Shown piece by piece: positions 1-64,000 of a stretch of 64,000 bases of DNA (the stretch's first letter is position 1; each line of letters begins with the position of its first letter). The translations under genes and the position numbers were made by a program. Origin of the DNA: Adlercreutzia sp. ZJ176 (GTDB lineage: Bacteria; Actinomycetota; Coriobacteriia; Coriobacteriales; Eggerthellaceae); contig NZ_JAAKEC010000002.1 of the NCBI RefSeq assembly GCF_011038975.1, positions 1 through 64,000 of the forward strand, written 5' to 3'. The notes beneath the pieces were generated by a model. That model had not been told where the DNA came from. It ran no database searches and saw only the letters and a program-made list of their open reading frames with translations.

Positions 1-168
1 CAGGCCCAGGCCGCCTCCGCGCTCGGCGTCGCGAGCGCCAGGATAAGCGAGCTCGAGAGGTGCGTGCGCGTCGACGGGCCGCTGCTCCGGAGGTACCTCG
101 AGTGGCTCGGCGCGATGTCCCCCGAGGGACGGCTGAAAACACCGGAGTCGGGCCTTGACAGCAAATAG
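1..168 (+). CDS. C-terminal fragment of an HTH (XRE-like) protein
   Basis: The reading frame is open from the first base and stops at TAG 166-168, giving 55 residues. The start lies outside the window. The segment QAQAASALGVASARISELER reads like helices 2 and 3 of an XRE-type helix-turn-helix, and RRYLEWLGA resembles the end of such a domain, as in HigA-like antitoxins or small regulators. A short polar tail follows. The family call rests on this pattern alone; the partner gene, if any, would be upstream of the window. Confidence 0.6.
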   Translation, partial: QAQAASALGVASARISELERCVRVDGPLLRRYLEWLGAMSPEGRLKTPESGLDSK

Positions 169-212
169 GAGCCTCATCCTGAGCGGAGCGCCCGCATCAG
201 GTGCCCACTCGG

Positions 213-338
213 TGTCATCCTGAGCGGAGTGCCCGCAGGGCGCGGAGTCGAAGGATCTGGTCGCGGCTGAGTGCCGCATGCGGGCGTGCCATGCTCGGAG
301 CCAGATCCTTCGACTCGCTTCGCTCGCTCAGGATGACA
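213..338. repeat. Composite inverted repeat, copy 1
   Basis: The left arm begins TGTCATCCTGAGCGGAG and continues to GAGTCGAAGGATCTGG at 245-260. The right arm is CCAGATCCTTCGACTCGC (301 on) and ends CTCAGGATGACA at 338. The arms are near-perfect reverse complements around a 40-bp centre that contains GCATGCG. A partial unit (TCATCCTGAGCGGAGCGCCCG) precedes it at about 174-194. The same element recurs at 19893-20018 (inverted), 37724-37830 and 40295-40420, always between genes. Confidence 0.9.
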
Positions 339-715
339 TCCGTCAGGCGTCGGACATGATGCGAGCCACCGTGCCGTCCCCACAACGTAGGTTGCCGCCC
401 TTCCGGCTCGGGAAAAGCGGAAGGGCGAGACCCGTAACGGTTATCAGTGACACGGGGAGGACGATTCTCTCGGGGTGACGCAGGGTATGCGCTCTTCGCG
501 TCCACATGCCCTCGCATGCACCACATGCCCACATGCCCACATGCCCACATGCCCCGCGCGTCCTATGCTCCTATGAATTCACATGCTCCACGCGCTCATG
601 TGCTCCACATGCCCCCGCACCCTCTCCCGCACCCCCGCACCCCCCGCACCCTCTCCCGCGCCCTGCGCCCACACCCTCTCCCGCTCTCGTCACGTGGCTT
701 TTTCGCGGGGAGGGG
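339..715. other. Gene-free spacer with ACATG-rich low-complexity DNA
   Basis: I see no convincing gene here. From about 495 to 620 the pentamer ACATG recurs many times, including four exact tandem copies of ACATGCCC at 523-554. From 605 to 690 the DNA is a C-rich run built on CACCCTCTCCCGC and close variants. Several short reading frames cross this stretch, but they are repetitive Pro/His/Ala/Arg peptides with no ribosome site. Confidence 0.6.
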
Positions 716-743
716 TTGCGCTTGGCGGTGGGCGGGGTATACT
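716..743 (+). promoter_or_regulatory. Candidate promoter of the ilv operon
   Basis: TTGCGC (716-721) and TATACT (738-743) are separated by 16 bp and match the sigma-70-type consensus at four and five of six positions. Transcription would begin near 750, shortly before the structured T-box-like leader. This is the only good promoter pair seen upstream of ilvD. Confidence 0.6.
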
Positions 744-775
744 AGCCCGCGATACAAGTTCATATCCCAAATGCG

Positions 776-1033
776 TTGACGAGGATAGTAGGGGCGAACC
801 CATCTGACAGAGAGCCGGCGGTGCTGCGAGCCGGCGGTGGGCGATCCGAATGCCACCTCCGAGCAGTTTGGCGTGAACGCCTCTCCGGTTGTCGGGCTTA
901 CCGCCGGGCCGGGGGAGCTAGTAGAGCTGAACCGGCGACACCGTTACCGTCTGCGATGCCCGCGCGCTTCTCAAGCGTAGCTGGCGCATTCCGTTCGTCT
1001 GGGTCCTGGTGCAGCTCTGCGCTGGGATTTTTT
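776..1033 (+). promoter_or_regulatory. T-box-like leader (tRNA-sensing attenuator) of the ilv operon
   Basis: GACGAGGATAGTAGG (779-793) matches the 5' side of a T-box Stem I, including the AGTA of the loop-E motif. CAGAGAGCCGG followed by GGTGCTGCGAGC (808-830) matches the AG-bulge and terminal-loop signature. GAATGCCACCTCCGAGC (848-864) matches the 3' side of the specifier loop, with GAGG/CCTC closing the stem. An intrinsic terminator ends the leader at 1004-1033. The canonical antiterminator sequence GGGTGGNACCGCG is not recognisable, so the 3' domain is uncertain. The role (sensing uncharged tRNA to control ilvDBNC) is inferred from the family. Confidence 0.7.
1004..1033 (+). terminator. 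Leader terminator upstream of ilvD
   Basis: TCCTGGTGC (1004-1012) and GCGCTGGGA (1019-1027) pair through nine positions, counting G-U pairs, around AGCTCT, and are followed by six T residues (1028-1033). It lies 27 bp before the ilvD start codon, so it can only act as an attenuator of the operon. Confidence 0.75.
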
Positions 1034-1059
1034 ATTGTGAGCGGAAGGAGCGAAAGAGC

Positions 1060-2733
1060 ATGCAGCTAAGAAGCGACCAGGTGCGATGCGGCGTGGCACG
1101 CGCGCCTCACCGCAGCCTGCTCAAGGCAGACGGCATCACCGACGAGGAGATGAAGCGCCCCTTCATCGCCGTGTTCAACTCGCGCAACGACATCATCCCC
1201 GGGCACACTAACCTCGACAAGATCGCCGAGGCCGTGAAGGCCGGCATCTACCTGGCCGGCGGCGTGCCGTTCGAGATCTCCACCATCGGCGTGTGCGATG
1301 GCATCGCCATGAACCACGATGGCATGCACTACTCGCTCGTGTCGCGCGAGGCCATCGCCGACTCGCTCGAGTGCGCGGTGCAGGGCCACGCGTTCGACGG
1401 CATCGTGTGCATCCCGAACTGCGACAAGATCGTCCCCGGCATGATCCTCGGCGCCCTGCGCGTGAACATCCCCACGGTGTTCGTGTCGGGCGGCCCCATG
1501 CTCGCCGGCAAGCAGAAGGGGGGATGCGGCCCCACCACCGACCTCAACACGCTGTTCGACGGTGCGGCGGCCGTGATGAACGGCACCATGACCGAAGACG
1601 AGCTCAGCTACTTCGAGAACACCGCCTGCCCCACATGCGGCAGCTGCTCGGGCTTGTTCACGGCGAACTCGATGAACTGCCTGTGCGAGGCGCTCGGCAT
1701 CGCGCTTCCCGGCAACGGCACCATCCCGGCGGTGTACTCCGAGCGCATCCGCCTCGCGAAGCACGCGGGCATGAAGATCATGGAGCTCGTCGAGAAGGAC
1801 GTGAAGATCGGCGACATCGTGAGCGAGGCCGCCATCCACAACGCCATGGAGTGCGACATGGCCTTCGGCGGCTCCACCAACACGGTGCTGCACCTCACGG
1901 CGATCGCGCAAGCGGCGGGGCACCCCATCACCATGGACGACTGGGACGCCGCGAGCGCCCGCACCCCGCATCTCGTGAAGCTGCAGCCCTCCGGCCCGCG
2001 CCCGCTCTCCGACCTCTACGAGGTCGGCGGCGTGCCGGTGGTCATGCACGAGCTGGCCGAGCTGGGGCTGCTCGACGAGCGCGCGCTCACCTGCATGGGG
2101 ACTCTGCCCGACTACCTGAGCGCCTGCTGCCCGCCGGCCGACGGCGAGGTGTGCCGCACGCATGACAACCCCTTCTCGGCGGTAGGCGCCCTGCGTGTGC
2201 TGCACGGCAACCTGGCGCCCGACGGCGCCATCGTGAAGAAGAGCGCGGTCGACCCGTCCATGATGAGGCACACCGGCCCCGCGCGCTGCTTCGACTCCGA
2301 GGAGGAGGCCTGCGCGGCCATCAACGCCGGCGCCATCAACGCCGGCGACGTGGTGGTCATCCGCTACGAGGGACCCAAGGGCGGCCCGGGCATGCGCGAG
2401 ATGCTCACGCCCACGAGCGCCATCTGCGGCATGGGTCTTTCCACGAGCGTCGCGCTCATCACCGACGGGCGCTTCTCCGGCGCCACGAAGGGCCCGGCCG
2501 TGGGGCACGTGAGTCCCGAGGCAGCGGCGGGTGGCCCCATCGCGCTCATCGAGGAGGGCGACTCGATTACCGTCGACATCGAGGGCGGCGTCCTCCAGCT
2601 CAACCTGTCCGACGATGAGCTGGCGGCGCGGCGCGCGGCGTGGGTGGCGCCGGCTCCCAAGCATGACCACGGCGTGCTCGCGAAGTACGCCAAGCTCGTC
2701 TCTTCCGCGGACAAGGGGGCGTATGTCTCATGA
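1060..2733 (+). CDS. ilvD: Dihydroxy-acid dehydratase IlvD
   Basis: IlvD dehydrates 2,3-dihydroxy-isovalerate and -methylvalerate to the 2-oxo acids that precede valine, leucine and isoleucine; it is a cytoplasmic Fe-S enzyme. The 557-residue product has the usual length. The cluster-ligand segments [10 protein letters not shown] and [10 protein letters not shown] and the conserved GGCGPTTD are intact. An in-frame upstream start at 1009 lies inside the terminator, so I chose ATG 1060, which has GGAAGGAG nine bases before it. The stop overlaps the ilvB start by four bases (ATGA), implying translational coupling. Expression is probably set by the T-box-like leader. Confidence 0.97.
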
Positions 2734-4829
2734 GTGCCACCAGTGAGAAGACCGAGGCGCGCCGCACGGCTGAGGCGCGCCGCACGGCCGCCAGCGTGGG
2801 CGCGCCGCGCGGGCTGGGCTCGCGCACGGCCAAGCAGGGCGCAGAGATGCTCGGCGCCGAGGCCGTCATCGCGTCGCTTGAGGCCGAGGGGGTCGACACC
2901 GTCTTCGGCTACCCGGGCGGGCAGGCCATTAAGATCTACGACGCGCTGTACGACTCCACGCAGATCAACCACGTGCTCGCGCGCCACGAGCAGGGCGCGG
3001 TGCACATGGCCGACGGCTACGCGCGCGCGACCGGCAAGCCCGGCGTGGTCATCGTGACGAGCGGCCCGGGCGCCACCAACACGGTCACGGGCATCGCCAC
3101 GGCCTACATGGACTCGGTGCCGCTCGTGGTCATCACGGGCCAGGTGCCGCGCGCCGTCATCGGCACCGACTCCTTCCAAGAGTCCGACATCGTGGGCATC
3201 ACCATGCCGGTGGTGAAGCACTCGTTTTTGCTCCAGTCGACCGACGAGCTCACGCGCACCTTCCGCGAGGCGTTCCACATCGCGGTGACGGGGCGCCCGG
3301 GGCCGGTGCTCATCGACATCCCGTCCGACTTGGCGGGCGCGTCCATGACGTTCGAGTACCCCGACGAGGTGAACCTGCCCTCCTACAAGCCCACCTACCG
3401 CGGCAACGCCAAGCAGATCCGCGCGGCGGCCGAGCTCATCGAGGAGTCTGACCAGCCCATCCTCTACGTGGGCGGCGGCGTGACCATCTCCGAGGCGTCC
3501 GCGGAGCTTGCAAGCCTCGCAGACCTCATGCAGATCCCCGTGGTCACCACGCTCATGGGCAAGGGCGCCTTCCCGGCGTCGCATCCGCTCAACCTGGGGC
3601 CGGTGGGCATGCACGGCGCGAAGTACTCCAACCTCGCCATGACCGAGAGCGACCTCATCATCGCGGCGGGTGCGCGCTTCTCCGACCGCGTCACGGGGCG
3701 CCTCTCCGAGTTCGCCCCGCATGCGAAGGTGATCCACATCGACATCGACCCGGCCGAGATCGGCAAGATCCGCGCATGCCAGGTCCCCATCGTGGGCGAC
3801 CTCAAGGGCGTGCTCGCGGGCCTCGTCGACCAGCTGCGCAAGGACGGCGCCGAGGCGCACACCGAGGCGTGGCTCGCGCGCATCAACGCCTGGCGCGAGC
3901 GCTTCCCGTTCTACCATCCGGGCGTGGGCGACGGCAGCGACGAGATCGTCCCCGAGCTCGTGCTCGAGAGCCTCTCGACGCAGCTTGACTCCGCGCGCTC
4001 CATCGTGGTGACCGAGGTGGGCCAGCACCAGATGTGGGCGCACCAGTTCATCGACCGCGAGCTGCCGCGCACGTTCCTCTCGAGCGGCGGTCTGGGCACC
4101 ATGGGCTTCGGCTTCCCGGCGGCCGTCGGCGCCGCCATCGCGCGGCCCGACTGCAAGGTGGTGTGCATCGCCGGCGACGGGTCGTTCCAGATGAATTCGC
4201 AGGAGATGGCCACCGCCGCCATCAACGGCGTGCCCGTGAAGGTGCTCATCATGGACAACCGCTGCCTGGGGATGGTGCACCAGTGGCAGAAGCTCTTCTA
4301 CGCGAAGCGCTACTCGCAGACGCTGCTCGAGGCCAACCCCGACTTCGTGAAGCTCGCCGACGCCTACGGCTGGCAGGGCGAGCGCGTGGAGGACCCCGCC
4401 GAGGTGACCGCGGCCATCGCGCGCATGCTGGCGGCCGAGGGTCCCTACCTGCTCGACGTGGCCATCTCGCGCGAGCAGAACGTGTACCCGATGGTGGCCC
4501 CGGGTGCGGCGCTCGACAACATTATGGGCGCCATCGACGTGGCGGTCGGCGCGGTGCGCACGGACGTGCCGGCGGGCGCGCTCGACGACCATGGGCAGGA
4601 GGCCCATGCGGCCTCGTCGCCCTGCGCGCAGATCGACGCGCAGTTCGGCGGCCGCTGGGAGAGCGATCCCGACGACAAGGGCGCGCGCCTGGGCGAGGCG
4701 GCCGTGTTCGCGGGGGTTGCCGCGGCCGGCAATGCGCCTGCGGCCAGCAGCACGCCCGCGGCCGCCAGCGAACCCGCGTCCGCCGCTCCCGCCGGCGCGC
4801 CCGCATCCACCGTGGAAGGAGGGAACTAA
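2730..4829 (+). CDS. ilvB: Acetolactate synthase large subunit, long Ala-rich tail
   Basis: This TPP enzyme condenses two pyruvates, or pyruvate and 2-oxobutyrate, in the first common step of branched-chain synthesis. [13 protein letters not shown] and the activating Glu in [16 protein letters not shown] mark the N-terminal domain; [11 protein letters not shown] with [12 protein letters not shown] is the TPP-Mg site. The core ends at [12 protein letters not shown], near residue 595, where most homologues stop. About 100 further residues, rich in Ala, Pro and Ser, follow, and about 35 extra residues precede the core, so the protein is 699 residues against the usual 560-600. The start overlaps ilvD; the stop shares one base with ilvN. 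Confidence 0.96.
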
Positions 4830-5311
4830 TGAAGCACGTGCTTTCCGTCCTGGTCGAGAACAAGCCCGGCGTGCTCTCGCGCGTCACCGGCCTCATCTCG
4901 CGCCGCGGCTTCAACATCGACTCGCTGTCGGTGGGTCCGACCGAGGACGCCACCATGTCGCGCGTGACGGCCATCGTCAAGGCTGACGACGTGGCCTACG
5001 AGCAGATCACCAAGCAGCTGCACAAGCTCATCAGCGTGCACAAGATCACCGACCTCACCGACGAGGGCGCGATCGAGCGCGAGCTGGTGCTGTTCAAGGT
5101 GAACGCCGCGCCCGAGCGCCGCAACGAGATCATCGAGATCGCCAACATCTTCCGCGCGAAGATCGTCGACGTGGGGCGCAACTCGCTCACCATCGAGGCC
5201 ACCGGTGACGAGGAGAAGCTCAAGGGCCTAGAGGACCTCTTCCGCGCCTACGGCATCAAGGAGATCGTGCGCACGGGCAAGATCGCCATGTCGCGCAACG
5301 CGAAGGAATAG
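4829..5311 (+). CDS. ilvN: Acetolactate synthase regulatory small subunit IlvN/IlvH
   Basis: This 160-residue subunit carries an N-terminal ACT domain (VLSVLVENKPGVLSRVTGL, then RRGFNIDSL) that binds valine and feeds back on IlvB, and a C-terminal small-subunit domain. The length is standard for the two-domain form. ATG 4829 is preceded by GGAAGGAGGG and overlaps the ilvB stop in TAATG, so large and small subunits are likely made in step. Confidence 0.96.
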   Translation: MKHVLSVLVENKPGVLSRVTGLISRRGFNIDSLSVGPTEDATMSRVTAIVKADDVAYEQITKQLHKLISVHKITDLTDEGAIERELVLFKVNAAPERRNEIIEIANIFRAKIVDVGRNSLTIEATGDEEKLKGLEDLFRAYGIKEIVRTGKIAMSRNAKE

Positions 5312-5380
5312 CAACAACAGGCGCCGCGCCTGCTTGCATAGCGAAGCACAACAGCTGACAGGAAAGGATCGAAGGAAACC

Positions 5381-6376
5381 ATGGCTGTTACCATCTACTA
5401 CGAAGAGGATTGCAACCCGCAGATCATCCAGGACAAGAAGATCGCCATCATCGGCTACGGGTCCCAGGGGCATGCGCACGCGCTGAACCTGAAGGACTCG
5501 GGCTGCGACGTGCGCGTCGGCCTGCGCGCGGGTTCCAAGTCGGCCGCCGCGGCCGAGGAGGCGGGCCTCAAGGTGATGTCCATCGAGGACGCCGCCGAGG
5601 AAGCCGACCTCATTATGATCCTCGTGCCCGACGAGCTGCAGGCGAAGGTCTACACCGAGCAGATCGCGCCGCACCTGCATGACGGCGACACGCTCGCCTT
5701 CGCGCACGGCTTCAACATCCATTACGGCTACATCACCCCGCCTGAGACGGTGAACGTCATCATGTGCGCGCCGAAGGGCCCGGGCCATATCGTGCGCCGC
5801 CAGTACACCGAGGGCTCCGGCGTGCCGGACCTCGCGTGCGTTGCGCAGGACGCCACCGGCGACGCGTGGGACATCGCGATGTCGTACTGCTGGGGCGTGG
5901 GCGGTGCCCGCTCCGGCATCATCAAGGCCACCTTCGCGCAGGAGACCGAAGAGGACCTCTTCGGCGAGCAGGCCGTGCTCTGCGGCGGCTTGGTGGAGCT
6001 CGTGAAGGCCGGCTTCGAGACGCTCGTGGACGCGGGGTATCCGCCGGAGCTCGCGTACTTCGAGTGCTACCACGAGATGAAGATGATCGTCGACCTCATG
6101 TACGAGAGCGGCATCCACTTCATGAACTACTCGATCTCCAACACCGCCGAGTACGGCGAGTACTATGCGGGCCCGAAGGTCATCAACGAGCAGAGCCGCG
6201 AGGCCATGAAGCTCATCCTGGAGCGCATCCAGAACGGCGAGTTTGCACGTGAGTTCGTGGCTGACTGCAACAACGACCACAAGTGGCTCATCGAGCAGCG
6301 CGAGGCTATCAACGACCACCTGATCGAGCAGACCGGCGAGAACATCCGCTCGATGTTCAGCTGGATCAAGAAGTAG
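5381..6376 (+). CDS. ilvC: Ketol-acid reductoisomerase (class I)
   Basis: The enzyme isomerises and reduces acetolactate or acetohydroxybutyrate, using Mg2+ and NAD(P)H. The Rossmann motif [17 protein letters not shown] is near residue 26. The metal-site segments EQAVLCGGL and [15 protein letters not shown] are present. At 331 residues it is a class I enzyme. GLRAGSKSA is the cofactor loop; I do not assign NADH or NADPH from it. It lies 69 bp after ilvN with its own AAGGA site and closes the operon before the terminator at 6433. Confidence 0.97.
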
Positions 6377-6432
6377 CTGAAGAGCTGAGAAGCGGTTGAG
6401 GCGAGAGGGCGCGCCTGCCCTCTATTCTGGAA

Positions 6433-6468
6433 GAAAGCGAGTCCGAAAGAGGCTCGCTTTCTTCGTTT
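6433..6468 (+). terminator. Terminator after ilvC
   Basis: GAAAGCGAG (6433-6441) and CTCGCTTTC (6453-6461) form a perfect nine-pair stem, followed by TTCGTTTT. It closes the ilvDBNC operon. Confidence 0.85.
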
Positions 6469-6614
6469 TCTGGAATTGCGCAAAGCGGTAAAATGTCCCT
6501 GTCGCTACAAGGAGCATGTGTTCTGCGAGTTTTGCGTAGGCAATGAGTTCAGGTTTTCTGACAGGTTGTTTGGGCTATTTGCGACGCCGTGTGTCACGGA
6601 CTCGGAGGTGGAAC

Positions 6615-7754
6615 ATGGAGGAGAACAGGCTTGGGGTCGAAGAGGCTGAGGTAGGCGTCGAGGCAGCGCTTGTGAGCGATGCGTACTATGCCCAGATCCG
6701 CTCGATTCTGGAGACAGCTCGACAGAAGGCGTACGCAGCTGTGAACAGGGAAATGGTGCATGCGTATTGGAGAGTAGGAGAGAGCATCGTTGAGCAGCTG
6801 GGTGAGGTAAAAAGGGCTCAATATGGCTCTCGGTTCATAACCGAGCTCTCTGCTCGTTTGACCAAGGACTTCGGCAGAGGTTTCACGCCAACCAACTTGA
6901 GGTACATGCGCTTGTTCTACCTCTCGTTCCCAATTCATCACACACTGCGTGATGAATTGTCTTGGAGCCACTATCGGGAGCTTACGAGGGTTTCTAGCGC
7001 CGATGAGCGCATGTGGTACATGAACGAATGCGCTGACAGCGGTTGGAGCACGCGGCAGTTGAAGCGGCAGATCGACACGAGGTTTCACGAAAGGCTGCTC
7101 GCTAGCCGCGACAAGGAGTCGGTCGCCGCAGAGATCCAGCGCACGGAGCAGCCCCCGACGCCACGTGACATCATCCGCGATCCCTACGTGCTTGAGTTTC
7201 TCGACCTCCCGCAGCCCGCCCATCTGTATGAGAGCAACATGGAGCAGGCGCTCATCGACCACCTGCAAGAGTTCATGCTCGAACTTGGGCGCGGGTTCTC
7301 GTTCGTCGCGCGTCAGAAGCGCATCAGCTTTGACGGACGCCACTTCTATATCGACCTGGTGTTCTACAATTATCTGGCGCGCTGCTTCGTGCTCGTTGAC
7401 CTCAAGACCGCCGATTTGACGCACCAGGACATCGGGCAGATGCAGATGTACGTGAACTACTACACGCGCGAGCTCATGAATGAGGGAGACAACCATCCCA
7501 TCGGCATTTTGCTGTGCGCCGACAAGAGCGACTCAGTTGTGCGCTACACGCTGCCGGAGGACAATCGGCAGATCTTCGCCTCAAAGTGCTTGCCGTATCT
7601 GCCGACCGAAGAAGAGCTCGCCGAAGAGCTTAATGCCGAGTACCGCGCTCTCGAGGAGGCGAGGATGGCTGACTCGGCTCTTGCGGTCGACGAGGACGAT
7701 CCCGTCGAGGTCGTCTGCGAGCACTTGCCCTCGACAAGCTGGTGTAGCGCATGA
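6615..7754 (+). CDS. DUF1016/YhcG-type PD-(D/E)XK nuclease
   Basis: The 379-residue protein has the two-part build of the DUF1016 (YhcG/PDDEXK_9) family: an N-terminal helical domain (YYAQIRSILETARQKAYAAV, ending in WYMNECADSGWSTRQLKRQI) and a C-terminal nuclease fold. FYIDLVFYN supplies the catalytic Asp and VLVDLKT the D-x-K pair, then IGQMQMYVNYYTREL. Members occur in mobile and defence-linked DNA; the role here is unknown. ATG 6615 follows GGAGG by six bases; an in-frame start at 6543 has no such site. Codon use is less GC-rich than the neighbours, suggesting acquisition. Its stop overlaps crcB by four bases. Confidence 0.85.
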   Translation: MEENRLGVEEAEVGVEAALVSDAYYAQIRSILETARQKAYAAVNREMVHAYWRVGESIVEQLGEVKRAQYGSRFITELSARLTKDFGRGFTPTNLRYMRLFYLSFPIHHTLRDELSWSHYRELTRVSSADERMWYMNECADSGWSTRQLKRQIDTRFHERLLASRDKESVAAEIQRTEQPPTPRDIIRDPYVLEFLDLPQPAHLYESNMEQALIDHLQEFMLELGRGFSFVARQKRISFDGRHFYIDLVFYNYLARCFVLVDLKTADLTHQDIGQMQMYVNYYTRELMNEGDNHPIGILLCADKSDSVVRYTLPEDNRQIFASKCLPYLPTEEELAEELNAEYRALEEARMADSALAVDEDDPVEVVCEHLPSTSWCSA

Positions 7755-8131
7755 GCTTGCTTGTAAACTGCCTGTTCGTGGGCATGGGCGGGTTCGTGGG
7801 CGCGGTGTGCCGCTACCTGATGGGGTTTCTGCCCGTCGGGGGTGCCTCGGCATCAGGATTCCCGCTCGTCACGTTCGCGGTGAACGTGCTCGGCGCGCTC
7901 GCCATCGGCCTCATCGCGGCGACGTTCGCGAAGAACGTCAGCATGAATCCGCAGCTGCTGCTGTTTCTGAAGGTGGGCGTCTGCGGCGGGTTCACCACGT
8001 TCTCCACTTTCAGTCTTGAGACGCTCCAGCTCCTTGAACAGGGGAATTGGGCGATGGCGGCGTTTTATGCGGGCGCAAGCGTCATTGCGTGCCTCGCCGC
8101 CTGCGCTCTTGGCATGTGGCTCGCCCGCTGA
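7751..8131 (+). CDS. crcB: Fluoride ion channel CrcB/Fluc
   Basis: The 126-residue membrane protein has four predicted hydrophobic segments. It carries the Fluc signatures GGFVGAVCRYLMG near the N-terminus, the pore Asn in TFAVNVLGAL, and GGFTTFSTFSLET, whose Thr and Phe residues line the pore. It exports fluoride as a dual-topology dimer. Only one copy is present, as expected for homodimeric types. The start overlaps the stop of the nuclease gene (ATGA), and no fluoride riboswitch motif is visible upstream. Confidence 0.93.
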   Translation: MSLLVNCLFVGMGGFVGAVCRYLMGFLPVGGASASGFPLVTFAVNVLGALAIGLIAATFAKNVSMNPQLLLFLKVGVCGGFTTFSTFSLETLQLLEQGNWAMAAFYAGASVIACLAACALGMWLAR

Positions 8132-8265
8132 GTGTAAGCACGGGTGTGGGTGGGAGTGTGAGTGCGAGTGCGAAGCGAGCGCAGGTGCCTCGGGTGCGAG
8201 TGCGCGTTCAACTGCGGGCGCGGGCGAGCGCCCCGACACCGCATCGGCGAGCCGAAGCGTAAAGC

Positions 8266-9558
8266 CTAGCTGGTGGGGAAGAACTGAGACATAATGCCGA
8301 CGGCGACGAAGCCTGCGGCCGCGATTGCGAGGCAGAGGAGCCGCTCGCGCTTGGGCGGGCAGGCGCCGAGGCGCGGGAACCGCTCCTTGATGCGGCGGCG
8401 GTCGAGCGCGAGGTAGAACGCGGGGCCGAGGAGCAGGAAGAGCAGCGTGTAGTTGGAGGCCAGGCGAAGCCAGAGCGGCGCGAACTCGTCAATCTGCCCT
8501 GGTCGGGGGGCGAAGATCATCTCCGTCACCACGGCGAAGAAGATGCCGAAGACGAGCAGGACCGCGACGTTCCGCACGGTTATGAAGGCAGGGGCGGGGC
8601 GCTCACGCGCAGGCGCATTATTGCACGCGGGTGTCTGCGCGGATGCACGGGGCTCTGTTCCTGAGGGCATCCTCATTGCAGCTTCGCGTGCGAGGGGCTC
8701 CTTTTCACGGGGTGCGCGTGTCCGAGGCGCCTCCACCGTCACCGTCTCGGGCTCGACCAGCCCTATCGCCTGCTCAAAGGCCCTTTGCAGCTCGGCGACG
8801 CTCGGGAAGCGCTGGGCGGGGTCGAAGGCCGCCGCACGTGCGATCACGCGGCGAAGCGGCTCGGGGATGAGCGGGGAGGCGAAGTCGCGCCTGCGCGCCT
8901 GTGCGTCAGGAGTCTTCTCGGTGAGGCAGAAGTACAGCAGGAGCCCGAGCGCGTACACGTCGCTGCGCGCGTCGGTCTGGCTGTAGCCGAACTGCTCGGG
9001 CGGGGCGTAGACGCGCGTCCCGAAGTGCCTGGTGTCGTCCTCGGCCTCGTCGTCATAGGTACGTGCGATGCTGAGGTCGATGATCGTGAGGCTCTCGTCG
9101 GCGATGATGACGTTGGAGGGCTTGAGGTCGCGGTGGATGATCGGCGGGTCAAATCCCTCGTGGAGCTCGCGAACGGCGCGGCAGAGCTGCGGAAACACGC
9201 GTGCCGCGAGCTCGGGTGAGGGGTCGAGGCGGTACACGAGGTCGGCGAGCGTCTCGCCGGGAACGTACTCCATGATGACGACGCGCTTCTCACCTGCGGA
9301 GTAGCAGTCGAGCACGCGCGGGAGATGCAGAAAGCGGCGCCTGGCTCGCTGTGCCGCCAGGAGCCGCTCGTAGGCTAGGCCCAATCCCGCATCGCAGTCA
9401 AAGCTCTTGCGGATGAAGGGGCCCATCTCCGCGCCGTTCGTCCCAGTGAAGAACACGCGCTGCGTGCATTCGAGCGCGCCATCCTTCAAGACGGAGTCCA
9501 CGCGGTAGTTGTCGTCGCGCGCGAGGGCGTTGAGGTGTTCGGCGAGTTCATCGGTCAT
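8266..9558 (-). CDS. Membrane-anchored Ser/Thr protein kinase
   Basis: The N-terminal part (about residues 20-285) is an eukaryotic-like kinase domain. The ATP-site Lys is likely K51 (PFIRKSFD), the catalytic loop is HRDLKPSN at about 142-149, and APPEQF matches the APE motif. The metal motif reads DLS rather than DFG, and no clear Gly-rich loop is visible. A polar linker leads to three hydrophobic segments (about 335-430), so the kinase domain probably faces the cytoplasm on a membrane tail. ATG 9558 was chosen over an in-frame start at 9606 because the first 16 residues are not kinase-like; neither has a strong ribosome site. It follows the HTH gene on the same strand. Confidence 0.85.
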   Translation of the reverse strand: MTDELAEHLNALARDDNYRVDSVLKDGALECTQRVFFTGTNGAEMGPFIRKSFDCDAGLGLAYERLLAAQRARRRFLHLPRVLDCYSAGEKRVVIMEYVPGETLADLVYRLDPSPELAARVFPQLCRAVRELHEGFDPPIIHRDLKPSNVIIADESLTIIDLSIARTYDDEAEDDTRHFGTRVYAPPEQFGYSQTDARSDVYALGLLLYFCLTEKTPDAQARRRDFASPLIPEPLRRVIARAAAFDPAQRFPSVAELQRAFEQAIGLVEPETVTVEAPRTRAPREKEPLAREAAMRMPSGTEPRASAQTPACNNAPARERPAPAFITVRNVAVLLVFGIFFAVVTEMIFAPRPGQIDEFAPLWLRLASNYTLLFLLLGPAFYLALDRRRIKERFPRLGACPPKRERLLCLAIAAAGFVAVGIMSQFFPTS

Positions 9559-9719
9559 GCTTTGACATGCTATCAGAGTTTGCGCGCCCGCGGGCTCGCG
9601 GAGCACGCAAGCACGCGAGGGCGCAGGCGAGCAGAACGCGTAGACGCGCAGATCGCATGGGCTCGCGTAGGCGCGCAGATCGTGCGGGTTGGCAGAAGGT
9701 ACGGCCGGCGCAGCGCGGG

Positions 9720-10178
9720 CTAGCAGATGGTCTCCTCGCCGAAGCGATAGAGCTCCTCGTCGGTCTTCTGCAGGCTGTAGCCGTGCGTGAGACAGAAGAT
9801 GATGATGGCGTCGCGGCGGCGCTTGCAGTACAGCTCGTTTGCGCCGGCTGCCTGAAGGAGGCGGTTGGCCTCCTTCAGGGTGAGCTGCATGGCGAAGGCG
9901 AGCTGGAGCACCTTGTCGCGCGAGGCGCCGCGCTGCCCGACGAATATCTGGTAGCCGAACGTCTCGTTGAGGCCGGCGGCCCGTATCACGCCGGCGCGCG
10001 TGAGGCCGTGCTCGTCGAGCAGCTGGTTGAGGTAAGTCGGAAGATCGCGGCTCGTCAGGCGGTGGCCGCTTGTGAACGCGCGCGGGTTAGGAGCGCTCAG
10101 CAGCTCGTCGAGCAGCTCATCGGTCAAAGGCTCCTTCACGCGCTTCTTCCTCCTCTTCTTCGTCGGCTTTTCGATCAT
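9720..10178 (-). CDS. HTH protein paired with the kinase gene
   Basis: The 152-residue protein begins with a very basic stretch (KPTKKRRKKRVK), then an XRE-like helix-turn-helix (LTRAGVIRAAGLNETFGYQI, then GASRDKVLQLAFAM). It ends with a segment, RRDAIIIFCLTHGYSLQKTD, that I associate with small HTH proteins found beside bacterial Ser/Thr kinases in gut Firmicutes and Actinobacteria. ATG 10178 is preferred to TTG 10190. It lies 44 bp after the DUF5067-like gene and 160 bp before the kinase, all on one strand, so it may regulate or be a substrate of the kinase; this is inference. Confidence 0.7.
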   Translation of the reverse strand: MIEKPTKKRRKKRVKEPLTDELLDELLSAPNPRAFTSGHRLTSRDLPTYLNQLLDEHGLTRAGVIRAAGLNETFGYQIFVGQRGASRDKVLQLAFAMQLTLKEANRLLQAAGANELYCKRRRDAIIIFCLTHGYSLQKTDEELYRFGEETIC

Positions 10179-10222
10179 GATAGCAAGCAAACGCGCGAAC
10201 GCGCTTGCTCAGTCTGGGGGAC

Positions 10223-10936
10223 TTAGGCGACGGAGAAGGTGGCTTCGGCCAAGACGGTGTCGTCGAGGCTGATGAGCTCAGTGCACTCCACGGTCAGGTC
10301 CGACTGGTCGTCAAGCACGTATGCCTGCTGGATAGTGATGGAGGCGCCGGGCTTGATCTCGCTCATTGAGCGAGAAGAGTCTAGGTCGTTTACGATGGCT
10401 AGCTCGAGCTGCACGCCGTTCTGGAAGCACTGGTCGTGTATGGCCACCATGAAACTCGTGGCGTCTTCGGAATTGTTGGTGAAAGTGTAGGTGACGACAG
10501 CTGCCGGCTTGCCCGCGTAGTCGGTTGTGACAACGCAATCGTCGATGGTCACGGCGTACTTCGATTCAGTCGCCTTCTCCTCCTGGGCTGCCTGCCGAGG
10601 TTCGCTCGACTGGTCTACGCTGCCCGCGCTTGAGCCCTCCGCAGAGGAAATGCTCGAAGCGCTCGGCTCAGAAAGGGCCCCGTCAATCGCTGCGCCATAG
10701 AAGCTCTGGCTTGCGAAGACGATGACGACGGCGACGATGTTGAGGATGATGCCGACGATGGCAATCGTCTTCCCATCGCTTTTCCCCTTGACGATTGAGA
10801 CGAGCCCGATGACGGCGAACACGACGCCGAGCAGCGCGATGAAGAACGAGATGTTGTTGATGATGGGGATAAACGACGTCGCGAGGGCGACTATTCCCAA
10901 GATGAGGCCGGTTATGGCGAGAGCTGATTTCTTCAT
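10223..10936 (-). CDS. Membrane protein with DUF4190-like anchor and DUF5067-like domain
   Basis: The 237-residue product starts with two or three hydrophobic segments (ALAITGLILGIVALATSFI; FFIALLGVVFAVIGLVSIV; TIAIVGIILNIVAVVIVF), resembling the DUF4190 membrane module. A Ser/Glu-rich linker (about 85-125) leads to a beta-rich domain (YAVTIDDCVVTTDYAGKPAA to the end) like DUF5067, an immunoglobulin-like extracytoplasmic domain. ATG 10936 has AAGGA eight bases upstream. It is probably the first gene of the unit with the HTH and kinase genes; a surface role is inferred. Confidence 0.75.
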   Translation of the reverse strand: MKKSALAITGLILGIVALATSFIPIINNISFFIALLGVVFAVIGLVSIVKGKSDGKTIAIVGIILNIVAVVIVFASQSFYGAAIDGALSEPSASSISSAEGSSAGSVDQSSEPRQAAQEEKATESKYAVTIDDCVVTTDYAGKPAAVVTYTFTNNSEDATSFMVAIHDQCFQNGVQLELAIVNDLDSSRSMSEIKPGASITIQQAYVLDDQSDLTVECTELISLDDTVLAEATFSVA

Positions 10937-11243
10937 AGGGCATCCTTACGGTCTGACGTGCCGCTTCGTGCGCAGCGGCAGCGCTTTGCGGTTCGAAACA
11001 TGATGCATATTAGAAGAATGCCCTGGTTAAAACATTAGCTGGCAGCTAAGAGTTTAGGGATGATGATATGTCTTTCAAGCTGGAGAAGACCACATTGCCG
11101 GGGGGTAGGCATCAGCATGGCGATGCAGGCGATGGCGATCGACTCCATAGGACACTGCCTCCTGAGATCGCGATGTCCGTTTTCGGAGGGGGCAGTGTCC
11201 AATGGCGCCACAAAGTCGGAATGTGAAGATAAAGGCAGGTAGT
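10937..11243. other. Gene-poor spacer with a long inverted repeat
   Basis: No supportable gene. At 11150-11200, GGACACTGCCTCC and GGAGGGGGCAGTGTCC form an imperfect inverted repeat around a 22-bp loop; no T-run follows, so it may be a relic of a mobile element or an operator-like hairpin rather than a terminator. The stretch marks the start of lower-GC accessory DNA. Confidence 0.5.
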
Positions 11244-11283
11244 ATAACGAGAACGGGGCACACGATCCGAAGACGTGTGCCCC
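11244..11283 (-). terminator. Terminator of the small-peptide gene
   Basis: Read on the minus strand, GGGGCACACG and CGTGTGCCCC form a perfect ten-pair stem with a nine-base loop, followed by a moderately U-rich tail (GTTCTCGTTAT). It lies ten bases after the stop of the 36-residue peptide gene. Confidence 0.75.
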
Positions 11284-11292
11284 TGCGCTGGG

Positions 11293-11403
11293 CTATTCCC
11301 CGTTGTAGAGGGAAATGACCCGCTTGCCTGCCTCGGCGACAACCGCAAGGATTGCGGCAGCCGTGGCAAGGTGATCCAGGGCGACGTTGAGTTTCACACT
11401 CAT
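11293..11403 (-). CDS. 36-residue putative membrane peptide
   Basis: This short gene reads MSVKLNVALDHL, then an Ala/Leu/Val-rich hydrophobic stretch (ATAAAILAVVAEA), and ends GKRVISLYNGE. GAGGAGG sits seven bases before the ATG (forward 11411-11417), a near-ideal ribosome site, and a perfect terminator hairpin follows the stop, so a compact transcription unit is clear. A single hydrophobic helix with a charged C-terminus is the build of type I toxins and other small membrane peptides. I recognise no named family. The codons are GC-rich like the host. It lies just downstream of the HEPN-like gene on the same strand. Confidence 0.65.
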   Translation of the reverse strand: MSVKLNVALDHLATAAAILAVVAEAGKRVISLYNGE

Positions 11404-11576
11404 TGCGCTACCTCCTCTCAGGAACGATGTCCAAAGATACAAGCAGGCAGCTCATACGCCCTTGTCGCGCGTTTACTTTATCATGATATGCCGTAACGGG
11501 GAATTACGATATCGGTGTGCACGCATCGCTGGTAGGCTGTGTGTGGAGGGTGTCGGTAGGTGTTGTTGCGTCCACA

Positions 11577-13475
11577 CTATGCGCCATAGTATTTTCCATC
11601 CTCAAAAATGACCTTTTGCGGCCCTGTGAGATGGTTCTTTTTAAGGCTTGGTGCGTAGATCTCGTATGTTCCCTCGCTAATTCGTTTAGGCATGTTTGAC
11701 TCTCCGAACACAATTTCGGAACGATGTCCAAGAGGCTCTGAATCTCTGGGATTGGTTCGTAGCGTTCCGAAATGAACACCTGTGAAGAGCGGGTTGCCGT
11801 AGGTGTCGTATTCGCTTATCCCAGAATCACGCCGTGCGGTAAGAGGAATTGTAGAGTCACCGCAGTAGAATACGGGAATTGTGACAGGTAGCGTCAGTGA
11901 TGACTCGATACTTCCCCCAGAAAGAGCGCAATTGTTGATGTACTCGCAGATGTTGTAGAAATCGTTGTGTTTGACCCCATGCGTTATGCCAAGAAAAGAC
12001 TCGTCTGCTGGACTCATTTTATAAGCGCCGAGAAGCAAATAAAACGCAAGCCTGACCATATCACGGACGGTTTCGACTTCGTTCCAGTCGTACAAATTGT
12101 CCTTGTGCACGAAACTATTTCTTCGAATGGTTATGTCGCGCAAGGTATTAACAATAGCGTCATAGATGCCTAGGCTTTCCATTCCAGTGATGAGCAGGTC
12201 TGTGTTGTTGGGGTACAGCTTTCCTCTTTTATCGTCGTAATTGCCGAAAAAATGAGTAAGGTATCCGAGGTTGAGAATCTCTTTGAAGCCTGGACTCATC
12301 AGATAATCATCAACTACAACGTTTCCTTGTGTGATCTGGATTGCTTGCGATGGCGCTCCTAATAGTTTCGCATGAGATGAAGGCTTGAGCTCCTTGCCCC
12401 GATTGTAGCCAATGAATATTGTCCTATTGGCTCCGTCACGTTCGTGAGTATGTATAGAGACAAATGCATAAAGGTATTGCTCAATCGCCTTAAAGTAGCT
12501 TGTAGTTATGGGTGTCAAATCGATGTCGACTGTTCGCTCGCTGCTCCTTTCGCGACAAGCATCCTTCAGTGAATCGTATAGCCATTCGGCTGTCATGAAG
12601 CTCTTAGCGAAGTCCTCGGCTCCAGTGAGCGCTTCGCAGGCTCCTTCATCAAGAAAGCGCTTATTAAGGGCTTCCCGCTGTCTATTCGTAAGAGTGGATC
12701 CAATGGCATAGGCTTTAGAAGCGTCGTTAATTGACTGCCTGAAGAGTTTGAGAGAATTCGGTCTTATTGCCTTGACAATCGATAAGCCGCAGTAATCAAG
12801 AGCCATGTCCTTGAGTTCGTCAAGATACTTACTGAGCTTGGGCCACTCCGATTGTCCAAAAACATCATCCATGAATTCTTCAAGAGAATACGTCTTATAG
12901 CCTCTCAGCTCTTCGTTCTCGCGATCCTCCCAGTTAAGCACGTTGGCTGGCGTCCCCTTTTCTGCAAACGTGACGTATGTGATTCGCGAGATATTGGGTT
13001 CTGCGAGCAGTCTTTGTTCAATATTTGTCGGCAGTATGTCCTTCAGATCCGGCTCTCTGAATATGTATACGGTCCAGTCGCCTTCTTGCTCAAGACCGAT
13101 TCCGTTAATTCTCCTGAAGAGTCCGTAGTTCTGCTTACACTCAAAAACAGGGTTTTGGCTCGGACCGACAGTATAGTACTCGCGCGCATCACTAACAAAA
13201 AGGCCAAGCCGGCTTACCTGCTTTCCCGATCCCTTCACTAAATCCTGCACTATTTCAATCAGTGCCTCATATATGCTCTCACGTGCCTGCTTCATGATGA
13301 AGGAGTAATAAGAGTAGTCCTCACCACCGATATCGCACAGACTACTTATTCTATTTGTGCCATCTTTCTTGTTCTCTGTATTCCATTGACCAGTACGCCA
13401 CTGATCCCTATGAAGCTTTATCTTATTCAGGCATTCATCTATCAAGTGCTTTCTGAAAATTGAATCCGTATCCAT
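11577..13475 (-). CDS. Large HEPN-motif hypothetical protein
   Basis: This 632-residue protein belongs to no family I can name. It is soluble, with no signal peptide. In the C-terminal half a helical stretch (TSYFKAIEQYLYAFVS) is followed by RRNSFVHKDNL near residue 465, matching the R-x4-6-H active-site motif of HEPN ribonucleases, then MVRLAFYLLLGAY. ATG 13475 has AAGGAGG nine bases upstream. Codon use is distinctly AT-richer than the flanking genes, which marks horizontal transfer. With toxin-antitoxin genes, a small membrane peptide and a nuclease nearby, a defence role is plausible but not shown. Confidence 0.75.
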   Translation of the reverse strand: MDTDSIFRKHLIDECLNKIKLHRDQWRTGQWNTENKKDGTNRISSLCDIGGEDYSYYSFIMKQARESIYEALIEIVQDLVKGSGKQVSRLGLFVSDAREYYTVGPSQNPVFECKQNYGLFRRINGIGLEQEGDWTVYIFREPDLKDILPTNIEQRLLAEPNISRITYVTFAEKGTPANVLNWEDRENEELRGYKTYSLEEFMDDVFGQSEWPKLSKYLDELKDMALDYCGLSIVKAIRPNSLKLFRQSINDASKAYAIGSTLTNRQREALNKRFLDEGACEALTGAEDFAKSFMTAEWLYDSLKDACRERSSERTVDIDLTPITTSYFKAIEQYLYAFVSIHTHERDGANRTIFIGYNRGKELKPSSHAKLLGAPSQAIQITQGNVVVDDYLMSPGFKEILNLGYLTHFFGNYDDKRGKLYPNNTDLLITGMESLGIYDAIVNTLRDITIRRNSFVHKDNLYDWNEVETVRDMVRLAFYLLLGAYKMSPADESFLGITHGVKHNDFYNICEYINNCALSGGSIESSLTLPVTIPVFYCGDSTIPLTARRDSGISEYDTYGNPLFTGVHFGTLRTNPRDSEPLGHRSEIVFGESNMPKRISEGTYEIYAPSLKKNHLTGPQKVIFEDGKYYGA

Positions 13476-13791
13476 TGATGGACGCCTCCTTGCTTAGATC
13501 GACAAATGCCAAAATCCGATATCGCTCATTATCTTTCATAGAGTCGTTCTCGATCGAATAGATTGTTGACTAATGGCTAGATTGCAATGGTGTATTCCGG
13601 TGCGCCCGCCGTGTCAATCCTGAAGTACGCGTGGCCGCCTTGCCGCTGGCCCAGACCGTTCTGTTGCCGTCCGCGAGCTGCATCGGTGAGTCAGATACTT
13701 CCACTTTCCTGTTGCTCCGCGCGGCGCAGTATGCAATATTATGCTCATGATTCCCCAGGGTCACGGTCGACGCGTATGTGTAGGGGGCAAC
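13476..13791. other. Spacer before the accessory gene pair
   Basis: This 316-bp stretch holds the upstream region of the HEPN-like gene (minus strand; GATAAT in the minus direction near 13530 is a weak -10 candidate) and no convincing gene of its own. Base composition shifts from AT-rich to GC-rich near 13600. Confidence 0.4.
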
Positions 13792-14004
13792 ATGAACGTC
13801 TGCGCTTCAACGGAGCTTGTATCTCAGGCTGAGGCGATTCGCTTCTACGATCAGAGGGTCGCTCAGCGTGAGCTTGAGCTCGTGTGGAAGCATAATGCGA
13901 CAAGCGACGTGACGCTTGAGGATATCAACGCCGAGATCGACGCGGTGCGCGCTGAGCGGCGAGCTCGTGAAAGAGGACCCGCGAATCGCCCCACAAACAA
14001 CTAG
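13792..14004 (+). CDS. Small helical hypothetical protein (antitoxin-like)
   Basis: The 70-residue product is mostly charged helix: AEAIRFYDQRVAQRELELVW, then VTLEDINAEIDAVRAERRAR. The second part resembles the C-terminal INAEI-x-A-x-R-x-ER segments seen on some antitoxins, but I cannot place it in a family. ATG 13792 has AGGGGG a few bases upstream; an in-frame ATG at 13741 lacks one. It ends just before a bidirectional terminator shared with the convergent minus-strand gene. Confidence 0.45.
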   Translation: MNVCASTELVSQAEAIRFYDQRVAQRELELVWKHNATSDVTLEDINAEIDAVRAERRARERGPANRPTNN

Positions 14005-14032
14005 AGCCAGTCCCAGTAGGACCGGCCCTTAC

Positions 14033-14050
14033 AAAACCTCGGAGGTTTTT
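14033..14050. terminator. Bidirectional terminator between convergent small genes
   Basis: AAAACCTCGGAGGTTTTT is almost perfectly self-complementary, with A-runs and T-runs on both sides, so it can end transcripts from either strand. Its position supports the reality of both small flanking genes. Confidence 0.7.
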
Positions 14051-14071
14051 GCGTCTGCAAGCAGAGTGATA

Positions 14072-14251
14072 TCAAAGCCCCGCCGCGTCAAGAACTTTCG
14101 TAACAAACCCAAGGTGGGAGATCAGGGGGTTCTGCGTTCCATAGCGCTTCGCGTACCCAGTCATCGTCCTGCGTAGATCCTTGACCGCCGCCTGGGTGGC
14201 GGGGTCTGCTTTCGCCCTCACCAGAAGGTCGTGCAGAGTCATGATCGTCAT
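14072..14251 (-). CDS. Small hypothetical protein
   Basis: From ATG 14251 the product is 59 residues, MTIMTLHDLLVRAKADPATQ through a basic centre (KDLRRTMTGYAKRYG) to KVLDAAGL. The frame is open back to a GTG at 14401, so a longer form of 109 residues is possible. No ribosome site decides. It faces the bidirectional terminator at 14033. No family is recognised; it may be a remnant of a larger gene. Confidence 0.4.
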   Translation of the reverse strand: MTIMTLHDLLVRAKADPATQAAVKDLRRTMTGYAKRYGTQNPLISHLGFVTKVLDAAGL

Positions 14252-14474
14252 CGGTTGCTGGGTTCGGCGGTTGCGCAGTTTCGTACGGCAGCTCTTGGTG
14301 CTCTTTATGCTGCGGTCATTTAGCCAGCCGGACATCAGTCCGAAGGTCGCATGCTCGCTGTTGCGCTCGGGGGCGAAGCCGAAGCTGTTGCACAGGCACA
14401 CGGAGTGGCTGGCGCAGTTGTGTTTTAGAATGTGGCCAGGGAACAGCTACGAGAAGAGGTCAAGGAAAACGGTC

Positions 14475-15197
14475 ATGCAGAATAGATACGCGGGCGACAT
14501 AGGTGATTTCAGCAAACTCGGTATCCTGCGCGCCTTGCAGGCCGAGGGCTTGTCGATCGGACTCAACTGGTATCTGGCCCCTGACGAGACGCACAGCGGC
14601 GACGGCCGTCATGTGAGGTACCTCGACCAAGACAAGTATCGCGAATGCGATGAGAAGCTGTGGGTGGAGCTCGGGTTAATCGTCAAGTCGAACAGACGGA
14701 AAGTTGGCTACATGGAGAACAACCGCGTGTTAAAGGCGACGTTCTTCTCGGATTGCCTAGACTTTGCGGGAAGAAAAAGGCCGGAAAGGCTTGCGTGTCG
14801 CAGCGAATGGTTCAGGAAATCGCTTGCCATGATGGCTGGAAAAGACGTCGTGTTCGTGGATCCGGACAACGGCTTGGTGGTGCCCTCCGCTATGGGGAGG
14901 CCGAAGGAGAACAAATACGTCCTGCCTTCCGAGCTCGCCAGCTACTATGCCCAGGGATCTAGCGTCATCTACTACCAGCACAAGGCGAGGCGAAAGGACC
15001 CTTTCTACGTCCAGCAGCTCGACAGTCTGCTGGGAAGCCAAGCCTTCCCGGGCGCATCGGGACTTGCCTTGAAGTTCAAACCCACCTCACAGCGCTATTA
15101 CATGTTCCTCGTCCAGCCGCAGCATAGGGAAACCGTTGAGAGGGCCGTGAATAACCTGCTCTCGACCGCTTGGGGCGAGCACTTCTGCATGCTTTAG
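14475..15197 (+). CDS. Conserved hypothetical protein (MQNRYxGDIGDF family)
   Basis: The 240-residue product begins MQNRYAGDIGDFSKLGILRA, a start I have seen on a widespread uncharacterised family that often sits in accessory regions. NWYLAPDETHSGDGRHVRYL and VVFVDPDNGLVVP are its most conserved stretches; the second resembles the D-P-x-N/G site of Rossmann-type methyltransferases, so a nucleotide- or SAM-related enzyme is possible but unproved. ATG 14475 has AAGGA eight bases upstream; the long in-frame extension to 14181 is not coding-like. No partner gene is evident. Confidence 0.65.
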   Translation: MQNRYAGDIGDFSKLGILRALQAEGLSIGLNWYLAPDETHSGDGRHVRYLDQDKYRECDEKLWVELGLIVKSNRRKVGYMENNRVLKATFFSDCLDFAGRKRPERLACRSEWFRKSLAMMAGKDVVFVDPDNGLVVPSAMGRPKENKYVLPSELASYYAQGSSVIYYQHKARRKDPFYVQQLDSLLGSQAFPGASGLALKFKPTSQRYYMFLVQPQHRETVERAVNNLLSTAWGEHFCML

Positions 15198-15497
15198 CGT
15201 GGCGAAGGATCAGGCAACGACAAGGGCGAAAAGGGCAAGCTCTATCAAGACATACCGAAACCCGCATCATTTCGAAGGTGTTAAAGGCGAGCGTAGCCGT
15301 TGCCTACCTCCCGCAGAGCGTTATCCATCACGGCATGGTGGCGCTCGGGGGTGGGGGATTCCCGCCTTCTGGCGATATTTCGCTTTAGCGTGCTAAATTG
15401 GCGCTACAATAAGACAGTTCTGTCACGGCAGGCAGAAGGGGCGGCGACGTGCCGCCCGTGTTACCTCAGCAAGAAAGACAAAAGGAGCGCGCTAACA
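15198..15497 (+). promoter_or_regulatory. serC upstream region with candidate promoter
   Basis: TACAAT (15405-15410) with a weak -35 (CTTTAG, 15383-15388) is the best promoter seen before serC. A small hairpin, GGGCGGC/GCCGCCC within 15438-15460, would lie in the 5' leader. No gene is visible in this stretch and no known riboswitch is recognised. Confidence 0.4.
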
Positions 15498-16580
15498 ATG
15501 GGCAGAGTTTACAATTTCTCGGCGGGACCGGCGGTTCTGCCTGAAGAGGTGCTGAAGCAGGCGGCGGCGGAGATGCTCGACTATGACGGCTGCGGCATGT
15601 CGGTCATGGAGATGAGCCACCGCTCCAAGCCGTTCGCTCGCATCATCGAGACGGCTGAGGCGGACCTGCGCGAGCTCATGGGCATCCCCGAGAACTACCA
15701 CGTGCTCTTCCTCCAGGGCGGCGCCACGCAGCAGTTCGCGGCGATCCCGATGAACCTCATGCAGAACAAGAAGGCCGACTACATCGTGAGCGGCTCGTGG
15801 TCGAAGAAGGCGTTCAAGGAGGCGAAGCTCTACGGCGAGGCGCGCTGCGTGGCGAGCTCCGAGGACGGCAACTTCTCCTACGTGCCCGACGTCGACGGCC
15901 TTGAGTTCGCGCCCGACGCCGACTACGTCTATATCTGCCAGAACGAGACCATCTACGGCACGCGCTACCCGAAGCTGCCGAACACGGGCAACATCCCGCT
16001 GGTGTCCGACGTGTCCTCGATGTTCCTTTCCGAGCCGGTGAACGTGGCTGACTACGGCCTGATCTACGGCGGCGTGCAGAAGAACGTCGGCCCCGCGGGC
16101 GTGGTCATCGTGATCGTGCGCGACGACCTGGTGCGCGAGGACGTGCTGCCGTTCACGCCGACCATCATGCGCTACAAGACGCAGGCCGATGCGAAGAGCC
16201 TGTCGAACACGCCCCCGGCGTACGGCATCTACATCTGCGGCCTCGTGTTCAAGTGGCTGAAGGAGATGGGCGGCCTCGAGGCGATGAAGGCGCGCAACGT
16301 CGAGAAGGCGGGCATCCTGTACGACTTCCTCGACCAGAGCAAGCTCTTCACGGCGACGGCGCGCAAGGAGGACCGCTCGCTCATGAACGTGCCGTTCATC
16401 ACGGGCGACACCGACCTCGACGCGAAGTTCGTAGCCGAGGCGAAGGGCGCGGGCATCGAGTCCATCAAGGGCCACCGCTCCGTCGGCGGCATGCGCGCGA
16501 GCATCTACAACGCCATGCCGAAGGCCGGCGTCGAGGCGCTCGTCCAGTTCATGGACAAGTTCGAGCACGAGAACGCGTAG
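15498..16580 (+). CDS. serC: Phosphoserine aminotransferase SerC
   Basis: This PLP enzyme transaminates 3-phosphohydroxypyruvate to phosphoserine, the second step of serine synthesis. The 360-residue product begins GRVYNFSAGPAVLPEEVL and contains LFLQGGATQQFAAIP, the PLP lysine in YGGVQKNVGPAGV (about residue 196) and IKGHRSVGGMRASIYNAMP, all typical. ATG 15498 has AAAGGAG ten bases upstream; an upstream in-frame ATG at 15300 is not coding-like. It is paired functionally with serA, which lies 1.7 kb away across a toxin-antitoxin insertion. Confidence 0.97.
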   Translation: MGRVYNFSAGPAVLPEEVLKQAAAEMLDYDGCGMSVMEMSHRSKPFARIIETAEADLRELMGIPENYHVLFLQGGATQQFAAIPMNLMQNKKADYIVSGSWSKKAFKEAKLYGEARCVASSEDGNFSYVPDVDGLEFAPDADYVYICQNETIYGTRYPKLPNTGNIPLVSDVSSMFLSEPVNVADYGLIYGGVQKNVGPAGVVIVIVRDDLVREDVLPFTPTIMRYKTQADAKSLSNTPPAYGIYICGLVFKWLKEMGGLEAMKARNVEKAGILYDFLDQSKLFTATARKEDRSLMNVPFITGDTDLDAKFVAEAKGAGIESIKGHRSVGGMRASIYNAMPKAGVEALVQFMDKFEHENA

Positions 16581-16589
16581 GGGGAGCGC

Positions 16590-16697
16590 AGTTGCGCAAG
16601 TGCGCTGGCTGCCAAGTGCGGTTGTCGCGCAAGCGAGCTGGCTGCCAAGTAAGGTTGCTGTGCGAGAGCGCGGCTGCCAAGTGCGGTTGCTGCGCGC
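16590..16697. repeat. Degenerate 32-33-bp tandem repeat
   Basis: GCTGCCAAGT recurs at 16608, 16641 and 16673 within longer degenerate units that also share GCGCAAG and GGTTG(C). About three units are recognisable, directly after the serC stop. No coding role is seen. Confidence 0.65.
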
Positions 16698-16730
16698 AGG
16701 CGCAAGCTCACCTGATCGTCGCAAGCAGTA

Positions 16731-16769
16731 AAGAAGGCGTCGCCTGCTGGGGCGGCGCCTTCTTCTTTT
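16731..16769 (+). terminator. Terminator downstream of serC
   Basis: AAGAAGGCGTCGCC (16731-16744) pairs over 14 positions with GGCGGCGCCTTCTT (16751-16764), followed by CTTTTG. It ends the serC transcript. Confidence 0.8.
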
Positions 16770-16946
16770 GTGCTGGCCGACGGCGGAATAAAGGCGCGGT
16801 GCTCCGCTGCGGTTTCTCGTCTGCGCGCGCATCCTGAGGCCTGCACACGCAGGCAGCCTTCATTATGCGTCGTGCGGCCAGAAGGCTCTAGTTGCCTAGC
16901 TTTCTATCGGCAAAAACATATAGTGACTATAGCAAATCACGCCTGT

Positions 16947-16968
16947 TTATTGCCGATAACGGCAATAA
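16947..16968. repeat. Palindromic hairpin after the toxin gene
   Basis: TTATTGCCG and CGGCAATAA flank ATAA in a perfect nine-pair inverted repeat. It lies 31 bp beyond the stop of the minus-strand toxin gene, in an AT-rich patch, and may terminate it or mark an insertion boundary. Confidence 0.55.
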
Positions 16969-16998
16969 AGTGAAGATAAGGTCAACTTGACCATTTCC

Positions 16999-17343
16999 TC
17001 AGGCGCTGCTGCTTTCGAGCAGGATGGCGAAAGCGCTTCTGTCTCGCTCGCTCAGGTAACCCAACGGCTCACCATTGAGAAGGTCGTCAGGATTCAATGA
17101 GATGAGCGGCGCCAGTTGGACGCGCGACGGCTTGAGCAGACCCCCTTCTTGCCAGTCGAGAAGCTCATAGTACTGATACTGGGATTTCGGACTTGCCGAG
17201 GTCACCTTCGCCGCAATAACGGCAACGGTATCACTGTCGATGATGACGACTGGGCGCACTTTGCCAACTTCCGGATGGTCGGCGAACCGCACGTAGGCAA
17301 GCCAAACCTGCCAAGGAGCGAGGCTAACGGACAAGCTGGGCAT
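16999..17343 (-). CDS. MazF/PemK-like toxin
   Basis: The 114-residue product has the start of a PemK/MazF-type RNase fold: LAPWQVWLAYVRFADHPEVG, then KVRPVVIID, which matches the conserved K-x-R-P-V-V/L-V/I strand, and later VTSAS. Its gene partner is a RelB/DinJ-type antitoxin, a mixed pairing also seen elsewhere. The start at 17343 overlaps the antitoxin end by 20 bases and has AAGAGGA at a suitable distance; an ATG at 17349 is an alternative. The function, mRNA cleavage, is inferred from the family. Confidence 0.7.
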   Translation of the reverse strand: MPSLSVSLAPWQVWLAYVRFADHPEVGKVRPVVIIDSDTVAVIAAKVTSASPKSQYQYYELLDWQEGGLLKPSRVQLAPLISLNPDDLLNGEPLGYLSERDRSAFAILLESSSA

Positions 17344-17608
17344 AAGCATCGTCCTCTTCGTCGTCCATGTCGGCGGGCAGCACGCTGGCCCCCCAGCGAG
17401 GGTCGACGGGCAGAACTGAAGCTGGGTTGTAGCGCGGCTTCGATAAAGCCTGCGTATCGAAGGGAAGCCCGCCTGCATCAATGGATTTCACCAGGAAGAC
17501 ATTGATGGCATCGCTGAGGCTCATCCCCCAACGCGCATATACTTCGGCTGCCTCTGCCTTCACATCAGGAACAACATAGGCTTTTACCTCTGCGTTACGT
17601 GCTGCCAT
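17324..17608 (-). CDS. RelB/DinJ-type antitoxin
   Basis: The 94-residue protein has the ribbon-helix-helix start of RelB/DinJ antitoxins (VKAYVVPDVKAEAAEVYARW, then GMSLSDAINVFLVKSI) and an acidic tail (DMDDEEDDAY) that would wrap the toxin. AGGAGG lies nine bases before ATG 17608; the ATG at 17617 touches the ribosome site, so 17608 is chosen. It overlaps the toxin gene downstream. Two TAGGCC repeats (17623-17639) just upstream could be its operator. Confidence 0.85.
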   Translation of the reverse strand: MAARNAEVKAYVVPDVKAEAAEVYARWGMSLSDAINVFLVKSIDAGGLPFDTQALSKPRYNPASVLPVDPRWGASVLPADMDDEEDDAYAQLVR

Positions 17609-18258
17609 GGCAGTCATCCTCCTAGGCCGAAACTAGGCCTATTCTATGCTTCGAATTGGTTTTCAGCAATAGCTTCTGTCGTCTGTTCCCGTTGCGAATA
17701 TGGCGCTCAGATAGATGAGGCGATGGGCGGCATATTCGCCGCGTAAACCTGCAGGGAAGAGGCATGTGCGGCTTTGTCTCATGCCATGCAAGAAGGCGGT
17801 AATCATCCACCTGCTTTCCTTAGGGCGCGGAGAGCTGGAGGCGTTATCAGAGCTCACGGGCGAACTTTCCAAGTGCCCGATCGGGTGCTGCCCTCCCTGA
17901 CGAGGCGCCCGTTTCTTCGAATACCGCCATCATTATACCGCCATTGGCGGTATAAAGTCGCCCCGGTTGTGTGTTCCGGGTTTGCGGACTGCGTGCGGAA
18001 TCGGGTTCGTGCGATGCGTGGTCGCTGCTCGTTGGCGCCGTGGCTGTGCTGCCGCCGACGTGAGGGCGCGCTTTCGGGCGCGCCCCTCCTGCTCCTCGCG
18101 CGCGTTTTCCGGCTCGCCCGCCGATTCGTGGCCGCTTGCTTAGCCGCAGGTGAGCGCGCCTCGCCTACACTGGTGCGTGAGCGCACGCGGGCATTGCGTG
18201 CGCGGCGCGCGCCTGGCGGCGCACGCGGATCCGCCGGCCATACATGATGGGGACTCAC
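17609..18258. other. Spacer with two palindromes between antitoxin and serA
   Basis: TAGGCC occurs as a direct repeat at 17623 and 17634 near the antitoxin start. GCGAATATG (17694) and CATATTCGC (17731-17739) form an inverted repeat. TTATACCGCC and GGCGGTATAA (17933-17955) form a perfect palindrome around ATT, with a further half-site ACCGCCAT at 17922. Short frames on the minus strand between 17640 and 17920 may be decayed coding DNA; none is supportable. From 17956 to serA the DNA is GC-rich and structureless to my reading. Confidence 0.5.
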
Positions 18259-19836
18259 ATGACGAAGAAGATTCTGGTTACGGAGAAGATCGCCGAAGAG
18301 GGCATCGAGGCGCTGGAGAAGCGCGGCTACCAGGTTGACGTGAAGCTCGACCTCACGCCCGAGCAGCTCATCGAGGTGATACCGCCGTACGAGGCGCTCA
18401 TCGTGCGCTCGCAGACCTTCGTGACGCCGTCGCTGATCGAGGCTGCCGAGAACCTCAAGGTGATCGGACGCGCCGGCGTGACGGTTGACAACATCGACAT
18501 CGAGGCGGCCACCGAGGCAGGCATCATCGTGTGCAACGCGCCCACCTCTAACATCGTGAGCGCCGCCGAGCACACCATGGCGCTCATGCTCGCCGCCGCG
18601 CGCAAGATCCCGCAGGCCAACGCCTCCATGCACGCGGGCGAGTGGGTGCGCACGGAGTTCGTGGGCACCGAGCTCTACGGCAAGACGCTCGCCATCTTCG
18701 GCCTCGGCCGCATCGGCGGCCTTGTGGCCGAGCGCGCCCGCGCCTTCGGCATGCGCCTCATCGCCCACGACCCGTACTGCAGCCCCGAGCGCGCCGAGCA
18801 GCTCGGCGTGACGCTGTACGACTCGGTGGACGAGGCGGTGACTCAGGCTGACTTCATCACGGTGCACCTGCCCAAGACCGTCGACACCATCGGCATGTTC
18901 GGCCCTGAGGAGTTCGCCGCCATGAAGGACGGCGTGATCCTGGTGAACGCGGCGCGCGGCGGCATCTACCAGCCCGACTCGCTGGCCGACTTCGTGGCCG
19001 CGGGCAAGATCGCGGCCGTGGGCATCGACGTGTACGAGGAGGAGCCCTGCACGGAGGGGCCGCTGCACGAGTTCGACAACGCGCTGCTCACCCCGCACAT
19101 CGCCGCCGTCACGCGCGAGGCGCAGGTGCGCGCGGGCATCCAGATCGCCAACTACGTGTGGGCGGGCCTCGAGGGCTCCATCGTCCCCACGGCCATCAAC
19201 GTGTCGCCGCTGCCGCCCGAGGTGCTCGACGCCCTGGGCCCCTACGTCCCGGCGTGCAAGATGATGGGCCGCGTCATCGCGCAGGTGCTCGGCAACATCC
19301 CGAAGTCGCTGCGCGTCGAGCTCGCGGGCACCATCGCCGACGCCGACCCCGAGATGCTCGTGGCGGGCGTGCTCGACGGCATCCTCACGTACCGCCGCCT
19401 GAGCACGGTCACGTCCTCGAACGTCGACTCGGTGGCTGCCCGCCACGGCATCTCGGTGCAGACCACGGGCGTGGCTGATGCGCAGGAGTACGCCTCCTCG
19501 GTGCGCGTCATCGCCGACGGCGTGGAGATCTCCTCGACGCTCTTCGGCATCGATCAGGCCGCGCGCATCGCCTCCATCATGGGGTACAAGATCGACATGG
19601 CGCCTGCGAAGCACTCGCTCATATTCGAGTACGTCGACGCGCCGGGTCGCATCGGCACCATCGGCACCATCCTCGGCGCGGCGGGCGTCAACATCACCAC
19701 CATGCAGATCGGCACTAAGCCCGCCGAGCAGTGCGCGCTCGTGTACATGAACGTGGAGGGTGAGGTGAACGCGGAGGTGCTCGACGAGCTGCGCGCGGCC
19801 ATCGACCTGAAGAACCTCTGGGCGCTCACGCTGTAG
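18259..19836 (+). CDS. serA: D-3-phosphoglycerate dehydrogenase SerA
   Basis: SerA oxidises 3-phosphoglycerate with NAD+, the first step of serine synthesis. The 525-residue length is that of the long (type I) form. FGLGRIGGLVAERARAFGM is the Rossmann site; NAARGGIY, DVYEEEP and LTPHIAAVT supply the catalytic Arg, Glu and His (about 233, 260 and 280). An intervening ASB domain precedes a C-terminal ACT domain (HSLIFEYVDAPGRIGTIGTI) that senses serine. In-frame ATGs at 18244 and 18247 exist; 18259 gives the usual TKKILVTEKI start. Ribosome-site support is weak for all. Confidence 0.95.
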   Translation: MTKKILVTEKIAEEGIEALEKRGYQVDVKLDLTPEQLIEVIPPYEALIVRSQTFVTPSLIEAAENLKVIGRAGVTVDNIDIEAATEAGIIVCNAPTSNIVSAAEHTMALMLAAARKIPQANASMHAGEWVRTEFVGTELYGKTLAIFGLGRIGGLVAERARAFGMRLIAHDPYCSPERAEQLGVTLYDSVDEAVTQADFITVHLPKTVDTIGMFGPEEFAAMKDGVILVNAARGGIYQPDSLADFVAAGKIAAVGIDVYEEEPCTEGPLHEFDNALLTPHIAAVTREAQVRAGIQIANYVWAGLEGSIVPTAINVSPLPPEVLDALGPYVPACKMMGRVIAQVLGNIPKSLRVELAGTIADADPEMLVAGVLDGILTYRRLSTVTSSNVDSVAARHGISVQTTGVADAQEYASSVRVIADGVEISSTLFGIDQAARIASIMGYKIDMAPAKHSLIFEYVDAPGRIGTIGTILGAAGVNITTMQIGTKPAEQCALVYMNVEGEVNAEVLDELRAAIDLKNLWALTL

Positions 19837-19892
19837 GGCGTGACTTCTTCGCTTTCTCCCGTGTCATCCTGAGGGGTGGTGCACGCCTCCCG

Positions 19893-20018
19893 TGTCATCC
19901 TGAGCGAGCGAAGCGAGTCGAAGGATCTGGTTCCGGGCATGGCGCGCTCGCATGCGCTATCCGCTCGCGACCAGATCCTTCGACTCCGCGCCCTTCGGAC
20001 GCTTCGCTCAGGATGACA
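19893..20018. repeat. Composite inverted repeat, copy 2 (inverted orientation)
   Basis: It runs from TGTCATCCTGAGCGAG to CTCAGGATGACA with GTCGAAGGATCTGG and CCAGATCCTTCGAC as inner arms. The centre (GGGCATGGCGCGCTCGCATG) is the reverse complement of that in copies 1, 3 and 4, so this copy is inserted the other way round. A partial unit (TGTCATCCTGAGG) precedes it at 19862. Confidence 0.9.
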
Positions 20019-20054
20019 TGGGGTGGAAGCGCTTGAAGGCCATATGATATTGAG

Positions 20055-20089
20055 AAGGGGCTGGAAAGACTGGCCCCTTTTGCTATCAT
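20055..20089 (+). promoter_or_regulatory. Terminator hairpin fused to a -10 element before leuA
   Basis: AAGGGGC and GCCCCTT (20055-20079) form a short stem followed by TTTTGC. The T-run leads directly into TGCTATCAT, an extended -10-like sequence at 20081-20089. The element could both end transcripts from serA and start those of leuA, 48 bp before its start codon. The same layout occurs at 56980-57020 and 58090-58125. Confidence 0.5.
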
Positions 20090-20136
20090 GTGCAAATGCG
20101 GTTAAGCGCACGAGGTTAGACAGGAAAGAAGGAACC

Positions 20137-21657
20137 ATGACCCGCAAGATCAACATCTTTGACACCACCTTGCGCGACGGCGAGCAGTCGCCGGGCGCTT
20201 CCATGAACACGGAGGAGAAGCTCGTCATCGCCCGCCAGCTGCTGCGGTTGAACGTGGATGTCATCGAGGCGGGTTTCCCCATCTCCAGCCCGGGTGACTT
20301 CGAGAGCGTCCGCCGCATCGCCGAGCTCGCGGGCGAGGACGCCACGGTGGCCGGCCTCACGCGCGCCATCGAGAAGGACATCGACGTGGCGGCCGACGCC
20401 CTCAAGTACGCCAAGCGCCCCCGCATCCACACCGGCATCGGCGTGTCGCCCTCGCACATGCGCGACAAGCTGCGCATCACCGAGGACCAGTGCATCGAGC
20501 GCGCCGTGCATGCGGTGTCCTACGCGAAGAAGTATGTGAGCGACGTGCAGTTCTACGCCGAGGACGCGGGAAGGTCCGACTACGACTTCCTCGTCAAGGT
20601 CATCCAGGCGGTCGTCGATGCGGGCGCCACGGTGGTGAACATCCCCGACACCACGGGCTATTCGCTGCCCGAGGAGTTCGGCCAGCGCATCAAGTACCTC
20701 ATGGACAACGTGCGCGGCATTGAGAACGTCACCGTTTCGGTGCACTGCCATAACGACCTCGGCATGGCCACGGCCCTCGCCATGGCCGGCGTGAAGAACG
20801 GCGCCACGCAGGTCGAGTGCACCATCAACGGCCTCGGCGAGCGCGCGGGCAACACGGCCATGGAGGAAGTGGTCATGGCCGTCCGCATGCACGAGGCCGA
20901 GCTCGACGCGCACACCGACATCAACACGCGCGAGTTCATCAAGGCGAGCCGCCTCGTGAGCTCCATCACCGGCATGAACGTGCAGGCCAACAAGGCCATC
21001 GTCGGCGCGAACGCCTTCGCGCACTCCTCGGGCATCCACCAGGACGGCGTGCTGAAGAAGCGCGACACCTACGAGATCATCGACCCGGCCGACGTCGGCG
21101 CGGGCGCGAGCCAGATCGTGCTCACGGCGCGCAGCGGGCACGCGGCTTTGAAGCACCGCCTCGAGGAGCTCGGCTACGAGTTCGAGGGCGAGCAGCTCGA
21201 CCAGGTGTACGAGGCGTTCCTCAACCTGGCCGACAAGAAGAAGGAGGTCTACGACGAGGACCTCGAGAGCCTCGTGAACGAGCGCGACCGCGAGGAGAGC
21301 GCGCTCTACACGCTCGAGAGCGTCCAGATCAGCTGCGGCTTCCCGCTCACGCCCACGGCCACGCTCACGCTCGCGAACCCCGAGGGCGAGCCGATCACCG
21401 TGTGCGCCTACGGCACCGGCCCGGTCGACGCGGTGTACAAGGCCGTGAACCAGATCATCAGGGTGGACAACGACCTCACCGAGTTCTCCGTGCAGTCCGT
21501 CACGCGCGGCATCGACGCCCTCGGCGAGGTGACCGTGCGCGTGAAGGCCGGCAACGGCGAGGTGTACACTGGGCGCGGTGCCGACGGCGACATCATCGTG
21601 TCGTCCACGAAGGCCTACCTCAACGCCTTGAACCGCCTGCTCTCCGAGAAGCGCTAG
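20137..21657 (+). CDS. leuA: 2-isopropylmalate synthase LeuA
   Basis: LeuA condenses acetyl-CoA with 2-oxoisovalerate, the entry to leucine synthesis. The 506-residue protein opens with the DRE-TIM motif [22 protein letters not shown] (about residue 202) gives the metal-binding HxH, and [10 protein letters not shown] the flexible site loop. A C-terminal LeuA dimer domain (about 385 to the end) carries the leucine feedback site. ATG 20137 has AGAAGGA upstream. leuB, leuC and leuD are not in the window. A close citramalate synthase cannot be fully excluded, but the length and motifs favour LeuA. Confidence 0.93.
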
Positions 21658-21809
21658 CTTGCTCCGCTCGCCCTGGCGGGACGAACGGAACTGCTTGACG
21701 CTGCGGCTTTCTGCGGCATCTGGCATTGCTTCCCGCTAAGGCGTTGCCCGTTGCCCGTTAGCCGCGTTCGCCCTCTGATCTCAGGGCGCGGATGGGAAAG
21801 TTACCCTAT

Positions 21810-21847
21810 AATAGCGAAGCTCTTATGTGGAGCTTCGCTATTTTTTT
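21810..21847 (+). terminator. Terminator after leuA
   Basis: AATAGCGAAGCTC and GAGCTTCGCTATT form a 13-pair stem around TTATGTG, with seven T residues. TATAAT at 21807-21812 overlaps the 5' arm and could be the -10 of the symporter gene. Confidence 0.88.
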
Positions 21848-21873
21848 AGTAACAGAAGGGAAGAGTGAGTCTC

Positions 21874-23202
21874 ATGACTGACGACAAGGAGGCGCGCGCC
21901 GGGGAAGCGCAAAGCGCGCCGTCGGCGTCGCCCGCCGACGGCGCCGCCGCAGCCGAGCCGAAGAAGCCGTGGTTCAAGCGGCTCTCGCTCACCACGTGGA
22001 TCTTCATCGCGCTCGCGCTCGGCGTTGTGGTGGGCCTGGCGCTGCAGGGGACGCCGGAGATCGCGGACACCTACATCAAGCCGCTCGGCACCATATTCCT
22101 CAACCTCATCAAGATGATCGTCGTGCCGCTCGTGCTCTTCTCGATCATCGCGGGTGTGGTGTCGCTCGAGGACGTGAAGAAGGTCGGCGCCATCGGCGGC
22201 AAGACCATCGTGTTCTACCTCACGACCACGGCGTTCGCCGTGACGCTCGGCCTCATCTTCGCCAACGTGATGAACGTCGGCGCGGGCTACGTCCTGCCGG
22301 CCGAGGACCTCGTCTACGAGGCCAAGGAGGCCCCGTCGTTCATCGACACCATCGTGAACATCTTCCCGTCGAACTTCGTGCAGCCCATGGCCAACGCCAC
22401 GATGCTGCAGGTGATCGTGATCGCGCTCGTGTTCGGCTTCGGCATCATCGCGGCGGGCAAGAAGGCCGCCATCGTGGTGGAGTTCACCAACGCCATGTCC
22501 GACGTGTGCATCAAGGTGATGCACGGCATCATCCTGATCGCTCCGTTCGGCGTGTTCGGCCTCATCACGCCCGTCATCGCGAACAACGGGCCCGAGGTTT
22601 TAGCCCCGCTTCTGTGGCTCGTGGTGGTGGCCTACGTGGCCATGATCTGCCAGATCGCGCTCGTGTACTCGGGCATCGTGAAGGTGTTCGCGCGCATGAG
22701 TCCCTTGAAGTTCCTCAAGAACCAGGCGCCCGCTATGGGCTTCGCCTTCGCGTCGGCCTCCTCGGTCGGCGTGCTGCCCCTCAACCTCGAGTGCGCCAAG
22801 AAGATGGGCGCGTCTGACGAGGTGGCCTCGTTCGTGCTGCCGCTCGGCGCCACCATCAACATGGACGGCACGGCCATCTACCAGGGCGTCTGCGCTATCT
22901 TCATCGCGCAGGTGTTCGGCATCGACCTTACGATCGGCCAGCAGTTCACCATCGTGCTCACCGCGGTGCTCGCCTCCATCGGCACGGCGGGCGTCCCCGG
23001 CAGCGGCATGATCATGCTCGCCATGGTGCTCCAGTCGGTGGGCCTGCCGGTGGAGGGCGTCGCGCTCGTGGCCGGCGTCGACCGCATCCTCGACATGATG
23101 CGCACCGTGGTGAACATCACGGGCGACGCGGCGGTGGTCCAGAGCGTCGACGCGATCCAGAAGCGCTCCTACGCGCGCAAGGGGCAGAAGCTCGCCGCCT
23201 AA
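21874..23202 (+). CDS. Dicarboxylate/amino acid:cation symporter (SLC1/DctA-GltP family)
   Basis: This membrane carrier takes up dicarboxylates or acidic or neutral amino acids with Na+ or H+. The 442-residue product has eight or so hydrophobic helices. The Ser-rich hairpin-1 tip reads FASASSVGVLP, NMDGTAIYQG is the TM7 motif, and VPGSGMIML the hairpin-2 tip. The HP1 motif reads SSVGVLP rather than the common SSxxTLP, so the substrate is uncertain. An N-terminal Ala-rich cytoplasmic extension precedes TM1. ATG 21874 is chosen over GTG 21865 for spacing to AAGGGA. Confidence 0.9.
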   Translation: MTDDKEARAGEAQSAPSASPADGAAAAEPKKPWFKRLSLTTWIFIALALGVVVGLALQGTPEIADTYIKPLGTIFLNLIKMIVVPLVLFSIIAGVVSLEDVKKVGAIGGKTIVFYLTTTAFAVTLGLIFANVMNVGAGYVLPAEDLVYEAKEAPSFIDTIVNIFPSNFVQPMANATMLQVIVIALVFGFGIIAAGKKAAIVVEFTNAMSDVCIKVMHGIILIAPFGVFGLITPVIANNGPEVLAPLLWLVVVAYVAMICQIALVYSGIVKVFARMSPLKFLKNQAPAMGFAFASASSVGVLPLNLECAKKMGASDEVASFVLPLGATINMDGTAIYQGVCAIFIAQVFGIDLTIGQQFTIVLTAVLASIGTAGVPGSGMIMLAMVLQSVGLPVEGVALVAGVDRILDMMRTVVNITGDAAVVQSVDAIQKRSYARKGQKLAA

Positions 23203-23331
23203 GGCGCTCAATTTGTACCCCATTCTCGTTCCCTTCGCCTTCGTTTCGGGTGATAATACGCTCTACGCGAAAAGCGGACGCAGGGTCGCCCCACCACGCC
23301 GGGCGTGATGCGGCGGCCCTGCTGCATAAGA

Positions 23332-23416
23332 GCCGCAACACGAGGGCCGTCGTACGAGGGCTGCAACACGAGGGCCGCTACACGAGGGCCTGCAACACAA
23401 GGGCCGCAACACGAGG
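23332..23416. repeat. Six tandem 14-bp repeats
   Basis: Units of GCCGCAACACGAGG with small changes start at 23332, 23346, 23360, 23374, 23388 (15 bp) and 23403. The array ends 15 bp before the start of the HTH-cupin gene, so it lies in its 5' leader or operator region. Confidence 0.85.
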
Positions 23417-23430
23417 GAAAGAGAGCATTC

Positions 23431-24012
23431 ATGGCTGAAGAGGAGAACAAGCTCGGCCACAAGATCGTCACGCTGCGCACGGCGCACCACCTGAGCGCGC
23501 AGGACTTGGCCGACCGCTGCGGCTGCGACGTCTCGGTGATCGAGGATTTGGAGTCGGGCACGGCGCCGGCGTCGCTCGCGCCGCTCATCAAGATCACGCG
23601 CGCGCTCGGCGTGCGCCTCGGCACGCTCATGGACGACGACGAGGCGTTCGGCCCGGCCTACATCTCAACCGAGCAGATGCGCGAGGTGGAGCTCACCCGG
23701 AGCCTTCAGACCGCGAGCGACGCGGGGGACCTGAGCTACTTCAGCCTGGCGGCGGGCCGCCCGTCGCGCCACATGGACCCCTTCATCATTACGGTCGACC
23801 CGTGCGGCGAGATGGACCACGAGCTCGTGGGGCATGAGGGCGAGGAGTGGCTGTTCGGCATGGAGGGCTGCATCGAGATCGAGTACGGCCGCGAGGTCTA
23901 CGTGCTGCATCCCGGCGAGAGCATCTACTACGACTCCATCGTGCCGCACCAGGTTCGCGCCCACGAGGGGCAGAAGGCGAAGTTTCTGGCCGTCGTCTAC
24001 ACACCGCTGTAG
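23431..24012 (+). CDS. XRE-family HTH regulator with C-terminal cupin (1)
   Basis: The 193-residue protein has an N-terminal helix-turn-helix (LGHKIVTLRTAHHLSAQDLA to about residue 65) and a C-terminal cupin (HELVGHEGEEWLFGMEGCIE, then PGESIYYDSIVPHQVRAH) that would bind a small effector. It is the first of three such regulators in the window, each next to an AMP-forming acyl-CoA synthetase gene; here the synthetase starts nine bases downstream, so this protein likely controls it. ATG 23431 follows GGGAAAGAGAG. An array of 14-bp repeats lies immediately upstream. Confidence 0.9.
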   Translation: MAEEENKLGHKIVTLRTAHHLSAQDLADRCGCDVSVIEDLESGTAPASLAPLIKITRALGVRLGTLMDDDEAFGPAYISTEQMREVELTRSLQTASDAGDLSYFSLAAGRPSRHMDPFIITVDPCGEMDHELVGHEGEEWLFGMEGCIEIEYGREVYVLHPGESIYYDSIVPHQVRAHEGQKAKFLAVVYTPL

Positions 24013-24021
24013 GGGGCGCGC

Positions 24022-25710
24022 ATGACCACTTCCGCCCCCGCTCCCGCTCCCGGCTCGCCAGACTACCCGCTCCACTCCGAGAAGACCATCGGCGACTACT
24101 TCCGCGACCAGGTGGCGATAGAGCCCGACCACGAGTTCGTGGTCTACCCCGACCGCGACCTGCGCTGGACGTACAAGGACTTCGACGAGCGCACCGACAA
24201 CCTGGCCAAGGGCCTGCTCGCCATCGGCATGAAGCCGGGCGACCACCTCGGCGTGTGGGCGCGCAACATCCCCGACTGGCTCACCTTCATGTACGCCACG
24301 GCGAAGGCGGGCATCGTCATGGTCACGGTGAACCCCGTGTACAAGAGCCACGAGCTCGACTACGTGCTCAAGCAGTCCGACATGAAGGCGCTGTGCGTGA
24401 TCGACGCCTACCGCGACGTGGACTACCTCGAGATCATCCGCGGCCTGGTGCCCGAGTCGCTCGAGCAGCAGCGCGGCTTTCTGCGCAGCGAGGCGTACCC
24501 CTGCCTCGAGAACCTCATCTACATGGGGCCCGAGAAGCACCGCGGCTTCTACAGCGTGCCCGAGCTCATGCTCTTAGGGCAGCACTACCCGGACAGCTCG
24601 CTCGAGTGGGCGGCGCACCAGTTCGACAACAACGACGTCGTCATGATGCAGTACACCTCCGGGACCACGGGCTTCCCGAAGGGCGTCATGCTCACGCATC
24701 GCAACATCCTGAACAACGGCTTCTACATCGGCGAGGGCCAGAAGCTCGGGCCCGCCGACCGCGTGTGCCTGCCCGTGCCGTTCTTCCACTGCTTCGGCTG
24801 CGTGCTCGGCGTGATGGCGAACCTCACGCATCGCTCCACCATGGTCATCGTGGAGGACTTCAACGCGGGCCTCGTGCTGCAGGCCATCCACAAGGAGCGC
24901 GCCACGGCGGTCTACGGCGTGCCCACCATGTTCATCGCTGAGCTCAACCACCCCGACTTCGACACCTTCGACCTCACGAGCCTGCGCACGGGCATCATGG
25001 CGGGCAGCCCCTGCCCGCCCGAGACGATGCGCGAGGTCATGGACAAGATGTACATGAGGGAGATCACCATCTGCTACGGCCTCACCGAGACGAGTCCCGT
25101 GTTCACGCAGACCTCGGCCGACGACGACATCGAGCACAAGTGCGAGACGGTCGGGCGCGCGCACCCGCCGGTCGACGTGCGCGTGATCGACCCGTCCGAC
25201 GGGCACCTCTGCGGCGTGGGCGAGCCGGGCGAGCTGTGCTGCAAGGGCTACAACGTCATGAAGGGCTACTACAAGATGCCCGAGGCCACCGCCGAGGCCA
25301 TCGACGCCGACGGCTATCTGCACTCGGGCGACCTCGGCATGGTCGACGAGGACGGCTACTACCGCGTGACGGGGCGCATCAAGGACATGATCATCCGCGG
25401 CGGCGAGAACATCTACCCGCTCGAGATCGAGAACTTCCTGCTGGGGCATCCCGGCATCCTCGACGCGCAGGTGGTGGGCATCCCCGACGAGAAGTACGGC
25501 GAGATCGTGGGCGCCTTCGTGCGCACGCGCCCGGGGCATGAGGACCTCACCGAGGACGACGTGCGGCAGTGGGCCATCCCGCGCATCGCGCGCTACAAGG
25601 TGCCCAAGCGCGTGTTCGTGGTGGACGACTTCCCCATGACGCCCTCGATGAAGGTGCAGAAGTTCAAGCTGCGCGAGATGGCCGAGGAGCTGGTGCGCGC
25701 CGGGAAGTAG
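24022..25710 (+). CDS. AMP-forming acyl-CoA synthetase (fatty-acid CoA ligase type)
   Basis: This ANL-superfamily enzyme activates a carboxylic acid to its acyl-AMP and then to a CoA thioester. The 562-residue product has the phosphate loop [16 protein letters not shown], the YGLTETSP motif, [19 protein letters not shown] and a C-terminal catalytic Lys in the [11 protein letters not shown] region. It resembles long/medium-chain fatty-acid ligases more than the other two ligases in the window do. It follows the HTH-cupin gene by nine bases. The substrate cannot be read from sequence. Confidence 0.9.
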
Positions 25711-25714
25711 GAAA

Positions 25715-25758
25715 GCGGGATTCCTCAATTTCCCCTGCGTGGGGGCTTGGAATCCCGC
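25715..25758. terminator. Inverted repeat after the acyl-CoA synthetase
   Basis: GCGGGATTCC (25715-25724) and GGAATCCCGC (25749-25758) form a perfect ten-pair outer stem, and CCCC/GGGG can extend it. There is no T-run, so termination is possible rather than certain. Confidence 0.5.
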
Positions 25759-25769
25759 AGATCCTGTGC

Positions 25770-25850
25770 TATCATCGTTACCACTGTCGCGCTGGTGCGC
25801 TTAATACTTTTCGTTTTCGAGGAAAGTGGGCTTGTCCCGCTTTCTTTTGT
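25770..25850 (+). promoter_or_regulatory. Candidate rimP-infB operon promoter and leader hairpin
   Basis: GTGCTATCAT (ending near 25775) is a -10 candidate. Downstream, AAAGTGGG (25823-25830) and CCCGCTTT (25836-25843) form an eight-pair hairpin followed by CTTTTGTTG, which looks like an intrinsic terminator 57 bp before rimP. Together they suggest attenuation of the translation-factor operon, or simply the terminator of the upstream gene. Confidence 0.5.
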
Positions 25851-25906
25851 TGTTAGGGCACATCGCGCGAAACGTCAGGTTCGACGCAAGGTCAGAGGAG
25901 GTGCGC

Positions 25907-26377
25907 GTGCTCAGCGCGAAGGAGAGAAAGCTGCTTGAGGCGCTCGAGCCGCGGGCGGCTCAGGAGGACGTCGAGATCGTCACCATCGAGGTGGTGGGGG
26001 CCAAGAAGTCCCCGACCATCCGCGTGTACGTTGACGCGCCCGGCGGCGTGAGCTTCGACGTGCTCGCGGCCTCCCAGAAGTGGATGGGCGACATCCTCGA
26101 GGGGATCGACCCGTTCCCCGGGGCGTACGTGCTCGAGGTCTCCTCTCCCGGCATCGACCGCCCGCTGCGCACGCGCGAGCACTTCGAGCGCTTCGCCGGC
26201 GAGACGGTCTGCGTGAAGACCAAAAGCCCGGTCGACGGCCGCAGCTCGCTTGTCGGCGAGCTGCGCGGCATGGTCGGCGACGACGTCGCGCTTGACGTTG
26301 ACGGCACGCAGGTTCGCGTGCCCCTCGGTGTTATCAAACGTGCCCGCGTGAAGGGCACGATCGACTTCAGCTCATAG
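25907..26377 (+). CDS. rimP: Ribosome maturation factor RimP
   Basis: RimP assists 30S subunit assembly. Starting at GTG 25907 the protein is 156 residues, the family norm; an in-frame ATG at 25826 lies inside the leader hairpin and would add an unlikely tail. AGAGGAG sits five bases before the GTG. VSFDVLAASQKWMGDIL and YVLEVSSPGIDRPLRTREHF are the conserved core, followed by the C-terminal SH3-like domain. It heads the rimP-nusA-ylxR-infB cluster. Confidence 0.93.
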   Translation: MLSAKERKLLEALEPRAAQEDVEIVTIEVVGAKKSPTIRVYVDAPGGVSFDVLAASQKWMGDILEGIDPFPGAYVLEVSSPGIDRPLRTREHFERFAGETVCVKTKSPVDGRSSLVGELRGMVGDDVALDVDGTQVRVPLGVIKRARVKGTIDFSS

Positions 26378-26394
26378 GAAGGAAAGCGAAGACG

Positions 26395-27603
26395 ATGGCA
26401 ACTTCAGAACTGATCGATGCTCTGCAGGCATTGGCCCACGAGCGCAAGATCGACGAGTTTTACCTGATCGAGCGCTTGGAGGCGTCGCTGGCGAAGAGCT
26501 ATCAGCATATCCTGGACCTCGAGTGGGACGCGCGCGTGACCATCGACCGCCAGACCGGCCACATCTACGTGTACGAGCTCGTGCCCGTCGGCGAGCCCGA
26601 CGAGGAGACCGGCGAGTACAGCGAGTTCGAGGAGCGCGACGTCACGCCCGACGACGTGAGCCGCATCGCCGCCCAGAACGCCAAGAGCGTCATCTCGTCC
26701 ATCGTGCGCGACGCCGGCCGCCAGTCCATCTACGAGGAGTTCTCCGACCGTGTGGGCGACCTCGTCACGGGCACGGTGCTGCAGGGCACGCCGGACTTCA
26801 CCATCATCAAGATCCGCGACGGCGTGGAGGCCGAGCTGCCGCACTACGACGTGAAGCGCTCCTCGGGCGAGCGCAACGAGCGCCCGTCCAACGAGCACTA
26901 CCGCCACAACCAGCGCATCAAGGTGCTCATCATCGAGGTGCGCGACCCGAACTCCGACACCCCCCGCGCCCGCGGCGAGCAGGCGCGCCCGCCCATCGTG
27001 GTGTCGCGCACCCATCCTGACCTGATCCGCCGCCTGTTCGAGATCGAGGTCCCCGAGATCTACGACGGCGTGGTGGAGATCAAGTCGATCGCCCGCGAGC
27101 CCGGCGCGCGCTCCAAGGTCGCCGTGGCCTCCCGCGAGGCGAACCTCGACCCGGTCGGCGCCTGCGTGGGCCCGAAGGGCAGCCGCGTCCGCATGGTGGT
27201 CGAGGAGCTGCGCAACGAGCGCGTCGACGTGATCCAGTGGAACGACGACCCGGCCGTCTACGTGGCCAACGCGCTGTCGCCGGCGAAGGTGTCGCACGTG
27301 ACCATCGACGAGCCGAACCACTACGCCACCGTGGTGGTCCCCGACGACCAGCTCTCGCTCGCCATCGGCAAGGAGGGCCAGAACGCCCGCCTCGCCGCGC
27401 GCCTCACGGGCTGGCACATCGACATCAAGTCGGCGAGCTTCTCGAGCAAGCTCGACGGCTTCGAGAACGAGCTCATCGACGAGGATGACGTCGAGGACGA
27501 CGACTTCTGCATCTACGTGGGCGAGGACGGCTCCCGCTGCCGCAACCACGCCCGTCCGAACAGCCGCTACTGCGGCGTTCACGCCGACCTCGACGAGGCG
27601 TAA
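26395..27603 (+). CDS. nusA: Transcription factor NusA with a C-terminal Cys/His module
   Basis: NusA binds RNA polymerase and modulates pausing, termination and antitermination. The order is N-terminal polymerase-binding domain (1-125), S1 ([20 protein letters not shown]), KH1 ([20 protein letters not shown]) and KH2 ([19 protein letters not shown]). The 402-residue length fits the short form without acidic repeats. After an acidic linker the last 30 residues read [16 protein letters not shown], then [15 protein letters not shown], with three Cys and two His spaced like a small zinc site; this tail is not part of standard NusA. Confidence 0.95.
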
Positions 27604-27627
27604 GGCCCCAAGGCGCGAGGTGACGTG

Positions 27628-27921
27628 ATGCAGGAGACGAAGAAACGGCAGCGCAGCTGCATCGGCTGCGGCACGCAGGCAGGGAAGGCCTCCCTACATC
27701 GCCTGGTGCGCGCGTCTGACGGCACCGTCTCCTATGACGCCACGGGGCGCGCTGCCGGGCGCGGCGCGTACGTGTGCTCGGGCGACTGCTTCGCCCGCGC
27801 CTGGAAGGGCCGCAAGCTCGACCGCGCCCTCCGCTGCAAGCTGAACGAGGATGATTACACCAGGATCGCGGACGAGCTTGCCCGCGGTTGCGGCGTCGAT
27901 ATCGACAAGACAGAGGAGTGA
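27628..27921 (+). CDS. YlxR-family RNA-binding protein (RnpM-like)
   Basis: The 97-residue protein has the YlxR signature: RQRSCIGCGTQAGKASLHRL, then GRAAGRGAYVC and CFARAWKGRKLDRAL. Members bind RNA and are encoded between nusA and infB in many Gram-positive bacteria; in Bacillus the protein modulates RNase P. ATG 27628 is used; a GTG at 27625 is equally placed behind GAGGTGA. Four bases separate it from infB. Confidence 0.92.
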   Translation: MQETKKRQRSCIGCGTQAGKASLHRLVRASDGTVSYDATGRAAGRGAYVCSGDCFARAWKGRKLDRALRCKLNEDDYTRIADELARGCGVDIDKTEE

Positions 27922-27924
27922 TAT

Positions 27925-30720
<2,796 letters not shown>

Positions 30721-31012
30721 ACCGCTTGGATGTTTTGTCAGGCGGGACGTCTCCTGCGTCCCGCCGGCCGATCGGGCGCCGGCATGGCACGTGCTCGGGC
30801 AGTCCTCGCTTGGTGTGACAGCCCACTGGGCTGTCACAGTCGCTGCGGAATCTGCGCGCGAGCCATGCTGGCGCCTGATCGACCTACGCTTTTCGGGGCT
30901 GCGAGCTCGCTGGCGCTTGCTCGCTCCGTGCTCGCACGTAACGAATTTGTGAGGCTACTGGGTCCGGGGGATCTGGTAGCCTTCTCTTAGATAGACGACA
31001 AGGAGGTGCACC
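30721..31012. other. infB-rbfA spacer with two strong palindromes
   Basis: GGCGGGACG and CGTCCCGCC (30741-30765) form a nine-pair hairpin after infB. TGTGACAGCCCA and TGGGCTGTCACA (30814-30838) form a perfect 12-pair inverted repeat around a single C, an arrangement typical of a dimeric-regulator site rather than an RNA hairpin. No gene is visible. A GC-rich stretch with repeated GCTCGC follows to the rbfA ribosome site. Confidence 0.6.
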
Positions 31013-31462
31013 GTGAAACAGGGTGCTTCCAACCGCAAGGTAAACGAGCAGGCCCGCGAGGTGATCGCGTCGATCATGCTCTTCGAGATCTCCGACCCGC
31101 GCCTGCACCTGGTCACCATCACCGGCTGCGAGGTGAGCTTTGACCGCAGCGCGTGCAACGTGTTCTACACCACCGAGCCCGAGCGCTACGACGAGGTGGA
31201 ATCGGCGTTCGCGGCGGCGCGCGGGCGCATCCGCTCGCTCATGGCGAAGAAGCTCTCGTGGCGCGTGGCCCCTGAGCTGCGCTTCCACCTTGACCGATCG
31301 GTCGACGAGGCGGAGTCCATCGCCTACGCGCTCGACCGCGACCGCGAGCGCAACCTCGGCGCAGCTGAGGCGGACGTCGCGGAGGCGGAGGCAGGCGCCG
31401 GGGGAGACGCCGACGAGGCCGTTGACGCCGTTGACGCCGCAGCTGCGGCTGCGGACGAGTAG
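31013..31462 (+). CDS. rbfA: Ribosome-binding factor A
   Basis: RbfA is a KH-fold 30S maturation factor. The 149-residue product contains KVNEQAREVIASIMLFEISD, VTITGCEVSFDRSACNVFY and PELRFHLDRSVDEAE, all typical. GTG 31013 is preceded by AAGGAGG. The last 35 residues are an acidic, Ala-rich low-complexity tail absent from most homologues. It lies seven bases before nrnA. Confidence 0.94.
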   Translation: MKQGASNRKVNEQAREVIASIMLFEISDPRLHLVTITGCEVSFDRSACNVFYTTEPERYDEVESAFAAARGRIRSLMAKKLSWRVAPELRFHLDRSVDEAESIAYALDRDRERNLGAAEADVAEAEAGAGGDADEAVDAVDAAAAAADE

Positions 31463-31468
31463 GCCTGC

Positions 31469-32497
31469 ATGAGCGTCACACCCCAGACGAACGCCACGCT
31501 TCCGGCCATCGCCGAGGCGCTCACGCAATACGACGACGTCCTCATCTGCGGGCACGTCAACCCCGACGGCGACTGCCTCGGCTCGCAGCTCGCGCTCGCG
31601 CACGCGCTGCACGCGCTCGGCAAGCGCGTCACCTGCCTGCTCGCCACAGACGAGCCGGTCGGCGCGTCGCTTCGCTTCCTGCCGGGTGTGGCCGACATGA
31701 CGCCCGCTTCGGCCTTCGCGGATGAGCGGGCCGTGTCGCGCGCGGTGTTCGTGGCCGTCGACGTGCCCACGCCCGAGCGCCTCGGGCCGGCCGCTGCCGC
31801 GCTCCACGCCGCCGCGGTGCTGACCGTCACCGTCGACCACCACGCCGTGCCCGAGCGCATGTCGGACTTGAGCTACACCGACCCCGACGCTGCCTCCACG
31901 AGCATGCTCGTCTGGGAGCTCGCGGAACACCTGCTCGGCGCGGAGGGCCGCGCGCGCCTGCCGCAGCTGGCGACCTGCGCCTACACGGGCCTCGTGACCG
32001 ACACGGGGCGCTTCCAGTTCCAGAACGCTGACCACGCGTGCTTCGCCGCCGCGGCGCAGATGGTGGCTGCCGGCGCCGAGCCGGCCGACGTGGCGCGCCA
32101 GGTGTACCAGAGCCGCACGCTCGCCTCGGTGCAGCTCGAGGGGATCGCGGTGTCGCGCATGCGCCTGCTCAGGGAGGGGCGCGTGGCGGTGAGCTGGATC
32201 ACGCAGGAGGACATGGTCCGCCTCGGCGCCGTTAAGGCCGACGCCGAGCCGCTCGTCGACGTGCTGCGCTCCATCGGCAGCGTGCGTGTGGCGTGCATGC
32301 TGCGCGACCAGGGCAGCGAGGTGCGTGGGAGCTTCCGCGCCAAGGACGACACCGACGTGGCGGCCATCGCGCGCGAGTTCGGCGGCGGCGGTCACAAGGC
32401 GGCCGCGGGGTTCACTCTGCCCGCAGGCATCGAGGGCGCGCTCGACGCTATTGCGCGCCGCCTCGAGGCCGTCTCGTTTCGCGAGGCCACGGCATGA
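31469..32497 (+). CDS. nrnA: DHH/DHHA1 phosphoesterase, NrnA-like (oligoribonuclease/pAp phosphatase)
   Basis: The enzyme degrades short RNA oligonucleotides and may dephosphorylate pAp. The 342-residue protein shows the DHH motifs GHVNPDGDCLGSQLAL, VAVDVP, TVDHHAVP and YTGLVTDTGRFQF. The DHHA1 end has GSFRAKDDTDVAAIAREFGG and GGHKAAAGF. Its place between rbfA and truB is conserved in Gram-positive bacteria. The stop overlaps truB (ATGA). Confidence 0.92.
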   Translation: MSVTPQTNATLPAIAEALTQYDDVLICGHVNPDGDCLGSQLALAHALHALGKRVTCLLATDEPVGASLRFLPGVADMTPASAFADERAVSRAVFVAVDVPTPERLGPAAAALHAAAVLTVTVDHHAVPERMSDLSYTDPDAASTSMLVWELAEHLLGAEGRARLPQLATCAYTGLVTDTGRFQFQNADHACFAAAAQMVAAGAEPADVARQVYQSRTLASVQLEGIAVSRMRLLREGRVAVSWITQEDMVRLGAVKADAEPLVDVLRSIGSVRVACMLRDQGSEVRGSFRAKDDTDVAAIAREFGGGGHKAAAGFTLPAGIEGALDAIARRLEAVSFREATA

Positions 32498-33504
32498 GGC
32501 GCGGGGAGTCGGGGCTCTGCCTCGTCGTCGGCGTCGACAAGCCGAGCGGCATGAGCTCGCACGACGTGGTGAACCGCTGCCGGCGCATCTTCGGCGAGCG
32601 GCGTGTGGGGCACACCGGCACGCTCGACCCTCTGGCCTCGGGCGTGCTGCCCATCTGCGTGGGCCCGGCCACGCGCCTCGACGCCTACCTCACGGGGCAT
32701 GACAAGCGCTACGTGGTGCGCGTGGTGTTCGGCGCGGCAACCGACACCGACGACGCGCAGGGCGAGGTCATCCGCACCACGCCCGTGCCCGACGAGGTGT
32801 TCGACCCGTTCTTCGCCACCACCTTCACCTCCTCGCTCGTGGGCGCGTCCAAGCAGCTCCCGCCCGTGTACTCGGCCATCAAAGTCAACGGCAAGAAGGC
32901 GTGCGACGAGGCGCGCCGCGGCAACATCATCAGCTTGGAGCCGCGCGACATCGAGGTATACGCCGCCGAGCTTCGGGGCATCTACGGCGCCGACGCGTCC
33001 GAGCCGCCGGCGTGGGAGATCGCGTTCCACGTGTCGAAGGGCACTTACATCCGCTCGCTCGCGCGCGACATCGGCGCGGCGCTCGGCTGCGCGGCGCACG
33101 TGGGCAGCCTGCAGCGCACGAGCGTGGGCAACCTCACGCTCGACGAGTGCGTGAGCCTCGAGACGCTCGCCGAGGTGGGGACGCGCGCGGCGCTCGACCC
33201 CATCCGGCTGCTCGGCCTGCGCTTCGCCTTCGCGGACGCCGCGGTCGAACGCGCGGTGGCAAACGGCAACCAGCTGCCGGCAGGCGCGCTCGCGCTCTGC
33301 GAGCACCGGTTCGGCCCGGTTGCGCTCGAGATGTGCGCCTGCACGGCGGGCGTGCGCGAGAGCTGCGAGGACGTGCGCCCCGGCGAGCTCGTGGCCGTGG
33401 TGGCGGGCAACAAGCTCGCGGGCATCTACGAGTATGACGGCGTGGCGCGGCGCTACAAGACGCGCTGCGTGTTCCAGACGGGGGTGAGCCGTGGCGACCT
33501 ATAG
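32494..33504 (+). CDS. truB: tRNA pseudouridine-55 synthase TruB
   Basis: TruB makes pseudouridine 55 in the T-loop of tRNAs. The 336-residue product has the catalytic Asp in GHTGTLDPLASGVLPI, with YSAIKVNGKKA and GTYIRSLARDIG further on and a C-terminal PUA-like region. ATG 32494 overlaps the nrnA stop by four bases; the gene in turn overlaps ribF by 14 bases. Confidence 0.96.
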   Translation: MRRGESGLCLVVGVDKPSGMSSHDVVNRCRRIFGERRVGHTGTLDPLASGVLPICVGPATRLDAYLTGHDKRYVVRVVFGAATDTDDAQGEVIRTTPVPDEVFDPFFATTFTSSLVGASKQLPPVYSAIKVNGKKACDEARRGNIISLEPRDIEVYAAELRGIYGADASEPPAWEIAFHVSKGTYIRSLARDIGAALGCAAHVGSLQRTSVGNLTLDECVSLETLAEVGTRAALDPIRLLGLRFAFADAAVERAVANGNQLPAGALALCEHRFGPVALEMCACTAGVRESCEDVRPGELVAVVAGNKLAGIYEYDGVARRYKTRCVFQTGVSRGDL

Positions 33505-34417
33505 GTCAGAGGAGGGCTTCGACGTGTCGCTCTTCGCAGGCGCCTCGTGCGCCTTCGGCGTGTTCGACGGCGTGCATGCGGGGCACCGCTTCATCATCGG
33601 CGAGGCCGTGCGCAAGGCGCGCGAGCTCGGCGCGCGCGCCGTCGTGGTGACGTTCGACCGCGACCCCGACGAGGTGTTCGCGGCAGGGGCGCTGCGCAAG
33701 CTCATGAGCAACGAGCAGCGCCTGCAGGCGCTCGCTGAGCTTGAGGGCGTCGACGACGTGGTCGTCCTCGCCTTCACGCGGGAGTTCGCCGCCCTCGAGC
33801 CCGAGGCGTTCCTCGAGCGCGCCTTCGGCGGCACGCACGTGCCCGCCGCGCTCTTCGTGGGCCGCGACGTCCGCTTCGGCGCGCACGCCTCAGGCGACGT
33901 CGGCGCGCTCGAGCGCTGGGGCGCGCGCCACGGGATGCTCGTGGCCCCCCATGACCTGCTTGAGCTCGACGGCGCGCCGGTCAGCGCCACGCGCATCCGG
34001 GGCCTTCTGCGCGAGGGGGAGGTGGGCGAGGCCGCGCGCCTGCTCGGCGCGCGCTACCGCATGGCCGGCGTGGTGCAGCCCGGGCGCGGCGAAGGGCGCG
34101 ACATGGGCTTTCGCACGGCGAACCTGCACGTGCCCGACGAGCTGCGCGCGCTCGGCGACGGCGTGTACGCGGCGTACGCGCACGTCGGCGGCGCGCGCTA
34201 CAAGGCGGCGGTGTCGGTGGGCATCCCTCCCACCTTCGAGGGCAAGGCCCAGGCCAACGTCGAGGCGCACATCCTGGACTTCTCGGGCGACCTCTACGGG
34301 GAGGTGGTCGAGCTCGAGTTCGTGAGCTGGCTGCGCCCCATGATGACGTTCGCCACGCTCGAGGACCTCATCAGCACCGTCACCGGCAACATCGCCTGGG
34401 TGCGCGAGAACCTGTAG
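33491..34417 (+). CDS. ribF: Bifunctional riboflavin kinase/FAD synthetase
   Basis: RibF phosphorylates riboflavin to FMN and adenylates FMN to FAD. The 308-residue protein has the nucleotidyltransferase motifs GVFDGVHAGHRFII and SATRIRGLLREG in the N-terminal half. The flavokinase half carries GRGEGRDMGFRTANL, PPTFEGKAQANVEAHILDF and the C-terminal helix. GTG 33491 overlaps truB by 14 bases with GGGGGTGA upstream, so translation is probably coupled. Confidence 0.95.
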   Translation: MATYRSEEGFDVSLFAGASCAFGVFDGVHAGHRFIIGEAVRKARELGARAVVVTFDRDPDEVFAAGALRKLMSNEQRLQALAELEGVDDVVVLAFTREFAALEPEAFLERAFGGTHVPAALFVGRDVRFGAHASGDVGALERWGARHGMLVAPHDLLELDGAPVSATRIRGLLREGEVGEAARLLGARYRMAGVVQPGRGEGRDMGFRTANLHVPDELRALGDGVYAAYAHVGGARYKAAVSVGIPPTFEGKAQANVEAHILDFSGDLYGEVVELEFVSWLRPMMTFATLEDLISTVTGNIAWVRENL

Positions 34418-34559
34418 GGAGGCCGCCGCGGGCGCGTTGGGGCGACTCGGGGAACTCAGAAGCGCGACGGGGCGCTTCAAACGCGCCTCGGGGCGTCCCG
34501 GGGCGCGCCAAGGCGCCTGCGCGTTTTGTTCTTTCGCCCAATAAAGCGCGGAAGAGGGC

Positions 34560-34587
34560 TTCACAATTCCTTCAAATACTTTAGAAT
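34560..34587 (+). promoter_or_regulatory. Promoter of hppA
   Basis: TTCACA (34560-34565) and TAGAAT (34582-34587) are spaced by 16 bp and each match the sigma-70 consensus at five of six positions. The flanking DNA is unusually AT-rich for this genome. Transcription would start near 34594, leaving an 85-base leader. Confidence 0.7.
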
Positions 34588-34678
34588 GTCTCAAATATTG
34601 TTTTCAGCTGAGAACGCCGAGCTGGAAGGTCGTACCGACACCCTTGCGGTGTTGCAAAAAAAGTCAAGGAGGATACAA

Positions 34679-36826
34679 GTGACCACACAAGTCGCATGGC
34701 TTGCCCCCATTTGCGCGCTCATCGGCATTTGCGTGGCGGGCTACCTCGCAAGCTGGGTGCTCAGGCAGGACCCGGGCTCCGAGAAGATGAACGGCATCTC
34801 TGTGAAGATCCAGCAGGGAGCCAAGGCGTTTCTGATGAGTGAGTACAAGCTGCTCATCATCTTCATGGTCGTCGTGGCCATCGTGATGGCCGTGGCGCTG
34901 TCTCCCATCACGGCGCTCGCGTTCGTGACCGGCGGCGTGCTCTCGGCTGCGGCGGGCTACGTGGGCATGCACGTCGCCACGCGCGCCAACACGCGCACGG
35001 CGCACGCAGCCGAGGAGTCGGTCGCCAAGGCGCTCAACGTGAGCTTCAAGTCCGGTCTCACCATGGGCTTGTGCGTGGCCTCGTTCGCCCTCATGGGCCT
35101 TTCGCTCTGGCTCATCGCGCTCGTGTTCAGCCTGATGGCCGGCGTGTCGCCCTCTCAGCTCACCGCTGACTTCATGTCGCTCGTCCACCACAACGTGGGC
35201 ATGGTCGAGGGCTTCGCCACCGGTGCGTCCGCCGTGGCCCTGTTCGCCCGCGTGGGCGGCGGCATCTACACGAAGGCCGCTGACGTGGGCGCCGACCTCG
35301 TGGGCAAGGTCGAGGCCGGCATCCCCGAGGATGACCCGCGCAACCCCGCCACCATCGCCGACAACGTGGGCGACAACGTGGGCGACGTGGCCGGCATGGG
35401 CGCCGACCTCTTCGAGTCCTACACCGGCGCGATCCTCGCCCCCACCATCCTGGCCGCCACCTTCGGCTCGCTCGGCGGGTACTTCGCCACGGGCGACCTC
35501 GTCTGGGCCGTCGTGACGCCGGTCGTCATCGCGGCCTGCGGCATCATCACCTCGATCATCGGCCTGTTCGCGGTGCGCACCAAGGAGGGCGCCGCGCTGC
35601 ACAAGGCCCTGAACCGCGGCACGTACCTGGCCGCCGGCCTCGAGATCATCGTGATCTTCTGCATCTTCTTCCTGTGGAGCTCCCAGTCGACCGAGGCTGA
35701 GCCCCTCTGGCTGTTCGGCTCTGTGATCTGCGGCCTCGTCGCCGGCCTCGCCATCGGCAAGATCACCGAGTACTTCTGCTCCGACAAGTACAAGCCGGTC
35801 CACAAGATCGCCGAGTCCGCCGAGACGGGCGCGGCCACGGTCATCATCGAGGGCATCGGCACGGGCATGCTGTCCACCATCGCCCCCATCGTGCTCGTGG
35901 CGCTCGCCATCATCGGCGCGTACACGTTCGGCAACCTCGCGTTCCCGAACGCGACGGCTGAGGGCGGCATCGCCGTGGGCCTGTTCGGCGTCGGCCTCGC
36001 CGCCACGGGCATGCTCTCCAACACCGCCATCACCATCGGCGTCGACGCGTACGGCCCCGTGGCCGACAACGCGGGCGGCATCGCCGAGATGGCCGGCCTG
36101 CCCGAGGAGGTGCGCGACCGCACCGACTCGCTCGACGCGGTGGGCAACACCACGGCGGCCATCGCGAAGGGCTTCGCGATCTCCTCTGCGGGCCTGTCCG
36201 CCATCTCGCTGTTCGTCTCGTTCCAGGCGACCATGCACCACTCCATCCCCGAGTTCTCGCTGACGCTGACCGACCCGCTGATCGTGGCCGGCATCTTCAT
36301 CGGCGCCATGATGCCGTTCATGTTCGCGGCGCTTACCATGGGCGCGGTGTCGCGCGCGGCTCACGCGATGGTCGAGGAGGTGCGCCGCCAGTTCCGCGAG
36401 ATCCCCGGCATCATGGAGTACAAGGCCGAGCCCGAGTACGACAAGTGCGTGGGCATCTCCACCACGAGCGCGCTGCATGAGATGATGACCCCCGGCATCC
36501 TCGCCATCGTGGTGCCGGTCGCCATCGGCTGCTTCAACCCGGCCATGCTCGGCGGCTTCCTCGCGGGCGCCGTGTCCACGGGCATGCTGATGGCCATCTT
36601 CATGAGCAACGCCGGCGGTGCGTGGGACAACGCGAAGAAGTACATCGAGCAGGGCTACCATGGCGGCAAGGGCTCCGCGGCCCACAAGGCCGCCGTCGTG
36701 GGCGACACCGTGGGCGACCCGTTCAAGGACACCTCGGGCCCGTCGATGAACATCCTCATCAACCTGATGACCATCGTGGCGCTCACCTTCTCGCCGCTGT
36801 TCATCACCATCCAGGCCATGCTCTAA
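34679..36826 (+). CDS. hppA: Membrane-bound ion-pumping pyrophosphatase (K+-dependent type)
   Basis: The enzyme couples PPi hydrolysis to Na+ or H+ export. The 715-residue product has about 16 membrane helices. DVGADLVGKVEAGIPEDDPR and NVGDNVGDVAGMGADLFESY hold the acidic substrate-site residues; GDTVGDPFKDTSGPSMNILI is the C-terminal site. The GNTTAAIAKG motif has Ala where K+-independent pumps have Lys, so it should need K+. GTG 34679 follows AAGGAGG; a long in-frame extension to 34526 covers the promoter and is rejected. PPi from the acyl-CoA synthetases nearby is an obvious fuel. Confidence 0.96.
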   Translation: MTTQVAWLAPICALIGICVAGYLASWVLRQDPGSEKMNGISVKIQQGAKAFLMSEYKLLIIFMVVVAIVMAVALSPITALAFVTGGVLSAAAGYVGMHVATRANTRTAHAAEESVAKALNVSFKSGLTMGLCVASFALMGLSLWLIALVFSLMAGVSPSQLTADFMSLVHHNVGMVEGFATGASAVALFARVGGGIYTKAADVGADLVGKVEAGIPEDDPRNPATIADNVGDNVGDVAGMGADLFESYTGAILAPTILAATFGSLGGYFATGDLVWAVVTPVVIAACGIITSIIGLFAVRTKEGAALHKALNRGTYLAAGLEIIVIFCIFFLWSSQSTEAEPLWLFGSVICGLVAGLAIGKITEYFCSDKYKPVHKIAESAETGAATVIIEGIGTGMLSTIAPIVLVALAIIGAYTFGNLAFPNATAEGGIAVGLFGVGLAATGMLSNTAITIGVDAYGPVADNAGGIAEMAGLPEEVRDRTDSLDAVGNTTAAIAKGFAISSAGLSAISLFVSFQATMHHSIPEFSLTLTDPLIVAGIFIGAMMPFMFAALTMGAVSRAAHAMVEEVRRQFREIPGIMEYKAEPEYDKCVGISTTSALHEMMTPGILAIVVPVAIGCFNPAMLGGFLAGAVSTGMLMAIFMSNAGGAWDNAKKYIEQGYHGGKGSAAHKAAVVGDTVGDPFKDTSGPSMNILINLMTIVALTFSPLFITIQAML

Positions 36827-36854
36827 GCCTGAGCCTTTTAGGCGAAGACGAGTC

Positions 36855-36889
36855 AGGGGCGCCTCGCAGCTCGCGGGGCGCCCCTTTTT
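36855..36889 (+). terminator. Terminator after hppA
   Basis: AGGGGCGCC and GGGCGCCCC flank a loop within 36855-36884 and are followed by TTTTT. It ends the hppA transcript. Confidence 0.88.
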
Positions 36890-37280
36890 CGTGCGCGTGG
36901 GGATGCGGTGCGGTGTGCATGGGGTGCGGGGGGCGGCGCACGTGGGGTGCTTGCGGGGGGCCTGTGCGGGCTTGGGCAGGCTTGGCGAGCATTGTCTCGG
37001 TGAGATGTATTGTTGCGGGTGGCTGCGAGGACCTGCGTGAGCATGGCGGGCCCCTGGGCGGCAATGATGTGCCTCTGCGGGCTGTCTGACGGTGATTAAG
37101 CATTCTAGCTGCGGGAACACGGCTTGTCACGCAAACGGGTGACGCGGTTTTCCCGCTTGTGGGCGGAAAAATCGCCTGTTTGCGTGATAGCGCGCGAAGG
37201 CGGGTACGGGGCATACTGGCCGCACGTCAACGAAAGGGCGCGCCGCGTGACGGTGCGCAGAAGAGAAGGAGTTTGCTGGT
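36890..37280. other. Spacer with a long hairpin before tatA
   Basis: The first half is G-rich low-complexity DNA (GGTGCGG, GGGGTGC). At 37127-37187 TCACGCAAAC and GTTTGCGTGA form the ends of a 61-bp imperfect palindrome whose interior (GCGGTTTTCCCGC; GGGCGGAAAAATCGC) can pair as well. It lies about 90 bp before tatA. No gene is supportable in this stretch. Confidence 0.55.
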
Positions 37281-37586
37281 ATGAAGATCCTCGGTCTGGG
37301 CGTTCCCGAGCTCGTCATCATCTTGGTCGTCGTTCTGCTCATCTTCGGGCCCAAGAACCTCCCGAAGCTCGGCAACGCCGTCGGCAAGGGCATCAAGGGC
37401 CTGCGCAAGGGCATGGAAGACGGCGACGAGCCGAAGAAGGAAGAGGGCGAGGTCGTCGAAGAGGCCGTCGTCGAGAAGGTGGAGAAGCTCGAGGCGGTCG
37501 AGGTGGTCGAGGACTCGCCGATCGAGGAGGCCAAGCCGAAGGTGAGGCGCGTGGTGAAGAAGAAGGTCGCCGCTCCCGAGGAGTAG
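37281..37586 (+). CDS. tatA: Sec-independent translocase subunit TatA
   Basis: TatA forms the pore component that exports folded proteins carrying twin-Arg signals. The 101-residue protein has one N-terminal membrane helix ([20 protein letters not shown]), the FGP hinge, an amphipathic helix ([16 protein letters not shown]) and an acidic/Lys tail. GAAGGAG lies ten bases before ATG 37281. No tatC is in the window. Confidence 0.92.
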
Positions 37587-37599
37587 CGCCCGCGACAAA

Positions 37600-37680
37600 A
37601 GTGCTAAGCGCTGACGCGCTTGCTCTTAACGCCATGAGACGAGGACGTGCCCGCGCATTATGACGCGGGCACGCACGTTT
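37600..37680. repeat. Intergenic repeat element A, copy 1 (after tatA)
   Basis: It begins AAAAGTGCTAAGCGCTGACG and is about three-quarters identical to the sequence at 39989-40075 after rnhA. It contains the hairpin CGTGCCCGCG/CGCGGGCACG (37646-37673), which could act as a weak terminator. Both copies are followed by the TGTCATCC inverted-repeat family. Confidence 0.7.
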
Positions 37681-37723
37681 GAGTCCACACGTCTTGGGTC
37701 ATCTCGGGAGAGAGAACCCCCTA

Positions 37724-37830
37724 TGTCATCCTGCGCGGAGTCGAAGGATCTGGCCGCGAGCAGGTTGCGCATGCGGGCGCGCCGTGCCCGGGGCCAGATC
37801 CTTCACTCGCTTCGCTCGCTCAGGATGACA
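37724..37830. repeat. Composite inverted repeat, copy 3
   Basis: TGTCATCCTGCGCGGAGTCG, GAAGGATCTGG, a centre with GCATGCG, CCAGATCCTTC and CTCAGGATGACA: the same family as copies 1, 2 and 4, slightly shorter because the left outer arm has lost about 20 bp. Confidence 0.88.
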
Positions 37831-37967
37831 CGGAGGCATTTTTCCTCAGTGACATGGAGACGCGTTCCTTCGGTGACAGGGGGAGGGGCACGGCTCCTTT
37901 TGCGTGCGGTTCGGTTACAATGACAGGCTGTGACTTGAAACCACGGGCGAGCGAAGGAGGGGAGACG

Positions 37968-39452
37968 ATGGCGGACGCGGCCTTGACGCGCGCGCAGCGC
38001 GTGCGGCTTTCCATCGGCGGCTTCGCGAGCTGCCTCGGGTTCGTGTTCGCGGCGCTGTTCCTCGACTCGTTCGGCGCGCAGTCGCGCGCGGCCTTCGGGT
38101 TTCTGCGCGCCGATCTCGCAAGCGTGCTTCTGTTCATGCTGCTCGCGTTCTCGTGCGTGCGCGCGGCCGGTCCCACGCGGCGCGCGTCGCTGCTCTCGGC
38201 GCGCACGCTCATCCCTCTGTCCGTCGCGGCGGCCGTCGGCGCGCTCATGCTGCGCGTCGCGGTCGACCCCCTCTGCCGGCTCGTCCTCGGGGGCGTGTGC
38301 GTGGGGCTGCCTGCGGGCGTGCTCCTGTGCGCGTGGGGGCGCCTCCTCGGCACCGAGCCCATCGAGCGCTCGGTTCCCATGGTGTTCATCGGCGCGGCGC
38401 TCGGCGCGGCGGTGGGGTTCGCCTTCGACGCCGTGCCCGTGCGCAACGCAAACGCGCTGCTCGCGTTGCTGCCGCTTGCAAGCGCGCTTCTCTACCGCAT
38501 GCTCGCGCGCCGCAGGGGCGAGGAGGCCGATTCCAAGGCGCCCGACGCTGACCCGGCGGCTCCTGCGCCTGAGAGCGAGGAGGCGAGCGCGCTCGGCGTC
38601 CGCATCATCGCGGGCACTTCCATCTACGGCTTCGCGGCGGGCCTCGTGGAGGCGTTCCGCTTCGGCGCGGGGGAGCCTGGGCTTGCCGCGCCCGCGCTCA
38701 TGCTGCTTCTGCTCGTGGTCTACTGCCTGGCTGCGCTCCAGCTCTTTGGCGACCATCCGCTCGCGGGCGTGCGCGCCATCCTGCCGCCGCGCGAGGACGA
38801 TGCGAAGGCGAAGGAAGGCGGGCCGCTTGACGGCGCGTACCGCCTCGCCGTGCTGCTCATGGCGGCGGGCCTTCTGCTCACGCTCGCGCTCGACGAGCTG
38901 AACGACCTGGGCGAGGCCGTGGTGCTCGCGGGCTTCCTCGCCGTGCTCGCCGTGCTGGCGTCGCTCTTCCTGGTGATGGGGCGCCTCGGCGGGCGCGACG
39001 CGGCGGGCGCGTTCGCGCGCGGCTTCACGGCGTTGTTCGCGGGCGAGGTGGTGGGCCTCGTGGCGGGAAACGCGCTCGAGGGCCTCGGCTTCGCGGGCAT
39101 GGAGGCGACCGGCCTCGCGCTCGCGGGGATCGCCGTGCTCTACGGCTTTTTGTTCCTGTTCACCGAGCGCGACCTGCGGGCGCTCTCCATCGTGGTGGCC
39201 GACGTCGACGTGTTCGACGCGGCCTGCGCGCGCATAGCCGCCGAGGCGGGCCTCTCGAAGCGCGAGACGGAGATCCTGCCCCTCGCCTTGCGCGGGCGCA
39301 CGAGCGAGCGGATGGCCGCCGAGCTCTTCATCACGAAGAACACCGTCGACACGCACATGCGCCGCATCTACGCGAAATGCGGCGTCCACAGCCGCCAGGA
39401 GCTCATCGACCTCGGCGAGCGCACCGAGGCCGCCGTCCGCGGCGCGAAGTAG
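37968..39452 (+). CDS. LuxR-family regulator with multi-span membrane domain
   Basis: The 494-residue protein has about 12 hydrophobic segments (roughly 10-400) followed by a LuxR-type helix-turn-helix: [20 protein letters not shown], then [20 protein letters not shown]. Such membrane-LuxR fusions are abundant in Eggerthellaceae and are thought to sense a membrane or extracellular signal and control neighbouring metabolism. ATG 37968 has AAGGAGGGG upstream; the earlier in-frame start at 37854 lies in repeat DNA. It is 19 bases ahead of rnhA, perhaps incidentally. Confidence 0.92.
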
Positions 39453-39471
39453 GGAAGCGAAGGGGAGCGCC

Positions 39472-39957
39472 ATGACGCAATCCGTGACGATATTCACCGA
39501 CGGCTCGTCGCGCGGCAACCCAGGTCCGGGCGGTTATGGCGCCGTGCTCCAGTTCCGCGACAGTGCAGGGAAGCTCCACGAGCGCGAGCTGTCGCAGGGG
39601 TACGCGCGCACCACCAACAACCGCATGGAGCTCCTCGGCGTGATCGCGGCGCTCGAGGCGCTCAAGCGGCCCTGCGACGTGACCGTCTACTCCGACTCGC
39701 AGTACGTGGTGAACGCGTTCAACCAGCACTGGGTCGACGGCTGGCTCAAGCGCGGCTGGAAGAACGCAAGCAAGCAGCCCGTGAAGAACGTTGATCTGTG
39801 GAAGCGCCTGCTCGAGGCGAAGCGGCCCCACCGCGTGACGTTCGTGTGGGTGAAGGGGCATGCGGGGCATCCCGAGAACGAGCGCTGCGACGAGCTCGCC
39901 ACCGCTGCCGCCGACGGAGAGGCCCTGCTAAAGGACGCCGGCTTCGACGGCGCCTAA
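39472..39957 (+). CDS. rnhA: Ribonuclease HI
   Basis: RNase HI cuts RNA in RNA-DNA hybrids. The 161-residue enzyme has all four acidic metal ligands: Asp in [17 protein letters not shown], Glu in [11 protein letters not shown], Asp in [11 protein letters not shown] and Asp in [11 protein letters not shown]. The basic handle ([16 protein letters not shown]) is present. Length is standard. Confidence 0.96.
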
Positions 39958-39988
39958 GGGCGGGCGGCATGGCGTGCATTATGCGCGC

Positions 39989-40075
39989 GTCGAAAAAGCG
40001 CTCAGCGCTGACGCGCTTGCTTTCAATGCCATGAGTCCTGGGCGCTCCCGCGCATCGTGACGCGGACACGCGCGC
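39989..40075. repeat. Intergenic repeat element A, copy 2 (after rnhA)
   Basis: AAAAAGCGCTCAGCGCTGACGCGCTTGCT and the following bases match the element after tatA (37600-37680), with a degraded version of its hairpin (CCCGCGCATCGTGACGCGG). It leads into the repeat cluster at 40091. Confidence 0.7.
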
Positions 40076-40090
40076 TTGCGCTCGCCTTTC

Positions 40091-40293
40091 GTGTCATCTC
40101 GGGCCGAGCGCCTGCGTCATGTGCTCACTCCGTGTCATCCCGAGCGGAGCGCCCGCATCGCGTGTCCACTCCGTGTCATCCCGGGCCGAGCGCCCGCGTC
40201 ACGTGTCCATCTCGTGTCATCCCGGGCTGAGCGCCTGCGCATGTGTCTACCCCGTGTCAGCCCGGGCTGAGCCCCGCGCTATGTGCCCACTCC
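40091..40293. repeat. Five tandem 40-41-bp repeats
   Basis: Units start at GTGTCAT at 40091, 40132, 40173, 40214 and 40254. Each reads roughly GTGTCATCCCGGGC(C/T)GAGCG, then CCTGCGTCATGTG and CCACTCC. The units are multiplied copies of the left outer arm of the composite inverted repeat that follows at 40295. Confidence 0.88.
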
Positions 40294-40294
40294 G

Positions 40295-40420
40295 TGTCAT
40301 CCTGAGCGGAGCGCCCGCAGGGCGCGGAGTCGAAGGATCTGGTCGCAGGCGGGTTGCGCATGCGAACATGCCATGCTTGGGGCCAGATCCTTCGACTCGC
40401 TTCGCTCGCTCAGGATGACA
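40295..40420. repeat. Composite inverted repeat, copy 4
   Basis: TGTCATCCTGAGCGGAGCGC, GAGTCGAAGGATCTGG, a 40-bp centre with GCATGCG, CCAGATCCTTCGACTCGC and CTCAGGATGACA. It is nearly identical in layout to copy 1 and in the same orientation. Confidence 0.92.
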
Positions 40421-40569
40421 CAGCGGGTGGGACGCGTCGTTCGGGCCACCGGCCTTCTCGACTTCACGCCTTCCAAGGCTCGCTCAGGATGACACGGCGG
40501 GTGGGACGCGTCGTTCGGGCCATCGGCCTTCTCGACTTCGCGCCTTCCAGGCGCTCGCTCAGGATGACA
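40421..40569. repeat. Two direct 74-75-bp repeats of the right arm
   Basis: Two units (40421-40494, 40495-40569) each run from C(A/G)GCGGGTGGGACGCGTCGT through CTTCTCGACTTC to GCTCAGGATGACA. They multiply the right outer arm of copy 4, mirroring the left-arm array on the other side. Confidence 0.85.
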
Positions 40570-40611
40570 CAAGGGGGTATCCCTCTTGGAGATGCCGCAT
40601 GGGCTTCCCCC

Positions 40612-40896
40612 TTAGGTGGTGCTGAGGTCTTCGAGGTGGGGGTTGGTCTTTTGGATGAGCTTCAGCTTCTTCGCCCTCGTCCAGCCTTTGAGCTGCTTCT
40701 CGCGTCTGATCGCCTCCTCGACGTCGCAGGTCTGCTCGAAGTAGATGAGGTCGGTCGCGTTGTACCGGTCGGTGAAGCCCGGCGCGAGGTGCTGCTTGTG
40801 CTGGGCCACGCGGCGGGCGAGGTCGCTCGTCACGCCCACGTAGAGCACAGTGCGCTGCACGTTGCTCATGACGTAGACGTAGTAGCCCTCCGCCAT
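40612..40896 (-). CDS. GIY-YIG nuclease-domain protein
   Basis: The 94-residue protein is a stand-alone GIY-YIG domain of the YhbQ/UvrC-N type: YYVYVMSN holds the first motif, VLYVGVTSDLARRVAQHK the second with the catalytic Arg, and EEAIRREKQLKGWTRAKKL the Glu-containing end. The cellular role of such small members is unclear. The start codon lies at the end of a 41-bp tandem array that extends from dgt; AAGGA in the last unit is its likely ribosome site. Confidence 0.88.
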   Translation of the reverse strand: MAEGYYVYVMSNVQRTVLYVGVTSDLARRVAQHKQHLAPGFTDRYNATDLIYFEQTCDVEEAIRREKQLKGWTRAKKLKLIQKTNPHLEDLSTT

Positions 40897-40898
40897 GG

Positions 40899-40937
40899 TC
40901 AGACGTCCTTGAGATTTATGCAGCAGGTGCGGGCCAT
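40899..40937 (-). CDS. Mini reading frame 4 of the dgt-tail array
   Basis: Reads MARTCCINLKDV and stops. AAGGA at the end of the previous unit lies nine bases before its ATG. Its own AAGGACGTC end could serve the GIY-YIG start, separated by CC only. Translation is possible but unproved. Confidence 0.3.
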   Translation of the reverse strand: MARTCCINLKDV

Positions 40938-40939
40938 GG

Positions 40940-40978
40940 TCAGACGTCCTTGAGGCTCGCGCAGTGGACTCGGGCCAT
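40940..40978 (-). CDS. Mini reading frame 3 of the dgt-tail array
   Basis: Reads MARVHCASLKDV and stops. ATG and TGA are spaced exactly as in the other units, with AAGGA of the preceding unit nine bases upstream. Confidence 0.3.
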   Translation of the reverse strand: MARVHCASLKDV

Positions 40979-40980
40979 GG

Positions 40981-41019
40981 TCAGACGTCCTTGAGATTTA
41001 GGCAAAAGACTCGGGCCAT
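40981..41019 (-). CDS. Mini reading frame 2 of the dgt-tail array
   Basis: Reads MARVFCLNLKDV and stops. The preceding unit offers CAGGA rather than AAGGA, a weaker ribosome site. Confidence 0.3.
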   Translation of the reverse strand: MARVFCLNLKDV

Positions 41020-41021
41020 GG

Positions 41022-41060
41022 TCAAGCGTCCTGGAGATTCGAACAGCGGGTGCGGGCCAT
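41022..41060 (-). CDS. Mini reading frame 1 of the dgt-tail array
   Basis: Reads MARTRCSNLQDA and stops, closest to the dgt tail VARTYCANLQDA. The ATG replaces the GTA codon of dgt at the same place in the unit and lies two bases after the dgt stop. Confidence 0.3.
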   Translation of the reverse strand: MARTRCSNLQDA

Positions 41061-41062
41061 GG

Positions 41063-42304
41063 TCAGGCGTCCTGGAGGTTTGCGCAGTAGGTGCGGGCTA
41101 CGATGCGGCGGTCGCTTCGGGGGAAGAGGTGGCGGTAGAGGGCCATGAAGTAGGCGTCGGTCATGGAGGCCAGGTAGTCGACCACGATCTGGTGGGGGTC
41201 GCCCGCGAGGTAGTCCTCGGCGCGCACGGTGCGGGAGGTGCGCGTGAGGGAGGCCACGTGGTGCGTGACCACCGGCGAGCTCTCGTCGCCGCGCGCGAGG
41301 TCGTCGAGCAGGCGTGCGTACATCTCCTCGAACATCTCCTCCACGACGTTCTCGGTGTCGCCGACCATGCCCTCCTTGAGGTAGATGAGTTCGTAGTTCT
41401 GCCGCTTGGCGCGCTTGAGGTCGGCGAAGGCCGCCTCGCTCATGCGGATCTCGTCGCGCCCGTAGCTCTCGTTCACGATGTCCACCGTGAGGTTGTTGAT
41501 GATGTGCGCGTTGTCCACGCCGATGTAGTCGCTCTCGAAGGCGTCGAGGGAGGGGAGCGCGCCCATCTCGAGCGCGTCCTGGCGGTCCTTCCCCACGTAG
41601 GCGATCATGTCGCTCACGCGCACGACGCACCCCTCGAGCGTCGAGGGGCGCAAGCTGCCGATCACCTGCTCGTCGGCGTTGCAGGCCGCAACGAGCGCGT
41701 CGAGCTGCGCGAAGCTCGCGGCGTCCCCGCGCCGCAGCACCTGGCAGCAGAACTCGCCGTTGTGACAGAGCACGCCGTCGAGCGTCTGGAGCGAGACGTT
41801 GCGGCGGTACAGGGCGTCGAGCACGCGCACCGAGTGCACGTTGTGGTTGAAGTAGCGGCCCGTGCGCGCGTGGAGGCTCTTCGACAAAAAGCGCTCGCCG
41901 GCGTGCCCGAAGGGCGTGTGCCCCACGTCGTGCCCGAGCGCGATGGCCTCGATGAGGTCGCAGTTCAGCCCCAGAAGCGCGCCGATGCCGCGCGCGATGC
42001 GGCTCACCAGCTGCACGTGCAGCCCGCGGCGGCAGATGTCATCGTTCTCCACGAACGAGAAGACCTGCGTCTTGCCCGCGTAGCGGTTGTAGGCCGGCAC
42101 GTTGAGGATCTTCTCGATGTCGCGCGTGAAGGCGCCGCGCGCAAGCGTGGCCGCGTCATGCGGGTTGTCCTCGCGGCGCACGACGTCCTCGTCGGCGAAG
42201 CGCGCGGGGTGCGCGCGCCCGGCGGCGCGGTCGGCGCGGATGGCCGCCTCGACGGCGGGGTCGAGCGTCAGGTAGGGAATGCTCCGTGCGGCGTGGTGGG
42301 TCAT
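41063..42304 (-). CDS. dgt: Deoxyguanosinetriphosphate triphosphohydrolase-like HD protein
   Basis: The family hydrolyses dNTPs to nucleosides and triphosphate. The 413-residue protein has the HD-domain ligands in FTRDIEKILNVPAYNRYAGK, ALGHDVGHTPFGHAGERFL and RVSDMIAYVGKD. ATG 42304 has AAGAGG five bases upstream. The last 12 codons (VARTYCANLQDA) lie in the first unit of the tandem array, so the present C-terminus is the source of the array. It is divergent from the membrane-protein/dnaG unit. Confidence 0.92.
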   Translation of the reverse strand: MTHHAARSIPYLTLDPAVEAAIRADRAAGRAHPARFADEDVVRREDNPHDAATLARGAFTRDIEKILNVPAYNRYAGKTQVFSFVENDDICRRGLHVQLVSRIARGIGALLGLNCDLIEAIALGHDVGHTPFGHAGERFLSKSLHARTGRYFNHNVHSVRVLDALYRRNVSLQTLDGVLCHNGEFCCQVLRRGDAASFAQLDALVAACNADEQVIGSLRPSTLEGCVVRVSDMIAYVGKDRQDALEMGALPSLDAFESDYIGVDNAHIINNLTVDIVNESYGRDEIRMSEAAFADLKRAKRQNYELIYLKEGMVGDTENVVEEMFEEMYARLLDDLARGDESSPVVTHHVASLTRTSRTVRAEDYLAGDPHQIVVDYLASMTDAYFMALYRHLFPRSDRRIVARTYCANLQDA

Positions 42305-42553
42305 AAGCGCCTCTTCTCACGTGGGGTGTTTGCGCTTTATTGTATCCTCAACGCAGCGGTGTTTTACACTGTGAGCAAGCAAAACCTCAAGGTATGCGCG
42401 GCGGCGCGCAGGACGTGTCGTGCGGCGAGATGCGGGACGGCGTGACGTGGCGGCGCAGGGCGCGCGGGATGCGCCCGACGTGGCGGCGTGGCGCAAAGCG
42501 CGCGGGATGGCCTGACGCGCGGCGCGCGCGGGCATGTGGCAGAAAGGCGGGGC

Positions 42554-43279
42554 ATGTCGGGATTCACCCTCATCGTGGTCATCGCGGGGGCGCTCGCCGC
42601 CGCGGGCTTCGCGTTCCAAAAAAATGGCGAGATGGCGGGGCTCGGGCGCGCGAGCCGTCGCGGCGGCCTGCGGGCGCCGCACGGGCGCCTCGTGCGCACC
42701 AAGCGCCTCGACACCTTCGAGGAGCTGCCCTTCGGCGCGAAGTTCGAGCGCGTGGCGCTCCTCGCGGCGGCGGCCACGGTGCTCATCGGCGTCTTGTGCG
42801 CGCTCGGGGTGCTCGACCTCGCGAGCGTCATCCCGGTGAGCCTCGACGCGATCGCGGTGATGGGCATCGCCTGCGGCGTCACGCAAGGCGACGCGGGGCT
42901 CATGCGCTCGCTCGCCTACGCGCTGGTGGGCTACATGGCGGCGGGCATCGCCGCCACGCTTCTGGGCCTGTTCGCGTTCGCGCCCGCCTTCGGGATGGAC
43001 ACGGCGGGCATCAATGCGCTCACCATGGCGGCCGGTGCGCTCGGCGCGGCCGCGGCCGTGGCGGCGATGCCGCTCGTGCGCACGTACGCGCGCGAGTTCG
43101 AGGACGGGCACGTGAACTCCATCCAGGTCACGTCGAAGTCGGTGGCTGCGCGCGCCTATGACAAGCTCGCCGACCCCGCCTGGACCCCGCCTGCGGAGCG
43201 CGTCCAGTCAGGCGGCGAGGAGATGGGCCTGCGCGCGGCTATGGAGCGCCGTCGCAGGAAGATCGAGAACGAGAAGTAG
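42554..43279 (+). CDS. Membrane protein of unknown function upstream of dnaG
   Basis: The 241-residue product has an N-terminal hydrophobic helix (GFTLIVVIAGALAAAGFAF), a basic stretch, then four hydrophobic segments between about 75 and 180 and a charged C-terminal tail (AAMERRRRKIENEK). No family is recognised. ATG 42554 is used; the in-frame start at 42488 lies in repetitive GC-rich DNA. It is 39 bases ahead of dnaG and probably cotranscribed. Confidence 0.65.
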   Translation: MSGFTLIVVIAGALAAAGFAFQKNGEMAGLGRASRRGGLRAPHGRLVRTKRLDTFEELPFGAKFERVALLAAAATVLIGVLCALGVLDLASVIPVSLDAIAVMGIACGVTQGDAGLMRSLAYALVGYMAAGIAATLLGLFAFAPAFGMDTAGINALTMAAGALGAAAAVAAMPLVRTYAREFEDGHVNSIQVTSKSVAARAYDKLADPAWTPPAERVQSGGEEMGLRAAMERRRRKIENEK

Positions 43280-43318
43280 CGGGAGAGACGGCGAAGGGCC
43301 GGGAAGGGACAGCGGCAC

Positions 43319-45229
43319 ATGGCGGAGGGCTTCATCAGCGATGAGGACATCGCGCGCGTGCGCGAGGCGAACGACCTCGTGGCGGTGATCGGCGAGCGCT
43401 CGCCCGTGAAGCAGCGCGGGCGCGACTTCTGGTGCTGCTGCCCGCTCCACAACGAGAAGACGCCCTCGTTCAAGATCGACCCGGCGCTGCAGCTGTGGCA
43501 CTGCTTCGGCTGCGGCGAGGGCGGCGACGTGTTCGGCTTCGTCATGAAGACCGAGGACCTCACCTTCCCCGAGGCCGTGCGCAAGCTGGCCGAGCGCGCC
43601 CACATCGACATTAAGGAGACGGGCGGGCGCGGCGCCTCGTCGAGCAAGAAGGCGCGCCTGAAGGACATCTGCGCGAAGACGGCGGAGTTCTACCACACCC
43701 AGCTCATGCGCTCGCCCGCGCAGGGCGCCGCGTCCGCGCGCGCCTACCTGGCCGGCCGCGGCCTCGGCGGCGAGGTGCCCCGCCGCTGGAACCTCGGGTA
43801 CGCGCCGGGCAGCGGCGTGCTCGTGCGGCACCTCACGGCGCAGAAGTTCTCGGCCGAGGAGATGATCGAGGCGAACGTGGCCGCGCGCGGGCGCGACGGG
43901 CGGCTGCGCGACCGCTTCTACAACCGCGTGATGTTCCCCATCTTCGACGCGCAGGGCGACTGCATCGCGTTCGGCGGCCGCGTGATCGGCTCGGGGGAGC
44001 CGAAGTACCTCAACTCGCAGGAGACGCCCGTTTTCCACAAGTCGAGCGTGCTCTACGGGCTCGACAAGGCGAAGGCGGCGATGGCCTCGACGGGCACGGC
44101 CGTGGTGGTGGAGGGCTACACCGACGTGATCGCGCTGCACGAGGGCGGCATGCAAAACGTGGTGGCCACGCTCGGCACGGCGCTCACGCTGCGGCACATC
44201 CGCATCCTCGCGCGGCACGCGCAGCGGCGCATCGTGTACCTGTTCGACGGCGACGCCGCCGGCCAGCGCGCCGCCGACCGCGCGCTGCAGTTCATCGACG
44301 CGTCCATGACGCCCGAGGCGGGCAAGAGCAAGATCGAGCTCTGCGCCGTGACGCTGCCCGACAACCTCGACCCGGCCGAGTTCGTGGCCGCGCGCGGGGC
44401 CGACGCGCTGCACGCGCTCATCGCCGACGCGCAGCCGCTTCTGGCCTACGGCATCGAGCGGCGGCTTTCCGCACATGACCTGGGCACGGCCGAGGGGCGC
44501 ACGCGCGCGCTCGCCGACGCGCTCTCGGTGCTCGCGCCCATCAAGGACTCGCTCCTGGCGAAGGACTACGCCGTGCAGATCGCCGGGCGCGTGCGGGCGC
44601 GCGAGCAGGACGTGCTCGACCAGCTCGCGCAGCTGGCGCCGCCGCGCCTCGACGCGCACGCCGAGGCGCGCGAGGGCGGCGCGCAGGACCAGGCGCGCTT
44701 CGCGGGCGCGGGCGACGGCGCGCGCGATGAGGCTCCCATGCCGGCGCAGCGCTTCAGCAGCCTGCCGCCGAGCGAGCGCAACCGCCTGCGCTTCGAGCGC
44801 GAGTTCCTGAGCCTGCTCGCCCAGCACCCGCTGCTCGCGCTCGAGCACGCCGACGCGCTCGCGAGCACCCAGTGGCACAGCGAGGTGCACGCCGCGCTCG
44901 CGTCCGCCGTGCTCGGCGTGCTCGCGGAGAACCCCGCGGCCGAGCCCGCGGGCGTCATCGCCGCGGCCTCCCAGGCGCACCCCGCCGCGGCGGGCATCCT
45001 CACGAGCGCGCGCGTGCGCGAGGGGGTCGAGCCTGCCGCGGCGTGTGCGTACCTGTCCGAGGAGCTCGGCATCGGCGACGCCGAGGAGGCCGTGGCCTCC
45101 CTGAAGTCGCAGCTCGCCGACGCGCGCGGCATGGCGCCCGAGGAGGTCGACTTCGTGTTCAACAGCCTCGTCGCCATGCAGAAGGACCTCGCCGCGCGAC
45201 GGGCTGCCCACAAGCCCCACCACGACTAG
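43319..45229 (+). CDS. dnaG: DNA primase DnaG
   Basis: DnaG makes RNA primers at the replication fork. The 636-residue protein starts with a CHC2 zinc finger (WCCCPLHNEKTPSFKI, then WHCFGCGEGGDVFGF). The TOPRIM core has VVVEGYTDVIALHEGG and YLFDGDAAGQRAADR. The C-terminal region (about 450 on) would contact the DnaB helicase. Length and order are standard. Confidence 0.96.
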   Translation: MAEGFISDEDIARVREANDLVAVIGERSPVKQRGRDFWCCCPLHNEKTPSFKIDPALQLWHCFGCGEGGDVFGFVMKTEDLTFPEAVRKLAERAHIDIKETGGRGASSSKKARLKDICAKTAEFYHTQLMRSPAQGAASARAYLAGRGLGGEVPRRWNLGYAPGSGVLVRHLTAQKFSAEEMIEANVAARGRDGRLRDRFYNRVMFPIFDAQGDCIAFGGRVIGSGEPKYLNSQETPVFHKSSVLYGLDKAKAAMASTGTAVVVEGYTDVIALHEGGMQNVVATLGTALTLRHIRILARHAQRRIVYLFDGDAAGQRAADRALQFIDASMTPEAGKSKIELCAVTLPDNLDPAEFVAARGADALHALIADAQPLLAYGIERRLSAHDLGTAEGRTRALADALSVLAPIKDSLLAKDYAVQIAGRVRAREQDVLDQLAQLAPPRLDAHAEAREGGAQDQARFAGAGDGARDEAPMPAQRFSSLPPSERNRLRFEREFLSLLAQHPLLALEHADALASTQWHSEVHAALASAVLGVLAENPAAEPAGVIAAASQAHPAAAGILTSARVREGVEPAAACAYLSEELGIGDAEEAVASLKSQLADARGMAPEEVDFVFNSLVAMQKDLAARRAAHKPHHD

Positions 45230-45340
45230 CGTGCGTTCGTAGAGTTTTCACGCCGACGCTGGACAGCGCGCGTGAGCTCGCGGACAATAGGCAAAGCGTT
45301 TTTTCGCGGACATAACCGCAGCTAAAGCTAAGGAAGCATC

Positions 45341-45886
45341 ATGTTGAAGATAGTCGTGTCACCTGACCCCGTCCTCGCCACGGTGTGCGATCCCTGCACG
45401 CCGGGCGACAAGTCGCTCGAGCGCCTCGCGAAGCAGATGGCGCACGCCATGTACAAGAACTCCGGCTGCGGCATTGCCGCGCCGCAGGTGGGCGTCACGA
45501 AGCGCCTCGTCGTGATCGACGTGGACTACGACCCGGACGTCAAGTCCTCGCAGGAGCCGCTCGTGCTCGTGAACCCCGAGATCGTCGAGCTTCGAGGCGA
45601 GCCGGAGACGGCGGGCGAGGGCTGCCTGTCCTGCCCGGGCATCTCCGTGCCCGTCGCGCGCCAGCCCTGGGCGCGCGTGCGCTACTACGACCTCGACGGC
45701 GAGCTGTGGGAGGTCGAGGGCGACGGTTTGCTCGGCCGCTGCCTGCAGCACGAGATCGACCACCTGAACGGCCGCACGCTCTTCGAGAGCTGCGATCCTA
45801 TGACCCGCATCGAGGCGTTGCGCGCCTACGAGGAGGCGCGCGCCCAGGGCGCCCGCCCTGGCGACACGTCGATCGAGGTGAAGTAG
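45341..45886 (+). CDS. def: Peptide deformylase
   Basis: The metalloenzyme removes the formyl group from nascent proteins. The 181-residue product has the three motifs: GCGIAAPQVG, EGCLSCPG (metal Cys) and HEIDHLNG (metal His pair and catalytic Glu). It lies one base before fmt, the gene for the opposing formylation step, as in many bacteria. Confidence 0.96.
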   Translation: MLKIVVSPDPVLATVCDPCTPGDKSLERLAKQMAHAMYKNSGCGIAAPQVGVTKRLVVIDVDYDPDVKSSQEPLVLVNPEIVELRGEPETAGEGCLSCPGISVPVARQPWARVRYYDLDGELWEVEGDGLLGRCLQHEIDHLNGRTLFESCDPMTRIEALRAYEEARAQGARPGDTSIEVK

Positions 45887-45887
45887 G

Positions 45888-46844
45888 TTGCGCATCGTCT
45901 TCATGGGCACGCCGTCCTTCGCCGCCACCGTGCTCGAGGAGCTCGCGGCGGCGCATGACGTGGTGGGCGTCTACACGCGCCCCGACGCCGTGCGCGGCCG
46001 CGGCAAGAAGCTCGTCCCCTCGCCGGTGAAGGAGGTCGCCTGCGCGCTCGGGCTGCCCGTGTTCACGCCGCGCTCGCTGCGCAGCGCCGAGGAGCACGCC
46101 GCCCTCGCCGCGCTTGAGCCCGACGTCGTCTGCGTGGCGGCCTACGGCGCCATCCTGCCGCGCGAGGTGCTCGACATCCCGCGCTTCGGCTGCCTGAACG
46201 TGCACGGCTCGCTGCTGCCGCGCTGGCGCGGCGCCGCCCCCATCGAGCGCGCCATCCTGGCGGGCGACGCGGAGGCGGGCGTGTGCATCATGCGCATGGA
46301 GGAGGGCCTCGACACGGGCGACTTCTGCGTGAGTCGCCGCATGTCCGTGGGGGACCTCGGCGCCGAGGCGCTCACCGACGAGCTGGCGAACCTCGGCGCC
46401 CGCGCGCTCATCACGGCACTCGCGCACGTGGAGGAGGGCGCCGTGCGCTGGACCCGCCAGGACGAGGCGCTCGTCACCTATGCGGAGAAGATCGCCAAGG
46501 GCGAGCTCGACTTGGACCCCGAGGCGGCGGCCGACGCGAACGCGCGGCGCGTGCAGGCCTCGAGCGCTGCGCATCCGGCGCGCTGCGCCATCGCCGGGCG
46601 CGGCGTCACCGTGACGTCGGCGCGGCTCGCGCCAGACGGGGAGCTGCCCGAGGCGGCGCGCGGGCTCGGTGCGGGCGAGGCGCTCTTCGCGGGCAAGCGC
46701 CTCTTCCTGGGCTGCGCCGCCGGCGCGCTCGAAGTGCGCGCCCTCAAGCCGGACGGGAAGAAGGACATGGACGCGAAGGCGTTCGCCGCGGGCGTGCCGA
46801 GCTTGCGCGCCGGCGATGCGAAGTGGGGGAGACACGATGGGTGA
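45888..46844 (+). CDS. fmt: Methionyl-tRNA formyltransferase
   Basis: Fmt formylates initiator Met-tRNA using 10-formyl-tetrahydrofolate. The 318-residue protein begins RIVFMGTPSFAATVLEEL, contains the folate/catalytic segment NVHGSLLPRWRGAAPIERAI and DTGDF, and a C-terminal tRNA-binding domain. The start is TTG 45888, with AGGTGA six bases upstream. The stop overlaps rsmB by eight bases. Confidence 0.95.
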   Translation: MRIVFMGTPSFAATVLEELAAAHDVVGVYTRPDAVRGRGKKLVPSPVKEVACALGLPVFTPRSLRSAEEHAALAALEPDVVCVAAYGAILPREVLDIPRFGCLNVHGSLLPRWRGAAPIERAILAGDAEAGVCIMRMEEGLDTGDFCVSRRMSVGDLGAEALTDELANLGARALITALAHVEEGAVRWTRQDEALVTYAEKIAKGELDLDPEAAADANARRVQASSAAHPARCAIAGRGVTVTSARLAPDGELPEAARGLGAGEALFAGKRLFLGCAAGALEVRALKPDGKKDMDAKAFAAGVPSLRAGDAKWGRHDG

Positions 46845-48294
46845 GCGGGCCAACAAGAGGAGCTTCACGCAGGCGGGCCGCGGCGGCCGCGGGCAGGGTG
46901 GCGGCGCGCGCCGCGGGCGCGGCGGGGCGAAGGGCGCTTCGCCCGCGCGCACCTCGGCGCTTGAGGCCGTGCGCATCCTGCGCGAGCGCGACGCCTTCGC
47001 GCAGGAGGTCATGGAGAGGACGGTCGACGTGGCGCGCCTGAGCCCCGAGGACCGCGCGTTCGCCACGCGCCTCGTGCTCGGCGTGGTGAGCACGAGAGGC
47101 GTGCTCGACGAGGTGCTCGACCGCTGCATGCGCACCCCGCACGACGTCACGCCCGACGTGCGCGACGCGCTCCAGATCAGCGCCTACGAGATCCTCTTCC
47201 TTGACAAGAGCCCGCATGCCGCCGTCGACCAGGGCGTCGAGCTCGTGCGCGGCATCGCCCCGCGCGCGGGCGGCGTGGCCAACGCCGTGCTGCGCAAGGT
47301 GGTCGCCTCCAAGGCGAGCTTCCCCTTCGGGAACCCCGCCACCGACGCGGCGGCCTACGCGCGCCTGCACGGCTTCCCCGCCTGGCTCGCCGCGCGCCTC
47401 ATGGCCGATCTCGGCGCGCAGGACGCGCACGCGCTCATCAAGGCGTCGAACGAGCCGGCGCCGCTGTACGCGGCCGTGTGCGCCGCGAAGGCGACGCCCG
47501 AGGTGGAGGCCGAGGTCGTGGCCGACCTTGAGGCCGCGCACGCCGCGCCTAAGCCCGTGGAGGTCGGCGGCGCGCGCGTCGCGGGCTGCTACCGTCTCGC
47601 CGACGGGCGCGCCCTGCTCGACGCCCGCGTGAAGCGCCACATCGCCAACGGGCACTTGCTCATAAGCGACGCGGCGTCCCAGGCGGTGGCGAACCTCGTG
47701 CTGCCTGAGGCCAGGCCCGCGTCGTTTCTGGAGGTGGGCGCTGGGCGCGGCACCAAGACCGTCCTTATCCAGGGCAACGCGCGTCGCCGCTACGGCGCGC
47801 AGATCGACGACTACGTGACGATCGACAACCACGGCTTCAAGACCGACCTGCTCGTCGACCGCGCGGCCGACTACGGCGTGCACCTCGAGGAGGCCCTCAC
47901 GGGCGACGCCGCGCGCCTCGACGCGGCGGTTGGCGACCGCGCCTTCGACGTGGTGTTCATTGACGCCCCCTGCTCGGGGCTCGGCACGCTGCGCCGGCAC
48001 CCCGAGATCCGCTGGCGGCTGCGCCCCGAGGTGGTCACCGACCACGCGAGGCTCGGCCTGAGGCTGCTCGAGAGCGCCGCGGCGCACGTGGCGCCCGGCG
48101 GCCTGCTCGCATACGCCACCTGCACGGTGCTCCCCGAGGAGAACGCGCACGTGGTGGCCAGCTTCCTCAAGGGCGCGCGCGGGGCGGGCTTCGAGCTGGT
48201 GCCCGTGCGCGGGCAGGCCGCCTTCGCCACCCGCGTGGCGCCTGGCGGAACTGACGGACACTTCTGCGCCATCATGCGCCGCAAAGCGCTATAA
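46837..48294 (+). CDS. rsmB: 16S rRNA m5C967 methyltransferase RsmB (Sun/Fmu)
   Basis: RsmB methylates C967 of 16S rRNA with SAM. The 485-residue protein begins with a Gly/Arg-rich low-complexity stretch (to about 35), then a NusB-like domain (VRDALQISAYEILFLDKSPH, then AVDQGVELVRG). The methyltransferase half has FLEVGAGRGTKT, DAPCSGLGTLRRHPEIRWR and YATCTVLPEEN; the two Cys are the catalytic pair. It closes the def-fmt-rsmB unit. Confidence 0.94.
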   Translation: MGERANKRSFTQAGRGGRGQGGGARRGRGGAKGASPARTSALEAVRILRERDAFAQEVMERTVDVARLSPEDRAFATRLVLGVVSTRGVLDEVLDRCMRTPHDVTPDVRDALQISAYEILFLDKSPHAAVDQGVELVRGIAPRAGGVANAVLRKVVASKASFPFGNPATDAAAYARLHGFPAWLAARLMADLGAQDAHALIKASNEPAPLYAAVCAAKATPEVEAEVVADLEAAHAAPKPVEVGGARVAGCYRLADGRALLDARVKRHIANGHLLISDAASQAVANLVLPEARPASFLEVGAGRGTKTVLIQGNARRRYGAQIDDYVTIDNHGFKTDLLVDRAADYGVHLEEALTGDAARLDAAVGDRAFDVVFIDAPCSGLGTLRRHPEIRWRLRPEVVTDHARLGLRLLESAAAHVAPGGLLAYATCTVLPEENAHVVASFLKGARGAGFELVPVRGQAAFATRVAPGGTDGHFCAIMRRKAL

Positions 48295-48339
48295 TGCACT
48301 CTCAATTGACCCGCGACGAGATGTGAAGGAGGAGAGATC

Positions 48340-48924
48340 GTGGAACCGAACATCAAAGAGGTGGCGAATCGCATTCGAGCGCTGCGCGAGGACATGGACC
48401 TGTCGATGAAGGAGATGGCCGACGCCACGGGGCGCTCGGTGGCCGAGTACGCCGCGCAGGAGTCGGGCGAGCACGACCTGTCCTTCACCTTCCTCTACAA
48501 GTGCGCCGAGAAGTTCGGCGTCGACGTGATCGAGATCCTCACCGGCGAGAACCCGCACCTGACGGGCTACTCGCTCACGCGCGCGCATGACGGGCTGTCC
48601 ATCAAGCGCCGCGCCGGCTTCGAGTACCTGCACAAGGCGCCGCACTTCCGCCACAAGCTCGCCGAGCCCTTCCTGGTCACGGCGCCCTACCTCGAGGAGG
48701 AGCAGGGCGTTCCCATCCACCTGTCGCGCCACGAGGGCCAGGAGATCGACTTCATCGTCTCGGGCAAGATGCGCTTCGCCTACGAGGACCACGTCGAGGA
48801 GCTCGAGGCGGGCGACGTGCTCATGTACGACTCCGGCCGCGGCCACGGCATGATCGCCACGGGCGGCGAGCCGTGCGTGTTTTTGGCCATCGTTCTCAAG
48901 CCTCACGAGGACAAGATTATCTAG
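48340..48924 (+). CDS. XRE-family HTH regulator with C-terminal cupin (2)
   Basis: The 194-residue protein has an N-terminal helix-turn-helix (IRALREDMDLSMKEMADATG, to about 65) and a cupin (HEGQEIDFIVSGKMRFAY, then AGDVLMYDSGRGHGM). It starts at GTG 48340 with GAAGGAGGAG upstream. It opens the ligase/oxidoreductase locus and probably senses a metabolite of that pathway; the next gene is an AMP-forming ligase 97 bp on. It resembles the regulator at 54355 most. Confidence 0.9.
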   Translation: MEPNIKEVANRIRALREDMDLSMKEMADATGRSVAEYAAQESGEHDLSFTFLYKCAEKFGVDVIEILTGENPHLTGYSLTRAHDGLSIKRRAGFEYLHKAPHFRHKLAEPFLVTAPYLEEEQGVPIHLSRHEGQEIDFIVSGKMRFAYEDHVEELEAGDVLMYDSGRGHGMIATGGEPCVFLAIVLKPHEDKII

Positions 48925-49021
48925 GCGCTGCGCCGACGCGCCAGCGCCTAACAAATGCCGTCTTGTTCGCTTCGCGCAGCGACGCACGTGCGCTGCGCTC
49001 TGATCGCTGAGGAATACCATT

Positions 49022-50806
49022 ATGAGAAACATCAACCTGCGCTACGTGAGCGAGTCCTACGACGAGAAGGGCCCGCTCACCTCCTTCGACGTGCACTACC
49101 CCGAGGACTTCAACTTCGGCTACGACGTGGTCGACGACATCGCCGTGGCCGACCCCGACCGCCGCGCCATGGTGTGGTGCAACCCCGAGGGCGAGGAGCA
49201 CGTCTTCACCTTCGCCGACATGAAGACGTGGTCGGACAAGACGGCGAACTACCTGGCGAGCCTCGGCATCGGGCGGGGCGACTACGTGATGGTCATCCTG
49301 CGCCGCCACTACCAGTTCTGGTTCGTGGCCACCGCGCTCGCCAAGCTCGGCGCCGTCATGGTGCCCGCCACGTTCATGCTCAAGGAGCACGACCTCACCT
49401 ACCGCGTGAACGGCGCCGACATCAAGGCCGTCATCTGCACGAACGCCGGCGGCATCGCGGACGTGGTGGACGCCGTGGCCGACGAGTGCCCAAGCCTCGT
49501 GACGCGCGTCCTGGTGAACTCGCCGGGCGCGGGCCTCACGCCGCGCGACGAGGCGGGCAACCTCGTGGCGGCGGAAGGCGAGCTTTTGGGAAGCGCCCTG
49601 TCGGGCGAGGAGGGCATCTGCGCCGCGCCGGTCGAGCGCGCGGGCTGGCTCGACTTCAACACCGGCGTGCGCGCGGCCTCGGCCGACTTCGCCCGCCGCG
49701 AGACGCGCGCGGCCGACCCCATGCTCATGTACTTCTCGAGCGGCACGTCGGGTAACCCCAAGATGGTGCTGCATGACAGCGGATACGCGATCGGGCACCT
49801 CATCACGGCGAAGCACTGGCACAACGTGCGCCCGGACGGCATCCACTTCACCATCGCCGACACGGGCTGGGGCAAGGCCGTGTGGGGCAAGTACTACGGC
49901 CAGTGGCTCATGGAGGCATGCGTGTTCACGTACGACTTCGACCGCTTCCATCCCGCCGAGATCCTCTCGCTCGTGAGCAAGTACCACATCACCACGCTGT
50001 GCTGCCCGCCGACCATGTACCGCCTCATGATGCAGGAGGACATCGACGCGTTCGACCTGAGCACGCTCGAGTACTCCACCACGGCGGGCGAGGCGCTGAA
50101 CCCCGATCTGTTCGACTTCTGGAAGGAGCACACGGGGCTCACCATCTTCGAGGGCTTCGGCCAGACCGAGACGCCGCTCACCATCGCGAACCTCACGAAC
50201 TCCACGCCGCGCGCCGGCTCGATGGGCAAGCCCGTGCCGCTGTACCGCGTGGCCATTCTGCGCGAGGACGGCACGGAGTGCAGCGTGGGCGAGACGGGCG
50301 AGATCTGCATCAACATCGACCCGCACCCGGCGGGCATCATGATGGAGTACTACCGCGACCCGGCCAAGACCGCCGCGGCGATGCACGACGACTGGTACCA
50401 CACCGGCGACACCGCGTGGGCCGACGAGGACGGCTACTACTGGTACGTGGGCCGCAACGACGACGTGATCAAGTCGAGCGGCTACCGCATCGGCCCCTTC
50501 GAGATCGAGAGCGTCATGCTCGAGCACGACGCCGTGCGCGAGTGCGCCGTCACGGGCGTGCCCGACGAGGTGCGCGGCAAGGCCGTGAAGGCCACCGTGG
50601 TCCTCGCCGAGGGGTTCACGCCGTCCGAGGCCCTCACGCGCGAGCTGCAGAAGTGGGTGAAGAACAAGACGGCGCCGTACAAGTACCCGCGCATCGTGGA
50701 GTACGTGGACGAGCTGCCGCGCACCGTCAACGGGAAGATCCGCCGCGTGGCCATCCGCGAGGCGGACGAGGCGGCGGGCAAGGCGACCCCCGAGGGGCTG
50801 GTGTAG
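49022..50806 (+). CDS. AMP-forming acyl-CoA synthetase, medium-chain/acetyl-CoA-synthetase-like (A)
   Basis: The 594-residue ANL enzyme has the phosphate loop YFSSGTSGNPKMVLHD, FEGFGQTETPLT, YHTGDTAWADEDGYYWYVGR and the catalytic Lys in RTVNGKIRRVAIRE. FGYDVVDDIA and IADTGWGKAVWGKYYGQW are typical of the medium-chain (ACSM) branch, which uses short, branched or aromatic acids. A one-base gap separates it from the P-loop gene, so both are one unit. With the ferredoxin oxidoreductase downstream, it may interconvert the acid and acyl-CoA of the same 2-oxo acid; the direction is not known. Confidence 0.9.
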   Translation: MRNINLRYVSESYDEKGPLTSFDVHYPEDFNFGYDVVDDIAVADPDRRAMVWCNPEGEEHVFTFADMKTWSDKTANYLASLGIGRGDYVMVILRRHYQFWFVATALAKLGAVMVPATFMLKEHDLTYRVNGADIKAVICTNAGGIADVVDAVADECPSLVTRVLVNSPGAGLTPRDEAGNLVAAEGELLGSALSGEEGICAAPVERAGWLDFNTGVRAASADFARRETRAADPMLMYFSSGTSGNPKMVLHDSGYAIGHLITAKHWHNVRPDGIHFTIADTGWGKAVWGKYYGQWLMEACVFTYDFDRFHPAEILSLVSKYHITTLCCPPTMYRLMMQEDIDAFDLSTLEYSTTAGEALNPDLFDFWKEHTGLTIFEGFGQTETPLTIANLTNSTPRAGSMGKPVPLYRVAILREDGTECSVGETGEICINIDPHPAGIMMEYYRDPAKTAAAMHDDWYHTGDTAWADEDGYYWYVGRNDDVIKSSGYRIGPFEIESVMLEHDAVRECAVTGVPDEVRGKAVKATVVLAEGFTPSEALTRELQKWVKNKTAPYKYPRIVEYVDELPRTVNGKIRRVAIREADEAAGKATPEGLV

Positions 50807-50807
50807 C

Positions 50808-51602
50808 ATGGGCGCCCGCCCCGCCGCCGACGACGCGCCCCGCCCCGCGGGCGAGACGTGTGCGGCTTGCGCCGACGGCGTGCCCTTCGCGCTCGCCCCG
50901 GTGAACGTGGTGGCGGGCCACTACGGCGTGGGCAAGACGAACCTCGCGATCAACCTGGCGATCGACGCCGCGCGGGCGGGGCATGACGTCACGCTCGTCG
51001 ACCTCGACGTAGTGAACCCGTACTTCCGCTCGACCGAGTACCGCGGCGTGCTCGAGGAGGCGGGCGTCGCCGTGGTGGCGCCCGTGTTCGCCGAGGCGGG
51101 GTCGAGCCTCGACGTGCCGTCCCTCACGGGCGCCGTCGTCCCCGCCGTCGAGCGCGCCTACGCCGCCGCGAATGTTGCGGAGGGCAAGAGCATCGTAATC
51201 ATCGACGCGGGCGGCGACGACGCGGGCGCCATGGCGCTCGGCCGCTTCGCGCGCCACGTGGCGGCCGGCCCCTACGCGCTGATCTACGTGGTGAACCGCT
51301 TCCGCAACCTGACGCAGGAGCCCGCAGAGGCCCTCGAGGTGCTCGCCGAGATCGAGCGGGCCGCGCACCTGCGCGCCACCGGCGTCGTGAGCAACGCGCA
51401 CCTCAAGTCTGACACCACCGGCGAGGTGGTGAGGCGCGGCGCGGCGTTCGCCCAAGCGGTCGCCGACGCCGCCGGGCTCCCGCTTCTGTGCGTTACGGCG
51501 CCAAAAACGCTCACTCAGCCAGAATCAGGCGAACTGTCATCGTTGCGGGGCGCCTTCAACCTGTATCCTGTTGAGCTGCGTGTGAAGACGCCCTGGGAAT
51601 GA
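50808..51602 (+). CDS. ParA/MinD-like P-loop protein of unknown role
   Basis: The 264-residue protein has a deviant Walker A site, VVAGHYGVGKTNLAINLAID, followed by VDLDVVNPYFRS and IIDAGGDDAGA, as in the SIMIBI class of ATPases. Two Cys (ETCAACADG) occur before the P-loop. It is wedged between an acyl-CoA ligase and the ferredoxin oxidoreductase genes, a setting in which it might load a cofactor or Fe-S cluster, but nothing in the sequence proves that. ATG 50808 has GAGGGG upstream. Confidence 0.75.
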   Translation: MGARPAADDAPRPAGETCAACADGVPFALAPVNVVAGHYGVGKTNLAINLAIDAARAGHDVTLVDLDVVNPYFRSTEYRGVLEEAGVAVVAPVFAEAGSSLDVPSLTGAVVPAVERAYAAANVAEGKSIVIIDAGGDDAGAMALGRFARHVAAGPYALIYVVNRFRNLTQEPAEALEVLAEIERAAHLRATGVVSNAHLKSDTTGEVVRRGAAFAQAVADAAGLPLLCVTAPKTLTQPESGELSSLRGAFNLYPVELRVKTPWE

Positions 51603-51624
51603 GGGGCGCAGCATAGGTTAACCT

Positions 51625-51660
51625 CGCAGGGGTCGGCGTTTCGGACGTTCGACCCCTGCG
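51625..51660 (+). terminator. Hairpin between the P-loop gene and the oxidoreductase operon
   Basis: CGCAGGGGTCG (51625-51635) and CGACCCCTGCG (51650-51660) form an 11-pair stem, followed by CTTTAGC. The T-run is poor, so it may attenuate or protect RNA ends rather than terminate fully. Confidence 0.5.
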
Positions 51661-51684
51661 CTTTAGCAAGAAGAGAGGTAGATC

Positions 51685-51891
51685 ATGGCACGAATCATCG
51701 TGGACGAGGGCTTCTGCAAGGGCTGCGGCCTGTGCGTTGACGCCTGCCCGGTCCACATCATCGAGCTTGACCCGGCGCGCATCACGCCGAAGGGCTATCA
51801 TCCGGCCCGCTGCACGGACGAGGCGGCGTGCACGGGCTGCACGTCGTGCGCGCTCATGTGCCCCGACGTGGCCATCACGGTGGAAAGGTAG
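51685..51891 (+). CDS. 2-oxoacid:ferredoxin oxidoreductase, ferredoxin-like (delta) subunit
   Basis: The 68-residue protein carries two [4Fe-4S] motifs, CKGCGLCVDACP and CTGCTSCALMCP, as in VorD/KorD subunits. It passes electrons from the TPP subunit to free ferredoxin. It is the first gene of the delta-alpha-beta-gamma operon and lies six bases before the alpha gene. Confidence 0.92.
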   Translation: MARIIVDEGFCKGCGLCVDACPVHIIELDPARITPKGYHPARCTDEAACTGCTSCALMCPDVAITVER

Positions 51892-51897
51892 GTTGAG

Positions 51898-52968
51898 GTG
51901 GCAGAGAAAGTTCTCATGAAGGGCAACGAGGCCCTCGCGGAAAGCGCCATGCGCGCGGGATGCCGCTTCTTCTTCGGCTATCCCATCACGCCGCAGACCG
52001 AGCTCGCGGCGTACATGTCCAAGCGCATGCCGAAGGTGGGGGGCACCTACCTGCAGGCTGAGAGCGAAGTGGCGGCCATCAACATGGTCTACGGCGCCGC
52101 GGCTGCCGGCGCGCGCGTGATGACGTCGTCCTCGAGCCCGGGCGTCTCGCTCAAGGGCGAGGGCGTGTCCTACATGGCAGGCGCCGACCTGCCGGGCGTC
52201 ATCATCAACATCCAGCGCGGCGGCCCGGGCCTCGGCGGCATCCAGCCCTCGCAGTCTGACTACTGGCAGGCCACCCGCGCGCTCGGCCACGGCGACTTCC
52301 ACATCCCGGTGTACGCGCCCTCGACCGTGCAGGAGATGGCCGACCTGGCCTACGGCGCCTTCGACGTGGCCGACAAGTACCGCACGCCCGTGATGATCCT
52401 CGGCGACGGCATGCTCGGCCAGATGATGGAGCCCGTGGTGCTGCCCGAGCCCGTCGACCCGGCGACGCTGCCCGAGAAGCCCTGGGCGACCACCGGGCAC
52501 GCGCACCAACGCCCGCACAACGTGATCAACTCGCTGTACCTCACCGCCGACGAGCTCGAGAAGCTCAACGTCGAGCGCTACGAGCGCTACGCGGTGATCG
52601 AGCGCGAGGAGCAGCGCGCGGAGACCTACCTGACCGAGGACGCCGACGTGGTGGTCGTCGCCTTCGGCGCGGCGAGCCGCGTGGCGCGCAGCGCCGTGAA
52701 CGCCGCCCGCGAGCGCGGCGTGAAGGCGGGGCTTTTGCGCCCCGTGACGCTGTGGCCGTTCCCCGTGGTCGCCCTCGAGGCGACGATCCCCACCGCCAAG
52801 GTCTACTTGAGCGTCGAGATGAACATGGGCCAGATGGTCGACGACGTGCGCCTGGCCGTCAACGGGCGGGCGCCGGTTGACTTCTACGGCCGCACGGGCG
52901 GCGTGATCCCCACGCCTGACGAGGTACTGGAGCGCATCTGCGCGCTGAGCGAGAAGGTCGGTGAGTGA
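51898..52968 (+). CDS. vorB: 2-oxoacid:ferredoxin oxidoreductase alpha subunit (VorB-like)
   Basis: The 356-residue subunit starts [20 protein letters not shown] and contains [37 protein letters not shown] and [18 protein letters not shown], the pattern of the branched-chain 2-oxoacid (3-methyl-2-oxobutanoate) enzyme alpha subunit. KorA of 2-oxoglutarate enzymes is similar, so the substrate is inferred. GTG 51898 is the start. Acyl-CoA, CO2 and reduced ferredoxin are the products. Confidence 0.88.
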
Positions 52969-52970
52969 GC

Positions 52971-53825
52971 ATGACCGAGGAAAAGAAGGAAGCGAAGGTC
53001 GTCTTCGAGCGCCCGCACGCGCTGCTTCCCGTGGTGACGAACTACTGCCCGGGCTGCGCGCACGGCATCGTGCAGCGCCTGGTGGCCGAGACCCTCGACG
53101 AGCTTGACGTCGAGGGGCGCACGGTCGGCATCGCGCCGGTGGGCTGCTCGGTCATGGCGTACGACTTCTACGGCTGCGACATGATCGAGGCCGCGCACGG
53201 GCGCGCCCCGGCGGTGGCCACCGCCGTGAAGCGCGTCCATCCCGGCAACGTGGTGTTCGCCTACCAGGGCGACGGCGACCTGGCCTCCATCGGCATGGCC
53301 GAGACGGTGCACGCGGCCACGCGCGGCGAGAACATCACCATCATCTTCATCAACAACGCCATCTACGGCATGACGGGCGGCCAGATGGCCCCCACGTCGC
53401 TGCCGAACCAGGTGACGCAGACCTCGCCGTACGGCCGCGACGTGGCCACGGCGGGCTACCCCGTGCGCGTGTGCGAGCTTCTGAGCTCGCTCGACGGCGT
53501 GGCGTACCTCGAGCGCGTGACGGTGGACACGCCGAAGAACGTGCGCAAGGCCAAGCGCGCGATCAAGAAGGCGTTCCAGACGCAGGTCGAGGGCCGCGGC
53601 TACTCGCTCGTCGAGGTGGTCTCCACCTGCCCCACGAACTGGGGCATGACGCCGCAGGACGCGTTTGGGTGGATGCGCGAGAACATGCTGCCGTACTACC
53701 CGCTCGGCGTCTACAAGGACGTGGTGGCCGACGGCTTCGCCAACGCCGCCGAGGCCGCTGCGGCTCGCAGCGCCGCATGTCCCATCGCACATCCCGAGGC
53801 GATGACGGAAGGAGGTGCGCGATGA
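52971..53825 (+). CDS. 2-oxoacid:ferredoxin oxidoreductase beta (TPP) subunit
   Basis: The 284-residue subunit binds thiamine pyrophosphate and a [4Fe-4S] cluster. NYCPGCAHGIVQRL gives the cluster Cys pair; YQGDGDLASIGMAETVHAA with INNAIYGMTGGQMAPTS is the TPP/Mg site. ATG 52971 follows GGTGAG; GTG 52965 is an alternative. The stop overlaps the gamma gene. Confidence 0.92.
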   Translation: MTEEKKEAKVVFERPHALLPVVTNYCPGCAHGIVQRLVAETLDELDVEGRTVGIAPVGCSVMAYDFYGCDMIEAAHGRAPAVATAVKRVHPGNVVFAYQGDGDLASIGMAETVHAATRGENITIIFINNAIYGMTGGQMAPTSLPNQVTQTSPYGRDVATAGYPVRVCELLSSLDGVAYLERVTVDTPKNVRKAKRAIKKAFQTQVEGRGYSLVEVVSTCPTNWGMTPQDAFGWMRENMLPYYPLGVYKDVVADGFANAAEAAAARSAACPIAHPEAMTEGGAR

Positions 53826-54358
53826 GTCGCGAGCTTCAGATCGTGCTCGCCGGGTTCGGCGGGCAGGGCGTGCTCTTCGCCGGCAAGGTGATGGCGTACG
53901 CGGGCCTCATCGAGAACCGCGAGCTGTCGTGGCTGCCCTCCTACGGCCCTGAGATGCGCGGCGGCACGGCGAACTGCTCGGTCACGCTGTCTGACGAGCC
54001 CATCGGCAGCCCGCTCGTGACCACGCCCGACGTGCTCGTCGCCATGAACCAGCCGTCGTTCGACAAGTTCATCGACGTGGTGCGCGAAGGCGGCGTGGTC
54101 ATCGCCGACACCGACATGGTGCCCGAGCTCAAGGAGCGCGAAGGCGTGAAGGTCGTGGGCGTCCCCGCCACCTCGCTCGCCGAGGAGGCCGGGCTCAAGG
54201 GCCTCGGCAACATCGTGCTGCTCGGCAAGCTCTGGGCCGAGACGCAGTTCTGCGAGCGCGCCACGGTCGATGCGGCCATCGAGAAGTGCGTCCCGCCGCG
54301 CAAGGCAGCGCTCATCGACAAGAACAAGCAGGCGATCAGCCTGGGAATCGAGGCATGA
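53822..54358 (+). CDS. 2-oxoacid:ferredoxin oxidoreductase gamma subunit
   Basis: The 178-residue subunit has the family pattern IVLAGFGGQGVLFAGKVMAY, SYGPEMRGGTANCSVTLS and the C-terminal KCVPPRKAALIDKNKQAI. GGAAGGAGGTG precedes ATG 53822, which overlaps the beta stop by four bases. Its own stop overlaps the start of the next HTH-cupin gene, so the regulator is part of the operon. Confidence 0.92.
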   Translation: MSRELQIVLAGFGGQGVLFAGKVMAYAGLIENRELSWLPSYGPEMRGGTANCSVTLSDEPIGSPLVTTPDVLVAMNQPSFDKFIDVVREGGVVIADTDMVPELKEREGVKVVGVPATSLAEEAGLKGLGNIVLLGKLWAETQFCERATVDAAIEKCVPPRKAALIDKNKQAISLGIEA

Positions 54359-54909
54359 GCATGGACGAGCTGAAGGAGATCGGCCTGCGCATCCAGGGTC
54401 TGCGCGAGGCGTGCGACATGACGCCCGAGGAGATGGCGCGCGAGCTGGACGTGAGCGTCGAGCAGTACCTGGGCTGGGAGGAGACGGGGGCTGACGTCCC
54501 CATCTCGGCCATCTACCACATGGCGCACGAGTTCGGCGTCGACCTCACCGAGATCCTCACGGGGACGGCGGCGAAGCTCGACACCTACCACGTGGTGCGC
54601 CGCGGGCAGGGCAAGGAAGTCGACCGCTACCCGGGCTACCACTACGACGACATGGCATGGCGCTACTCCAACAAGATCATGCAGCCGCTCGTGGTGGTGC
54701 TCGACCCCTCGGACGAGCCGGCGAAGCTCGTCTCCCACCAGGGGCAGGAGTTCAACTTCGTAATCGAGGGCTCCATCGTGGTGACCTTCGACGACAAGGA
54801 GATCGTGCTCAACGAGTGGGACAGCATCTACTTCAACCCCACGCACCCGCACGGCCAGCGCTGCCACGGCGACAAGACCGCGAAGTTCATCACGATCATC
54901 GCCGAGTAG
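54355..54909 (+). CDS. XRE-family HTH regulator with C-terminal cupin (3)
   Basis: The 184-residue protein has a helix-turn-helix (LRIQGLREACDMTPEEMARE, then YLGWEETG) and a cupin (SHQGQEFNFVIEGSIVVTF, then WDSIYFNPTHPHGQRCHG). ATG 54355 overlaps the gamma-subunit stop; ATG 54361 is an alternative. Being the last gene of the oxidoreductase operon, it is well placed for feedback control by a CoA-pathway metabolite, and the next gene is another AMP-forming ligase. Confidence 0.9.
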   Translation: MSMDELKEIGLRIQGLREACDMTPEEMARELDVSVEQYLGWEETGADVPISAIYHMAHEFGVDLTEILTGTAAKLDTYHVVRRGQGKEVDRYPGYHYDDMAWRYSNKIMQPLVVVLDPSDEPAKLVSHQGQEFNFVIEGSIVVTFDDKEIVLNEWDSIYFNPTHPHGQRCHGDKTAKFITIIAE

Positions 54910-54948
54910 CCGTCCGTCCGCGCCGTGAAAAGTAGCGCTGCGGGCGTG

Positions 54949-55038
54949 CAGCTGTGCTCACCAAGCGAGTTCCGCACGAGCCGAAATGCCCTGTGGGCAT
55001 TTCGCGCGAGCAGGACTGTCTGAGCGACTGAGCATTGC
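54949..55038. repeat. 90-bp direct repeat, copy 1
   Basis: This stretch from CAGCTGTGCTCACC to GACTGAGCATTGC is identical to 55103-55192. It contains a ten-pair hairpin, CGAAATGCCC/GGGCATTTCG, around TGT. It starts 39 bp after the HTH-cupin stop. Confidence 0.95.
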
Positions 55039-55102
55039 CGCACGTCCGCAGCGCGGAGGGATTAACGTGCTTCGGCACGAGAACAGGGAGCGCCGAAGCG
55101 CA

Positions 55103-55192
55103 CAGCTGTGCTCACCAAGCGAGTTCCGCACGAGCCGAAATGCCCTGTGGGCATTTCGCGCGAGCAGGACTGTCTGAGCGACTGAGCATTGC
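55103..55192. repeat. 90-bp direct repeat, copy 2
   Basis: An identical copy of 54949-55038, offset by 154 bp, with the same CGAAATGCCC/GGGCATTTCG hairpin. It ends 42 bp before the ligase start. The segment between copies (55039-55102) has no gene. Confidence 0.95.
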
Positions 55193-55234
55193 TGCGGGCT
55201 TCGACGCGGAGGGACCGGAGAAGCAAGGAACCCC

Positions 55235-56908
55235 ATGGACTACATCTTGAAGAAATACTGCCCCCGCATCGAGTTCGACTCGTACGAGGACTTCTACGCC
55301 AACTTCCGCATCAACGTGCCCGAGGTGTTCAACTTCGGCTATGACGTGGTGGACGAGTGGGCGCGCGTCGAGCCTGGCAAGCGCGCGCTTCTGTGGTGCG
55401 ACGACGCGGGGGAGGAGCGTACCTTCACCTTCACCGACATCTCCCGCCTGTCGAACAAGACGGCCAACGCCTTCCGCACGATGGGCATCGGCAAGGGCGA
55501 CGTCGTCATGTGCATCCTGCGCCGCCGCTGGGAGTACTGGGTGGTGGCCACGGCGCTGTGCAAGCTGGGCGCGACCATCATCCCGGCGTCGCTGCAGCTC
55601 ACCAAGAAGGACATCGTGTACCGCGCGAACAGCGCGAACGTGAAGATGATGGTGTGCGTGAACGACGACTACGTGTGCACCCAGACCGAGCTCGCGCTGT
55701 CTGACGCGCCGACCATCGCAAACCGCGTGGTCGTGGCGGGCGACCGCGCGGGGTGGACGAGCTTCGACGCGCTCATCGCCGACGAGCCCGACACCTTCGC
55801 CCGCCCCACCGGCGAAGCGGGCGTCACGAGCAAGGACATCATGCTCATCTACTTTACGAGCGGCACCACGGGCAACGCGAAGGCGGTGTGCCACAACTTC
55901 GCTCATCCGCTCGGGCACATCATCACGGCCAAGTACTGGCAGCAGGTGCGCGAGAACGAGCTGCACATGAGCGTGACCGACTCGGGCTGGGCCAAGTTCG
56001 GCTGGGGCAAGATCTACGGCCAGTGGATCGCAGGCGCCACGGTGTTCGTCTACGACATGATGAAGTTCGTGCCCACCAAGCTTCTGCAGAAGATCCAGGA
56101 CTACCGGCTGACCACGTTCTGCGCGCCGCCGACCATGTACCGCTTCATGCTGCAGGAGGACGTGGCGTCCTACGACCTGTCGAGCGTGCAGAACTTCGCC
56201 ACGGCGGGCGAGCCGCTGAACGCCGAGGTCACCATCCAGTGGGAGCGCCTCACGGGCAAGAAGATCCGCGAGGGCTTCGGCCAGACCGAGGGCCCGGTGC
56301 TCTTGGCCACCTTCCCCTGGGTTGAGCCGCGCCCCGGCTCCATGGGCAAGCCGTCGCCCCTGCTCAACATCAAGCTGCTCGACGACGACGGCGTCGAGGT
56401 GGAGGACGGCGAGGAGGGCGCCATCTGCGTCACGGGCCTGAAGGAGGCCTACCCGCCGGGCCTGTTCGTGGGCTACTACCGCGACGAGGAGCGCACGCGC
56501 GAGGCCGTGGGCGGGGAGTACTACAACCTGCACGACATGGCGTGGCGCGACTCCGACGGCTACTGCTTCTTCGTGGGGCGCAACGATGACGTCATCAAGT
56601 GCTCGGGCTACCGCATCGGGCCCTTCGAGGTGGAGAGTGCGCTCGTGGAGCACCCGGCCGTGGTGGAGTGCGCGGTGACGGCCGCGCCCGACCCCATCCG
56701 CGGCAAGGTGGTGAAGGCGACCGTCGTGCTTGCGCGCGGGTACGAGCCCTCCGACGAGCTGGTGCGTGAGCTGCAGAACCACGTGAAGAAGACGACGGCG
56801 CCGTACAAGTACCCGCGCATCGTCGAGTTCACTGACGAGCTGCCCAAGACCATCGGCGGCAAGATCAAGCGCAAGCTCATCCGCACGAACGACGGCGTGG
56901 TGGACTAG
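55235..56908 (+). CDS. AMP-forming acyl-CoA synthetase, medium-chain-like (B)
   Basis: The 557-residue ANL enzyme is a relative of the ligase at 49022 (shared FNFGYDVVD, KYPRIVE, GRNDDVIK and SGYRIGPFE). The phosphate loop is YFTSGTTGNAKAVCHN, then GFGQTEGPVL and the catalytic Lys in KTIGGKIKRKLIR. The usual Y-x-TGD motif reads YNLHDMAWRDSDGY, so Thr-Gly is replaced by Leu-His before the conserved Asp; this may affect substrate or speed. The long 5' spacer with duplicated hairpins suggests its own control. The substrate is unknown. Confidence 0.9.
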   Translation: MDYILKKYCPRIEFDSYEDFYANFRINVPEVFNFGYDVVDEWARVEPGKRALLWCDDAGEERTFTFTDISRLSNKTANAFRTMGIGKGDVVMCILRRRWEYWVVATALCKLGATIIPASLQLTKKDIVYRANSANVKMMVCVNDDYVCTQTELALSDAPTIANRVVVAGDRAGWTSFDALIADEPDTFARPTGEAGVTSKDIMLIYFTSGTTGNAKAVCHNFAHPLGHIITAKYWQQVRENELHMSVTDSGWAKFGWGKIYGQWIAGATVFVYDMMKFVPTKLLQKIQDYRLTTFCAPPTMYRFMLQEDVASYDLSSVQNFATAGEPLNAEVTIQWERLTGKKIREGFGQTEGPVLLATFPWVEPRPGSMGKPSPLLNIKLLDDDGVEVEDGEEGAICVTGLKEAYPPGLFVGYYRDEERTREAVGGEYYNLHDMAWRDSDGYCFFVGRNDDVIKCSGYRIGPFEVESALVEHPAVVECAVTAAPDPIRGKVVKATVVLARGYEPSDELVRELQNHVKKTTAPYKYPRIVEFTDELPKTIGGKIKRKLIRTNDGVVD

Positions 56909-56947
56909 CGCGCGTCGAAGCGCCTGACGGTATCTTCGAGGCATAGG

Positions 56948-57026
56948 CGGGGCGCTTGGCTCAGCGGGGATGCGAGATAGGACCCGGGACAGATTGCCGT
57001 TCCGGGTCTTTTGCTATACTGGGGCA
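56948..57026 (+). promoter_or_regulatory. Duplicated terminator-promoter element, copy 1
   Basis: GACCCGG and CCGGGTC form a hairpin followed by TTTTGC, and the T-run runs into an extended -10, TGCTATACT (57012-57020). TTGCCG (56994) is a possible -35. The 79-bp element recurs with three or four changes at 58053-58131. It both follows the ligase gene and precedes the DUF3990-like gene. Confidence 0.7.
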
Positions 57027-57057
57027 GAGGCGATGATTGCAGAGCGAGGTGAGATCG

Positions 57058-57570
57058 GTGGTCGAAGAGGTCAAGCTGCTCTTCCACGGCAGCTATCTGA
57101 CGGTGAGGGAGCCGCGCGTCATAACGGGAGCCTATGCGAAGGATTTTGGCGAAGGCTTCTACCTCACGCTTCTGCAGGAGCAGGCGGAGCGCTGGGCGCT
57201 GAGGAAGTTCCGAAACCTCCGACGCACCGATCCCAAGGCTCGTCCTATCGTCACCGTCTATCGCTTCGAGAAGAGCCGTGCCGTAAAGAACTGTCCCTCG
57301 CTGCTGTTTCCGCAGATGAGTGATGAGTGGCTTGACTTCGTTGCCTCATGCAGGGGAGGCGTGCCCCATGGCTTTGCCTACGTCGAGGGCCCTATGGCCA
57401 ACGACAAGGTCTACAACTTCGTGGAGTCCTTTCTCGCGGGATCCATCGGGCGCGACGAGTTCTGGCGGAAGGCGCGGTTTAGCTACCCCACTCATCAGGT
57501 GATGCTTGCCGACGAAGCCCTTCCTTTCCTTCACTTCGTTGAATCATACGATGTTGAGGAGCGATCATGA
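57058..57570 (+). CDS. DUF3990-like protein (putative ADP-ribosyltransferase-fold toxin)
   Basis: The 170-residue product matches the DUF3990 pattern: LLFHGSYLTVREPRV, then AKDFGEGFYLTLLQEQAERW and IVTVYRFEKS. That family is grouped with ADP-ribosyltransferase folds (the H-G/S and Y-L-T elements). GTG 57058 has GAGGTGA six bases upstream; TTG 57037 is a poorer start. The stop overlaps a second gene that would be the antitoxin if this is a toxin. No experimental function is known to me for the family. Confidence 0.75.
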   Translation: MVEEVKLLFHGSYLTVREPRVITGAYAKDFGEGFYLTLLQEQAERWALRKFRNLRRTDPKARPIVTVYRFEKSRAVKNCPSLLFPQMSDEWLDFVASCRGGVPHGFAYVEGPMANDKVYNFVESFLAGSIGRDEFWRKARFSYPTHQVMLADEALPFLHFVESYDVEERS

Positions 57571-58052
57571 TCACCTATCCCGTCCTCACCCGCTCGACCG
57601 TCATCAAGAGGTTCGAGTTCGACGATGTGCGCTATACCGTGACCATGCTCCTCGCAATGGCGCGGGGCATGGGCGCGACCTTGAGGGAGCTCGTTGACCT
57701 TCTCGATCTGGAGGACGGCGACATCGCCGATCTGATCGACGACGCCCCCTGCAACCATGCCCTTCCGTTCGAGGCCGCCGTCGACGAGATGCTCCTGCGC
57801 TTCGGCGCGCGTGCTGACGAGGCTCCGATTCCCTCCTACGGTTCCGTCGAGGGCGAAGCGGAGATGCCTGCGCTTCTGGTGGGGCTCGTGTCGTTCAACA
57901 GCGAGCAAGACGAGTCCGCGGCCCTCTACGGGCTCATGCGCGACGGCACGCTCGACTGGCTGGGCAGCGACGACTTCAGGAGGCTTCCCGTTCCCCTCAA
58001 CCAGGTTGCCAGCGAGCACATCGCCCTCACTGCCGACGCGACAGCCGCCTAG
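57567..58052 (+). CDS. Partner of the DUF3990-like gene (putative antitoxin)
   Basis: The 161-residue, acidic product has a helical N-terminal part (FDDVRYTVTMLLAMARGMGA, then ELVDLLDLEDGDIADLIDD) and an acidic C-terminal part. No family is recognised. ATG 57567 overlaps the stop of the DUF3990-like gene by four bases, so the two are coupled. The tight pairing and acidity fit an antitoxin; this is inference. Confidence 0.6.
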   Translation: MITYPVLTRSTVIKRFEFDDVRYTVTMLLAMARGMGATLRELVDLLDLEDGDIADLIDDAPCNHALPFEAAVDEMLLRFGARADEAPIPSYGSVEGEAEMPALLVGLVSFNSEQDESAALYGLMRDGTLDWLGSDDFRRLPVPLNQVASEHIALTADATAA

Positions 58053-58131
58053 CGGGGCGCTTGGCTCAGCGGGGACGCGGGATAGGACCCGGGACGGATT
58101 GCCGTTCCGGGTCTTTTGCTATACTGGGGCA
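58053..58131 (+). promoter_or_regulatory. Duplicated terminator-promoter element, copy 2
   Basis: Nearly identical to 56948-57026: GACCCGG/CCGGGTC hairpin, TTTTGC and TATACT (58120-58125). It begins one base after the stop of the putative antitoxin and lies 26 bp before the next gene, so the DUF3990 pair is bracketed by the two copies. Confidence 0.7.
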
Positions 58132-58157
58132 AACGATTCCCTTTGCGAGGAGCCTGC

Positions 58158-58982
58158 ATGCTGCCTTACTTCAAGCGCTACGTCATCATCTGCTGCGTCG
58201 CCGCAGCCGCCGTTCCCCTCATCGCCTCGACCATCTGGCCGCTGCTCACCGGGCAGATCATGGCGGCGTCCCTGCCGGGGCTCATCACGCTGCTCGTGCT
58301 GTTCTTCGGCACGATGGCCGCCATGCAGCGCGTCATGGGCATGAAGGCGCAGGTCGAGACCGAGCGCCTCTTCGCGCTCTACAACGAGCAGTGCGACCCG
58401 GACGCGCTGATCGACCAAGGCGCGCCCGTCGCCGCGCTCGTCGAGCCGCAGTGCGGCGAGCTGCCCTCGTGGTTCATGTCGTACTACGCGCAGGCCCTGC
58501 TTGACGCGGGCCAGGTGGAGCGCGCGCAGGCCGTGAAGGCCACGCAGCTCGGCGGCGTGGCGAGCCTCAAGAAGCCCGAGGCCCGGGCGGCCGTCGTGGT
58601 GAACATGGTGCCCCTCGCGCTCAAGCTCGACGAGCCCGTCGATGCGCTCGGACTCATCGAGCAGGGGGAGGGGCTGCTCGAGGGGCTTGCCGACGACGCG
58701 TCCGCGCAGCGCCGCGCGTATCTGGCCTCGCAGCGCGAGCTCGTGAGCGCGCGCTGCGCCGAGGACCCGCAGGGGCTGCTCGACCTGTGCGAGCAGGTGC
58801 GCGCGAACGCCGAGCACCCGCTGCGCCTGCGCGTCGAGCGCGCGTGGGACGAGGCGCAGGCCTGCTATCGGCTGGGAGACGCGGCCCGCGAGCGCGCCTG
58901 CCTCGAATTCGTGGTGGAGCACGGCAACAAGCTCGCCCTCGTGACGCCCGCCCGCACCCGCCTCGCCGCCCTGGGGGAGTAG
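58158..58982 (+). CDS. Membrane-anchored helical-repeat protein
   Basis: The 274-residue product has two N-terminal hydrophobic helices (YVIICCVAAAAVPLIASTIW and LPGLITLLVLFFGTMAAM) and then a long helical region with TPR-like spacing (WFMSYYAQALLDAGQVERAQ, AYLASQRELVSARCAEDP, RACLEFVVEHGNKLAL). GAGGAG lies six bases before ATG 58158. It is probably a cytoplasmic scaffold anchored in the membrane; no function is known. Confidence 0.75.
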   Translation: MLPYFKRYVIICCVAAAAVPLIASTIWPLLTGQIMAASLPGLITLLVLFFGTMAAMQRVMGMKAQVETERLFALYNEQCDPDALIDQGAPVAALVEPQCGELPSWFMSYYAQALLDAGQVERAQAVKATQLGGVASLKKPEARAAVVVNMVPLALKLDEPVDALGLIEQGEGLLEGLADDASAQRRAYLASQRELVSARCAEDPQGLLDLCEQVRANAEHPLRLRVERAWDEAQACYRLGDAARERACLEFVVEHGNKLALVTPARTRLAALGE

Positions 58983-59801
58983 GGGGCGCCCTGAGAAAGA
59001 GCGTTATATTTGTCGCGGTGCCGCACCTGGTCGAGTGGGCGCGACGTGCCAGGGGGATGTCTCAAAGCAACCTCCATGTCTGCCACGTATGCCGAAAGGC
59101 ACCGCTCACCCGCCCGCGGAGCATCTATCTTCTCTTCTGTGGCGCCATCGTCACTTCCTTCCATCAGATTGCAACGATTGTGGCATCTGTCGGCCGGAAG
59201 CTGAAGGCGCGGTGGTTTTAACACTCGCAGAATTAGGATTCCAGATCGCGCTCGATTTGAAGTATTCTTTCCTGGATTTCCTCCATACGAGAAAGGTTTT
59301 CGCTGTCTGAATCAAAAGGGTATCTGGTGATTAGCGCATTTTTTGCTCTTGTATACGCATTTTTCTTATCCAGCTGCTTTGCTTTAGCGGCTTTCGCACG
59401 TCTGTCCATAAAGAAGGTAACGCCTATCAGAGACGTGATCGCGTGCAAATCGCTCCGCAAGGATTAGGAATAATTGCCGTCGAGATCAAAATGCCCATTT
59501 AATCAGGGAAAATAAAGCAGGAATGAAATCACCGACAGTGAGTTTTCCAAGCCCGAGAGAATCCGAAAAATATTCCCAGGGAATATGAAAAGGAGTTTTA
59601 TCGAGTCAGGATATACCCTTTGAACAGGGAATTCGAAAACTGCGATAGCAAAGCACCGTACTCGTGATAGCAGGGAACAGCAAAGCAAAATCGCTAGCAA
59701 TCCATTCATGGCAAACCAAAACGCAATTGGGTAGCCGATGGTCTATACATTCAACGGGGTCAAATTGACTCCGTTGCTCCGATTGGGTCTTCTAAAAATA
59801 A
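58983..59801. other. Boundary of the low-GC island
   Basis: The sequence changes from GC-rich to AT-rich near 59220. A small minus-strand frame at 59233-59409 is listed separately. From 59461 to 59800 I see no gene; short hydrophobic frames there lack ribosome sites. AGCAGGGAA/GCAAAGCA fragments repeat loosely around 59510-59690. Confidence 0.5.
59233..59409 (-). CDS. Small helical hypothetical protein
   Basis: Starting at ATG 59409 the product is 58 residues, MDRRAKAAKAKQLDKKNAYT through ENLSRMEEIQERILQIERDL, a highly charged helix like a small coiled coil. The frame is open back to a TTG at 59460. No ribosome site supports either start, so the gene is doubtful. Confidence 0.3.
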   Translation of the reverse strand: MDRRAKAAKAKQLDKKNAYTRAKNALITRYPFDSDSENLSRMEEIQERILQIERDLES

Positions 59802-59830
59802 TTGACGAGACGTAGACTATAATATACAAT
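59802..59830 (+). promoter_or_regulatory. Promoter of the HigBA-type module
   Basis: TTGACG (59802-59807) and TACAAT (59825-59830) are 17 bp apart, a close match to consensus. A perfect TATAAT lies inside the spacer at 59818-59823 as an alternative. The predicted start site falls at or within a few bases of the toxin ATG at 59837. Confidence 0.75.
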
Positions 59831-59836
59831 CCAACA

Positions 59837-60133
59837 ATGATCGATATCGTTCAGACAGATGAATTCGCGAAATGGCTCAAGCGGCTCAAGGATGCTACCG
59901 CACGAGCTCGCATCCTTGTGAGGATCCAACGACTATCGCTCACGGGAAACTTCGGGGATGCGAAGCCAGTTGGCGAGGGTGTCTTCGAAATGCGCATCGA
60001 CTATGGTCCGGGCTATCGTCTCTACTACGCGCAAAGGGGAAATGAATTGGTTTTGCTCCTTATGGGTGGAGACAAGTCCTCGCAACAGAAGGACATCACG
60101 AAAGCAAAGAAGCTGAACCAAGAATACGAATGA
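59837..60133 (+). CDS. HigB/RelE-superfamily toxin (addiction-module killer type)
   Basis: The 98-residue protein has the pattern of the putative addiction module killer family in the RelE superfamily: DEFAKWLKRLKDATARARIL, GNFGDAKPVGEGVFEMRIDY, then GPGYRLYYAQRG and LLLMGGDKSSQQKDI. Members cleave mRNA on the ribosome. The ATG lies only six bases after the -10, so the transcript has almost no leader. The stop overlaps the antitoxin start. Codons are AT-richer than the host. Confidence 0.9.
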   Translation: MIDIVQTDEFAKWLKRLKDATARARILVRIQRLSLTGNFGDAKPVGEGVFEMRIDYGPGYRLYYAQRGNELVLLLMGGDKSSQQKDITKAKKLNQEYE

Positions 60134-60429
60134 TGGGAACGAAGATGAAAAAGGCGACGAAATGGGATGCGTCTGAGTACCTTGAGACAGAGGCAGACGT
60201 TGCTGCATATCTTAAAGCCGCACTTGAAGACGGCGACACCTCCGTGGTCGCAGCCGCGCTCGGCGACATCGCCCGCGCTAAGGGCATGACGCAGCTTGCC
60301 AAAGAGACCGGCATAACACGCGATGGTCTTTACAAAGCACTATCTCCTACAGGGAACCCTTCGTTTGACACAGTTCAGAAGGTTGTAAAAGCGCTTGGGT
60401 TAAGACTAGACGTAGCCACCTCGGCCTAA
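60130..60429 (+). CDS. HigA-like antitoxin (addiction-module antidote type)
   Basis: The 99-residue protein has WDASEYLETEADVAAYLKAA, EDGDTSVVAAALGDIARAKG and an HTH ending MTQLAKETGITRDGLYKALS then GNPSFDTVQKVVKALGL, the build of the antidote partner of this toxin family. ATG 60130 overlaps the toxin stop; ATG 60145, behind GGGAACGAAG, is an alternative start. Confidence 0.9.
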   Translation: MMGTKMKKATKWDASEYLETEADVAAYLKAALEDGDTSVVAAALGDIARAKGMTQLAKETGITRDGLYKALSPTGNPSFDTVQKVVKALGLRLDVATSA

Positions 60430-60466
60430 AATTTAATCTTCTGCTTGTGACTTACTCGGGGTTTTT

Positions 60467-63400
60467 TTGAAACGCGACATAGAGAAACATATTGAAGCAT
60501 TAAATCAACGGCAATTAAGCGCTAAGAAACCCGTAATAGACAAAGAAAAGACCCATTACGAATGGGAGGACACTTCGCTACTTCCGTTGCTATGCGAAGG
60601 CCTCCCGCGGATATACCCTCGTAATGTCTCAGAGGAGGATAAAGAGGCCGAAGGCGAAGCGGTTCGCCTAGCTAATAAGCTAATTGTTAGCGAAAACAGG
60701 GATCTGAATTATTCGAAATTCGAAGAAGACTTCGACGTTTTAATATCATTGAACGAGGGATATATCAGCAATCGGCTCGAGAGCTTGAAACATTCCCTGA
60801 TCGACGACGCGAAAGCTCGTAAAGGCTTACTGATATACGGTGAAGGCGGTATAGGGAAAACCTATTTCCTGTATGAGCTTGCGCAAAAGCTTAAAACCAA
60901 ACGAATGCCGTATGCGATTGCCTTCAATCAAGAAGGGGTTATCAAGCTCGGAGAATTGAACCTGCAATCCTTTACCACAGCGCATCCAGATGGCTTCACC
61001 TTGATAATTGACGCATGTAACGAACTTGACGACGATGTCTTTATGTTGGCGCTCAATCTTATTTCTGAAACGCTGGAAATTGACCATGCAAATGTAATAA
61101 CAACTACACGCTCTGAGTCGCCAACAGCAAGAATGGAGGACTTGCGACGCGTACTGCCGTCTTCGGTCGAATTCCAAGGTGTAAACCCTGATCGTGCATT
61201 CTCCGCACTTGCAGAGAGCGCAGATGAGAAAATAGTTCAGTTTCAAGACATGCTCTTTTCAAGAAACCCGCGCAACCTAAATGCAATGCAATCAATGATT
61301 CGCGGGTTTCACCCAAATGAAGACGGCCTAAACGCTACAACGCAGAGAACCGCATTGATTGAAAGATGCATAAAGGACTCACTTGGCAAACAGCAATGGG
61401 ATTGGACAAAGCAACTCTGCAAATTCCTTCTCGATTCCGAATCGCTTGGGTTTTCGAAAAACGACGCCGAAAGCGTTTTGGGTAAAGAATCAGATTTATA
61501 CCTTGCGAGCATGATCGAACAGGGATTTATCGAGTGCTACGACTATAGGGAAGGAGAGCCTCGCTATTACTACTCCAGCGAATCGCAGATTAGATACGTA
61601 ATTGCAAGGTGCCTAAATGACGACTTCGATAGAATCAATGGCTGTGGCTATGACGAGGATGAGTTAATAGACAATATTGCCAAACTGGTTGCTAAACGAA
61701 GTTCCTATTCCAATGACCATGAAATGATTCAGGCGACCATTGATAGGTACGTCAATCGAGGCCCAATATTCCTTGCGAAAATGCTTGAAAAGTTGGAGAG
61801 ATACAAGTTGATACCAGATTGGGAAAGGCACTTTACTCAAACCATCTTTCCGCCGAATTGGGACTTTAACAGCTTTGTTGCCGCATGCGAAGTGGAAGTC
61901 GACTGGGCTTTTCTGCATTTCAGTGGCATTTTGAATACGCCGTTCAATCTAACGAATTGCACGAACGCCATTTTTCTTGCTAACGAATCACTGGTTGACA
62001 GTTTCTTTGTCAAGAAATGGGAGCGTTGGGAGCTGGCACCTATCATATCCAGAATTCAAAATCTATCTGATTTTGTTTCGCATACAGGGCGAGTGCCAAG
62101 TGCAGCGGTGATCGAATGGGTGTGGCTTTCAATATGGTGTTCCTTCTCTTCGGACATGACGTTAAGGGCATTAAGCCAACGTTTGTTGTTTTCTTTATGC
62201 GATTCGAGCAGTGAGGCTCTGCATGAGACAATTGATGCGTGGAAGATAGTTAAGGATGTGTTCGCACGGAGAGCCATTACCAAGGCTATTTCTCATTTAG
62301 ACAAAAAGACAAAAAGAACTGATATCGTTCAAAAATTCGTCGATAGTGCCGTTCGTGAGGAAAATGTCACCGACTCAATCATAATTGCCAATATCTGCCG
62401 CATATCTGAAGGTCAAATTACTCCGATAGATTTCAATTCCAAAAATATCTACCTCGAATTAGAGGATTTCCAGCCAACCGAGGATGACCTTGATACCTTT
62501 ATGCATCAGGCTGACATGATAGATTTGGTTCATAAGAATTTCTTCCCATTTGACATTTACAAAATGCAAAAGGGCTACATAGATTTTGGCTATTCTAATA
62601 GCTTCATTTCCACGCCGATATGGACGATCAGGTCATGGAATGATTCGCTTCGTGGGCTGCTCAATTGCCAATCCGGAGGCGAGTGTAAAGGGTGGCTAAA
62701 GCAGGTAGAAGATTTCAAAGATTTTCTTCCCATCGAATTCGAAACAGAGGAGCTTGATCAGCGCCGACTAATGAATTGCATGGTTTATTTAACAAAGTCA
62801 TGGCTGGAACATTACGGAGGAAATCTGCAAGAACTGCTTGGAAAGTTTAGGCTGCTAAACCCCTATCGTGGCAACTATGTTACTCCCAATATGAAGCCTT
62901 TCGATCTAGCATCATATGAGCTTCTTGGTTCGCTTGCATCAAACTATTATGTTGATGAAATCGCTTTGGGCGAAGCGAGCCTCCAACGCTGTGGCTTTTG
63001 CCAATATGATGAACAAGCCTATAACGAGCCGGGGATAATCCATGTATGCACGCCATCCTCGAATATCGTAACTGATTCTGCTAAACCAAAAATGGAGCGA
63101 AGAATCGTATCTCCCGAGAATAAAGATCGTGCATGGTTCGATGATGTAGATGAAGCATATTCGGAAATACTGAGCATGATTGCAAGTATCAGAGTTGGCA
63201 AAACAGAATGGCAGCCTATTGCTCTTTCTGCAAAAAGCAGAATCCACATGGGTGGTGATCTTATATTCTCGAATGAATTCGTCATATCGATTGCGTTTGG
63301 CACAAAGCAACACATCAATGGCGGCCATGATGATAGATACTTGACCATAGAGCACGAAAGCTTTAAGGGTAACATCAGGGATTACAAGATGGAGCACGGG

Positions 63401-63940
63401 AGCTTGTGTCGAATCTTGGATGCGCCGGATAAGCATTGCACTATAACAGAGCGCAATCAAATCTTGCTTCCTCCTCCGTCATTAATCAAAAAACTCGATC
63501 TTACATTTGACCCTAAGACCGCATGCTTTGTTGACGCTTCATCGGACGAAACTGTGATTGTATGCGATGGGGCGCCCGGAAACTATTACGAGGAGTCTAT
63601 TCATAACCTGATTTTGATGCGGAAAGATGTCTATGATGAGCTGATTCGAAATGAAACTATAACCTTTTTCGCATTTAGCGAAAGATTTCATAAAGAGGGC
63701 GGATACGGTAACGATTGCGATAGACATTGGGAATTCCTACCCGATGGAACGCAAATTGCCGACTACCCCAATGGTGGCAATGTTCAATCTTTGGAAACTC
63801 CTGATTCCTGCAAAGGCTGTTATTTCTCTTCAGCCATGCAACAAGAACGCCGAAAAGATAACGAGTTCGAATTCGTTGATCCAAAATGGCTTGAAGAGAT
63901 CAAAGAAATAGCGAGCAAGTACTTTGAATCACCAGATTAA
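60467..63940 (+). CDS. STAND-type NTPase, candidate antiphage protein
   Basis: The 1157-residue protein has a P-loop NTPase module: Walker A GLLIYGEGGIGKTYFLYELA (about residues 118-137), Walker B TLIIDACNELDD (about 180) and a sensor-like NVITTTRSES (about 210). A helical winged region follows, then a long C-terminal part of unknown fold (about 400-1157) with paired Cys (RCGFCQYD; CKGCYFSS). STAND proteins of this size often sense phage proteins. The start is TTG 60467 after GGGG. Base composition is far lower in GC than the core genes. It lies 37 bases after the HigA-like gene. Confidence 0.8.
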   Translation: MKRDIEKHIEALNQRQLSAKKPVIDKEKTHYEWEDTSLLPLLCEGLPRIYPRNVSEEDKEAEGEAVRLANKLIVSENRDLNYSKFEEDFDVLISLNEGYISNRLESLKHSLIDDAKARKGLLIYGEGGIGKTYFLYELAQKLKTKRMPYAIAFNQEGVIKLGELNLQSFTTAHPDGFTLIIDACNELDDDVFMLALNLISETLEIDHANVITTTRSESPTARMEDLRRVLPSSVEFQGVNPDRAFSALAESADEKIVQFQDMLFSRNPRNLNAMQSMIRGFHPNEDGLNATTQRTALIERCIKDSLGKQQWDWTKQLCKFLLDSESLGFSKNDAESVLGKESDLYLASMIEQGFIECYDYREGEPRYYYSSESQIRYVIARCLNDDFDRINGCGYDEDELIDNIAKLVAKRSSYSNDHEMIQATIDRYVNRGPIFLAKMLEKLERYKLIPDWERHFTQTIFPPNWDFNSFVAACEVEVDWAFLHFSGILNTPFNLTNCTNAIFLANESLVDSFFVKKWERWELAPIISRIQNLSDFVSHTGRVPSAAVIEWVWLSIWCSFSSDMTLRALSQRLLFSLCDSSSEALHETIDAWKIVKDVFARRAITKAISHLDKKTKRTDIVQKFVDSAVREENVTDSIIIANICRISEGQITPIDFNSKNIYLELEDFQPTEDDLDTFMHQADMIDLVHKNFFPFDIYKMQKGYIDFGYSNSFISTPIWTIRSWNDSLRGLLNCQSGGECKGWLKQVEDFKDFLPIEFETEELDQRRLMNCMVYLTKSWLEHYGGNLQELLGKFRLLNPYRGNYVTPNMKPFDLASYELLGSLASNYYVDEIALGEASLQRCGFCQYDEQAYNEPGIIHVCTPSSNIVTDSAKPKMERRIVSPENKDRAWFDDVDEAYSEILSMIASIRVGKTEWQPIALSAKSRIHMGGDLIFSNEFVISIAFGTKQHINGGHDDRYLTIEHESFKGNIRDYKMEHGSLCRILDAPDKHCTITERNQILLPPPSLIKKLDLTFDPKTACFVDASSDETVIVCDGAPGNYYEESIHNLILMRKDVYDELIRNETITFFAFSERFHKEGGYGNDCDRHWEFLPDGTQIADYPNGGNVQSLETPDSCKGCYFSSAMQQERRKDNEFEFVDPKWLEEIKEIASKYFESPD

Positions 63941-64000
63941 TCCTCGGTCTTAGCTTTAGCATGGGTATGCAGGGTGAGTATTGTGGTGTTTGGGTAGCAC
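63941..64000. other. Window end, no feature seen
   Basis: Sixty bases after the STAND gene, without a recognisable terminator or gene start. Confidence 0.4.

Follow-up and report, generated by a model that had tools for sequence, protein, structure and literature searches.

What is a row of very short reading frames doing at the end of a gene, and how did it come to be there? The question is raised by the 3′ end of a dgt-like gene in Adlercreutzia sp. ZJ176, which we analysed within a window of 64,000 nucleotides (the whole stretch of DNA under study). The end of this gene forms the first of five tandem 41-bp units, and the last unit leads directly into the start of a gene encoding a GIY-YIG nuclease:

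41063..42304, minus strand: dgt-like gene for an HD-domain dNTP triphosphohydrolase of 413 aa (ORF, Pfam, NCBIfam)
41061..41101, minus strand: unit 0 (D), the dgt tail, VARTYCANLQDA-stop-CC (sequence reading)
41020..41060, minus strand: unit 1 (U1), MARTRCSNLQDA-stop-CC (sequence reading)
40979..41019, minus strand: unit 2 (U2), MARVFCLNLKDV-stop-CC (sequence reading)
40938..40978, minus strand: unit 3 (U3), MARVHCASLKDV-stop-CC (sequence reading)
40897..40937, minus strand: unit 4 (U4), MARTCCINLKDV-stop-CC (sequence reading)
40612..40896, minus strand: gene for a single-domain GIY-YIG nuclease of 94 aa, with its start in the last TGACCATG link (ORF, Pfam)

Each of U1-U4 is exactly 41 bp long and consists of ATG, 12 codons, TGA and CC, and the last 39 nt of dgt fall within unit 0. 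All five links read TGA-CC-ATG, and A/CAGGA stands 9 nt ahead of each of their ATGs; the fifth link is the start of the GIY-YIG gene (ATG at 40896-40894), for which the AAGGA of unit 4 provides a Shine-Dalgarno-like site. An earlier, sequence-only reading had described five such units beginning with the dgt 3′ end, together with their peptides, their links, the AAGGA or CAGGA nine bases ahead of the next ATG and the final link to the GIY-YIG gene, and all of this is confirmed by the sequence. As in coupled mini-ORFs, a stop and the next start lie a few nucleotides apart with a Shine-Dalgarno-like site upstream; as in bacterial minisatellites, a unit of tens of bases is copied head to tail, TRF reporting a period of 41 bp, 5.0 copies and a score of 218. 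A 43-nt pattern of the array, allowing up to three mismatches, was matched four times in the window and not once in 100 shuffles. The array thus exceeds chance as a repeat, and only moderately so as a chain of frames.

Pfam analysis of the dgt product returned HD (2.2e-7) and HD_assoc (2.5e-5), and its best score against the NCBIfam dGTPase models was 3.2e-53, yet under the curated cut-offs. The product of the downstream gene matched Pfam GIY-YIG at 2.9e-16. Relatives of this nuclease (E <= 0.001) were found in 21 of 138 genomes of the family, the source genome included, and the two other genomes of the genus contained no match at that threshold. Between 40500 and 42500, neither strand showed a promoter-like site, and the minus strand lacked anything resembling a terminator. 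Among viral contigs, none matched the unit pattern of the array and none encodes a dgt relative, and five GIY-YIG relatives were present at 45-53% identity. On the 5′ side of dgt, the window also holds a 38-bp tandem duplication (42452-42524).

How unusual is the array? No convincing copy was found elsewhere in the source genome, where the best other match had an E-value of 0.998. When the 138 family genomes were searched for pairs of exact TGACCATGGC junctions separated by 24-54 nt, this array was the only one recovered, and the array DNA gave weak family matches of ~30 bp each in two genomes (G041 and G123; E 0.008-0.01). The protein served to locate 41 dgt loci in contigs of GTDB species, of which 39 were put through TRF, over a region that began 200 nt ahead of where the protein match ends and reached at most 400 nt beyond it (one truncated and one distant locus were dropped); none of these 39 other dgt 3′ ends carried an array of this type, and two contained unrelated repeats. 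The sequence-only reading had proposed a comparison of the dgt 3′ region across relatives for unit number and for conservation of ATG, TGA and the cysteine; by these counts (1 of 138 family genomes by the exact pattern, 0 of 39 other dgt ends) the arrangement is not shared across relatives in the way that would support coupled mini-ORFs.

Of 396 genomes from the class, 11, the source genome among them, contain a run of three TGANNATGG junctions. Twelve other class loci from 10 genomes, two of them overlapping, were re-read for linked frames, and a run of four linked mini frames was found only at the dgt array. In a tandem repeat at one of these loci, L105, a mini frame of 11 codons leads through a TGA-CG-ATG link directly into one of 12; at L101 and L098/L103 the linked frames are single, and they are absent from the remaining eight of the 12. 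The L105 frames (1501-1588, genome G078) read MGGKLRGLRSR and MGGWKLRGLRSR, and their tandem repeat adjoins palindromic repeats. A further class locus (L092, genome G189) bears a 24-bp tandem repeat with copies of MARRSSLI in one frame, upstream of a possible gene start.

The array stands in a genome that is full of such repeats. TRF output merged to 101 arrays with a period of at least 20 in 464 kb of source DNA. This corresponds to 21.8 arrays per 100 kb, whereas two relatives, sampled over 200 kb each, have 7.5; many of the source stretches had been chosen for their repeats, and the density was 19.2 per 100 kb in six that were not so chosen and 17.2 in the window. Tandem repeats of 20-80 bp are unusually abundant in this DNA (the window and L142-L161), and among same-strand neighbouring cores of palindromic repeats less than 200 bp apart, six of 12 are spaced by 38-41 bp. 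Two further arrays lie beside the one at dgt:

40403..40571, strand not assigned: the TCATCCTGAGCG palindromic repeat in tandem, 74 bp per copy (TRF)
40090..40318, strand not assigned: second, unrelated ~41-bp array of palindromic TCATCCYGRGC repeats (TRF, 5.7 copies), a natural control

The control array, 0.6 kb from the dgt array, contains no recognised gene and is apparently non-coding. On its minus strand, three consecutive 14-codon frames are linked by ATGA, the remaining units not being joined. In the 464 kb, the dgt array and this control array are the only places where at least three frames form a chain through TGANNATG or ATGA links; in 200 kb of each of the two relatives there were none, the longest chain being two. 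Since apparently non-coding repeats also yield linked mini frames, a chain is a cheap by-product of any repeat unit that happens to contain an ATG and a stop.

These observations bear on the origin of the array. Neutral slippage, which the sequence-only reading had offered as an alternative, is well supported as the origin by the wealth of minisatellites in this genome and by the unit boundary, which fits a slip between GTAGC/CCGC in dgt and ATGGC/GGAG at the next start, as read from the sequence. That the array is a slippage-born minisatellite is strongly supported, and it is from this fit and this background that we infer the slippage itself. If replication slipped across the junction at which the dgt stop meets the next gene's start, 41-bp copies would result, each with a body derived from dgt and an ATG derived from the gene that follows. 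Every copy would be a 12-codon mini gene because 41 bp hold the last codons of dgt, AGGA, TGA and the next ATG. At any copy number, the GIY-YIG gene would retain the same AGGA-stop-ATG ahead of it, and translation of the units could come from ribosomes that finish dgt and re-initiate along the chain or from new ribosomes loading at any of them, so that the array would be at least harmless to expression of the nuclease. Weak selection for the junction would then keep the start region and leave the interior free to change. A slippage-born minisatellite with weakly selected junctions and non-functional peptides is our best reading of the locus, with a probability of roughly 0.57.

The weak selection in this reading rests on how the units differ. 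Across U1-U4, 15 of 41 sites vary, and 12 of these lie in an interior of 16 nt (12 of its 16 sites); the remaining 25 nt, spanning -17 to +8 of each ATG and here termed the shell, are nearly invariant. Under permutation of U1-U4, the best 16-nt window had a P of 0.002 and the longest invariant run one of 0.013. In U2-U4 all 11 variable sites are interior, which leaves an unbroken invariant stretch of 25 nt (P 2e-5, for a subset chosen post hoc). On a tree of the five units, one of several equally good, 20 changes fall in the 16-nt interior versus five in the 25-nt shell. None of the 10 sites of the translation signals (ATG, stop, AGGA) varies in U1-U4; among the 15 shell sites outside these signals, three vary in U1-U4 and none in U2-U4.

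As an empirical null, the clustering test was applied to the DNA sampled from three genomes, taking every TRF row that showed variation and had 2.9 copies or more; there were 46 such tandem-repeat rows, some of them overlapping. The dgt array (P 0.001, or 0.0017 unweighted) was the sole row below 0.05, the next standing at 0.065; corrected for 46 rows, its P-value is about 0.05, which is borderline. By the longest-run statistic it was the lowest of 37 rows from its own genome, at a P of 0.012 that alone fails correction. A spread of variation over the whole unit, which is typical of minisatellites without defining them, is not seen here. In a neutral simulation with 21-24 changes, all four frames were kept in 2.8-4.2% of runs, and the frames plus AGGA in 0.17-0.40%. 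The span of the shell is close to the usual translation-initiation region. The links of the array hence look constrained, with moderate support: the conserved part of each unit is its initiation region, as would be predicted by the coupling of dgt to the GIY-YIG gene that the sequence-only reading suggested, and sites without a translation signal are conserved too, which such signals would not by themselves require. Selection on a wider initiation region, or homogenisation over short tracts, would each give such a shell.

Comparison with the closest relative, genome G001, provides a view of the same gene end in a sister species. Its dgt is 95% identical, and it has neither the array nor a GIY-YIG match. 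After its dgt stop, 16 bases (GGCGCCTGACGATGGC) recur 43 bp further on with one change, a recurrence equalled once when the following 200 nt were shuffled 20,000 times. By eye, the interior of this vestige is unlike the dgt tail; a frame of 10 codons runs from its first ATG to a TAG, and ATA stands in place of the second ATG. Perhaps the junction was duplicated there too, or perhaps a remnant survives; as a vestige it is doubtful, and no chain of mini genes appears to have been kept. The sequence-only reading held that relatives whose units freely lose ATG or stop would speak against it. This doubtful vestige is the only such case, and G001 has no GIY-YIG gene to couple.

The dgt tail of G001 differs from D at seven sites, of which five are in the shell and two among the 16 of the interior. 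The shell is thus not a mutational cold spot. Set against the absence of shell changes in U2-U4, the changes between species give a Fisher P of 0.0025; against U1-U4 the value is 0.052. Furthermore, pS among the units is 0.41, versus 0.095 between the two dgt genes. As the units are more diverged than the genes, either the array predates the split and was lost in the sister species or the interior changes fast; slippage and ordinary mutation fail to explain the divergence of the units unless there was such an older, lost array or the site mutates rapidly.

The peptides themselves bear no mark of selection. In interior codons 4-8, four of five third positions and seven of 10 first and second positions are variable. 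The pN/pS of the units is 0.58 in frame; the true frame does not stand out, as the two other frames give 0.87 and 0.49. Rare codons account for 10 of 44 in U1-U4, by a set of codons rare in this genome that was chosen after looking. An interior that varies like non-coding DNA and uses rare codons makes functional peptides unlikely, and the purifying selection expected of a micropeptide family is not apparent in the interior variability or in pN/pS. The cysteine lies within YCxxL, an end shared by 29 of 30 other Dgt tails compared, and may be simply inherited as part of it. The suggestion in the sequence-only reading that the units make Cys-containing micropeptides is not supported: first and second positions vary like third positions, rare codons are used, and the cysteine lies in the common Dgt end. 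At the RNA level, each of U1-U4 folds worse than its shuffle mean (z +0.64 to +2.36), as does the stretch holding the whole array, which is open.

Two other kinds of element were considered and rejected. A hairpin array or RNA-structure attenuator is ruled out, given that the array and its four units fold less well than the shuffle mean, and so is a CRISPR-like array, the interiors being diverged copies of the dgt interior instead of unrelated spacers.

The main competitor of the best reading is a purely neutral minisatellite, made by slippage and drift, whose frames and junctions would owe their survival to luck or to homogenisation by recombination, with nothing depending on them. We regard this as a serious possibility, at rather worse than even odds. 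It accords with the richness of the genome in minisatellites, with the lack of an array in the sister species, with linked frames in repeats that have no known coding role (three next door, two in L105) and with conservation that reaches past the translation signals, as short conversion tracts could produce. It sits less easily with clustering that only this one of 46 rows displays, with the rarity of frames plus AGGA under chance (0.17-0.40%) and with the between-species changes in the dgt tail, five of seven of which are in the shell that is unchanged among U2-U4 (P 0.0025; 0.052 for U1-U4). At the other end stands a strong form of the best reading, the odds of the two overlapping: a selected relay or attenuator in which a chain of re-initiation cistrons meters translation of the nuclease, the ribosome-binding footprint being conserved, the peptides filler, and the number of units a dial that sets how many ribosomes reach the GIY-YIG gene, so that slippage would tune the dose of nuclease. 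The AGGA at 9 nt, the TGACCATG links, the near-invariant region from -17 to +8 and the open RNA are what such a device would need, and an effect in cis on the gene that follows is known for a two-codon mini-ORF (PMC8708949). However, the array occurs in one family genome only (138 searched, exact pattern), and each unit has its own AGGA, so initiation at the GIY-YIG gene may not need the chain; we consider the relay a fair hypothesis, if a rather unlikely one.

The remaining two explanations are less probable still. In one, the units would be a series of targets for the adjacent GIY-YIG nuclease, which would cut within their interior, and error-prone repair would then duplicate the site and scramble the part that was cut. 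The gene does adjoin the array, the changes are concentrated in the interior (20 at 16 sites versus five at 25, on one of the best trees), and the sister species, without the nuclease, has a dgt-tail interior that differs from D at only two of 16 sites. A putative association with other tandem repeats, found by TRF within ~450 bp of five of 13 other GIY-YIG genes (L066, L070, L071, L083 and L087), points the same way, but none of those repeats has a 41-bp period, and 11 of the 15 variable sites in U1-U4 show transitions only, as in ordinary mutation; this explanation strikes us as improbable. Lowest of all we place micropeptide genes, 12-mers of the form MARxxCxNLxDx with a function of their own. 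Start, stop and cysteine are kept in all four units, but the changes at residues 5 and 7 are radical, rare codons are present, the in-frame pN/pS of 0.58 is not distinct from 0.87 and 0.49, and the cysteine is that of the YCxxL end common to 29 of 30 other Dgt tails, which leaves this reading hardly credible.

Stop-start translational coupling is known from operons, where a Shine-Dalgarno-like site lies inside the upstream frame. The array resembles such coupling in its TGACCATG links with a Shine-Dalgarno-like site in the upstream frame, and differs in having the junction five times in series. Like a bacterial minisatellite (VNTR), it is built of imperfect 41-bp copies in tandem, here at the end of a gene and in a genome where arrays of this sort abound; unlike one, it varies mainly in the interior, keeps the stop-start junction and is made of closed frames. 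The nearest published parallel is mg2 of axe-txe on pRUM of Enterococcus faecium, tested with reporters in E. coli, a two-codon mini-ORF which can act in cis and for which the distance from stop to start is important (PMC8708949). The array shares with mg2 as described there a very short frame that has a start and a stop to itself and lies immediately ahead of a gene, but in place of one two-codon frame it has four 12-codon units in tandem, all copied from the end of the preceding gene (PMC8708949). No tandem minigene array of this kind was recognised in the literature, judged by titles and the beginnings of abstracts. If the junctions are indeed kept as the interiors drift, the array would be a natural series of near-identical re-initiation sites, which could serve to measure ribosome passage between consecutive short frames, and it would show slippage adding cistrons without breaking an operon. 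If it is neutral, it would be a caution that repeats with an ATG and a stop per unit mimic convincing mini-gene chains for free.

The nuclease gene leads to an observation of its own. Close GIY-YIG relatives in the family (L063-L071, L083-L087; 40070-40896 in the window) often adjoin TCATCCTGAGC palindromic repeats: such a repeat lies within 350 bp of nine of 13 GIY-YIG loci, and on both sides of five of 13, versus 0.8-6.5% and 0-0.1%, respectively, for random sites in DNA sampled from three genomes. The pairing looks like a partnership of nuclease and repeat. REP elements and their transposases follow a comparable logic. Nothing recognisable as a nuclease-repeat partnership of this kind was found in the literature by titles and the beginnings of abstracts. 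In three of the loci (L063, L064 and L083, from genomes G065, G022 and G067), the GIY-YIG domain and a class I (E and Q) tRNA-synthetase domain share a single open reading frame, as checked with Pfam for most of the G065 copy and as read from the sequence in the other two.
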